Of a stretch of DNA of 35,122 nt, positions 1 to 35,122 are shown piece after piece. This stretch comes from Pseudomonadota bacterium. GTDB taxonomy: Bacteria; Desulfobacterota; Desulfarculia; Desulfarculales; Desulfarculaceae. Positions within the stretch are counted from its first letter, which is position 1; each line of letters begins with the position of its first letter. The translations under genes and the position numbers were made by a program. The notes beneath the pieces are model-generated. The model saw only the letters and a program-made list of their open reading frames with translations, searched no databases and had not been told where the DNA came from. The stretch lies in the NCBI GenBank assembly GCA_018819925.1, contig JAHJPG010000005.1:1-35122 (forward strand), read 5' to 3'.

Positions 1-46
1 CGGGGGCGGGGGCCAGAAAAATTTCCAAGGGTTCTTCGGCGCTCAT
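1..46 (-). CDS. Start of a gene, probably pyrD (partial)
   Basis: An ATG at 46..44 overlaps the pyrK stop codon in an ATGA arrangement and opens a frame that runs off the window edge; only 15 codons (MSAEEPLEIFLAPAP) are visible. PyrK normally pairs with the catalytic subunit PyrD of the NAD-dependent dihydroorotate dehydrogenase, and the two genes are usually adjacent and translationally coupled, so pyrD is the likely identity. The visible residues do not match the usual PyrD start, so the identification rests on position alone. Confidence 0.45.
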   Translation of the reverse strand, partial: MSAEEPLEIFLAPAP

Positions 47-840
47 ACTTTATCCCAATCCACGGTTGATGCGTCCATGACCGGGCCTTCCTGACAGGCC
101 CTGAGATAACCGCCGCCCGCGGCGGGGATGGCGCAGCCCAGACAGGCCCCCACCCCGCAGGCCATGGGCGCTTCCAATGATACTTGGCAGGGCAGGCCTC
201 TTTTGGCGCATATGGCGGCCACCGCCTTTAGCATGGGCAGGGGGCCGCAGGCCAGCACCGCCCCGGGCGGGGAGCCCGCCCGCTCCAGCCAGTCCTCCAG
301 GGGTTGGGTGGCCAGGCCGTGGTGGCCCTGCGAGCCGTCCTCGCTGGCCCCATGCCAGCCCCAGTCCTCCAGGTAAAAGGCGCCCTCGCCGCTCACCGGG
401 TCCCAGGCGGTCAGGGTCTCCCGGGAGGCCAGGCCGTAAAAGGCCTCAAAGGCCGCGCTCCGTTCCTCCAGGCGCTCGGCCAAGAAAGCCAAGGGAGCTA
501 CACCCATGCCCCCGGCCACCAGCGCCGGGCGCTCCACTTCAAGGCCGAAGCCTCGCCCCAAGGGGCCCCAGGCCAAAAGCTCCTGGCCGGGGCGGGCCCG
601 GCTGAGAAGTTCGGTGCCCTTGCCTACCACTTGGTAAAGGATGAGCAGCTTGCCGCCCCGCACCCCATGCACCGAAAAGGGCCGGGCCAGCAAGGGCTCG
701 GGGCCGGGGCTCACCCTGAGCATGACGAACTGGCCGGGCCGGGCCGCCGCCGCGATGGCCGGGGCCTCCAGGCTCAGAAGGTAGACGCTGGGCCCCACCG
801 GCTGGTTGTCTAAAACCTTGGCGCTCTGGCGTTGGCTCAT
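43..840 (-). CDS. pyrK: Dihydroorotate dehydrogenase electron-transfer subunit PyrK
   Basis: The 265-aa protein is an FAD and [2Fe-2S] subunit that passes electrons from dihydroorotate, via PyrD, to NAD+ in pyrimidine synthesis. The ferredoxin-reductase fold is visible: the RPFSVHG flavin-binding motif near residue 53, the GGMGVAPL nucleotide-binding motif near 110, and a C-terminal cluster motif with cysteines 228, 233, 236 and 249. Length is normal for the family. The ATG lies one base after the pgeF stop, and its own stop overlaps the next ATG, so translation is probably coupled along the string. Residues 150-180 form a longer loop than usual. The family call is firm; the exact quinone or NAD partner is family knowledge. 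Confidence 0.93.
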   Translation of the reverse strand: MSQRQSAKVLDNQPVGPSVYLLSLEAPAIAAAARPGQFVMLRVSPGPEPLLARPFSVHGVRGGKLLILYQVVGKGTELLSRARPGQELLAWGPLGRGFGLEVERPALVAGGMGVAPLAFLAERLEERSAAFEAFYGLASRETLTAWDPVSGEGAFYLEDWGWHGASEDGSQGHHGLATQPLEDWLERAGSPPGAVLACGPLPMLKAVAAICAKRGLPCQVSLEAPMACGVGACLGCAIPAAGGGYLRACQEGPVMDASTVDWDKV

Positions 841-841
841 G

Positions 842-1552
842 TCACTCCCGCAGGGCCACCACCGTGCCGAAGCGGCCGGCGGTCTTGTCGCGGCGATAGG
901 AAAAAAATTCCGGGTGGCACACGGTGCACCTGCCGCTGATGGTAATGCGCTGGGGCCGCACCCCGGCGGCCTCCAGTTGGTGGCGGGTGGCCGCTTCCAG
1001 GTCGAAATGGTTTTCGCCCACCCTGAAATTTTCGAACCACTCCGGCAGCTCGCTGCGCCAGTTTACGAACTCGCCGCAGCAGGCCCCCAGGCTGGGGCTC
1101 ACCGCCGCGTAGAGCTCGTCCGGAGCCACCCCGTAGCGGCTGGCCAAGAACTCCACCCCCTTGGCGGGCATGCCCGCCGCGTTGCCCCGCCAGCCGGCGT
1201 GCAGGTTAGCGATGACTCCCCGCTGGGGTGCGGCCAGGATCACTGCCTGGCAGTCGGCCTGTTTGATGAGCAGACCCACCCCGGGCCGGTCGGTGGCCAG
1301 GCCGTCGGCTTGGGCCACGGGGGCGGTTTCCTCTCCGCTCACCGCCATGATCTCGGTGCCATGCACCTGGCGGGCCCAGAGCAGCCGCCTTAGCCCCAGG
1401 GTCCGGCGCAGGCGCTCCAGGTTGGGCTGGGCCCGGGGTCCGGCAGAGGCCAGGTCCAACTCACGGGTGGTGACCACGTGCAGCAGGCCGGGCAGGGCCT
1501 CCAGCCCCGGGAAGGCGTGCAAGTCCAGGTCCCCGTGCCGGCGCGCGACCAT
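842..1552 (-). CDS. pgeF: Peptidoglycan editing factor PgeF (YfiH/polyphenol oxidase family)
   Basis: The 236-aa protein belongs to the YfiH/DUF152 family (laccase-like Cu or Zn enzymes; in E. coli PgeF corrects wrongly incorporated amino acids in muropeptides). The three metal/catalytic residues are in place: His64 in RQVHG, Cys101 in KQADC and His118 in NLHAGWRG. The open frame extends upstream to 1735, but that stretch overlaps the previous gene and has no family similarity, so I start at the ATG at 1552, 20 bases after the upstream stop. No strong Shine-Dalgarno is visible there. It sits between an envelope sugar-transferase fusion and pyrK, which agrees with an envelope role. Confidence 0.88.
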   Translation of the reverse strand: MVARRHGDLDLHAFPGLEALPGLLHVVTTRELDLASAGPRAQPNLERLRRTLGLRRLLWARQVHGTEIMAVSGEETAPVAQADGLATDRPGVGLLIKQADCQAVILAAPQRGVIANLHAGWRGNAAGMPAKGVEFLASRYGVAPDELYAAVSPSLGACCGEFVNWRSELPEWFENFRVGENHFDLEAATRHQLEAAGVRPQRITISGRCTVCHPEFFSYRRDKTAGRFGTVVALRE

Positions 1553-1571
1553 GGGGCCAGCATATTCCGGT

Positions 1572-3347
1572 TTACTGGGGCGGGGCAAGCTCTTGCTCCA
1601 CGATGGGCTGGATGCGCACGCACTCCAGGCCCGCCCGGCGGCAGATGGTGAAGACCTCCTCCATGCCTCCCTCCACCGGGGCGAGGATGGAGATGAACAC
1701 CCGGGCCACCCCCATTTTACGGGCCAGGCCGGCAATGTCGTGGCGCGTGCCCAACACCGGTATGCCGTGTATCAACAAGCCGCGCTTGGCCGGGTCGTCG
1801 TCCAAGAAGCCCACCGGCACGAAGGGCAGGGCCGGGTTGTTGCGCAATTCGCGCAAAAGCAGCTCCCCGCCGTCGCCGGCCCCCATGATGAGCACCGGGG
1901 TGCCTTTTTTCTGGACCATGCTCTCGGTGAACACTCGCACCAGGAAGCGGCATCCGGCCAGGAAAAGGAAGCTGACGAAAAAGTCGATGATGACGGCCGC
2001 CAGGCTGTAGCCCTGGGCGCGGTAGAATATCAGGATGCCCAGCACCACCAACAGCGAGCCCAGGAGAACCGCCTTGGCCAGCTGGATCATGGCATGCACC
2101 GAGACGTAGCGCCACTCGCCCCGGTAGACCCCGAAGAGCCACAGGCAGACGATCTTGGCAGAGAGCACCCAGGGCAGGGACTTGGTGAGCAGGTGCATCT
2201 GGCCGGGGCCCAGGTGGCCCTCGAAGCGCAGCAGCCAGGCGGCGGTGTAGGCGGCGGAAAGCAGCATCAGGTCGGCCAGAATCTGCACCAACTGCTTCTT
2301 GTGCAGCACCACCGTGTCCAGAAGCAGGCTGCGCCAGCGGGGCCGGGCGCGTTCCTGGGGGCCGTAGACCTTAACCCCGCCCAAAAACACCCCGAAGAAC
2401 AAAAAGACCACCACCGCCACCGCGATGACCACCGCCGCCACCAGGGGGCTGAGGTACTGTAGCCAAAGGGCCACGAGCCCCCCGGCCAGGCTGACCGCGA
2501 TGAGGATGAGCACCGCCTTGCGCTCGCTGAGCCCCAAAAACACCAGGCGATGGCTGGAGTGGTCGCGGCCCCCTTGGGCTATGGAACGGCCGTGGCTGGT
2601 GCGCTGGAAGGAAACCAGGGCGGTGTCGAACAGGGGCACCACCAACACCCCCACCGGGATGAGCAGCGAGAGCACCAGGTTGCTGGCCCCGCCCGCCCCC
2701 AGGATGGTGCAGCCGGCCAGGGTGAAGCCCAGGAACAGGCTGCCGCAGTCGCCCATGAATATCTTGGCCGGGTTGAAGTTGTAGATGAGGAAGCCCCCCG
2801 CCGCCCCGGCCAGGCCGGCGGCCAACAAGCCCAACTCCGGCGCGCCGTGCATGACCGCCACCAGGGCCAGGATGGACCCGGCGGAAAGGGCCACCCCCGA
2901 GCTGAGGCCGTCCATGTTGTCCAGGATGTTAACCGCGTTGGTCACCCCCACCAGCCACAGCAGGGTGAAGGGCACGTTGAGCCAGGGCCAGGGCAAAAGG
3001 GTAAAGGACAGGCCCAGGGCCACCGCCACGGTGGCCACCAAAAGCTGGGCCAGGAACTTCACCTGGGGCTTGAGTTCGAAGATGTCGTCGATGAGCCCGA
3101 TGGTGAACATGGCGCTGGCGCAGCCCACCAGTACCAGGCTTTGGCTGTCCCGGTCGCCCAAAAGCAGCCAACTGATCACGAAGGCCAGGTAGATGGCCGC
3201 CCCGCCGTAGATGGCCGTGGGCCGGCGGTGCCAGCGGTCCTGGCGGGGAGCCACCACCCAGCCCAGGCGGCGGGCCAGGGCGATGACCACCGGGGTCAAC
3301 AGGCCGGCGGCGGTCAGGGCCAGGATGAAGGCGTAAAGCAATTTCAT
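1572..3347 (-). CDS. Fusion: WecA/MraY-type sugar-1-phosphate transferase + N-terminal FlaA1/WbpM-like domain
   Basis: The 591-aa multi-spanning protein joins two families. Residues 1-330 are a polyprenyl-phosphate HexNAc-1-phosphate transferase, which attaches the first sugar phosphate to undecaprenyl phosphate: GLIDD (D87, D88), NAVNILDNMDG at 137-147, FMGDCGS with D200, and a His-rich GRDHSSH loop at 260-266. Residues 345-478 are four or so membrane helices, followed by a Rossmann CoA-binding domain with GAGDGG at 489-494, as in the N-terminal half of FlaA1/WbpM/CapD. The protein stops where the catalytic dehydratase domain would begin. The ATG lacks a Shine-Dalgarno; the 34-base gap instead carries CCTCCT. 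The catalytic domain of the first half looks intact; the role of the second half is unknown. Confidence 0.85.
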   Translation of the reverse strand: MKLLYAFILALTAAGLLTPVVIALARRLGWVVAPRQDRWHRRPTAIYGGAAIYLAFVISWLLLGDRDSQSLVLVGCASAMFTIGLIDDIFELKPQVKFLAQLLVATVAVALGLSFTLLPWPWLNVPFTLLWLVGVTNAVNILDNMDGLSSGVALSAGSILALVAVMHGAPELGLLAAGLAGAAGGFLIYNFNPAKIFMGDCGSLFLGFTLAGCTILGAGGASNLVLSLLIPVGVLVVPLFDTALVSFQRTSHGRSIAQGGRDHSSHRLVFLGLSERKAVLILIAVSLAGGLVALWLQYLSPLVAAVVIAVAVVVFLFFGVFLGGVKVYGPQERARPRWRSLLLDTVVLHKKQLVQILADLMLLSAAYTAAWLLRFEGHLGPGQMHLLTKSLPWVLSAKIVCLWLFGVYRGEWRYVSVHAMIQLAKAVLLGSLLVVLGILIFYRAQGYSLAAVIIDFFVSFLFLAGCRFLVRVFTESMVQKKGTPVLIMGAGDGGELLLRELRNNPALPFVPVGFLDDDPAKRGLLIHGIPVLGTRHDIAGLARKMGVARVFISILAPVEGGMEEVFTICRRAGLECVRIQPIVEQELAPPQ

Positions 3348-3381
3348 TCAGGAGGCTCGCCTAGGGGTTGAGGGGGCAGGC

Positions 3382-4368
3382 TTAACGCTCCCGGTAATAA
3401 CGTATCACCGACTGGACCACCTCCATGATATCCATCTCCGGCACAAAGCCCACCAGCTCCCGGAGCTTGCTCACATCGGGCAGGCGCCGGGGCATGTCCT
3501 CGAAGCCTTCCTCGTAGGCCTCCTCGTAGGGGATCATCTTGATGGGCGAGCGGCTGGCGGTGAGCTTTTTGACCAACTCGGCCAGGGCCAGGATGGTGAT
3601 CTCCTGGGTGGAGCCCACGTTGACCACCTGGCCCACCGCCGCCGGGGACGCGGCCAGGGACGAGAGGCACCGCACCACCTCTTCCACCGCCGAGAAGCAG
3701 CGGCTCTGGGCGCCGTCGCCGTACACGGTGACCGGCTGGCCGCTCAGGGCCTGGCGCACGAAGCTGGGCAGCACCATGCCGTAGCGTCCGGTCTGGCCCG
3801 GGCCCACGGTGTTGAACAAGCGGGCCACCACCACCGGCAGCCCCCGGGCCCGCCAATAGGCCAGGGCCAGGAATTCGTCGATGGCCTTGCTGCAGGCATA
3901 GGACCAGCGCGCCTTGGTGGTGGGCCCCAGCACCAGGTCGTGGTCCTCGCGGAAGGGCACATTGTCGTTTTTGCCGTAGACCTCGCTGGTGGAGGCGATG
4001 ACCACCTTCTTGCCCTTCTTGTTGGCCAGCTTCAAGACCGTCTCGGTGCAGCCCACGTTGGTCTCGATGGTCTTCACCGGGCTTTCCACGATGAGGCGCA
4101 CCCCCACCGCGGCGGCCAGGTGATAGATCACCTGGGACCGGTCCACCATCTCCGCCAACAACGGTTGGTCGCGCATTTCGGCGATGGTGTAGGAAAAGTC
4201 GGGGTGGGCCTTGTAGGCCTCGATGTTTTCTATGCTGCCGGTGGAAAGATCGTCGATGACCTCCACCTGCTGCCCCAGGGACAGAAGATGCCCAGCCAGG
4301 TGGCTCCCGATGAAGCCGGCCCCGCCGGTGATGAGCGCCCTGACGGGCTGAGGTTTAAGCTGGTTCAA
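3382..4368 (-). CDS. NAD-dependent sugar-nucleotide epimerase/dehydratase (extended SDR)
   Basis: The 328-aa extended short-chain dehydrogenase has a GGAGFIGS NAD-binding motif near residue 15, a STSEVYG segment containing the catalytic Ser/Thr, and a YACSK catalytic motif. VYGDGAQSRCF is typical of enzymes acting on nucleotide sugars, such as UDP-glucose 4-epimerase and UDP-glucuronate decarboxylase. The exact substrate cannot be read from sequence. The best start is a TTG nine bases after the upstream stop, which keeps the whole glycine motif. It lies directly upstream of the transferase fusion, so it may supply the sugar that is loaded on the lipid carrier; this is inference. Confidence 0.85.
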   Translation of the reverse strand: MNQLKPQPVRALITGGAGFIGSHLAGHLLSLGQQVEVIDDLSTGSIENIEAYKAHPDFSYTIAEMRDQPLLAEMVDRSQVIYHLAAAVGVRLIVESPVKTIETNVGCTETVLKLANKKGKKVVIASTSEVYGKNDNVPFREDHDLVLGPTTKARWSYACSKAIDEFLALAYWRARGLPVVVARLFNTVGPGQTGRYGMVLPSFVRQALSGQPVTVYGDGAQSRCFSAVEEVVRCLSSLAASPAAVGQVVNVGSTQEITILALAELVKKLTASRSPIKMIPYEEAYEEGFEDMPRRLPDVSKLRELVGFVPEMDIMEVVQSVIRYYRER

Positions 4369-4377
4369 CTGGCACGC

Positions 4378-4605
4378 CTAATCCAGGGTTTGAATAACCC
4401 CTTTGATCGGTCCGGTTTCGGTCTTGCTGCCCACCTCCTCGCCGCAAACGGCGCAGAGATAGGAATATTTCTCCCCGGTGGGCAATACCAACAGCAAGCG
4501 GCGCCGCACCGGCTGGGCCTTGCCGCAGCGGGGGCACAGGAGGCTGGTGGCTTCCAAATCTTGGTAGCTTCCCCGGCCGCCGCCCTTGGTCATACCCGGC
4601 CGCAT
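4378..4605 (-). CDS. Small zinc-ribbon protein, unknown function
   Basis: The 75-aa protein has two CxxC knuckles, CPRC near residue 24 and CAVC near residue 51, about 24 residues apart, which should form one zinc ribbon. The N-terminus is Gly/Lys/Arg-rich, and there is no membrane segment or other domain. The ATG follows AGGAGAGG at close spacing, and the stop codon of the preceding gene lies inside that ribosome-binding site, so the two are tightly linked. A second in-frame ATG four codons on is an alternative start. It could bind RNA or another operon product; nothing in the sequence decides this. Confidence 0.7.
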   Translation of the reverse strand: MRPGMTKGGGRGSYQDLEATSLLCPRCGKAQPVRRRLLLVLPTGEKYSYLCAVCGEEVGSKTETGPIKGVIQTLD

Positions 4606-4613
4606 ATCCTCTC

Positions 4614-4946
4614 CTAGGTTTGCAGCTGAAGTTGGTCGATTAGATCATCCATGAAATTTATGAGCCAGTCCCGCTGGGCGCTGGTGACGTAGCCGGTGCA
4701 GGAGCAGCGCAGGCTTTGGGACGAGCGCACCAGAAGCTCCAGGCGCATGCTGTCCAGCTCCGTCACCACCGCCACCCGGTGGGGCCCGCACTCAGCGTGC
4801 TCTCTTTGGTCCGGGGTCAGCAACTCGTCCGGCACCTGGAGCCAAAAGACGTCGGGCAGGCTGGAGGAGCCCAAATTAGCCTCCAGATGGCTGATGAGCT
4901 TTTCCATGTCCGGCGGCCTGAGTTCGTCTATCACTATGGAGCGCAT
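4614..4946 (-). CDS. Conserved-looking protein of unknown function
   Basis: The 110-aa soluble, acidic protein is one I do not recognise. The start is the ATG at 4946 (MRSIVIDEL), preceded by AAGGA that overlaps the stop of the upstream gene. The longer frame to 5063 would run 106 bases into that gene and begins with a low-complexity Arg/Gly stretch, so I rejected it. Visible features are alternating strands and helices, a CSC pair near residue 80 and a C-terminal amphipathic helix (DDLIDQLQLQT). Coding is supported by the spacing and by codon use matching its neighbours. Confidence 0.65.
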   Translation of the reverse strand: MRSIVIDELRPPDMEKLISHLEANLGSSSLPDVFWLQVPDELLTPDQREHAECGPHRVAVVTELDSMRLELLVRSSQSLRCSCTGYVTSAQRDWLINFMDDLIDQLQLQT

Positions 4947-4957
4947 GCTGCTAATCC

Positions 4958-5302
4958 TTATTGGCCGGCCAGTTGGGCGTCCCGCTCCCGGCCTCCCCGC
5001 CAGGCGTCGACGACGCCGTATATCCACAGGCAGGCCATGAGCCCGCCCAACACCAAAAGCCAAACCACGCCTTGCTTGATGAGCTGGGTCCTGAGGGCGG
5101 CCAGCTTGTCCGGCCCGGCATAGCCGTCCAGGGCCAGCACCGCCTGGCTTATCTCGTGAAAGGCGAAACCCAGGGTGAGCATGAACAGCAGGCTGGCCGC
5201 CGCCACCATGATGGCTCCCTTGCCCACCTGCCGGTTCACGATCTGCCCCAGGCCCGGTATCACCAGGCCCGAGAGCAGGGGAGACACCAGGGCGCGGCGC
5301 AC
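4958..5302 (-). CDS. Small membrane protein, unknown function
   Basis: The 114-aa protein has an N-terminal hydrophobic segment with the PGLGQIVNRQ motif (residues 16-25), recalling TM2/DUF5683-type small membrane proteins, then two clear membrane helices at about 30-50 and 78-98 and a charged C-terminus. The start is GTG, preceded by GGGAG; the pyrE stop is three bases upstream. It is part of the pyrE-to-pyrK string. The PGLGQ motif is common in small two-helix proteins of unknown role, so I assign no function. Confidence 0.65.
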   Translation of the reverse strand: MRRALVSPLLSGLVIPGLGQIVNRQVGKGAIMVAAASLLFMLTLGFAFHEISQAVLALDGYAGPDKLAALRTQLIKQGVVWLLVLGGLMACLWIYGVVDAWRGGRERDAQLAGQ

Positions 5303-5305
5303 GTT

Positions 5306-6073
5306 TCAGTTCTCCCGTCCGTACACGGCCAGGTATTCTTCCACTCGCCGCACGTCATCGGCCTCCAGGGGCCGCATCACCCCGGCCACCTTCACCGGCT
5401 CGCCCACCTCGGCCAAAAAGTGAACCATCTCCCGGATGCCCAGCAGGGCCCACACCTTGACCCCGGTCTCCTGAACGAAGGCGGCCAGGGCGTCGGGACC
5501 GCGCACTCCCTCGATGAGTTGTCCTTTTTCATCGTACACCGCCTGGGTCTGCTGGCGGTCCACTCCCAGGAGCACCCCCTGCACCTGGAAGGGATTGCCC
5601 AGGCGCTGGCCTTCGGCGGCCAGCTTGTCCAGCAGGTCGCGCTTGGTGGCCATGGAGGTGCCCACGTCGTCGATGACGAGCACCTTGGCTCCGGGGGTGA
5701 GGGCCCCGGTGACGAACATGGCCTTGGCCCCGCTGGCCTCGCCGTGGGTCTTGGCTTCCTTGCGGTCGTAGTCAAAGGCCAGGTCGGCCACATCGTCCTG
5801 CCACAGGCACATGGCCGTGGCCAGGGCCAGGGCGCTGCCCTTGTAGGAGGGGCCCAGGATCACCGGGGCCTCCTCGGCCAGATCGTGCTCGGCGATCCAG
5901 CCCGCGAAGCAGCGGCCCATCTCCAGGGCCAGGCGGCCGGTGTTGAGCTTGCCCAGGTTAACGAAATATGGGGTGGGGCGTCCGTCCTTGAGGCGCAGGT
6001 CCGGGGCGAAAAACAGGGCCCCACAACCAGCCAAAAGGCGGGCCAGTCTCTGTTGATATGGCTTTAGTTCCAC
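5306..6073 (-). CDS. pyrE: Orotate phosphoribosyltransferase
   Basis: The 255-aa enzyme makes orotidine 5'-phosphate from orotate and PRPP. It has the orotate-binding PYFVNLGK segment near residue 35 and the PRPP loop VLVIDDVGTSMATK near 131-144. It is longer than the roughly 210-aa bacterial norm, with extra residues after 155 and a C-terminal helical tail. The start is GTG with AAGGAG eleven bases upstream, a rather long spacing. It is the first gene of the minus-strand string that ends in pyrK and probably pyrD, which supports a pyrimidine role. No orotidylate decarboxylase domain is fused to it. Confidence 0.88.
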   Translation of the reverse strand: MELKPYQQRLARLLAGCGALFFAPDLRLKDGRPTPYFVNLGKLNTGRLALEMGRCFAGWIAEHDLAEEAPVILGPSYKGSALALATAMCLWQDDVADLAFDYDRKEAKTHGEASGAKAMFVTGALTPGAKVLVIDDVGTSMATKRDLLDKLAAEGQRLGNPFQVQGVLLGVDRQQTQAVYDEKGQLIEGVRGPDALAAFVQETGVKVWALLGIREMVHFLAEVGEPVKVAGVMRPLEADDVRRVEEYLAVYGREN

Positions 6074-6176
6074 CTAGCTGCTTACTCCTTTTTCACCGCC
6101 GCGGCCCACGGCCCCAGCGTAGTATCAGGCTAGCGCAAACCCCTTCGGGACGCAAGCGCGCCCGGGCCGGGGCAGC

Positions 6177-7073
6177 CTATAAAAAGTTCGGCGTAACCAT
6201 ATACTTATTGATCAGATGATGGGGCTGGTATGACTCCTTGGCCTGACGCAGGCCGCTGAGTCCCAGGTCCTGCTCCCGATTGATGTAGACCATATCCGCC
6301 CAGGCGTTGGCCACGAAGAGCTTGTTGATGGCCGCGTAGATGCCGTCGAAGTCCGGGTTGCCCTTTTCTATATGGATGACCGCCGTATCCGGCGACAGGG
6401 GCTCGCCCAGGCTGAAGGCCTCCACCCGGCCGTTGACGAGGACAACCCCGCCGGAGTAGTCCAGGTGCTCGTAGTTGGTCAGGGCTTGGAATATGGCCCG
6501 GTCCTCGCTGGCCAAGCCCGGGTCCTGGTGGCACTCGCGCAGTTGGCACCAGGTTTCCTGCATGTCCAAGACCTGGCGGATAAGCTCGGCCTCCAGGGGC
6601 TGGTAGCTGAACTCGAAGTTTTTGACGAACTTGTTGAAGTGGTTCTTTTTGCGGTGAAAACGCCGCCCGGGCAACTCGGCCAGATCCGAGGCCAGATACA
6701 CGTAGTCGCTGTTGTCGCGGTCAAGGGCGGCGGCGAAGAGCCCCGAGGCCTCCAGCTCCCGGGCTAGGGCTTCGCCCACCCGTTGCAGGCCGGGGGCGAG
6801 GCCCGCCCGGGCCAGGTCACGGCACAGGGCCTCGGCGGCCCGGGCCTTGTCCCCGGCCCCTGCCGGAGGCAGGCCAAAGGGCGCGCCCCCCTCCGGGGAC
6901 ACCACCACCAACAGGCAGCCGGCTTCCTGGCGCCACTGGGGCTGGTAGTGGTGGCTCCACATGAACAGGTTGGAGAAGGTCATCTCGCTGATGGCCGGGA
7001 GGCCGGACCATAGATGGCGAGTGAAAAACTCCTTGTCGGTCAACTCCAGGTTTTTGTATCCCTCTAACGGCAA
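6177..7073 (-). CDS. DUF2156 (LPG synthase C-terminal-like, GNAT-fold) protein
   Basis: The 298-aa protein matches the DUF2156 family, two GNAT-like domains as in the lysyl-phosphatidylglycerol synthase C-terminus: TFSNLFMW near residue 36, RKKNHFNKF near residue 140, and an IEKGNPDFDGIYAAINKLF block near 240. These proteins probably transfer an aminoacyl or acyl group; the substrate is unknown. No membrane segment is present. The frame opens at 7169, but I choose the TTG at 7073: it gives the usual family N-terminus, has GGAG eight bases upstream, and leaves room for the promoter at 7118-7146. Earlier starts would overlap the glyA promoter. Confidence 0.8.
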   Translation of the reverse strand: MPLEGYKNLELTDKEFFTRHLWSGLPAISEMTFSNLFMWSHHYQPQWRQEAGCLLVVVSPEGGAPFGLPPAGAGDKARAAEALCRDLARAGLAPGLQRVGEALARELEASGLFAAALDRDNSDYVYLASDLAELPGRRFHRKKNHFNKFVKNFEFSYQPLEAELIRQVLDMQETWCQLRECHQDPGLASEDRAIFQALTNYEHLDYSGGVVLVNGRVEAFSLGEPLSPDTAVIHIEKGNPDFDGIYAAINKLFVANAWADMVYINREQDLGLSGLRQAKESYQPHHLINKYMVTPNFL

Positions 7074-7117
7074 ATACTTATCTCCAACAGGGGCGCGGTT
7101 GGTTTGCTCCAAATCTC

Positions 7118-7146
7118 TTTCTACCCTAAAGCGGCGGGCCCGCCAA
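7118..7146 (-). promoter_or_regulatory. Candidate sigma-70 promoter for the DUF2156 gene
   Basis: On the minus strand TTGGCG (7146-7141) and TAGAAA (7123-7118) are separated by 17 bases. Both boxes are 4 of 6 matches. It lies about 45 bases upstream of the chosen TTG start and back-to-back with the glyA promoter. Confidence 0.45.
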
Positions 7147-7162
7147 GGGAAGCCTCCCGGCG

Positions 7163-7191
7163 TTGACAAGGCGGGGGGGCTGTGCCATGTT
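7163..7191 (+). promoter_or_regulatory. Candidate glyA promoter
   Basis: A perfect -35 TTGACA (7163-7168) is followed after 17 bases by CATGTT (7186-7191), a 3 of 6 match to the -10. The expected start of transcription falls in or beside the 10-bp palindrome TAAGCGCTTA at 7192-7201, which could be an operator or only part of the leader. Confidence 0.5.
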
Positions 7192-7230
7192 TAAGCGCTT
7201 ATTACGGTAACCTCCAAGGAACTCAAGCCC

Positions 7231-8484
7231 ATGGACCCTCTTCGCTCCACTGATCCCGAGATCGCGGATCTCATAGAAAAGGAAACGCGGCGCCAGAGCG
7301 CGGTGCTGCGCATGATTCCCTCTGAAAACTACGCCTCGGACGCGGTGCTGGCCGCCAGCGGCAGCATCCTGTGCAACAAATATTCCGAAGGCTACCCGGC
7401 CAAGCGATACTACCAGGGCCAGGAAAACATCGACGAGATCGAGCGCTTGGCCACCACCCGGGCCAAGGACCTGTTCGGGGCCGAGCACGCCAACGTGCAG
7501 CCCTATTCGGGCAGCCCGGCCAACATGGCGGTGTACCTGGGGCTCTTGGGCAAGGGCGGCCGGGTGCTGGGCATGGACCTGGCCGCCGGCGGCCACCTGA
7601 CCCACGGGGCCAAGGCCAGCTTTTCGGGTCTCTTTTATGAGGTGGCCGCCTACGGCCTGAGCCGGGAGAGCGGGCGCATCGACTACGCCCAGGCCCGCCG
7701 CCTGGCCAAGGAGTTCAAGCCCCAGATGATCTTCTGCGGGGCCTCCTCCTATCCCCGGGTCGTCGACTTCGCGGCCTTCGCCGAGATAGCCGCCGAGGTG
7801 GGGGCACGCCTGGTGGCCGATATCAGCCACATCTCCGGGCTGTGCTTCACTGGCCAGCATCCCGCGCCCTTTCCCCACGTAGACGTGGTCACCACCACCA
7901 CCCACAAGCTTTTGCGCGGCCCCCGGGGAGGCATGATCCTCTGCCGGCAAGAACTGGCCGCGGCCATCGACAAGGCGGTGTTCCCCGGCCTGCAGGGCGG
8001 GCCCCACAACCAGACCACTGCGGCCATCGCGGTGGCCCTGAAAGAGGCCGCCTCCCCGGATTACCGCGAATATTGCCGCCGGGTGGTGGAAAATAGCAAG
8101 GCCCTGGCCGAGGGACTACTCTCCCGGGGCCTCACCCTGGTCACCGGGGGCACTGACAACCACCTGGCGCTCATCGACGCCGGGGCCGCCGGGCTCACCG
8201 GCAAGGCCCTGGCCTCCGGCCTGGAGCGGGCGGGCATCGTGGCCAACGCCAACAAGATCCCCTTCGACCCCCGCCCGGCCCACGACCCCAGCGGGCTGCG
8301 CTTGGGCACTCCGGCCCTCACCAGCCGGGGCATGGGCGTGGCCGAGATGGACCTAGTCGCCGGGTTGGTCCACCAGACGGCGGTCAACCTGGAAGACCAC
8401 GCCGCCTTGGACAACATCCGCCAACTGGTGGCCGAGCTATGCCTGGATTTTCCGGCTCCGGGAATCACTCCCTGTGAGTGTTGA
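7231..8484 (+). CDS. glyA: Serine hydroxymethyltransferase
   Basis: The 417-aa PLP enzyme interconverts serine and glycine with tetrahydrofolate. The internal-aldimine lysine is K226 in TTTTHKLLRGPRGG, D197 and H200 lie in ADISHISGL, and PSENYAS near residue 30 and the NKYSEGYPAKRYYQG block are classic. The ADISHISGL form, in place of the commoner DMAHIAGL, and the short Cys-containing C-terminus (TPCEC) are mild divergences. The ATG follows AAGGAAC about ten bases upstream. It is monocistronic: it has its own promoter and is followed by the hairpin region and a strong terminator. Identity is clear; whether it is the only copy in the genome cannot be seen. Confidence 0.93.
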   Translation: MDPLRSTDPEIADLIEKETRRQSAVLRMIPSENYASDAVLAASGSILCNKYSEGYPAKRYYQGQENIDEIERLATTRAKDLFGAEHANVQPYSGSPANMAVYLGLLGKGGRVLGMDLAAGGHLTHGAKASFSGLFYEVAAYGLSRESGRIDYAQARRLAKEFKPQMIFCGASSYPRVVDFAAFAEIAAEVGARLVADISHISGLCFTGQHPAPFPHVDVVTTTTHKLLRGPRGGMILCRQELAAAIDKAVFPGLQGGPHNQTTAAIAVALKEAASPDYREYCRRVVENSKALAEGLLSRGLTLVTGGTDNHLALIDAGAAGLTGKALASGLERAGIVANANKIPFDPRPAHDPSGLRLGTPALTSRGMGVAEMDLVAGLVHQTAVNLEDHAALDNIRQLVAELCLDFPAPGITPCEC

Positions 8485-8670
8485 TTTTTGAACTGAATTT
8501 TTGGCATTGATTAAGGCGGGTTATGCAAAGTGATTCTCGGAAGCCCCAATGGCGGTTCAAAAATTTGTACCCGCACGGCTTGTCAGCCGGCGGGGAGCGC
8601 AGAGGGCCTTCTGGGACAAGTTGCTGATATCAATGGATTAACCAAGGAGAAAAGGCTTTTGGTTGGCAGT

Positions 8671-8686
8671 TGGCATCCTAATTGCT
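8671..8686 (+). promoter_or_regulatory. Sigma-54-type -24/-12 motif
   Basis: TGGCAT-N5-TTGCT places GG and GC exactly ten bases apart, as in RpoN promoters (consensus TGGCAC-N5-TTGC). Transcription would begin near 8697 and end at the 8737-8769 terminator, giving an RNA of about 70 bases with a pyrimidine tract (CCTTTTCTCC) complementary to Shine-Dalgarno sequences. The motif also lies in the apical part of hairpin 3, so it may be coincidence. Confidence 0.35.
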
Positions 8687-8736
8687 TGTATCTTAGAGCA
8701 ACCAGCTTCTAACAGCCTTTTCTCCTTTCCTAGAGA

Positions 8737-8769
8737 GCGCCGGGACTAGCCACCCGGCGCTTTCTTTTT
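8737..8769 (+). terminator. Rho-independent terminator
   Basis: A perfect 8-bp GC-rich stem, GCGCCGGG (8737-8744) with CCCGGCGC (8753-8760), an 8-base loop and the tail TTTCTTTTT. It is the clearest intrinsic terminator in the window and ends transcription from glyA or from the structured element. Confidence 0.88.
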
Positions 8770-8770
8770 G

Positions 8771-8897
8771 CCTTAAGCCATGGATATGATGCGTAATAAT
8801 TACCCGCACCCCCAGGGGGGCCCCTGGACGGTAAAGTAGGGGCCACGCCCCGGCAAGGTGCGATTTTTATACCAAAGGGTGTTGCTGGGTGGGAAGG
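8771..8897. other. Intergenic stretch with small GC hairpins
   Basis: The stretch between the terminator and the minus-strand gene end contains a near-perfect palindrome, CCAGGGG/CCCCTGG at 8812-8827, and a GGGGC-CAC-GCCCC hairpin near 8840-8852. Neither is followed by a T-run on the minus strand, so they are at best weak or factor-dependent stops for the minus-strand gene. Confidence 0.3.
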
Positions 8898-9410
8898 TTA
8901 GGCTGAAATCGCGGTGATCAGGCGGGCTAGGCTGGTTTTCTTTTTGACCCCACGGCGCAGATAGTCCAGGTCCGCCGCCTGGGCCAGTTCGGGCCGCTGG
9001 GCCAGGATCGACTGGCAGGCCAGTTCGGCGGCCAGGCCGCTCAATTCGGCGCACTGCTCGAAATGGGCCATTTTTTCGTGCTTGACCTTTTTGGTGAGCA
9101 CCCGGCAGCAGGTGGAGCCCCTCTGGGCCTTGAAGGCGTCGTGCAACTCCTTGCCGGCAGCGGCCACCCGGCGGCTGGAGCGGCCGCCATCCTTGCCCGC
9201 GCCCAGAAACAAACCCAGGCCCAGGCAGGCCCCGGAAACCGCCCCGCAGAGGCAGCCGGCCCCTCCCAGGCCCTCCACCAAGCCGGCGCAGAGGTTGTTG
9301 ATGAGGCTTTGGTCCAAGCCGCCGCCCAAGCCCCGGTTGAGGGCGGTGAGCACCGCCGGGGCGCAGAGCATGCGGCCGTCGGCGAAAAGCTCTTGGGCCT
9401 TGGCCCCCAA
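8898..9410 (-). CDS. C_GCAxxG_C_C family putative redox protein
   Basis: The roughly 170-aa protein carries the family signature: an early LCAPAVL cysteine (C16), the GCLCGAVSGA core (C53, C55) followed by a glycine-rich helix, and later cysteines C101, C102 and C120. The family, common in anaerobes, is predicted to be redox-active or metal-binding; no reaction is established. The start is uncertain. TTG at 9410 is the last usable codon before the first conserved cysteine. The frame stays open to a stop at 9501-9503, and an ATT at 9462-9464 has GGGAGAG four bases upstream. It is preceded by a hairpin terminator and shares no operon with the NlpC gene. Confidence 0.75.
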   Translation of the reverse strand: MGAKAQELFADGRMLCAPAVLTALNRGLGGGLDQSLINNLCAGLVEGLGGAGCLCGAVSGACLGLGLFLGAGKDGGRSSRRVAAAGKELHDAFKAQRGSTCCRVLTKKVKHEKMAHFEQCAELSGLAAELACQSILAQRPELAQAADLDYLRRGVKKKTSLARLITAISA

Positions 9411-9481
9411 CAGGCGGCTGATCTCTTGGCCGTGGGTGTCGTTTTGAGGGGCTGCTTTGAAAATGGCTCTCTCCCGGCTCG

Positions 9482-9524
9482 CAAAAAGGCCGCCTTGAAC
9501 TTAAACACCTGATTGCAGGCGGCC
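9482..9524 (-). terminator. Hairpin terminator after the NlpC/P60 gene, or attenuator before the redox gene
   Basis: Read on the minus strand, GGCCGCCT (9524-9517) pairs with AGGCGGCC (9495-9488) across a 21-base loop and is followed at once by TTTTT. A possible promoter lies just upstream (TTGACC at 9559-9554, 16 bases, TAAAGT at 9537-9532); if real, its transcript would begin at the hairpin, making the hairpin an attenuator. Simple termination is the more likely role. Confidence 0.5.
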
Positions 9525-9606
9525 TTAGTTAACTTTAGCCAAGACGGCCGTGAGGTCAAATCGTTAATATCGATCTATATCGCGCCAAGGTATTGAATAT
9601 ATCGAA

Positions 9607-10959
9607 TTAGTCGGACTTGGGGCACAGGGCTTGGGGCGGGGCCAGGAGGGCCATGGCGCTGAGGCGGTGCAAAAGTAGGCCCTCGGGGCGGGCCAGATCG
9701 GGCAGCTCGGCCCCGGGGGTCAGATCGCTGACCACCACCCGCCCCACCAGGCGGCGGCCCTCGCCCGCCGGCCCCCGGGTCTTGAAACCCCACAGGGATT
9801 GGAGCACCCGGGGCTCGCCGCCCGGCGCGCCCAGATAGAGCATCACGTGGCCGGGCAGGTACAACAGACTGAGCCAGGGCAGGCCGCGCTTGAGTATAAG
9901 CTCCTGTTTTTCATTGTCATCCAACCCATCCAAGGAGACCGCCTCCGCGCCGGCCCGGGCCTGGTCGGCCGAGTTGCGCGGCAGCCACAGGCCAAAGGGG
10001 GCCAAAAGGTCCCGGGTCAGGGCCGAGCAGTCGCGGTATCCCCATTGCCCGCCCCAGTCATAGGGCTCGCCCAGCAGGGGCCGGGCCAGGGCCAAGAGGT
10101 TGGCCGGGGTGAAAGGCAGGGGGAAGGGCGCGGCGCTGGACAAGGGCAGGGTGCAACGGCCCAACACCGCCTCGCCCCGCACCACCCCCAGGGGGGCCAG
10201 CACCGGCCAGAGGCTCCCTTGACGGCCATCAAGGGGCAGCAGACAGCCCAGGGATGCGTCGAAAACAAAACCGCCGCCCAGGGCGCGCACCGGGGTCTGG
10301 TCCCTGGTCACCGCCAGGAACGGCCCTTTCATCCAGCGCCGGGCCTGCTCGGGGCCCACCCGAGCCACCGCCCCCGCCGGCAGCCAGCCCAGGGCCAGGG
10401 GGGTTTCGGCCACCAGCCAATCGCCCCGGGGGCTCACATGCCACACCCGCACCGGCAGGCCGCCGGGCAGGGAGGTTTGTTGCAGGCGGTCAAAGGGAAA
10501 GCCGCCTCCCGGGCCCGTGGAGAAATCCGGCTCGGCGGTGGGCAGCACCCGCAGATGGCAGGGCCCCAGGGTCAGGCCCTTCCAGTCGGCGCTGGGGTAG
10601 GCCGGTCCCCCGGCCTCTTGCCACAGGGTCTGATACCAGGTCTCGGGCCGGGGCCGCAGGTTGATGCCCAGGCCGGGTTTTTCCACCACCGGCTGGGCCA
10701 GGGACCAAAGCTCCGCCAGGCTGTGCCGGGGGGTGGGCCGGGTCCAGCAGTCGAAGTAGCGGGCCAGGTAGTCCGCCGCCCGCTGGGCCTGGTAGCCCGG
10801 CCGCAGCAGGCAACCGCCCTGCCCGGGCCGGGGCAGCAGGGAGTCCAGCTCCTGGAGGGGCAGGCGAAGGGCTTGCGGCGGGGCCGGGGCGCAGGCCAGG
10901 CTCAGGCCCAGGGCGGCCAGGATCAGGAGCAGGGCGGTGTGGCGGCGGATGGAGTGCAA
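9607..10959 (-). CDS. NlpC/P60 cell-wall hydrolase lipoprotein with SH3 domains
   Basis: The 450-aa lipoprotein has a signal peptide ending at LSLAC (C23), so it should be anchored in the periplasm. The middle section (about 140-260) resembles bacterial SH3 domains preceded by an NlpC/P60-stabilising region. The C-terminal NlpC/P60 peptidase has the catalytic cysteine C311 in YRDCSAL and H371 in LPGHVMLYLG, so it should cut peptidoglycan stem peptides. The start is TTG with GAGGAAG six bases upstream, and the signal peptide begins directly after it. It diverges from the glcD gene with only 73 bases between the start codons. Confidence 0.85.
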   Translation of the reverse strand: MHSIRRHTALLLILAALGLSLACAPAPPQALRLPLQELDSLLPRPGQGGCLLRPGYQAQRAADYLARYFDCWTRPTPRHSLAELWSLAQPVVEKPGLGINLRPRPETWYQTLWQEAGGPAYPSADWKGLTLGPCHLRVLPTAEPDFSTGPGGGFPFDRLQQTSLPGGLPVRVWHVSPRGDWLVAETPLALGWLPAGAVARVGPEQARRWMKGPFLAVTRDQTPVRALGGGFVFDASLGCLLPLDGRQGSLWPVLAPLGVVRGEAVLGRCTLPLSSAAPFPLPFTPANLLALARPLLGEPYDWGGQWGYRDCSALTRDLLAPFGLWLPRNSADQARAGAEAVSLDGLDDNEKQELILKRGLPWLSLLYLPGHVMLYLGAPGGEPRVLQSLWGFKTRGPAGEGRRLVGRVVVSDLTPGAELPDLARPEGLLLHRLSAMALLAPPQALCPKSD

Positions 10960-11032
10960 GATTGCTTCCTCGGGCTATGGTATTAAGTTAGCATTGTACT
11001 ACGCCGCCCCCGGGCGCAACCCTGGAGGATGC

Positions 11033-12424
11033 ATGGACCCCGCCGTGCGCAACGCCCTGATGCAGGCCGCCGGACCCGAGCACTACAGCGACGGCCCGGA
11101 GGATCGCCTGCTCTACTCCTATGACGCCACGGGCAAAAGCTATCCCCCCGAGGCGGTGGTGCGGGCCGTGGGCGTGGAACAGATCTCCAGGGTTTTGGCC
11201 GCCGCCTCCGCCCACGGGGTGCCGGTGGTGCCCAGGGGGGCGGGCTCCGGCCAATCCGGCGGCTCCCTGCCCGTGGCCGGGGGCCTGGTCCTGAACCTGG
11301 CGGGCCTGAACCGCATCGTCAAGATCGACCCCGCCGACCAGGTGGCCGTGGTGCAGCCGGGGGTGATAACCGCCGACCTGCAACGGGCCGCCGAGGCCCA
11401 GGGCATGTTCTACCCCCCGGACCCGGCCAGCGTGGAGTTTTGCACCGTGGGGGGCAACGCGGCGGAAAACGCCGGCGGGCTCAGGGCGGTGAAGTACGGG
11501 GTCACCCGGAACTACGTCTTGGCCTTGCAGGCGGTGTTGGCCGACGGCCGGGTTATGCGCACCGGCCGCTCCACCATGAAGACGGTGGTGGGCTACGATC
11601 TCACCCGCCTTTTGGTGGGCAGCGAGGGCACCCTGGCGGTCATCACCGAACTGACCCTGCGACTTTTGCCCAAGCCCGAGGCCAAGGCCACGGTTAACGC
11701 CCTGTTCCACGACCTGGAGGCCGCCGCCCGGGCGGTGCAGGCGGTGCTCATGAGCGGCATCATCCCCGCCGCCCTGGAGTTCATCGACCCCCAGAGCTTG
11801 AAGGCGGTGGACGCCCACATGGGCCTGGGCCTGCCCCCCGAGGTGGAGGCCATGGTGCTCATCGACGTGGACGGGGCTCCGGAAGTGGTGGCCGGCCAGG
11901 GCGGGCGCCTGGCCCGGGTGCTTGAACAGCACGGCGGCCACCAAGTGCGCCTGGCCTTGGACGAGGCCGAGTCCGCCGACCTTTGGCGGGCCCGCCGGGC
12001 CATGGGACCGGCCATGTACAACCTGGCCCCCAGCAAGCTTAACGAGGACGTGGTGGTGCCCCTGGGCCGCCTGGCCGAGACGGTCAGGGCCATCCATGCC
12101 ATCGGCGAGAGGCGCGGGGTGCTCATCCCCACCTTCGGCCACGCCGGGGACGGCAACCTGCACGTCAACGTGATGTACGACGCCTCGGACCCGGAGCAAA
12201 ACCGCCAGGCCCACCAGGCGGTCACCGACATCTTCGCCCAGGTGCTCAAGGTGGGGGGCTCCCTCAGCGGGGAGCATGGGGTGGGCTCGACCAAGCTGGG
12301 CTACGTGGGGGCCGAGTTGGACCCGGTGGCCATGGAGTTGATGCGCGCCATCAAGCGCCTGTTCGACCCGGCGGGAATTCTAAATCCCCACAAGGCAGTT
12401 CCTACGCCCGAAATGCTAGCTTAG
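11033..12424 (+). CDS. glcD: GlcD-type FAD-linked oxidase (glycolate or D-lactate dehydrogenase)
   Basis: The 463-aa flavoprotein oxidises a 2-hydroxy acid such as glycolate or D-lactate. The FAD-binding PP-loop is VVPRGAGSGQSGGS at about 65-78, and the C-terminal FAD-oxidase domain shows GHAGDGNLHVN from residue 369 and SGEHGVGSTK after it. The open frame begins at 10937, but ATG 11033 has GGAGG five bases upstream and gives the usual family N-terminus. No glcE, glcF or iron-sulphur partner is adjacent, so the electron acceptor is unknown; it may act as a single-subunit dehydrogenase with an electron-transfer flavoprotein. A dispersed repeat begins directly after the stop codon. Confidence 0.88.
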   Translation: MDPAVRNALMQAAGPEHYSDGPEDRLLYSYDATGKSYPPEAVVRAVGVEQISRVLAAASAHGVPVVPRGAGSGQSGGSLPVAGGLVLNLAGLNRIVKIDPADQVAVVQPGVITADLQRAAEAQGMFYPPDPASVEFCTVGGNAAENAGGLRAVKYGVTRNYVLALQAVLADGRVMRTGRSTMKTVVGYDLTRLLVGSEGTLAVITELTLRLLPKPEAKATVNALFHDLEAAARAVQAVLMSGIIPAALEFIDPQSLKAVDAHMGLGLPPEVEAMVLIDVDGAPEVVAGQGGRLARVLEQHGGHQVRLALDEAESADLWRARRAMGPAMYNLAPSKLNEDVVVPLGRLAETVRAIHAIGERRGVLIPTFGHAGDGNLHVNVMYDASDPEQNRQAHQAVTDIFAQVLKVGGSLSGEHGVGSTKLGYVGAELDPVAMELMRAIKRLFDPAGILNPHKAVPTPEMLA

Positions 12425-12550
12425 GCGGCGGCTTCGCCAGCTGCCCGTGGGCTGTGTTGCCGGCATCGCGGAGGCCTCGGCGTATATGAAAATACGCCTG
12501 CGGTCTGCGCTCGCCGGACGCCTAGCCTAGCACCACCTGGCTGTGCCGCT
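12425..12550 (+). repeat. Dispersed intergenic repeat, copy 1
   Basis: This 126-bp element starts directly after the glcD stop and is shared with 28019-28145. Shared blocks, in order: CGGCATCGC (12461-12469), CCTCGGCGTAT (12475-12485), ATACGCC (12492-12498), GCTCGCCGGACGCCT (12509-12523) and CCTGGCTGTGCCGCT (12536-12550), with spacing identical to within one base. The core 12479-12498 is a 7-bp stem, GGCGTAT/ATACGCC, around the loop ATGAAA. Both copies sit between convergent genes, just behind the plus-strand stop. Confidence 0.85.
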
Positions 12551-12593
12551 GGGTGAGCGGGCCGACTTTCTCACATTACATCCAGAAACAGCT

Positions 12594-12773
12594 GTCATTG
12601 CGAGGCCGGGCAGCGGCCAGCGCGGGGCGGAACCAAAACGCGCGGTCTGCCCGGCCGTGGCAATCTTCCTTTTCCCTTGTCATGCCTGCGCTGACCAGAC
12701 ACGGCCCTTTCCGCATGGGGGAAAGCGAAGATCGCCACGTCGCATCTCTAGCGGAGATGCTCCTCGCGATGAC
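12594..12773. repeat. Large palindromic repeat (MITE-like)
   Basis: The outer arms GTCATTGCGAGG (12594-12605) and CCTCGCGATGAC (12762-12773) pair at 11 of 12 positions. The inner arms GTGGCAATCTTC (12657-12668) and GAAGATCGCCAC (12727-12738) also pair at 11 of 12. The GTCATTGCGAGG...GTGGCAATC pattern resembles a family of short palindromic repeats I have seen in unrelated bacterial genomes. The 88- and 87-codon frames across it are side effects of the repeat. Confidence 0.75.
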
Positions 12774-12810
12774 GGCTATTACTAGATTGGCCCTATTCAG
12801 AATCGCGCAG

Positions 12811-12837
12811 GTTGGGTAGAGCGAAGCGAAACCCAAC
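12811..12837. repeat. Short inverted repeat GTTGGGT...ACCCAAC
   Basis: A 7-bp perfect stem around the 13-base loop AGAGCGAAGCGAA. This resembles a widespread short dispersed palindrome (GTTGGGT-CGCTTCGC-ACCCAAC type). With the two preceding elements it fills the 437-bp space between glcD and the permease gene; I see no gene there. Confidence 0.6.
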
Positions 12838-12861
12838 AAATCCCTGCTGTTGGCCTCCGCC

Positions 12862-14649
12862 TCAGTACAGGAAGTGCAGCACCGCCAGCATCACCACCAG
12901 AAACAGCAGGGAAAGCCCGGCCCCGGCCTTGATGAAGTCGGTGGAGTGGTAGCGCCCCGGCCCCATGTACAGGGCGTTTACCTGATGGGTGGGCAGGATG
13001 AAGGAGTTGCTGGTGGCCAGGCCCACGGCCAGGGCGGCCAGGCGGGGGTCGGCTCCGGCCTGCAGGGCCAGCTGCACCGCGATGGGCACCAAGAGCACCA
13101 CCGCCCCCACGTTGCTCACCACCAGGGTGAAGGCGGTGCTTAGGGCCCCAACCACCGCCAGCAGGGCCAGGGGGGGCAGGGGGCCGGCCAGGTGCAGAAT
13201 CTCCTGGGCCAGCCAGGCGGCGGCCCCGGTCTTGAGGGTGGCCATGCCCAGGGGCAACAACCCGGCCAAGAGAAACACGGTGCGCCAATCCACCGCCTGG
13301 TAGGCCTCGTCCACCCGGATCACCCGGGTTATCATCATGCCCAGGGCCCCGGTCAAGAGCCCCAGGCCCAACTGCACCTTGAAACCCAGGATCATGATGA
13401 GCGCCACCGCCAGCCAGACTCCGGCCCAGGCCGCCTTGCCCGTGGCCGGCGGCTCCTCCCGCACCGGGGTGCAGAAGATCAGCCAGCCCTTTTCGGCCAG
13501 GATGCGGAAGCGCCGCCAGGGCCCCTCCATGAGCAGGCTGTCGCCTTCCCTCAACTCCAACTCCTCCAGGCGCACCTCGTTGGGGGTTTCCCCCCGGAAG
13601 ATGGCCACCGGGTTGAGCTGGAACTTGGTGACGAAGTGCACCTGCCCCAAGGTCTTGCCCACCAGCTCCGAGCGGGGGGCCACCACCGCCTCCACCGCCC
13701 CCCATTGCTGAGGGCTCAACTCCTCGGCAAAGGCCTCCAGCCGGGGCCGTATCTCCAGGTTGAAATCACCGGCCAGGCGCTCCAGGGCCGTGGGTTCGGC
13801 CAGCACCGCAGCCACGTCGCCAGAGTAGAGCACGCTGCGTTCGTCCGGGGCCAGCAGCTTCTCGCCATGGTCGGTTTTTTCCAGGCCCACCAGATGCACC
13901 CCGTAGCGCCGGGCCATGATCTCGGCGGTGAGGGACTGGGGCAGCTCGGGGGGGATGACCACCTCGAAGTGCTCCCCGCCCACCGGGTGCAAATGGCACA
14001 TCCGCTCCGCCGGGGGGGTGACCCCCTGGGGCAGCACGTAGGGGCCCAGCACCGCGAAGTAGATGATGCCCGCCGCCACCAGGCACAGCCCCACCGGAGT
14101 CACCGAGAAAAGGCTGAAGGGGGCCAGGCCAAAGGGCTTGATGAGGTCGTTGAGCAGAATCAGGGGGCTGGAGCCCACCAGGGTGAGGGTGCCCCCCAGA
14201 ATGGCCGCGAAGCCGATGGGCATGAGCAGGCGGGAGATGGGGATCATCTGGCCGCGGCTGATGCGCTGCACCGCCGGCAGAAACAGGGCCGCCGCCCCGA
14301 TGTTTTGCATGATGCTGCTGATGCCCGCCACCGTGGCCGAGATGAGCACCACCACCCGCCGGGCGTGGCCTCCGGCCAGCTTGAGCACCGGACCCACCAC
14401 TAGGTTCACCAGACCGGTGCGGTCCAGGCCGGTGCCGATTATCATCACCGCGATGATGGAAACCACCGCGTTGCTGGCCAAGCCGGAAAATGCCTCCTGG
14501 GGAGTGACCAAGCCCAACAGGGGGGCGAGCACCATCATCAGGATGCCCACCACGTCCACCCGCACCCATTCCACCACGAATAGAAAAACGGCCAGCCCGA
14601 TGAGGGCCAGCACCAGAAGCATGTCCTTGGTCAGGGTGAGACTTTCCAT
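12862..14649 (-). CDS. SLC13-family permease with two internal RCK_C/TrkA-C domains
   Basis: The 595-aa inner-membrane transporter has an N-terminal block of helices (about 10-215), a soluble insert (about 220-390) with two TrkA-C-like domains, and a second helix block to the C-terminus. NIGAAALFLPAV and SNVGAVVLLVPIA, in equivalent halves, are the paired SLC13 hairpin motifs. Relatives carry sulfate, dicarboxylates or other anions, probably with sodium; the substrate cannot be read here. RCK_C domains suggest ligand control. The ATG follows AAGGAG five bases upstream. It is divergent from the flavodoxin-like gene, with 111 bases between them. Confidence 0.85.
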   Translation of the reverse strand: MESLTLTKDMLLVLALIGLAVFLFVVEWVRVDVVGILMMVLAPLLGLVTPQEAFSGLASNAVVSIIAVMIIGTGLDRTGLVNLVVGPVLKLAGGHARRVVVLISATVAGISSIMQNIGAAALFLPAVQRISRGQMIPISRLLMPIGFAAILGGTLTLVGSSPLILLNDLIKPFGLAPFSLFSVTPVGLCLVAAGIIYFAVLGPYVLPQGVTPPAERMCHLHPVGGEHFEVVIPPELPQSLTAEIMARRYGVHLVGLEKTDHGEKLLAPDERSVLYSGDVAAVLAEPTALERLAGDFNLEIRPRLEAFAEELSPQQWGAVEAVVAPRSELVGKTLGQVHFVTKFQLNPVAIFRGETPNEVRLEELELREGDSLLMEGPWRRFRILAEKGWLIFCTPVREEPPATGKAAWAGVWLAVALIMILGFKVQLGLGLLTGALGMMITRVIRVDEAYQAVDWRTVFLLAGLLPLGMATLKTGAAAWLAQEILHLAGPLPPLALLAVVGALSTAFTLVVSNVGAVVLLVPIAVQLALQAGADPRLAALAVGLATSNSFILPTHQVNALYMGPGRYHSTDFIKAGAGLSLLFLVVMLAVLHFLY

Positions 14650-14760
14650 GGCTCCTTCCGTGGTTAGTTCTTATTTATACTCTTTGGGCGGGCCAGGGGG
14701 AAAGGGCCGGGGAGGTTATGCTAAAATTGCCCCAGCTATAAAACCCATGAGGAGAGCAGC

Positions 14761-15351
14761 ATGAGCCGCATCGTGGCCATATATGGCAGCCCCCGCCGGG
14801 GAGGCAACAGCGCCCTGCTTACAGACCAGGCCGTACAAGGGGCCCTCGAGGCCGGGGCCACCGTGGAAAAGGTGGCGCTCAGGGATTTGAACATATCTCC
14901 CTGCCTGGAGATCTACGGTTGCAAAAAGGACGGCCGCTGCGTCATCGACGACGACTTCCAGGGCCTCTACGACCTGTGCCTGGCCAGCGACGCCATGATC
15001 CTCTCCTCGCCCATCTTTTTCTACACGGTCAGCGCCCACACCAAGATCATGATGGACCGCTTCCAGAGCCTGTGGGTCAAGAAATACTGGATCGATAAGG
15101 TGAAGTTCGGCCAGTGGACCCCCAAGCGCAAGGGCCTGTTCATCTCGGTGGGCGCCACCCACGGCAAGAAGCTTTTCGATGGGGTGCTTCTCACCGTGCG
15201 CTATTTCATGGACGTGTTGGATATGGAGCTTAGTCAGAGCCTTCTCTACCGTGGCCTGGACCTAGAGGGCGACGTGAGCGGGCATCCCGAGTACCTGCAA
15301 GAGGCCCGCGCCGCCGGAGCCGCCTTGGCCGCCGGCCTGGATCGAGTTTAG
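14761..15351 (+). CDS. Flavodoxin-like NAD(P)H-dependent FMN reductase family protein
   Basis: The 196-aa flavodoxin-fold protein has the FMN phosphate loop GSPRRGGNSALL at residues 9-20 and the SSPIFFYTVSAHTKIMMDR block, which contacts the isoalloxazine ring. Cysteines 48, 54 and 60 lie in the region where iron-sulphur flavoproteins bind a cluster, but the spacing is not the compact Isf motif, so cluster binding is uncertain. The ATG follows GAGGAGAG. It may have its own promoter (TATAAA at 14737-14742). The electron donor and acceptor are unknown. Confidence 0.85.
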   Translation: MSRIVAIYGSPRRGGNSALLTDQAVQGALEAGATVEKVALRDLNISPCLEIYGCKKDGRCVIDDDFQGLYDLCLASDAMILSSPIFFYTVSAHTKIMMDRFQSLWVKKYWIDKVKFGQWTPKRKGLFISVGATHGKKLFDGVLLTVRYFMDVLDMELSQSLLYRGLDLEGDVSGHPEYLQEARAAGAALAAGLDRV

Positions 15352-15476
15352 CCGGCGGGCGAGGTTTGTCCCCCCACCAAATCAGGTTGTAACTATTGGT
15401 TTCCTCTGCCACCATTTAAACGTGGGGGCAACCGGTTTCGTCTTCCGCTTTTGGGAGACAAGAAAGCGACCCGCCC

Positions 15477-17261
15477 TTGCGCACCAGCCACAAAATAATC
15501 GCCCTGGCCCTGTTTTCGGGCATACTCCTCTGGTTCGTGGACAGCCTCGTGGATTACCTCTGGTTTTACCAGGGGACCTTTTGGGGGCTGCTCATCACCG
15601 CGGTTCCTCCCCATGAGCTTTATATCCGCCTGTTGATACTGGCCTTCTTTCTTGGCTTCGGGATATTGGCCGGGCGCATGGTGGAGCGCCTGCGGCGAAC
15701 CGAGGCCGAACTAACCGCCGGCCGGCAATGGCTGGCCACCACTTTGTCCAGCATAGGCGACGCGGTGATCGCCACCGACCGCCAGGGACGGGTTTCCTTT
15801 ATGAATCCCACCGCGGCGGGGCTTACCGGCTGGACGCCATCCGAGGCCTCGGGCCGTCCCTTGGGCGAGGTGTTCAAGATCATCAACGAGCACACTTTGC
15901 GGCCGGCGGCCGATCCGGTGCAGAAGGTCCTGGCCTCGGGCACGGTGGCGGGCTTGGCCAACCACACCCTGCTCATGGCCCGGGACGGCCGCCGTCTGCC
16001 CATCGAAGACAGCGGGGCGCCCATAAAAAACCAGCGGGGCGAGGTGGACGGCGTGGTGTTGGTGTTCCGGGACATCAGCCGGCGGCGGCGGGCGGAACAG
16101 GAGCGGGCGCGCCTGGACGCCCAGCTCAGGCAAAGCCAAAAGCTGGAGGCCATCGGAACCCTGGCCGGGGGCATCGCCCACGATTTCAACAACAGCCTGG
16201 GGGTGATCATGGGCTACAGCGAACTGGCCCTGCGCAACGCCCACCGGGGAAAAACCAACGCCGCCGATCTGGAACAGGTGCTGGCGGTCAGCCGTCGGGC
16301 CCAAAGCCTGGTGCGCCAGATCATGACCTACAGCCGCCGGGGCGAGCCCCAAATGGTGGAGTTGGATCTAAACCAGGTGGTTCAGGAGGTGGCCGAGCTT
16401 TTGCGGCGAACCCTGCCCAAGATGTTCTCGGTGGAGTTGGATCTGGAGCCCGGGCTTGAAGCCATGCGGGGCGATCCGGTGCAGATGGAGCAGGTTTTGA
16501 TCAACCTGGCGAACAACGCCCGCGACGCCATGCCCCGGGGCGGCCGCCTGCTTTTCGGCACCGCCAGCCACCACCAGGACAGCGAATCCACGGCGGGCCA
16601 AGGCCATCTCGCGCCCGGCCGCTATCTCCGGCTCACGGTGGGAGACCAGGGCCAGGGCATGGACCCCGCCACCCGGGCCCGCATCTTCGAACCCCTCTTC
16701 ACCACCAAGGAGCCCGGCCAGGGCACCGGCCTGGGGCTCTCCACGGTGTACGGCATCGTTAAATCCCACGGCGGCCATATTGACTGCCATAGCCAGCCAG
16801 GCCGGGGGGCCAGTTTTGAGCTTTATTTTCCGCTAGACGGCGGCTCGGCCCAACCGGCCCGGGGAGCTACCTGCCAGGAAGCCGCCGGGGGCAGCGAGAG
16901 CATCCTTATCGTGGACGACGAGGCCGCCATCCAACTCCTGGGGCGCCGGGTGCTGTCCGAGGCCGGCTATCAGGTGGCCCTGGCCTCCAGCGGCGAAGAG
17001 GCACTGGAGCTTTATCGCGGCCGGGCCGGCGGCTTCGACCTGGTGTTTTTGGATGTGAACATGCCGGGCATCGGCGGGCTGGGTTGCCTGGCCCGGCTGA
17101 GGGAGCTTTCCCCGGGGCTCAAGGTGGTGGTGGTCAGCGGATATCTGTCCCCGGAGGTGGTGGAGGAAATCACCGTCCACGGAGTGCAGGGCTACGTGAC
17201 CAAACCATTTTTGAATGAGGAGCTTTTGGGCTCGGTGCGCGCCGCCCTGGACCTGCCCTAG
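15477..17261 (+). CDS. Hybrid sensor histidine kinase (TM-PAS-HisKA-HATPase-REC)
   Basis: The 594-aa membrane sensor kinase has two membrane helices (about 7-22 and 48-66) around a short loop, a PAS domain (about 82-205), a HisKA domain with phospho-accepting H235 in GGIAHDFNNS, and an ATPase domain with NLANNARDAMP, DQGQGMD and GTGLGLS. A C-terminal receiver domain shows IVDDEAA, the phospho-acceptor in VFLDVNMPG and the conserved lysine in YVTKPF. The start is TTG at 15477 with only a weak purine-rich site, the earliest start that gives a sensible first helix. No cognate response regulator is adjacent. Its stop shares four bases with the convergent gene's stop. Confidence 0.88.
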   Translation: MRTSHKIIALALFSGILLWFVDSLVDYLWFYQGTFWGLLITAVPPHELYIRLLILAFFLGFGILAGRMVERLRRTEAELTAGRQWLATTLSSIGDAVIATDRQGRVSFMNPTAAGLTGWTPSEASGRPLGEVFKIINEHTLRPAADPVQKVLASGTVAGLANHTLLMARDGRRLPIEDSGAPIKNQRGEVDGVVLVFRDISRRRRAEQERARLDAQLRQSQKLEAIGTLAGGIAHDFNNSLGVIMGYSELALRNAHRGKTNAADLEQVLAVSRRAQSLVRQIMTYSRRGEPQMVELDLNQVVQEVAELLRRTLPKMFSVELDLEPGLEAMRGDPVQMEQVLINLANNARDAMPRGGRLLFGTASHHQDSESTAGQGHLAPGRYLRLTVGDQGQGMDPATRARIFEPLFTTKEPGQGTGLGLSTVYGIVKSHGGHIDCHSQPGRGASFELYFPLDGGSAQPARGATCQEAAGGSESILIVDDEAAIQLLGRRVLSEAGYQVALASSGEEALELYRGRAGGFDLVFLDVNMPGIGGLGCLARLRELSPGLKVVVVSGYLSPEVVEEITVHGVQGYVTKPFLNEELLGSVRAALDLP

Positions 17262-17821
17262 GGCTTGGCTTCCCCGGCTTCGCCGGCCGCGGCGGGGCCC
17301 CCGTTTTTGATCTCCTGCTCCCAGTGTATCCAGGCGGCCAGGCCCGGCGGGGGCTCCGGGGCTGGACGCGGGTCCACTCCCAGGGCGAGGGCCGCCTGGG
17401 GCGGAGCCACGGTCCCTTGGGGGGACTTAATCACCAGTTTCACCATGCCTTGGGCCGCCACCCGGCCTTCGCGCACCATTTCATGGTGCATGTATATCCA
17501 CTTTTCGTCCCACCACACCACCCGGGTGTTCAGGCTGAAGCGGCTGAAAGGCTGCAAGGAGCGCCAGAAGCGGGTGGTGGCCGCGGCCAACTGGGGCCGC
17601 CAGCCCTGGCGGCGCATGAAGGGCAGCATGCCCACCCGGATGATGAAGTCCAGCCGTCCCAGGTCCATGAGGCTCAGGTAGCGGCCGTTGTTCATGTGCA
17701 GATAAAGGTCCAAGTCGCCGGGCCACACCCGCAGGTTGATGCGCGAGGTGCCGGTTAGGCTCATGGGGCGGCCGGCCAGGGCGGCCGCCGCCACCTTGGC
17801 GGTGCGGACCAGGGGATACAC
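17258..17821 (-). CDS. Thioesterase-like hotdog-fold protein
   Basis: The 187-aa protein resembles 4HBT/THEM6-type acyl thioesterases: DLDLYLHMNNGRYLSLMDLGR around residue 42 is the active-site helix with the HxNN motif. It would cleave acyl-CoA or acyl-ACP; the substrate is unknown. The start is GTG with AAGGAG seven bases upstream. The C-terminal 30 residues are Pro/Ala-rich and probably disordered. It lies downstream of nudC on the same strand with a 36-base gap, and its stop overlaps that of the sensor kinase (CTAG at 17258-17261). Confidence 0.8.
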   Translation of the reverse strand: MYPLVRTAKVAAAALAGRPMSLTGTSRINLRVWPGDLDLYLHMNNGRYLSLMDLGRLDFIIRVGMLPFMRRQGWRPQLAAATTRFWRSLQPFSRFSLNTRVVWWDEKWIYMHHEMVREGRVAAQGMVKLVIKSPQGTVAPPQAALALGVDPRPAPEPPPGLAAWIHWEQEIKNGGPAAAGEAGEAKP

Positions 17822-17857
17822 GGACTGCTCCTTGATGCGAGGGCGGGCGGTTGAACT

Positions 17858-18703
17858 TTAGCGCCAGCCGCCGCCGGGGTCAAGCTCGGCCGAATCGCCG
17901 ATGACCAGGTCGATGAGTTGGCGGGCGATGGTGGAGCGGGGGGGGATGCGGGGCAGCTCCCCGGGGCCGTACCAGCCCGCCTCCACGATCTCTTCGCCGT
18001 CGATGTTGATCTCTCCCCCGGCCCATTGGCAGGTGAAGCCGATCATCAGGGAGTCGGGGAAGGGCCAGGGCTGGGAGGCGACGTAGCGTATGTCCTCCAC
18101 TTGCACCCCCACCTCCTCGGCCAACTCCCGGGCCACGGTCTGCTCCAGGGTTTCGCCGGGTTCCACGAAACCGGCCAGCACGCTCATGCGTCCCGGCGCG
18201 AAGCGGGGCGAGCGGCCCAGGAGTACCTTGTCCCGGCGCCGGACCGCCACGATCACCGCCGGGGACACCCGGGGATAGGCCACCAGGCCGCAGCGGGGGC
18301 AGCGCCGGGCCCGCTCCTTGGGGTCGTCGGCCATGGGCGCGGCGCAGGCCCCGCAAAAGCGGTTGCGTTTCTCCCAGGCCAATATCTGCTTGGCCCGGCC
18401 GCCCAGGGCGGTGAGGGCCTCGGGCCAGCCCAGGGCCAACCCGTAGAGTCCGTGCCAGTCATAGCCAGCCGGAGGCGGCGCTTGCCCGGGGGCCCAGGCG
18501 ACGTAGCAGGGCCGGCCTTGCCAGAGGCCCAGATAGCGGGGCGCGTCCAACTCCAGCCCCAGCTCGGAGGCCCGGCGGACCAAGGGCAGGCGGGGCGGGC
18601 CGTCCCGGGTCACCAGAAGCTTGTCCTGGCAATAGATGAACCACCAGGCCGGGCCGCCGTCGTCCGGCGGAGGGGCGAAGCCGGCGATGAAACTATCGGT
18701 CAT
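17858..18703 (-). CDS. nudC: NADH pyrophosphatase / NAD-RNA decapping hydrolase NudC
   Basis: The 281-aa Nudix hydrolase splits NADH to NMNH and AMP, and in E. coli its homologue removes NAD caps from RNA. A zinc ribbon has C117, C120, C135 and C138; the Nudix box is GFVEPGETLEQTVARELAEE at 178-197; and the NudC-specific SQPWPFPDS motif is at 210-218. I use ATG 18703, with GGGAGG eight bases upstream, rather than the frame start at 18742, because the extra 13 residues precede the ribosome-binding site. It is divergent from the Nramp-like gene. Confidence 0.93.
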   Translation of the reverse strand: MTDSFIAGFAPPPDDGGPAWWFIYCQDKLLVTRDGPPRLPLVRRASELGLELDAPRYLGLWQGRPCYVAWAPGQAPPPAGYDWHGLYGLALGWPEALTALGGRAKQILAWEKRNRFCGACAAPMADDPKERARRCPRCGLVAYPRVSPAVIVAVRRRDKVLLGRSPRFAPGRMSVLAGFVEPGETLEQTVARELAEEVGVQVEDIRYVASQPWPFPDSLMIGFTCQWAGGEINIDGEEIVEAGWYGPGELPRIPPRSTIARQLIDLVIGDSAELDPGGGWR

Positions 18704-18772
18704 GTCGATCTGCCTCCCTGGAGATAAAATAAAAGCTATCACAGCCCGGCCCGCCGCGCCAAAGCCCGGCCC

Positions 18773-18800
18773 TTGGCGGCGGGGCGGCTTGTGGTAAATT
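18773..18800 (+). promoter_or_regulatory. Candidate promoter for the Nramp-like gene
   Basis: TTGGCG (18773-18778) and TAAATT (18795-18800) are 16 bases apart, 36 bases ahead of the start codon. GGAGG at 18827-18831 is the ribosome-binding site for ATG 18836. Confidence 0.4.
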
Positions 18801-18835
18801 GAAGGGCTGAATTAACCCCTTGCCCCGGAGGCCCC

Positions 18836-20047
18836 ATGCCCGCCCGTTGGATGAATTACGCCCGCCAGATGGGGCCCGCCTGGATCGTGAGCGCGGTGGC
18901 CTGCGGGCCGGCCACCCTGGCCAGCGTGGCCATAGCCGGCTCCTCCTTTGGCTACGAACTGCTGTGGGTGGTGGTCCTCAGCGCGGTGTTCGGCACCACC
19001 GCCCAGTACCTGGCCGCGCGCATCGGCATCCTGGAGGGCCGGGGCATCATCGCCGCCGCCACCGAGCGCCTGGGGCGGGCCTGGGGCTGGGTGTTGACCG
19101 TGGACGCGGTCTTGGCAACATACCTGGCGGCCATAGTGCTCATGAACGCCCTGGTGGGGGTCACCGGACTCATCACCGGCATCCCCTCGCCCTGGTGGGG
19201 CCTGGCCTACGCGTTGGTGCTCTCGGCCCTGCTTTTGCGCGGCGGCTACCGCTGGCTGGAGATGCTGTGCAAGGTTCTGGTGGTTGGAATCGTGGCCTGC
19301 TTCGTAATCACCGCCCTTCGGGCCCCCCTGGACCCTGGGGCCATCCTGAGCGGCCTGCTGCCCGGCCTGCCCGGCGGGGCGGCCCCGGCGCTCATGGCCG
19401 CGGCCATCATGGGCGGGGCGGTGCACATCACCATAATCGGCATGCACACCTACAACACCAACGCCCGGGGCTGGACCGTGGGAGATTTGCCCCTGGCCCG
19501 CTTCGACACCGTGGTTTCCATGGGCCTGGCCTTCGGCTTGTACAGCCTGGCCATCTTCCTGGTGGGGGCGGCGGTGCTGCACCCGGCGGGGATCACGGTT
19601 CGCCTGGCCGGCGACGTGGCCCTGGCCCTGGACCCTCTGCTGGGGCCGGGGGCGGGGGCGGTGTTCCTGGCCGGGCTGTGGGCGGCCACCTTCTCCACCA
19701 TCATGCCCACCTATCTGGCCGCCGCCTTTTTCATCTTTGACAAGGCCGGCCTGCCCCCGGACCGCGAAGACCGGCGCTTCAAGCTGGTGTTGATAGGCGG
19801 GGTGCTTCTGAGCACGGTGGGGCCCTTCATCAAGGGCGGCTTCTTCCTGCTGTTGCCGGTTATGCTGGCCCTGGGCCTGTGCGGCACCCCCCTTATCATC
19901 GGGGTGATCCTCTACATGCTCAACCAACGGCGCTTTTACGGCGGGCGGGTCAATTCCTGGGGGCTCAACATCCTGGGTTTCATCACCCTGGCCATCACCT
20001 CCCTGTTGGCCGCGCGCTTTTTGCTGGGCAAGCTGGGAGCGATGTGA
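18836..20047 (+). CDS. Divergent Nramp-like transporter without canonical metal-binding motifs
   Basis: The 403-aa protein with about 11 membrane helices aligns with Nramp/MntH at its first helix (GPAWIVSAVACGPATLASV and GSSFGYELLW). The helix-1 DPGN motif that binds the metal is replaced by GPAT (residues 24-27: Asp to Gly, Asn to Thr). The helix-6 MPH motif is replaced by HIT at 197-199. The classical Mn/Fe-binding Asp, Asn and Met are therefore missing. Nramp relatives without these residues include the Mg-transporting NRMT group, so a metal other than Mn/Fe or another substrate is possible. Its TGA overlaps the next ATG by one base, tying it to a small NTPase. Confidence 0.75.
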   Translation: MPARWMNYARQMGPAWIVSAVACGPATLASVAIAGSSFGYELLWVVVLSAVFGTTAQYLAARIGILEGRGIIAAATERLGRAWGWVLTVDAVLATYLAAIVLMNALVGVTGLITGIPSPWWGLAYALVLSALLLRGGYRWLEMLCKVLVVGIVACFVITALRAPLDPGAILSGLLPGLPGGAAPALMAAAIMGGAVHITIIGMHTYNTNARGWTVGDLPLARFDTVVSMGLAFGLYSLAIFLVGAAVLHPAGITVRLAGDVALALDPLLGPGAGAVFLAGLWAATFSTIMPTYLAAAFFIFDKAGLPPDREDRRFKLVLIGGVLLSTVGPFIKGGFFLLLPVMLALGLCGTPLIIGVILYMLNQRRFYGGRVNSWGLNILGFITLAITSLLAARFLLGKLGAM

Positions 20048-20595
20048 TGCTTTCCGCCCTGCCGCCCCTGGAGGAGCTCAAGGGCTCCTGGACCCTCATC
20101 GCCGGGGAGGTGAACACCGGCAAGACCGGCCTGCTGGCCCGGCTCATGGAAAGCTTCGCGGCCCAAGGCGAGAAAAGCCTGGCCCTCATCGACATGGCCC
20201 CGGAGATGACCCGGGGGGTGGGGGGCAAGCTGACTCCCCCGCCCGGAGTGGCCCCGCGCCACTACGCCCCGGCCATCACCGCCCCCCGCCTCACCGGCAG
20301 GACCCCCGATGAGGTGCTGGCCCTGGCCCGAGGCAACGCTGAGCGCATCGAGGAGGTCTTCGCCGCCTACCTGGCGGCCCCGGCCCGGGTCTTGTTCATC
20401 AACGACGTTTCGCTCTACTTGCAGGCCGGCGATCCGGCCAAGCTCTACCGGGTGCTGGAAACCACCCCCACGGTGGTGATAAACGGTTACCTGGGGGCCA
20501 GCCTGGGGGGAGGGGAGTTGGGGGAGCTTGAGCGGCGGCGCATGGAGGCCTTGGCCGCCCGTTGCGCCCGCGTGTACCGCATGGCGGCACCCTAA
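20047..20595 (+). CDS. Small P-loop NTPase, unknown function, coupled to the Nramp-like gene
   Basis: The 182-aa soluble protein has a Walker A loop GEVNTGKT at residues 20-27, a hydrophobic strand ending in ND (VLFIND, 115-120) that could serve as Walker B, and a second strand VVINGYLG (143-150). I recognise no named family. ATG 20047 shares its A with the TGA of the Nramp-like gene, so it is translationally coupled and probably works with that transporter, for example as an energising or metal-handling partner (inference). The frame upstream of 20047 lies inside the transporter gene and is not coding. Confidence 0.7.
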   Translation: MLSALPPLEELKGSWTLIAGEVNTGKTGLLARLMESFAAQGEKSLALIDMAPEMTRGVGGKLTPPPGVAPRHYAPAITAPRLTGRTPDEVLALARGNAERIEEVFAAYLAAPARVLFINDVSLYLQAGDPAKLYRVLETTPTVVINGYLGASLGGGELGELERRRMEALAARCARVYRMAAP

Positions 20596-20665
20596 AGGAA
20601 GACGGCCTGCTTTTCCCCCAGGTTTCATGCCACCTTCGGGCCTCTCTGGGTTACAATATCGCTCC

Positions 20666-21931
20666 ATGGAAAGCAATTCGTACAACGCCTCGCGAGGCCG
20701 CGCCTGGGCTATCTTCGCCACCTGCCTGATGGGCTTCAACCTGAGCATGTTCTACCGGGTGTCGGTGACGGTCATCAGCCCGGATTTGAGCCGCGACCTC
20801 GAGTTGACCGCTTCCCAGCTGGGCGATCTCTCCGCCGCCTTTTTCTACGGTTTCGCCTTGTGCCAGATTCCCCTGGGCATGGCCTTGGACCGCCTGGGTG
20901 CGCGCAAGGTGATGCCGTTGGTCAGCCTGGTGGGGGTGATCGGGGCGGTGCTTTTCGCCACGGCCTCCAGTTCCGGGATGGCCGTGGCGGCGCGAGCCAT
21001 GATCGGGGTGGGCATGAGCTGCAACCTCATGGGGCCCCTTTACCTGTTCGCCATCTGGTTCCCGCCGAACCGCTTCGCCACCATCGCCGGCCTGTTCATG
21101 TCCCTGGGCGTGTTGGGCCAGTTGAGCGCCACCACCCCCCTGGTGTTCCTGTCCCAGGCCATGGGCTGGCGGGGGTCTTTTCTGGCCGTGGCCGCCGTGG
21201 CCCTGGTCCAGGTGGCGGCCCTCGTCTTGGTCCTGCGCGAGCGGCCCCCGGGGGTCGAGGCTCCCCCCGTGGTGCGGGAAAACCCCCTAAGGGGGCTGGG
21301 GCAGGTGCTCAGGATGCCGGCCTACTGGATCATAAGCATGGGCCAGCTCTTCCGCTACGGCTGCACCATGACCCTGCTGGGCCTTTGGGGCGGGCCTTAC
21401 CTTATCTATGCCCTGGGCCTAAACCAGGTGCAGACCGGCAACGCCCTGTTGTGCGCCTCGCTGGGCACCATCATGGGCCTGCCCCTTTTCGGCCGCCTCA
21501 GCGACTCCCTGCTGGGCACCCGCAAGTACGTCATCATCCCCTCCCTGTTCCTGCTGGTGCTGCTGTTCCTGCTCTTGGGCCTGCTGCCCCATGGCATGCC
21601 CTTTTGGGCGGTGTACGGCCTGTTCCTGGTGCTGGGCCTCATCTCCTCGCCGGGCCAGATAATGTTCGCCCACATCAGGGAGCTGGTGCCCTCCCATTTG
21701 GCGGCCCGGGCCATGACCGCATCCAACCTTTTCTTGATGATCGGCCCGGCCCTGGTCATGCAGATCTCGGGCCTGCTGGTGTTCAAGGAGCCCGACGCCA
21801 TCACCGGCGCAGGCGACCTGTGGGGGGTTTGGCTGTTCATGGCCGCCGGGCTATGTTTGGCCGGGATCGCCTATTTGTTCGTGCCCGACAGCCAGGTGGT
21901 GAAGAAGTTCAAGAAGAATACGCCTCGCTAG
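20666..21931 (+). CDS. MFS transporter
   Basis: The 421-aa, 12-helix Major Facilitator protein has the loop 2-3 motif region GMALDRLGARKVM, and GRLSDSLLGTRKYV is the matching motif of the second half. The substrate is unknown. The start is ATG 20666 (MESNSYNAS), which has no Shine-Dalgarno; TACAAT at 20652-20657 ends eight bases ahead, so the mRNA may be leaderless. ATG 20627 in the same frame is an alternative with only a weak AGG ahead of it. The frame from 20528 overlaps the NTPase gene and I rejected it. Confidence 0.85.
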   Translation: MESNSYNASRGRAWAIFATCLMGFNLSMFYRVSVTVISPDLSRDLELTASQLGDLSAAFFYGFALCQIPLGMALDRLGARKVMPLVSLVGVIGAVLFATASSSGMAVAARAMIGVGMSCNLMGPLYLFAIWFPPNRFATIAGLFMSLGVLGQLSATTPLVFLSQAMGWRGSFLAVAAVALVQVAALVLVLRERPPGVEAPPVVRENPLRGLGQVLRMPAYWIISMGQLFRYGCTMTLLGLWGGPYLIYALGLNQVQTGNALLCASLGTIMGLPLFGRLSDSLLGTRKYVIIPSLFLLVLLFLLLGLLPHGMPFWAVYGLFLVLGLISSPGQIMFAHIRELVPSHLAARAMTASNLFLMIGPALVMQISGLLVFKEPDAITGAGDLWGVWLFMAAGLCLAGIAYLFVPDSQVVKKFKKNTPR

Positions 21932-21972
21932 GCCGGCAACCGGCCGGGGCGTTGGCGAGACAGGAGAGGACC

Positions 21973-22503
21973 ATGCGACACCGTATCAAAGCGGCGGCGG
22001 CGCTGACGGCGCTGGCCGCCCTGACCCTGTTGGCCTGGGCTCCGGCCCAAGCCGGGCAGAAAATGACCTGGAAGGAAGTGAGCCATCTGACCCAGGTGCA
22101 CAAGATGAAGGCCCCTGACGCCGAGGATCACCTGTTGGGCCTGTACGAGCACAAGGGGGTGGCGCTGTTTCCCGGCGGCGAAGCGGCCTCCTTCTCGAGT
22201 CAGGGCAACTTCGACGTTTACGACCGCCAGGGGGGAGAGCGCGACCACGGCGGTTACGGCAAGATAAGCTTCGCCGACGGTTCCACCATCTATTTCAAGT
22301 GCCAAGGCCAGGAGCATTTCAAGGACGGGGCGAAGCTGCCTTCGGTCACGGGCAAGGGCAGCTTCATGAAGGGCACCGGCCGCTTCAAGGGCATAAAGGG
22401 CGCCCTCAGCTATGAGGGCGGCTACGTCACCGGCCTGGACGACAAGGACACCGGCGGCGACGCGGTGCTGAACTACCAGGCCGACTACACCCTGGAAAAG
22501 TAA
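21973..22503 (+). CDS. Small exported protein, unknown function
   Basis: The 176-aa protein has a signal peptide (MRHRIKAAAA...) with a likely cut after AQA at residue 27, so it is periplasmic or secreted. The mature part is Gly/Lys/Asp-rich and beta-type; GTGRFKGIKGALSYEGGYVT recalls the allene-oxide-cyclase/dirigent-like barrel families, but I am not sure of this. The ATG has AGGAGAGG just upstream, 41 bases behind the MFS stop, so the two may be cotranscribed. The frame extending back to 20860 is a shadow of the MFS gene. Confidence 0.65.
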   Translation: MRHRIKAAAALTALAALTLLAWAPAQAGQKMTWKEVSHLTQVHKMKAPDAEDHLLGLYEHKGVALFPGGEAASFSSQGNFDVYDRQGGERDHGGYGKISFADGSTIYFKCQGQEHFKDGAKLPSVTGKGSFMKGTGRFKGIKGALSYEGGYVTGLDDKDTGGDAVLNYQADYTLEK

Positions 22504-22544
22504 AGGGGCCGTTGGCCTGGACAGGCCCAGATTAATCGCCCCTT
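22503..22544 (+). terminator. Nested inverted repeat, possible terminator without T-run
   Basis: The outer arms AAGGGGC (22503-22509) and GCCCCTT (22538-22544) enclose a tight hairpin, GGCCTG/CAGGCC (22514-22527). No T-run follows, so it is not a classical intrinsic terminator; it could block exonucleases or stop transcription weakly. Confidence 0.35.
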
Positions 22545-22596
22545 GCACACCCAGCCGGGGCCATACATATTAAGGGCACCCAGCGGAGGCGAGCCC

Positions 22597-23511
22597 GTGA
22601 CCACCACAAGCGACGGCCCCTACGAAATAACTCCTGGCTTTTACCGGCTGGGCAATTCATCGATGCCCTCTTTTCTCTTGGACGCGCCCCAGCCCGCCCT
22701 TTTCGACGCGGGCCTTTCCTGCCTGACCCAGTCCTACCTGGACGACACCCGGGCCATCCTGGGCCAGCGCACCCCGGCCTGGCTGTTTCTCTCCCACGCC
22801 CACTTTGACCACTGCGGCGCGGCGGGCTGGTTCAAGGAGGCCTGGCCGGACATGCGGGTGGCCGCCGCCCCCAAGTCGGCCCAAATACTCGCCCGGCCCA
22901 ACGCCCTGAAGCTGATGGCCCAGCTAAACCAGGTGGCGGCCCAGAAATACTTCGCCGCCGGGGGCGTTCGCCAGAGCCGGCACGAATTCAAGCCCTTAAC
23001 CTTGGACCGCACCCTGGCCGACGGTGATGAGATAGAGCTGGGAGGCGGGATGAGCGTGCAGGTGCTGGCCACCCCGGGGCACACCTGGGACTCGCTTAGT
23101 TACTACATCTCCCAACGGGGCATCCTGGTGGCCGCCGAGGCCGTGGGCACCGAGGCGGTGGGCGGCTACATCGTCAGCGAATTTTTGGTGAGTTACGATG
23201 CCTACATGGAAAACATGCGCCGCCTGGCCCAGCTGGAGATGGAGGTGCTGTGCCCCGGGCACCACCAGGTGCATACCGGACGGGCGGCCCGGGAGCACTT
23301 CGGCAAGTGCCTGGCTTCGGCCGAGCAGTTCAAGGACTGGGTGCTGCGCCTGCTGGCCCAGGAAGACGGCCAGGTGGAGCGGGTGGTCCCCTTGGTCAAG
23401 GCCGGGGAGTACGACCACCGCATCGGGCCCAAGCAGCCCCTGGCCGCCTACATGCTCAACCTGCAAGCCCGGGTAGGCACCTTGGCCCGGGAGGCGGGCT
23501 ATCCAGTCTAG
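22597..23511 (+). CDS. Metallo-beta-lactamase-fold hydrolase
   Basis: The 304-aa protein has the MBL metal motif SHAHFDH (H67, H69, D71, H72), H162 in TPGHTWDS and a histidine pair in CPGHHQVH at 222-223. The usual bridging aspartate appears to be Glu181 (LVAAEAVG), which could change metal or substrate choice. The substrate is unknown. The start is GTG 22597 with GGAGG seven bases upstream; the frame to 22543 lacks a site. A C-terminal helical stretch of about 70 residues, continuing past the MBL core, may form a dimer interface. It is convergent with the ABC ATPase gene and shares CTAG as stop codons. Confidence 0.85.
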   Translation: MTTTSDGPYEITPGFYRLGNSSMPSFLLDAPQPALFDAGLSCLTQSYLDDTRAILGQRTPAWLFLSHAHFDHCGAAGWFKEAWPDMRVAAAPKSAQILARPNALKLMAQLNQVAAQKYFAAGGVRQSRHEFKPLTLDRTLADGDEIELGGGMSVQVLATPGHTWDSLSYYISQRGILVAAEAVGTEAVGGYIVSEFLVSYDAYMENMRRLAQLEMEVLCPGHHQVHTGRAAREHFGKCLASAEQFKDWVLRLLAQEDGQVERVVPLVKAGEYDHRIGPKQPLAAYMLNLQARVGTLAREAGYPV

Positions 23512-24548
23512 TTGATCCTTTGATCGCCGCGAAAAACATGGGGCCGGGCCTGGGCCGGGTCCAGGGACAGCTCCGCGCCGGCGGCGGCGTGGAAATCCGC
23601 CGGGGCGGTGGCGGTGAAGCGCGCCTCCCCGGCCCTGAGATGAAGCACGCTCTGGCCGCCCACCCGCTCCACCAATTCCAGGCGGCCCCGCAGGGGGCCC
23701 TCGCCGGGGGTCAGTTCCTCGGGCCGCAGGCCAAGCACGGCGGGGCCGGGAGCGACGCCCTCCACCGGCAGGCTGAAGGCGGGGGCGGGGCAGACAAAGC
23801 GCCCCTCCTCCACCGCACCCGCGAAAAAATTCATGGGCGGGAAGCCCAAGAAGCCGGCCACGAAGCGGTTGGCCGGGCGCTGGTAAATCTCCCGGGGTCC
23901 GCCCACCTGCCGCACTTTGCCCTGGTGCAACACCACGATCATCTGGCCCAGGGTCAGGGCCTCGGTCTGGTCGTGGGTCACGTAGACAATGGTGGCCCCC
24001 AGTTTGCGGTGCAAGGCGGCCAGTTCCAAGCGCATCTCGCCGCGTAGCTGGGCGTCCAGATTGGACAGGGGCTCGTCGAACAGGAACAGGCGCGGCGAGC
24101 GCACGATGGCCCGGCCGATGGCCACCCGCTGGCGCTGGCCCCCGCTGAGTTGGCCCGGCTTTTTCCCTAGCAGCTTCTCGATGCCCAGCAGCCGGGCCGC
24201 CTCGGACACCTTGCGTTTGATCTCGGCCTTGGGCTCGCGGCGCATGCGCAGGGGAAAGGCCAAATTGCCGAACACGTCCAGATGGGGATAAAGGGCGTAG
24301 CTCTGGAAGACCATGGCCACGTCGCGCTGTTTGGGGGCCAGGCCGGCCAGGTCCTGCCCGCCCAAAAGCATGCGCCCCGCGTCCGGCTCCTCCAGCCCGG
24401 CCACCAGGCGCAGGATGGTGCTCTTGCCGCAGCCGCTGGGGCCCAGCAGCACGGCAAGCTGCCCCTGCTCCACGCTGAGGCTCACCCCGTCCAGCACCTT
24501 CTCCGGGCCGAAGGATTTGTGCAGGTTTTCGATGACCAGGCCGCTCAT
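23508..24548 (-). CDS. ABC importer ATPase (MalK/UgpC type)
   Basis: The 346-aa ATPase powers the sugar-type importer encoded by the preceding genes. Walker A is GPSGCGKST at about 36-44, the signature is LSGGQRQR, Walker B is LFLFDEP, and VTHDQTEAL contains the switch histidine. A C-terminal OB-type regulatory region follows (LGLRPEEL), as in MalK/UgpC. The ATG follows the permease stop by four bases. It is the last gene of the four-gene operon read from 27563, and its stop shares CTAG with the MBL gene. Confidence 0.92.
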   Translation of the reverse strand: MSGLVIENLHKSFGPEKVLDGVSLSVEQGQLAVLLGPSGCGKSTILRLVAGLEEPDAGRMLLGGQDLAGLAPKQRDVAMVFQSYALYPHLDVFGNLAFPLRMRREPKAEIKRKVSEAARLLGIEKLLGKKPGQLSGGQRQRVAIGRAIVRSPRLFLFDEPLSNLDAQLRGEMRLELAALHRKLGATIVYVTHDQTEALTLGQMIVVLHQGKVRQVGGPREIYQRPANRFVAGFLGFPPMNFFAGAVEEGRFVCPAPAFSLPVEGVAPGPAVLGLRPEELTPGEGPLRGRLELVERVGGQSVLHLRAGEARFTATAPADFHAAAGAELSLDPAQARPHVFRGDQRIN

Positions 24549-24552
24549 TGGC

Positions 24553-25371
24553 TCACCCCTTCACCGCCCCGGCGCTCAGGCCGCTGACGATGCGCCGCTG
24601 AAAGATGAACACCAAAGCCACCAGGGGGGCCGTGGCCACGGTGGATGCGGCGGCGATCTCCCCCCAGGGCATGGTGAACTGACCCTGGAACAGGGCGATG
24701 CCCACCGGCAGGGTCTGCACCGCCCGGCGGGTCATGATGAGCAGGGCGAAGAAAAACTCGTTCCAGGCGTAGATGAACACCAGGATGGCCGCCGTGAACA
24801 CCCCCGGCCCGGCCAGGGGGAGTATCACCCTGACCAGGGCCCCCAGGCGGCCGCAACCGTCGAGCATGGCCGCCTCCTCCAGCTCCCTGGGCAGCTCGCT
24901 GAAGTAGCTGGTGAGAATCCACACCGCCAGGGGCAGGGTCAGGGTGACGTAGGGGATGATGAGCCCCTGGTAGGTGTTGAGCCACCCGGCGGCCTGGAGC
25001 ATGCGCCAGATGGGCCCGGCCAGGGATATCTGGGGGAACATGCTCACCAAGAGCAGGGCGCCCATCAGCCAGGGCCGCCCCGGCATCCGGAGCCGGGCCA
25101 GGGCATAGGCCGCGCCCACCCCCAGGCACAGGGTGCAGGCGGTGGTGCCCCCGGCCACGATTAGGCTGTTGAGCACGAAGTGCATGAGCCCGTAGCGGCT
25201 CAGGGCCGAGCGATAGAACTCCAAGGAGCCGCCGGGCCAGGGCGTGGGGGGGATGGCGGTGACCTCCAGCTGGGTCTTGAAGCTGGTGAGCACCAGCCAG
25301 GCGAAGGGGGCCAGGGCCAGCAGGCAAAAGCCCCCCGCCGCCAGGGCGGCTATCAGATGGCCCCGCCTCAC
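24553..25371 (-). CDS. ABC importer permease, MalG/UgpE type
   Basis: The 272-aa inner-membrane permease has about six helices. EEAAMLDGCGRLGALVRVILP is the EAA loop that docks the ATPase, typical of carbohydrate importers of the MalG/UgpE group. The start is GTG at 25371, overlapping the upstream permease stop (GTGA) with GGAGG a few bases ahead, so translation is coupled. The much longer open frame up to 26199 is the shadow of the other permease gene. Confidence 0.9.
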   Translation of the reverse strand: MRRGHLIAALAAGGFCLLALAPFAWLVLTSFKTQLEVTAIPPTPWPGGSLEFYRSALSRYGLMHFVLNSLIVAGGTTACTLCLGVGAAYALARLRMPGRPWLMGALLLVSMFPQISLAGPIWRMLQAAGWLNTYQGLIIPYVTLTLPLAVWILTSYFSELPRELEEAAMLDGCGRLGALVRVILPLAGPGVFTAAILVFIYAWNEFFFALLIMTRRAVQTLPVGIALFQGQFTMPWGEIAAASTVATAPLVALVFIFQRRIVSGLSAGAVKG

Positions 25372-26273
25372 CTTTCCTCCCCCCGCAGCAGGCGCCGCCC
25401 CACCAGGCGCAGGTATAGCAAGGACACCGCCAGCACCATGACGAAAACCATGACGCTCACCGCCGAGCCGTAGCCCATGAAGCCCTCGGCGAACATCTTC
25501 TTGTAGCCGTAGAACTGGAGCACGTTGGTGGCGTTGGCCGGGCCGCCCTGGGTCATCACGAACACCAGGTCGAACACCCGGAAGGCGTCCATGGTGCGAA
25601 ACACCAGGGCCACGGCCAGGGCGGGCAGCACCAGGGGCAGGGTGAGATGGCGAAAGCGCTGCCAGGGACCGGCCCCGTCCAGGGCCGCCGCCTCGTTTAT
25701 CTCCCGGGGTATGGTCTGCAAGCCGGCCAGCACGATGAGGGCGGCGAAGGCCGATGTCTTCCACACGTCGGCGCTGATGATGGCCGCCAGGGCCCAGCCC
25801 GGCTCGGCCAGCCAGGCTCGGTAGGAAGCCACCTGGTCCCCGAAGAGCAGCCAGTTGAGCAGGCCGTAGCGGTCGTTCAAGATAAAGCGCCACATCTGGC
25901 TGGCCACCACCGTGGGTATGGCCCAGGGCACCAGCACCGCCGCCCGCACCAGGCCCCGCCCCCGGAAGCTTTTGTCCAGGGCCAGGGCCATCAGGGTGCC
26001 CAGGGCCACCTCCAACAAGGTGCTCACCGCCACGAAGACCAGGGTGACCGCCGCCGAGGAGCGGGCCGTGGGGTCGGCCAGCAGGCGGGCGTAGTTGCCC
26101 AGGCCGATGAAGGGTTCGCCCAGGCCGGGCAGGCCCAGCACGATGCGGTGCAGGCTGAGTACAAAGGAATAGACGATGGGCCAGAAGGCGAAGGCGCAAA
26201 CCGCGGCCAGGCAGGGCAGCAGCAGACCCCAGGCCAGGAGCCTTTCGCCGCGCCTTGTGGCCGTAAGGGCCAC
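25368..26273 (-). CDS. ABC importer permease, MalF/UgpA type
   Basis: The 301-aa permease has six helices and an EAA loop in REINEAAALDGAGPWQRFRHLTLP, typical of MalF/UgpA-type sugar or glycerol-phosphate importers. The start is GTG 26273, only three bases after the stop of the binding-protein gene. An in-frame alternative would shorten the first helix. It pairs with the following permease to form the channel. Confidence 0.9.
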   Translation of the reverse strand: MALTATRRGERLLAWGLLLPCLAAVCAFAFWPIVYSFVLSLHRIVLGLPGLGEPFIGLGNYARLLADPTARSSAAVTLVFVAVSTLLEVALGTLMALALDKSFRGRGLVRAAVLVPWAIPTVVASQMWRFILNDRYGLLNWLLFGDQVASYRAWLAEPGWALAAIISADVWKTSAFAALIVLAGLQTIPREINEAAALDGAGPWQRFRHLTLPLVLPALAVALVFRTMDAFRVFDLVFVMTQGGPANATNVLQFYGYKKMFAEGFMGYGSAVSVMVFVMVLAVSLLYLRLVGRRLLRGEER

Positions 26274-26276
26274 GGC

Positions 26277-27563
26277 CTATTGCCCCCGGGCCAGCCCCAA
26301 CAGGCGGTCTATGTCCTGGACGGCCCGGCCGGCCAGCTCGGGCAGGTCGCTGTCGCTGTCGCTGATGGCCCGGTGAAAGTAGACCTGCATCACCTCGCTC
26401 ACCGCCGGGTAGAGCGGGGTGCGGGGGCGGGGGCGGGCCCCGGCCAAGACCGGTGCCAGCTTGGCGAAATGGGGGTGGGCCTTGAGCACCCAGGGGTCCT
26501 GGTACAGGGCCGCGCGGGTGGGGGCCAGGCCCTCCTCCAGGGCCAGGCGGCGCTGCACCGTCTCGCTGGTGAGGAACTTGATGAGCTTAAGGGCCTGGGC
26601 CGGCTTTTTGGAGTAGGCGCTCAGGCCCACCTGCCAGCCGCCCAGGCAACTGGCGCTTTCGCCGCCGCTGAAGCGGGGCAGGGGGGCCAGGCCCACCTTG
26701 CCCGCCACCTGGGAGCGCTTGGAGTCGCTCAGGATGGGCCAGGCGTAGAACCAGTTGCGCATGAACACCGCCCCGCCCTGGGCGAACAGGCTAAGGCTCT
26801 CGGGCTCCTGATAGGCCAGCACCCCCCGGGGGGCCGCCGTGCCGATGAGGGCGTCGCGCACGAAACGCACCGCCTTGAGAGCTGCGGGCCGGTCCAACAC
26901 ACAGCGCTCGCCCTGCGGCCCCAGGGCTCTCCCCTGGGCCGACCATATGAACTCCAGCATGTCGCAGACCAGGCCCTCGTACTGCTTGAACTGCCCCGAG
27001 TAGCCGGCCAGGCCGCTCTTGTCCTGGGCTACGATCAGCTTGGCCTGGCTCACCAGCTGAGGCCAGGTCTGCGGCACGGGCAAGCGGTAGCGCTCCAGAA
27101 GGTCGCGGCGGTAATAGAGCACCCCGGCGGTGAGGTACAGGGGCGCCCCGTAGACGCGGCCCCGCCAAGAGGCGGCCTCCAGCGCGGCGGGCACGAAGCG
27201 TTTGCGCTGCCCGGCGTCGAAGAGCTGGTCCAGGGGCAGGGCCCAGCCCGCGCTGGCGAACTCCGGTGGCCAGATCACGTCCATCAAGAAGACGTCCACC
27301 TCGGCCGAACGGTTTTTCAGTTTTTGGGTCAACAGGTCATGAAAGGAAGTGGAGGAATGGGGGCCGATCTCCAGGGCCACCCTTAGCGGCGGATGCTGGC
27401 GCTCGAATTGGTCGGCCAAGCGCCGCCACAGGCCGGGGTTGTTGAACTTCCAGGCCACCAGGCGGATGGTGTTGGGCTCGTCGGCCTTTTGGCCGCATCC
27501 CGCCGCGCCCAGGGCGATGACCAGCGCCAAGCCTAGGGCGGCTATGATTATCCATCTAGCCAC
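26277..27563 (-). CDS. ABC sugar-binding lipoprotein
   Basis: The 428-aa substrate-binding lipoprotein of family-1 type has a signal peptide ending in GAAGC (C23). The mature protein has the binding-protein start NTIRLVAWKFNNPG and a QTWPQLVSQAKLI hinge block. It resembles MalE/LpqY/UgpB-type proteins; the sugar is not readable. I start at GTG 27563, which gives a clean lipoprotein signal, rather than the TTG at 27599 lying inside the putative promoter. A -10 box ends six bases before the GTG, so the message may be leaderless. Confidence 0.88.
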   Translation of the reverse strand: MARWIIIAALGLALVIALGAAGCGQKADEPNTIRLVAWKFNNPGLWRRLADQFERQHPPLRVALEIGPHSSTSFHDLLTQKLKNRSAEVDVFLMDVIWPPEFASAGWALPLDQLFDAGQRKRFVPAALEAASWRGRVYGAPLYLTAGVLYYRRDLLERYRLPVPQTWPQLVSQAKLIVAQDKSGLAGYSGQFKQYEGLVCDMLEFIWSAQGRALGPQGERCVLDRPAALKAVRFVRDALIGTAAPRGVLAYQEPESLSLFAQGGAVFMRNWFYAWPILSDSKRSQVAGKVGLAPLPRFSGGESASCLGGWQVGLSAYSKKPAQALKLIKFLTSETVQRRLALEEGLAPTRAALYQDPWVLKAHPHFAKLAPVLAGARPRPRTPLYPAVSEVMQVYFHRAISDSDSDLPELAGRAVQDIDRLLGLARGQ

Positions 27564-27569
27564 GGCACC

Positions 27570-27599
27570 ACTATAGCAAAGGCCGTGGCGCGGGCACAA
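27570..27599 (-). promoter_or_regulatory. Candidate promoter of the ABC operon, possibly leaderless
   Basis: On the minus strand TTGTGC (27599-27594) and TATAGT (27575-27570) are 18 bases apart. The start codon of the binding protein follows six bases after the -10 box, about where transcription should begin. Confidence 0.45.
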
Positions 27600-27688
27600 A
27601 CCAACTCTGGACCGGGCCGGCGGCAGGGGATAAAATGAATCATCCCTCAGGGGACGTCCGCGCGCTTTTTCACTTTAGGGAGCGATTC

Positions 27689-28018
27689 ATGACCCCCAGC
27701 ACGGTGCGAGAAGTATTTGACGGCATGCCCGGGGCCTTCCGCCCCCACAAGGCCGAAGGCCTGGAATTGGTCTATCAGTTTCACATCACCGGCGATCAGG
27801 CCGGCGATTGGACGGTGAGCGTGGCCGGCGGCCAGTGCACGGCGGCTGCCGGCACCCACCCCGACCCCACCGCCACCCTCACCCTCAGCGATCAGAACTG
27901 GCTGAAACTGGTGGCGGGCAAGCTGAACCCGGCCATGGCCCTGATGACCGGCAAGCTCAAGGTGGGCGGCGACCTGATGGCCGCTCAAAAGTTGGGTTCT
28001 TTGTTCAAACTTGGTTAG
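27689..28018 (+). CDS. SCP2 sterol-carrier-like protein
   Basis: The 109-aa single-domain protein matches the SCP2 lipid-binding fold: VYQFHITGDQAGDWTVSVAGG, then DPTATLTLSDQNWLKLVAGKLNP and GKLKVGGDLMAAQKL. In bacteria such proteins bind acyl-CoA or other lipids; the ligand is unknown here. I start at ATG 27689, with GGGAG seven bases upstream, rather than at the frame start 27635. It stands alone, divergent from the ABC operon and followed by repeat copy 2 and a strong terminator. Confidence 0.88.
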   Translation: MTPSTVREVFDGMPGAFRPHKAEGLELVYQFHITGDQAGDWTVSVAGGQCTAAAGTHPDPTATLTLSDQNWLKLVAGKLNPAMALMTGKLKVGGDLMAAQKLGSLFKLG

Positions 28019-28145
28019 ATGGCGGCTGCGCCAGGCTCCGCCATACTACGTTGTCGGCATCGCTTGTTTCCTCGGCGTATTTTCATATACGCCCGTGGAA
28101 CTCGCTCGCCGGACGCCTTGTCTGGCAACGCCTGGCTGTGCCGCT
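28019..28145 (+). repeat. Dispersed intergenic repeat, copy 2
   Basis: This 127-bp element directly follows the SCP2 stop and matches copy 1 (12425-12550) in the blocks CGGCATCGC (28055-28063), CCTCGGCGTAT (28070-28080), ATACGCC (28087-28093), GCTCGCCGGACGCCT (28104-28118) and CCTGGCTGTGCCGCT (28131-28145). The core hairpin has the same stem, but its loop is TTTCAT, the exact reverse complement of the ATGAAA in copy 1. Confidence 0.85.
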
Positions 28146-28178
28146 AAAGATGGTTTTCCTAACTGGCGGAAAATGTAG

Positions 28179-28209
28179 GGGCGGGGTTTATCCCCGCCCT
28201 TTTTTATTT
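28179..28209 (+). terminator. Rho-independent terminator
   Basis: GGGCGGGG (28179-28186) pairs with CCCCGCCC (28192-28199) around a five-base loop and is followed by a T-run from 28200. It serves the plus-strand SCP2 gene. The minus strand has no T-run, so it is one-directional. Confidence 0.85.
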
Positions 28210-28216
28210 CCATCGT

Positions 28217-31200
28217 CTAGGCGGGTTCCGCCTTCAGAGCGGCCTTTTGCTCTTTGCGCCGGGCCCGGCGGGCCATCCATCCCTCCAGCAGATCCCACAT
28301 CACCGGCACCACCACCAGGGTGAGGAAGGTGGCGGTGCATAGGCCGGTCACGAAGGTGCTGGCCATGGTGCCCCACACCAGGCTGTACTCGGGGAAGCCC
28401 ACGGCCATGGGCAAAAGGCCCAGGGTGGTGGTCACCGTGGTGAGCAGGATGGGCCGCAGGCGGATGTTCACCGCCTGCATCAGGGCCTGGCGGCGCTCCA
28501 GCCCCGAGCGCAGCCGGCGGTTGAGGAAGTCCATCAAAACCAGGGCGTCGTTGACCACCACTCCGGCCACCCCCACCGTGGCTATGAAGGAGTTGATCGT
28601 GAACAGGGTCTGGGTGAGGAACTTGCCGTAGATCACCCCGATGAGGGCGAAGCTCACCGCGCTGAGAATGATGACCGGCTGCAAATAGCTCTTAAACTGG
28701 GTGGCCAAAATAACATAGATGACAAGCAAGGCGATGCCGAAGGCGTAAATCAGCGACTGGAAGGACTTGCGGGTGGATTCGAACTCCCCGGCGAAGGCCA
28801 GGGTGGCCCCGGGGTAGGCCGAGGCCATTTTCTGGTAACGGCGGCGCAAATCCTCCACCACCGCCGGGGTGGACAGGGGCCCGCCCGGGCGCATGTTGCC
28901 GGTGATGGTGATGGCCCTCTGGCCCTGGAAGCGGCTGAGTTGGCCGCTCTCATGGTAGATCTTGGTCTGGGTGAGGTCGCCCAGGCGCACCGGGCCCGAG
29001 GGGTGCTCCAGCAGGGGGATGGCCAGGGCCTGCTCCGGGGTGGCGACAAAGGCCGGATCCATCTTCACCTTGAGGTCCACGTCCTCGTCCACCAGGCGGT
29101 ACTTGCCCACATAGCGGCCGTTTAGCACCGCCGCGGCCAGGGCCACCACCTGGGCCGGGGTGGCCCCGTACTCCGCCGCCCGCTCCGGCACCACCCGGTA
29201 GCGGAACACCCGGCTGGGCTGGCCCAGGTTGTCGGCCACGTCCATGACCGAGGCCTTTAATTTGGGCTCGCTGGTGAGCAGGCGCTTGACCTCCCGGGAC
29301 AGGGCGGCCACCGCCTCGGGGTTGGAGCCCACCACCCGCACGTTGATGTCCTTGCCCGCCGGAGGGGCGTCCTTCTCCGGCCGCACGGTCAGCTTAACCC
29401 CGTTCACCTCGAATCGCTTCAGCTGCTCACGCACCCAGGGCAGATGGGCCATGGGGTTGTTGTCCGGGTGGTCGGCGAAATGGCGCTGGTCCTTGGCCGG
29501 CAGAGTCACCGCGATGTGCCCCAGGTTGGAGCCGAAAACCGGCTCGAAGTCCTCGGTCAAATAGAAGCCGGCCAGGCCCGCCGCGCTGCGGGCCATGCCC
29601 GGGCCCTCGGCCATGATGGCCTGGGATATCTTCTTGATGACGCGGTTGGTCTCCTCGATGGGCGCGGTGACGGGCGTCTCCACCTGCACGTAGTACAGGG
29701 AGTAGTCGTCGGGGAAGAATTTCACCCTGATGAGTTGGGCCACGCCGCTGGCGCTTATTCCGGCGATGCCCAGGGCGCTCAAGAGCAAAAAGCCCACCAG
29801 GCCCAGGGTGAGCCAGCGGTGCCTCAGCCCCCAGCCCAGCATGCGGTTCACCCCTTTGCGCAGCCGAAGCATCACCCATCCCTCGCCGCTGAAGTCCAGG
29901 GAGCTTTCGTCGATGTGCGATTTGAGCTTTTTGGGTCCCCAGTCGCGGTAGTGCAGGGGCAGGATGAAAAGGCACTCGAATACGCTGGCGGCCAGGGCGA
30001 AGGACACCGCCTTGGGGATCAGGGAGAAGAACTCGCCGGTGGAGCCGGTCATGATGAGCATGGGCATGAAGGCGGCCACGGTGGTGCTGGTGGCGCTTAT
30101 CACCGGCCAGAACACCTCGCTGGTGCCGTTGATGACCGCCTCGTTCATGGGCTCGCCCTCTTGATAGTGGCGATAGATGTTCTCCACCACCACTATGGCG
30201 TCGTCCACGATGATGCCGCTGACCAGCACGAAGCAGAACAGGGTGACTTCGTTGAGGGAGTTGCCGGTTATCCACATGAAGAACATGGTGAGCAGAAAGG
30301 AGAAGGGTATGCCCACCGTGGTTATCATGGCGTTCCTGAAGCCCATGAAATAGGCGATCACCGCGCACACCAGGAAAACGCCCACCAAAAGGTTCCGGCC
30401 CATGGTGTCCATGGCGTCGGCGATCTTCACCGTGGAGTCCTGGGTGAGCACCAGCTTGACCCCCTCCCGGGCCATGATGGGCTCAAAGGTCTCCACCACC
30501 TTTTGCACCCCTTCCACGATGCTCATGGCGTTGCCTTGGCGGGTCTTTATCACCGCCAGGCTCACGCAATCCTGGCCGTTGACCGAACTGAGCACGTAGG
30601 CGTCGCGGTAATCCAGGCGGGCCTGGCTGGCCAGGTCGCCCAGGCGCACAAAGCTTCCGTCGGCGTCGGTGCGCACTATGGTGGCGAGCACCTGGGCCCG
30701 GCTGCGGAAGCGCTCGTCGGCCTTGATGACGAACTCGCCGCCGGGGGTGGTGAAGTCGCCGGCGGGGATGGAGATGCCCGCGTTGCCCAGGGCGCCTGCC
30801 GCCTGGTTGAAGGTGATTCCGTGGCGGTTGAGCTTCACCGGGTCCAGCATTACGTGGAACTCCCGGGTCTGCTCGCCCTGGAGCTTCACCTCCTTGACCC
30901 CGGGGATCTGGCGCAGGGCGATCTTGATTTGCTTGGCCATGAGGGTCAGGGCCCGGTTGGAGCGCTCCCCCACCAGGTTCAGGTTGACCGCCGGCAGCCA
31001 GTCGTTCACGTCCAGGTCGTTGAAGGCGGGAGGGTCCACCTCGGGAGGCAGTTCGTCCAGGATGCCCAGCACCTTGAAGCGCAGGTCGTCGTAGCCCCGT
31101 TGGTAATCGGTGTCGTCGATGAACTTGACCACCACGTTGGAGCGCTGGCGGTAGCTGGTGCTGCGCACGAACTCCAGGTTTTGCAGATCGTCCAGCGCGT

Positions 31201-31408
31201 CTTCTATCTCGCGGGTTACCAGGGCCTCCACCTCCTGGGGAGAGGCCCCGGGATAGATGGTGTTGATGAACACCTTGCCCAGGCGCACGTTGGGATAGCG
31301 CTCCACCGGCATGCTGAAAAGGGCGAAGGCGCCTGCCACCATCAGGATGATGAACAGCAGGTTGACCAAGACCGTTTCAGCCAGGGTGAAGCGAACCAGA
31401 CTCTTCAT
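28217..31408 (-). CDS. RND efflux pump inner-membrane protein (AcrB/HAE-type)
   Basis: The 1063-aa protein has the RND layout: helix 1 (residues 10-30), a first large periplasmic domain, a six-helix block, a second periplasmic domain and a final helix block. The proton-relay Asp pair is in SGIIVDDAIVVVENIYRH near residue 400, and the second half has VVVNDALVLMDFLNRR near 950. The substrate could be drugs, solvents or lipids. It is preceded on the same strand by an adaptor gene with a 15-base gap. No outer-membrane channel gene is adjacent, so it must borrow a TolC-like partner. Confidence 0.92.
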   Translation of the reverse strand: MKSLVRFTLAETVLVNLLFIILMVAGAFALFSMPVERYPNVRLGKVFINTIYPGASPQEVEALVTREIEDALDDLQNLEFVRSTSYRQRSNVVVKFIDDTDYQRGYDDLRFKVLGILDELPPEVDPPAFNDLDVNDWLPAVNLNLVGERSNRALTLMAKQIKIALRQIPGVKEVKLQGEQTREFHVMLDPVKLNRHGITFNQAAGALGNAGISIPAGDFTTPGGEFVIKADERFRSRAQVLATIVRTDADGSFVRLGDLASQARLDYRDAYVLSSVNGQDCVSLAVIKTRQGNAMSIVEGVQKVVETFEPIMAREGVKLVLTQDSTVKIADAMDTMGRNLLVGVFLVCAVIAYFMGFRNAMITTVGIPFSFLLTMFFMWITGNSLNEVTLFCFVLVSGIIVDDAIVVVENIYRHYQEGEPMNEAVINGTSEVFWPVISATSTTVAAFMPMLIMTGSTGEFFSLIPKAVSFALAASVFECLFILPLHYRDWGPKKLKSHIDESSLDFSGEGWVMLRLRKGVNRMLGWGLRHRWLTLGLVGFLLLSALGIAGISASGVAQLIRVKFFPDDYSLYYVQVETPVTAPIEETNRVIKKISQAIMAEGPGMARSAAGLAGFYLTEDFEPVFGSNLGHIAVTLPAKDQRHFADHPDNNPMAHLPWVREQLKRFEVNGVKLTVRPEKDAPPAGKDINVRVVGSNPEAVAALSREVKRLLTSEPKLKASVMDVADNLGQPSRVFRYRVVPERAAEYGATPAQVVALAAAVLNGRYVGKYRLVDEDVDLKVKMDPAFVATPEQALAIPLLEHPSGPVRLGDLTQTKIYHESGQLSRFQGQRAITITGNMRPGGPLSTPAVVEDLRRRYQKMASAYPGATLAFAGEFESTRKSFQSLIYAFGIALLVIYVILATQFKSYLQPVIILSAVSFALIGVIYGKFLTQTLFTINSFIATVGVAGVVVNDALVLMDFLNRRLRSGLERRQALMQAVNIRLRPILLTTVTTTLGLLPMAVGFPEYSLVWGTMASTFVTGLCTATFLTLVVVPVMWDLLEGWMARRARRKEQKAALKAEPA

Positions 31409-31423
31409 GACGGGATTCCTAGC

Positions 31424-32443
31424 CTATCGGGCCAAGAGAAATTTTTGGCCGGGCTTGATCTGGGGGCTGCTGAGGCGCAGGGTGCCGCCCGGACCCGGTC
31501 CCAAGACCACCACCTTAAGCGGTTTGCCGTCGGCCCGGGTGACCCAGTTTTCCTGGTAGCGTTCGTTCACCGCGCCAGGGGGCAGAAGCACCGCGCCCGA
31601 GGGGTCCGGGGCGGTCAGGGTCAGCTCCACCCTCAGGCCGCCGCGTTTGTCGGCCAGCCCCTGGTCCAGTTCCAACTCCACCGCGATCTTGAGGGTGGCC
31701 GGGTCAAAGGCCGGCGAGAAGCGTTCCAGCTTGGCCGGCACGGTGAGGCCCAGGTGGGGCAAGCTCACCTTGATGTCCTTGGCCAACTTTTCCAGGATGG
31801 CGAACTCGCCGGGGCTCAAGGCCATGGGCACCAAAAGGGTGCGGAAGTCGCCCAGCAGGGCCACCTCGCCGCCCACGGCCACCCACTGGCCCGGCTCCAC
31901 CTTGCGCGCGATTACCCGCCAGCCCGGCGAAGCCTTGATAACGTGGCGGGCCAGGCGTTCGCTCAGAATGGCGGCCTGGGTCTTAAGTGCCTCCAGTTGT
32001 AGGCGGGCCTGGGTCAGATCCTGGTCCAGGTGGTCCAGCTTGGAGGGGGCCTCGCTGCCCCGTTTCACCAAGTTGCGGTAGCGGTCGGCGTCCTTGGCGA
32101 GATAGGCCACCCGGCTGGCCAGCCGTTTCTGCTCCACCTTATTGGCTTGCAGCTCCAGGCGCACGAAGGTGTCGTCCAACACCGCGAACACCCCCTTGGG
32201 GCCTATGGTGTCGCCCAGGTCGTAGTTGACCTTGAGGCAACGGCCCGCTGTCTCGCTCACCAGGCGCAGCTTGGCCCGGGCCCGGGTGAAGCCGCTGAAC
32301 ACCAGGGGCTGGGTGGCCGGCAGGGCCGCCACCACGCGGGCGCCAGCCGGGGCGGTCCCGGCGGAAGGTGGAGCGGCCCCGGCGGGCAGGGCCAGGGCAA
32401 GGCATAGGCACCAAGCCAGGCAAAATATGCGCAGGGGGAGCAA
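31424..32443 (-). CDS. RND periplasmic adaptor (membrane fusion protein)
   Basis: The 339-aa adaptor links the pump to an outer-membrane channel. It has a signal peptide ending near AGAA (residue 24), a lipoyl-like half-motif (RCLKVNYDLGDTIGPKGVFAVLD), a central helical hairpin at about 98-165 (coiled coil), and a beta-barrel region to the end. The start is TTG with GGGAGG six bases upstream. It lies directly before the RND gene, so pump and adaptor form an operon. Confidence 0.88.
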   Translation of the reverse strand: MLPLRIFCLAWCLCLALALPAGAAPPSAGTAPAGARVVAALPATQPLVFSGFTRARAKLRLVSETAGRCLKVNYDLGDTIGPKGVFAVLDDTFVRLELQANKVEQKRLASRVAYLAKDADRYRNLVKRGSEAPSKLDHLDQDLTQARLQLEALKTQAAILSERLARHVIKASPGWRVIARKVEPGQWVAVGGEVALLGDFRTLLVPMALSPGEFAILEKLAKDIKVSLPHLGLTVPAKLERFSPAFDPATLKIAVELELDQGLADKRGGLRVELTLTAPDPSGAVLLPPGAVNERYQENWVTRADGKPLKVVVLGPGPGGTLRLSSPQIKPGQKFLLAR

Positions 32444-32517
32444 GGCAGACCTCCCAGGCTGAAGTTAGGAACCCGCGACGCCGGCGGCGCGGCCAGGGGG
32501 ATTATAACCCAAGCCTC

Positions 32518-32949
32518 CTATTGCATGGGCCAAAGCAACAAGCCGGTGCCTTGGTCGAAGCCGCGTTCAAAGGGCTCGGGCGTCTCATAAACGGTGAGCA
32601 TCACCTCGCAGGCGAAAACTTCGCTGCCCGGGGCCAGGTGCCCGCCCCACAGGCGCCCCTGGCCGTCGCCCAGGGCCACGTGAGCATGCACGAAGGGCTG
32701 GCCGTCCTTGAGAGACACGTCGCCCAAAAGCGAAACGATCTCAAGGTGCTGGTCCAGGGTAACATATTCGTACTCGCGGCTGTTCTGGTTGTAGAAGCCC
32801 AGGGCCGCCTTGGTGAGGGCTCCGATGGCCTTGACCTCGCCGGCGGTGATGTTTTCCCGGGCGCAAAGTTCATTGAGGGCCTCCAGCAGGTCGGCCCCCT
32901 GAGGCAGACGGCCCATGAGCCGCCGGCTGGCGGTTACTTCCCTAAGCAT
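32518..32949 (-). CDS. PPC/DUF296 domain protein
   Basis: The 143-aa single-domain protein has the PPC (DUF296) hallmarks: FVHAHVALGDGQGRLWGGHL around residues 87-106, holding conserved histidines. In plants the domain joins AT-hooks and oligomerises; stand-alone bacterial members form trimers that bind metal, of unknown role. GTG ATG begins the frame; I prefer the ATG at 32949, six bases after AAGGAG. It is upstream of the RND operon and divergent from the MFS gene. Confidence 0.88.
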   Translation of the reverse strand: MLREVTASRRLMGRLPQGADLLEALNELCARENITAGEVKAIGALTKAALGFYNQNSREYEYVTLDQHLEIVSLLGDVSLKDGQPFVHAHVALGDGQGRLWGGHLAPGSEVFACEVMLTVYETPEPFERGFDQGTGLLLWPMQ

Positions 32950-33101
32950 CACGGTCTCCTTCCCGGCCGCCCCTGGCGGTCCACGCTAATTCCACCTGTT
33001 CAATGTATCCATATGGCCGGTACTAGGCAAGAGTGGTGGACAAGCGGCAGCCCATGGGCCACAATTTGGACGGCCCTTCCCTGGGGCCTGGGAGGTTATT
33101 T

Positions 33102-34289
33102 ATGCAAAACCAGCCCCTGCCGCCGGGGGCCTTTGCCCAGAGGCTGGGCCCTCTGGGTTTTATTACCGGCATTTTTCTGCTCAACTTCATGGGGCGGGTT
33201 TCCCTGGCCCCCCTGATGCCCAACATCGAGGCCAGCCTGGGGCTAAACCACGCCCAGGCGGGGATGCTCTTTTTATTCTTGTCGGTGGGCTACTTCGTGG
33301 CCGTGTTCTCCTCGGGCCTGGTGAGCCAGCGTCTCACCCACCGCGGAGTCATCCTCCTCTCGGCCCTGGCCGTGGGCGCGGCGCTGTGTTTGGCCCCCCT
33401 GGCCCAGGGCCTGTTCAGCCTGGGAGCGGCTTGCCTGGGCATGGGCCTGGCCGCCGGGCTCTACCTGCCCTCGGGCGTGGCCGCCCTCACTTCCTTCGTG
33501 CGCGCCCGGGACTGGGGCAAGGCCATGGCCTTGCACGAGATGGCCCCCAACGGAGGCATGATCCTGGCCCCGCTTTTCGCCGAGCTGCTGCTGGAGGGGC
33601 TCACCTGGCGGGGAGTGCTGGCCCTAATCGGCGCGCTGTCCCTGCTGCTGGGCCTGGCCTACGCCCGCCGGGGCAAGGGCGGCGAGGAGCCGGGCCACGC
33701 CCCCAGCCCCGCCGCCGTGGCCGAGCTGCTGCGCCTGCCGGCGGTTTGGCTCATGGTGGTTTTCTTCGGCCTGGCCATCGGGGCCAGCCTGGGCATCTAC
33801 ACCATGCTCCCCCTGTACCTGGTCACCGAAAAGGGCTTTGACCAAAGCTGGGCCAACCTCATGCTGGCCGCCTCGCGGGTGCCGGGGCTGGTTTTGGCCT
33901 TCGGGGCCGGCTGGGCCCACGACCGCTTCGGGGCCCGGGCCAGCCTGGTCACTATCTTCGCGGCCACCGGCCTGGCCACCCTGGCCCTGGGCCTGGGCAG
34001 CGGTTGGCTGCTGGTGGTGGCGGTGTTCGTGCAACCGGCGGTGACGGTTTGTTTCTTTCCGGTGGGCTTCGCCGCCCTGTCCTTGGTGGCCCCGCCCCAT
34101 TTGCGGGGAGTGGCGGTTTCCCTGGCCACTCCCCTGGCCTTTATCCTGGGGGCGGGCGCCCTGCCCGCTTTCCTGGGCTGGATGGGCCAGCACCACAGCT
34201 TCGGGGCGGGCATCGCCATCTTCGCCGGCATCGTCTGGGCCGGCGGGGCCCTGGCCCTGGCCCTGCGCCCCGCCCCGGCCCAGGGCTAG
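33102..34289 (+). CDS. MFS transporter
   Basis: The 395-aa, roughly 12-helix Major Facilitator protein has MPNIEASLGLNHAQAGMLF at helix 1-2 and GWAHDRFGARASLV as the loop motif of the second half. It resembles the anion:cation symporter type, but the substrate is unknown. ATG 33102 has GGAGG six bases upstream, so I prefer it to the in-frame upstream GTG/ATG codons. It is followed after 32 bases by an M20 peptidase gene, so both may act on the same amino-acid or peptide substrate. Confidence 0.85.
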   Translation: MQNQPLPPGAFAQRLGPLGFITGIFLLNFMGRVSLAPLMPNIEASLGLNHAQAGMLFLFLSVGYFVAVFSSGLVSQRLTHRGVILLSALAVGAALCLAPLAQGLFSLGAACLGMGLAAGLYLPSGVAALTSFVRARDWGKAMALHEMAPNGGMILAPLFAELLLEGLTWRGVLALIGALSLLLGLAYARRGKGGEEPGHAPSPAAVAELLRLPAVWLMVVFFGLAIGASLGIYTMLPLYLVTEKGFDQSWANLMLAASRVPGLVLAFGAGWAHDRFGARASLVTIFAATGLATLALGLGSGWLLVVAVFVQPAVTVCFFPVGFAALSLVAPPHLRGVAVSLATPLAFILGAGALPAFLGWMGQHHSFGAGIAIFAGIVWAGGALALALRPAPAQG

Positions 34290-34321
34290 ACTGGGCCGGC
34301 GTCTATGATTGGAGTGTCGCC

Positions 34322-35122
34322 ATGAGTTCCTCTCTGCCAGATCCCATCGAATTGACCTCGCGCCTCATCCGGACAGACACCAGCAACCCGCCGGGCAACG
34401 AGGCCGAGGCCGCCGCCATACTGGCCCCGCTGCTCACCGACGCCGGTTTCAAGGTGGAGCTGCGCGACATGGCTCCGGGGCGGCCCAACCTGGTGGCTCG
34501 CATGGCCTGGGGACCGGAGCCGCCCCTGCTGTTCACCGGCCACATGGACACCGTGACCCAAGGCGGCGAGGCATGGGAGCGGGGACCCTTTGGCGGCGAG
34601 GTGAGCCAGGGCATGGTGCATGGCCGGGGGGCCAGCGATATGAAGGGGGGCCTGGCCGCGATCACCGTGGCCGCCTTGGCCCTGGCCCGGGAAAAGCCCG
34701 CCAAGGCCGGCCTGGTGCTGGTGTTCACCGCCTCGGAAGAAAACGGCTGCCAGGGAGCCGAGCACCTGGCGCGGACCCCGGAGGTGCTGGGCGAGGCGGG
34801 GGCCATGCTGGTGGCCGAGCCCACGGCCAACCTGCCGGTGCTGGGTCACAAGGGGTCCCTGTGGCTGCGGGGGATTTGCGCCGGGCGGGCGGCCCACGCT
34901 TCCATGCCCGAGCTGGGCGACAACGCCATCTACAAGGCCGCCGCCGCGGTGAGCCGCCTGGCCGCCTATGAGTTCGCCGCCCCGCCCCACCCGGTGCTGG
35001 GCCGGCCCACCCTCAGCGTGGGCACCATCAGCGGGGGCCGGGCCACCAACGTGGTGCCTGAAAAGGCCGAGTTCACCGTGGACCTGCGCCTGATCCCCGG
35101 CCTGGAGCCCGACGAGGTGCAG
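34322..35122 (+). CDS. M20-family metallopeptidase/deacylase (partial)
   Basis: The first 267 codons of an ArgE/DapE-type two-zinc amidohydrolase; the end lies beyond the window. The metal-binding and catalytic residues are visible: H73 and D75 in GHMDT, D105 in GASDMKGG, E138 and E139 in SEEN, and E165 in VAEPT. Typical substrates are N-acyl amino acids or dipeptides. ATG 34322 has GGAG seven bases upstream. The catalytic half is intact up to the edge. Confidence 0.88.
   Translation, partial: MSSSLPDPIELTSRLIRTDTSNPPGNEAEAAAILAPLLTDAGFKVELRDMAPGRPNLVARMAWGPEPPLLFTGHMDTVTQGGEAWERGPFGGEVSQGMVHGRGASDMKGGLAAITVAALALAREKPAKAGLVLVFTASEENGCQGAEHLARTPEVLGEAGAMLVAEPTANLPVLGHKGSLWLRGICAGRAAHASMPELGDNAIYKAAAAVSRLAAYEFAAPPHPVLGRPTLSVGTISGGRATNVVPEKAEFTVDLRLIPGLEPDEVQ

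Follow-up and report, generated by a model that had tools for sequence, protein, structure and literature searches.

The region downstream of glyA in a Desulfarculaceae draft genome (G000; 4.03 Mb, 96% complete) carries a predicted small RNA (sRNA) of about 73 nt that is a new family. We consider it very probable that this sRNA acts in trans, being driven by sigma-54 under two-component control and pairing at the ribosome-binding sites of other messages. The window, that is, the whole stretch of 35,122 nt that was analysed, corresponds to contig C52 of this assembly. A sulfate-reducer-related order would thereby gain its own two-component-controlled sRNA. Candidates for the activator and the seed can be named along with the promoter and the enhancer sites, which makes the proposal directly testable in culturable relatives, such as Desulfarculus baarsii.

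Architecture of the locus

A preliminary description had proposed three successive hairpins at 8530–8770, ending in a strong intrinsic terminator, as an undescribed structured RNA. The hairpins are real: the plus strand of this stretch folds at −106.9 kcal/mol, whereas dinucleotide shuffles give −77.1 ± 4.7 (z −6.3, 0 out of 200), and the minus strand folds more weakly (z −3.6). The perfect 14-bp stem (AAGGAGAAAAGGCT at 8644–8657 with AGCCTTTTCTCCTT at 8714–8727) and the terminator (a 13-bp hairpin, 8732–8744 with 8753–8765, followed by U's) were recovered as described, as were the lack of a convincing gene (longest ORFs ≤60 aa) and a base composition that departs from the flanks (GC 0.45–0.55 vs 0.6–0.76 in the flanking genes). 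What had been missed is a sigma-54 promoter between the arms of the second hairpin, together with an enhancer-like palindrome at 8554–8571. The first hairpin and the 5′ half of the second are promoter and enhancer DNA that precedes the predicted start at 8697. The idea of a three-hairpin RNA is thus abandoned, while that of an undescribed small RNA stands, given the lack of an Rfam match, its conservation across the family and its own promoter and terminator. The features are as follows:

7231–8484, plus strand: glyA, serine hydroxymethyltransferase (ORF; PF00464, E 2.8e-144; NCBIfam PRK00011 over cut-off)
8477–8494, no strand: UAS1, distal enhancer-like palindrome (aligned position), about 192–194 bp upstream of the promoter
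8554–8571, no strand: UAS2, the proximal of the two enhancer-like palindromes, GGTTCAAAAATTTGTACC, some 115 bp before the promoter
8644–8662, plus strand: upstream arm complementary to the C/U block of the sRNA (complementarity 0/100 shuffles)
8670–8686, plus strand: sigma-54 −24/−12 promoter TTGGCATCCTAATTGCT, exact consensus (TTGGCAT-N5-TTGCT)
8697–8769, plus strand: predicted sRNA, about 73 nt, with its start placed by inference 12 nt after the −12 C
8699–8710, plus strand: conserved 5′ block CAACCAGCTTCT (alignments A1 and A2; ACCAGCTT nearly invariant in f1 and f2)
8714–8730, plus strand: anti-Shine-Dalgarno-like C/U block AGCCTTTTCTCCTTTCC, putative seed (kept in alignments A1 and A2)
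8732–8769, plus strand: intrinsic terminator, 13-bp hairpin and U tract (covariation)

The promoter is the only exact sigma-54 match in the window, where 0.39 matches would be expected even with one mismatch allowed. This GG-N10-GC −24/−12 element stands at the start of the RNA, and its GGCA and TTGC are invariant in 26 out of 26 aligned copies. In transcript orientation, the most conserved stretch of the alignment is the TGGCAY-N5-TTGC promoter and not a stem. Nearly all copies have a pair of palindromes, GGTWCA-N6-TGWACC, upstream of the promoter at distances of about 115 and 192 bp; these are candidate enhancer-binding-protein (EBP) sites, conserved in position and within the range of about 80–200 bp expected for a sigma-54-dependent sRNA. 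UAS2 has no mismatches to GGTWCANNNNNNTGWACC and keeps its position in nearly all copies; the pattern alone is within chance expectation for the window, and the weight lies on its conservation. In this genome, UAS1 is degenerate and overlaps the glyA stop; relatives carry GGTTCAGTTTTTTGAACC, GGTTTAATTTTTTGAACC and similar sequences between −203 and −189 relative to the model start. UAS2 is essentially unique, being the only near-perfect palindrome site found in this genome. A wider palindrome regulon was considered and rejected, as the only other near site (contig C44, 3 mismatches) lies within what we take to be ftsH coding sequence.

The predicted sRNA (folding z −4.6) consists of a mostly unpaired 35-nt leader and the terminator. 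It carries GCAACCAGCUUC and the anti-Shine-Dalgarno-like block CCUUUUCUCCUUUCC, and its order in the alignment is GGGCAACCAGCUUC, a variable A-rich spacer, CCUUUUCUCCUUUCC and the terminator. The C/U block is kept in kind in families f3 and f5. The region is present in seven out of seven other genomes of the genus that were searched, as well as in other family members. Conservation and covariation in relatives, the check suggested by the preliminary description, were found for the terminator, whereas the 14-bp stem covaries only in part of the family. Within the terminator, changes on both sides affect four pairs and 12 cells, 97.2% of cells are paired compared to 34–58% in slid controls, and the covariation score was reached in 0 out of 500 shuffles. 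The predicted transcript is non-coding and ends in this covarying intrinsic terminator.

Candidate activator and proposed mechanism

A response-regulator/EBP gene was found directly before such an RNA in four genomes from three other families. In the sister-family genome G020, genes for a kinase and for an NtrC-type EBP immediately precede the sRNA and glyA, with the sRNA upstream of glyA; at this locus, where the EBP gene is linked, the palindromes are more degenerate. In G021 (f3), G031 and G036 (both f5), a UAS pair of the same kind, a sigma-54 promoter, a C/U RNA and a terminator come directly after the EBP orthologue, within about 250 bp. The spacing in G036 places GGTTCTTTTTTTTGAACC and GGTACAAATTTTTGTACC 191 and 115 bp before TGGCAGCGATATTGC. 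Family genomes have essentially one copy each of this orthologue (54–61% identity, with the next paralogues at about 50% or lower), and the orthologues group in a single clade (support 100/99). In the inspected neighbourhoods its kinase partner adjoins it, next to what we take to be a glucose-6-phosphate isomerase gene. The genome studied here has about 43 EBP genes, and its candidate kinase/EBP pair is located at approximately C40:74122–76936, beside what is presumably a glucose-6-phosphate isomerase gene. Given the palindrome motif common to the loci and the recurrent linkage, the NtrC-type EBP orthologue is the best candidate and probably the activator of the sRNA. Since its gene is not linked to the sRNA in Desulfarculaceae, including this genome, its role in that family rests on orthology and the common motif. 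In family f4 of the class, a divergent EBP orthologue is present and the sRNA is not detectable.

We propose that the sensor kinase phosphorylates the NtrC-type response regulator (the C40 gene pair in this genome), which would bind both palindromes (at about −115 and −192) and activate sigma-54 RNA polymerase at 8670–8686 through looping of the DNA. Transcription would start near 8697 and end at the terminator near 8769. The unpaired 5′ part of the sRNA (ACCAGCUUC and CCUUUUCUCCUUUCC) would then pair with target messages and lower their translation, with the complementarity of CCUUUUCUCCUUUCC to Shine-Dalgarno sequences pointing to the putative site of pairing. A pattern search with GGAG-N-GAAGCTGG and AGAAGCTGGTTG retrieved no conserved target site across the genomes inspected. 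Such sites are frequent within or antisense to coding sequence, and the one common to G000 and G004 does not lie at a recognisable gene start. Hfq (PF17209) was not detected in this draft genome.

A possible hidden form of the seed

In the 14-bp stem, sequence from upstream of the promoter is complementary to the C/U block of the sRNA. Since its 5′ arm precedes the −24 box and hence falls outside the sigma-54 transcript, only RNA read through from glyA could form the stem. No terminator of glyA's own was recognised between glyA and the sRNA terminator. The arms covary as pairs: AAAAGGCT/AGCCTTTT in most of the genus, AAAAGGTATTT/AAATACCTTTT in G003, AAAAAGGGTTG/CAACCCTTTTT in G009 and AAAAGGGTTTTTT/AAAAAACCCTTTT in G010. 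In an own-versus-cross permutation of 14 copies, own upstream/RNA pairs outscored swapped pairs (p = 5e-5). The folding predictions contrast the two forms, the seed of G000 being unpaired with a probability of 0.01 in the read-through form vs 0.99 in the sigma-54 form. The same contrast is predicted for most of the genus, with similar values in close relatives. With shuffled upstream sequences, the seed was as hidden in 0 out of 60 cases for both G000 and G007, and rarely for G004.

These results would fit a dual use of the glyA 3′ UTR: glyA read-through RNA as well as the sigma-54 sRNA would be produced, with the seed covered by the upstream arm in the former, and the promoter used would decide whether the same bases are inert or active. 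This would be compatible with a trans-acting sRNA, as an addition to it, and we regard it as possible but doubtful. The upstream arm is missing in G002, G011, G015, G012 and G008 and absent in several genera; the hidden-seed effect was not seen in four of these genomes (G011, G015, G012 and G008), and against shuffles it is weak, absent or non-significant in several others. The 14-bp stem is thus best described as a real feature, limited to certain lineages and with a putative function. A secondary proposal within our main reading is that the stem, by hiding the seed in read-through RNA, would leave only the sigma-54 transcript active. Taken further, the same seed would exist as an active sRNA and as an inert part of the glyA message, with promoter choice, not processing, deciding between them. 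We hold this last reading to be rather unlikely.

Alternative functions and genomic distribution

The C/U-rich leader could instead act as a sponge that titrates an RNA-binding protein, with no base-pairing role. The conserved part of the RNA is indeed short and unpaired, and both the target search without a conserved site and the failure to detect Hfq would agree with this. However, a single C/U block per RNA together with the conserved second block ACCAGCUUC suits pairing better, and the RNA lacks GGA hairpins of the CsrA type. We, therefore, judge a sponge improbable, and a base-pairing sRNA is retained as the preferred explanation.

The preliminary description had also offered a glyA 3′ UTR, whose hairpins would act in the glyA message (stability, termination), the promoter-like box being incidental. 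The post-glyA position is kept in most family genomes, the sRNA terminator is the only one recognised for glyA, and the 14-bp stem spans the promoter with lineage-specific compensatory pairing, all of which would fit such an element. Its genomic distribution argues otherwise. A covariance model (R1), built from 14 copies, matched 18 out of 20 Desulfarculaceae genomes (E 1e-7 to 1e-26) and two places in G020; in a phylum sample of 395 genomes, the RNA is otherwise rare. Copies away from glyA, in G015 (C116), G008 (C1 and C3) and G012, still have the promoter and, as a minimum, the proximal palindrome, indicating that these elements go with the RNA rather than with glyA. Genus g7 contains tandem sRNA duplicates, each with its own sigma-54 promoter and with one shared UAS pair (L008:1506–1825, L012:1471–1791, L053:1575–1879 and L054:10945–11250). 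Taken together, the tandem and non-glyA copies show that the unit is not a tail of glyA. Furthermore, the promoter is its most conserved part, and the RNA lies before glyA in G020 and after the EBP gene in f3 and f5. A role confined to the glyA message is, therefore, very improbable, and an independent sRNA accounts better for these copies. Phage or plasmid origin was also considered and set aside, with no match.

The two copies in G008 are diverged and located on different contigs (L047:8170–8263 and L048:8108–8222). They lack the ACCAGCUUC block and retain the promoter, palindromes, C/U block and terminator; they are possibly paralogous sRNAs with other targets.

Comparison with known systems

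Sigma-54-dependent ncRNAs have been described beside EBP genes in Desulfovibrio vulgaris, one downstream of DVU0653 and another, Dv_sRNA2, downstream of DVU0679, both of unknown function (PMC4641369, PMC3333781). The RNA reported here is of the same kind, as judged by description and not by sequence: it combines a sigma-54 promoter, a two-component EBP as candidate activator and a non-coding product, and it is encoded beside that activator in f2, f3 and f5. In contrast to the Desulfovibrio ncRNAs, the Desulfarculaceae RNA sits at the end of glyA and not near the EBP gene. The present RNA suggests that the sparsely studied Desulfovibrio ncRNAs belong to a larger class whose members often have their EBP gene as a neighbour. 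It also suggests that such RNAs can settle at the ends of unrelated genes, where a reader guided by folding mistakes them for a 3′ UTR.

In agreement with the preliminary description, which recognised no known RNA class, the Rfam search gave no match at the gathering score and no credible match at E≤10. The Qrr sRNAs of Vibrio (RF00195), controlled by LuxO, are short sigma-54 sRNAs with their own terminator and an NtrC-type activator; several copies are present in some genomes, and their seed is directed against ribosome-binding sites. The present RNA resembles them in all these respects, with a candidate activator and a putative anti-RBS seed, and differs in its enhancer palindrome, in the lack of a quorum-sensing context and in that Hfq was not found here. 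Qrr itself gave no match at the gathering score or at E≤10, and LuxO was rejected as the activator (the candidate scored 387 bits vs a LuxO cut-off of 800). GlmY/GlmZ and CrcZ are sigma-54 sRNAs under QseF/GlrR or CbrB, with GlmY and CrcZ acting by decoy or protein titration. They share the scheme of a two-component EBP driving one dedicated sRNA via upstream palindromes; unlike them, the present RNA has no sequence or structure match in Rfam. The alpha-proteobacterial suhB/mmgR family (RF00519) is alike in being a short RNA with an anti-Shine-Dalgarno stretch before its terminator, yet membership was rejected (14.9 bits vs a gathering score of 41). Likewise, 6S RNA (RF00013) is a small RNA with a long hairpin, and the only match in this genome lies elsewhere (C100, 50.7 bits). 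Being of the Desulfovibrio-like kind, and neither Qrr, suhB/mmgR nor 6S RNA, it is assigned to a new family.

Related loci in the phylum

The named relatives retrieved by pattern search are all Desulfarculaceae (Desulfarculus, Desulfocarbo). A pattern scan of genome contigs returned 26 stretches; the 13 inspected outside Desulfarculaceae had no UAS/terminator layout and were judged to be chance matches. Several weak model matches elsewhere in the phylum have sigma-54 boxes and terminators, and the palindrome is convincingly shared only by those in family f22. The f22 loci (L089, L091 and L092, at 1501–1602) contain a sigma-54 box, a C/U block (CCTTTCTCCC or TCTTTCCCCT) and a terminator, preceded by a AGTTAAATTTTTTGAACC palindrome, and the EBP orthologue is encoded elsewhere in f22. 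They likely represent the same sRNA system in a distant family.

At L096 (G187, approximately 1501–1608), a sigma-54-like box, a C/U-rich stretch and a terminator directly follow another EBP-like gene, and an EBP gene coupled to an sRNA may be a layout that recurs in the phylum. Locus L088 (G347, 1501–1603; 52.6 bits) has a sigma-54 box, CUCUUUCCUCCUCU and a terminator, with a differing upstream repeat, ATGGCGGGATTATGG; it is possibly a related sRNA under another activator. Within the window, the convergent gene at 8901–9410 (minus strand) encodes a C_GCAxxG_C_C putative redox protein (PF09719), and several members of the genus likewise have a PF09719 gene next to the sRNA.
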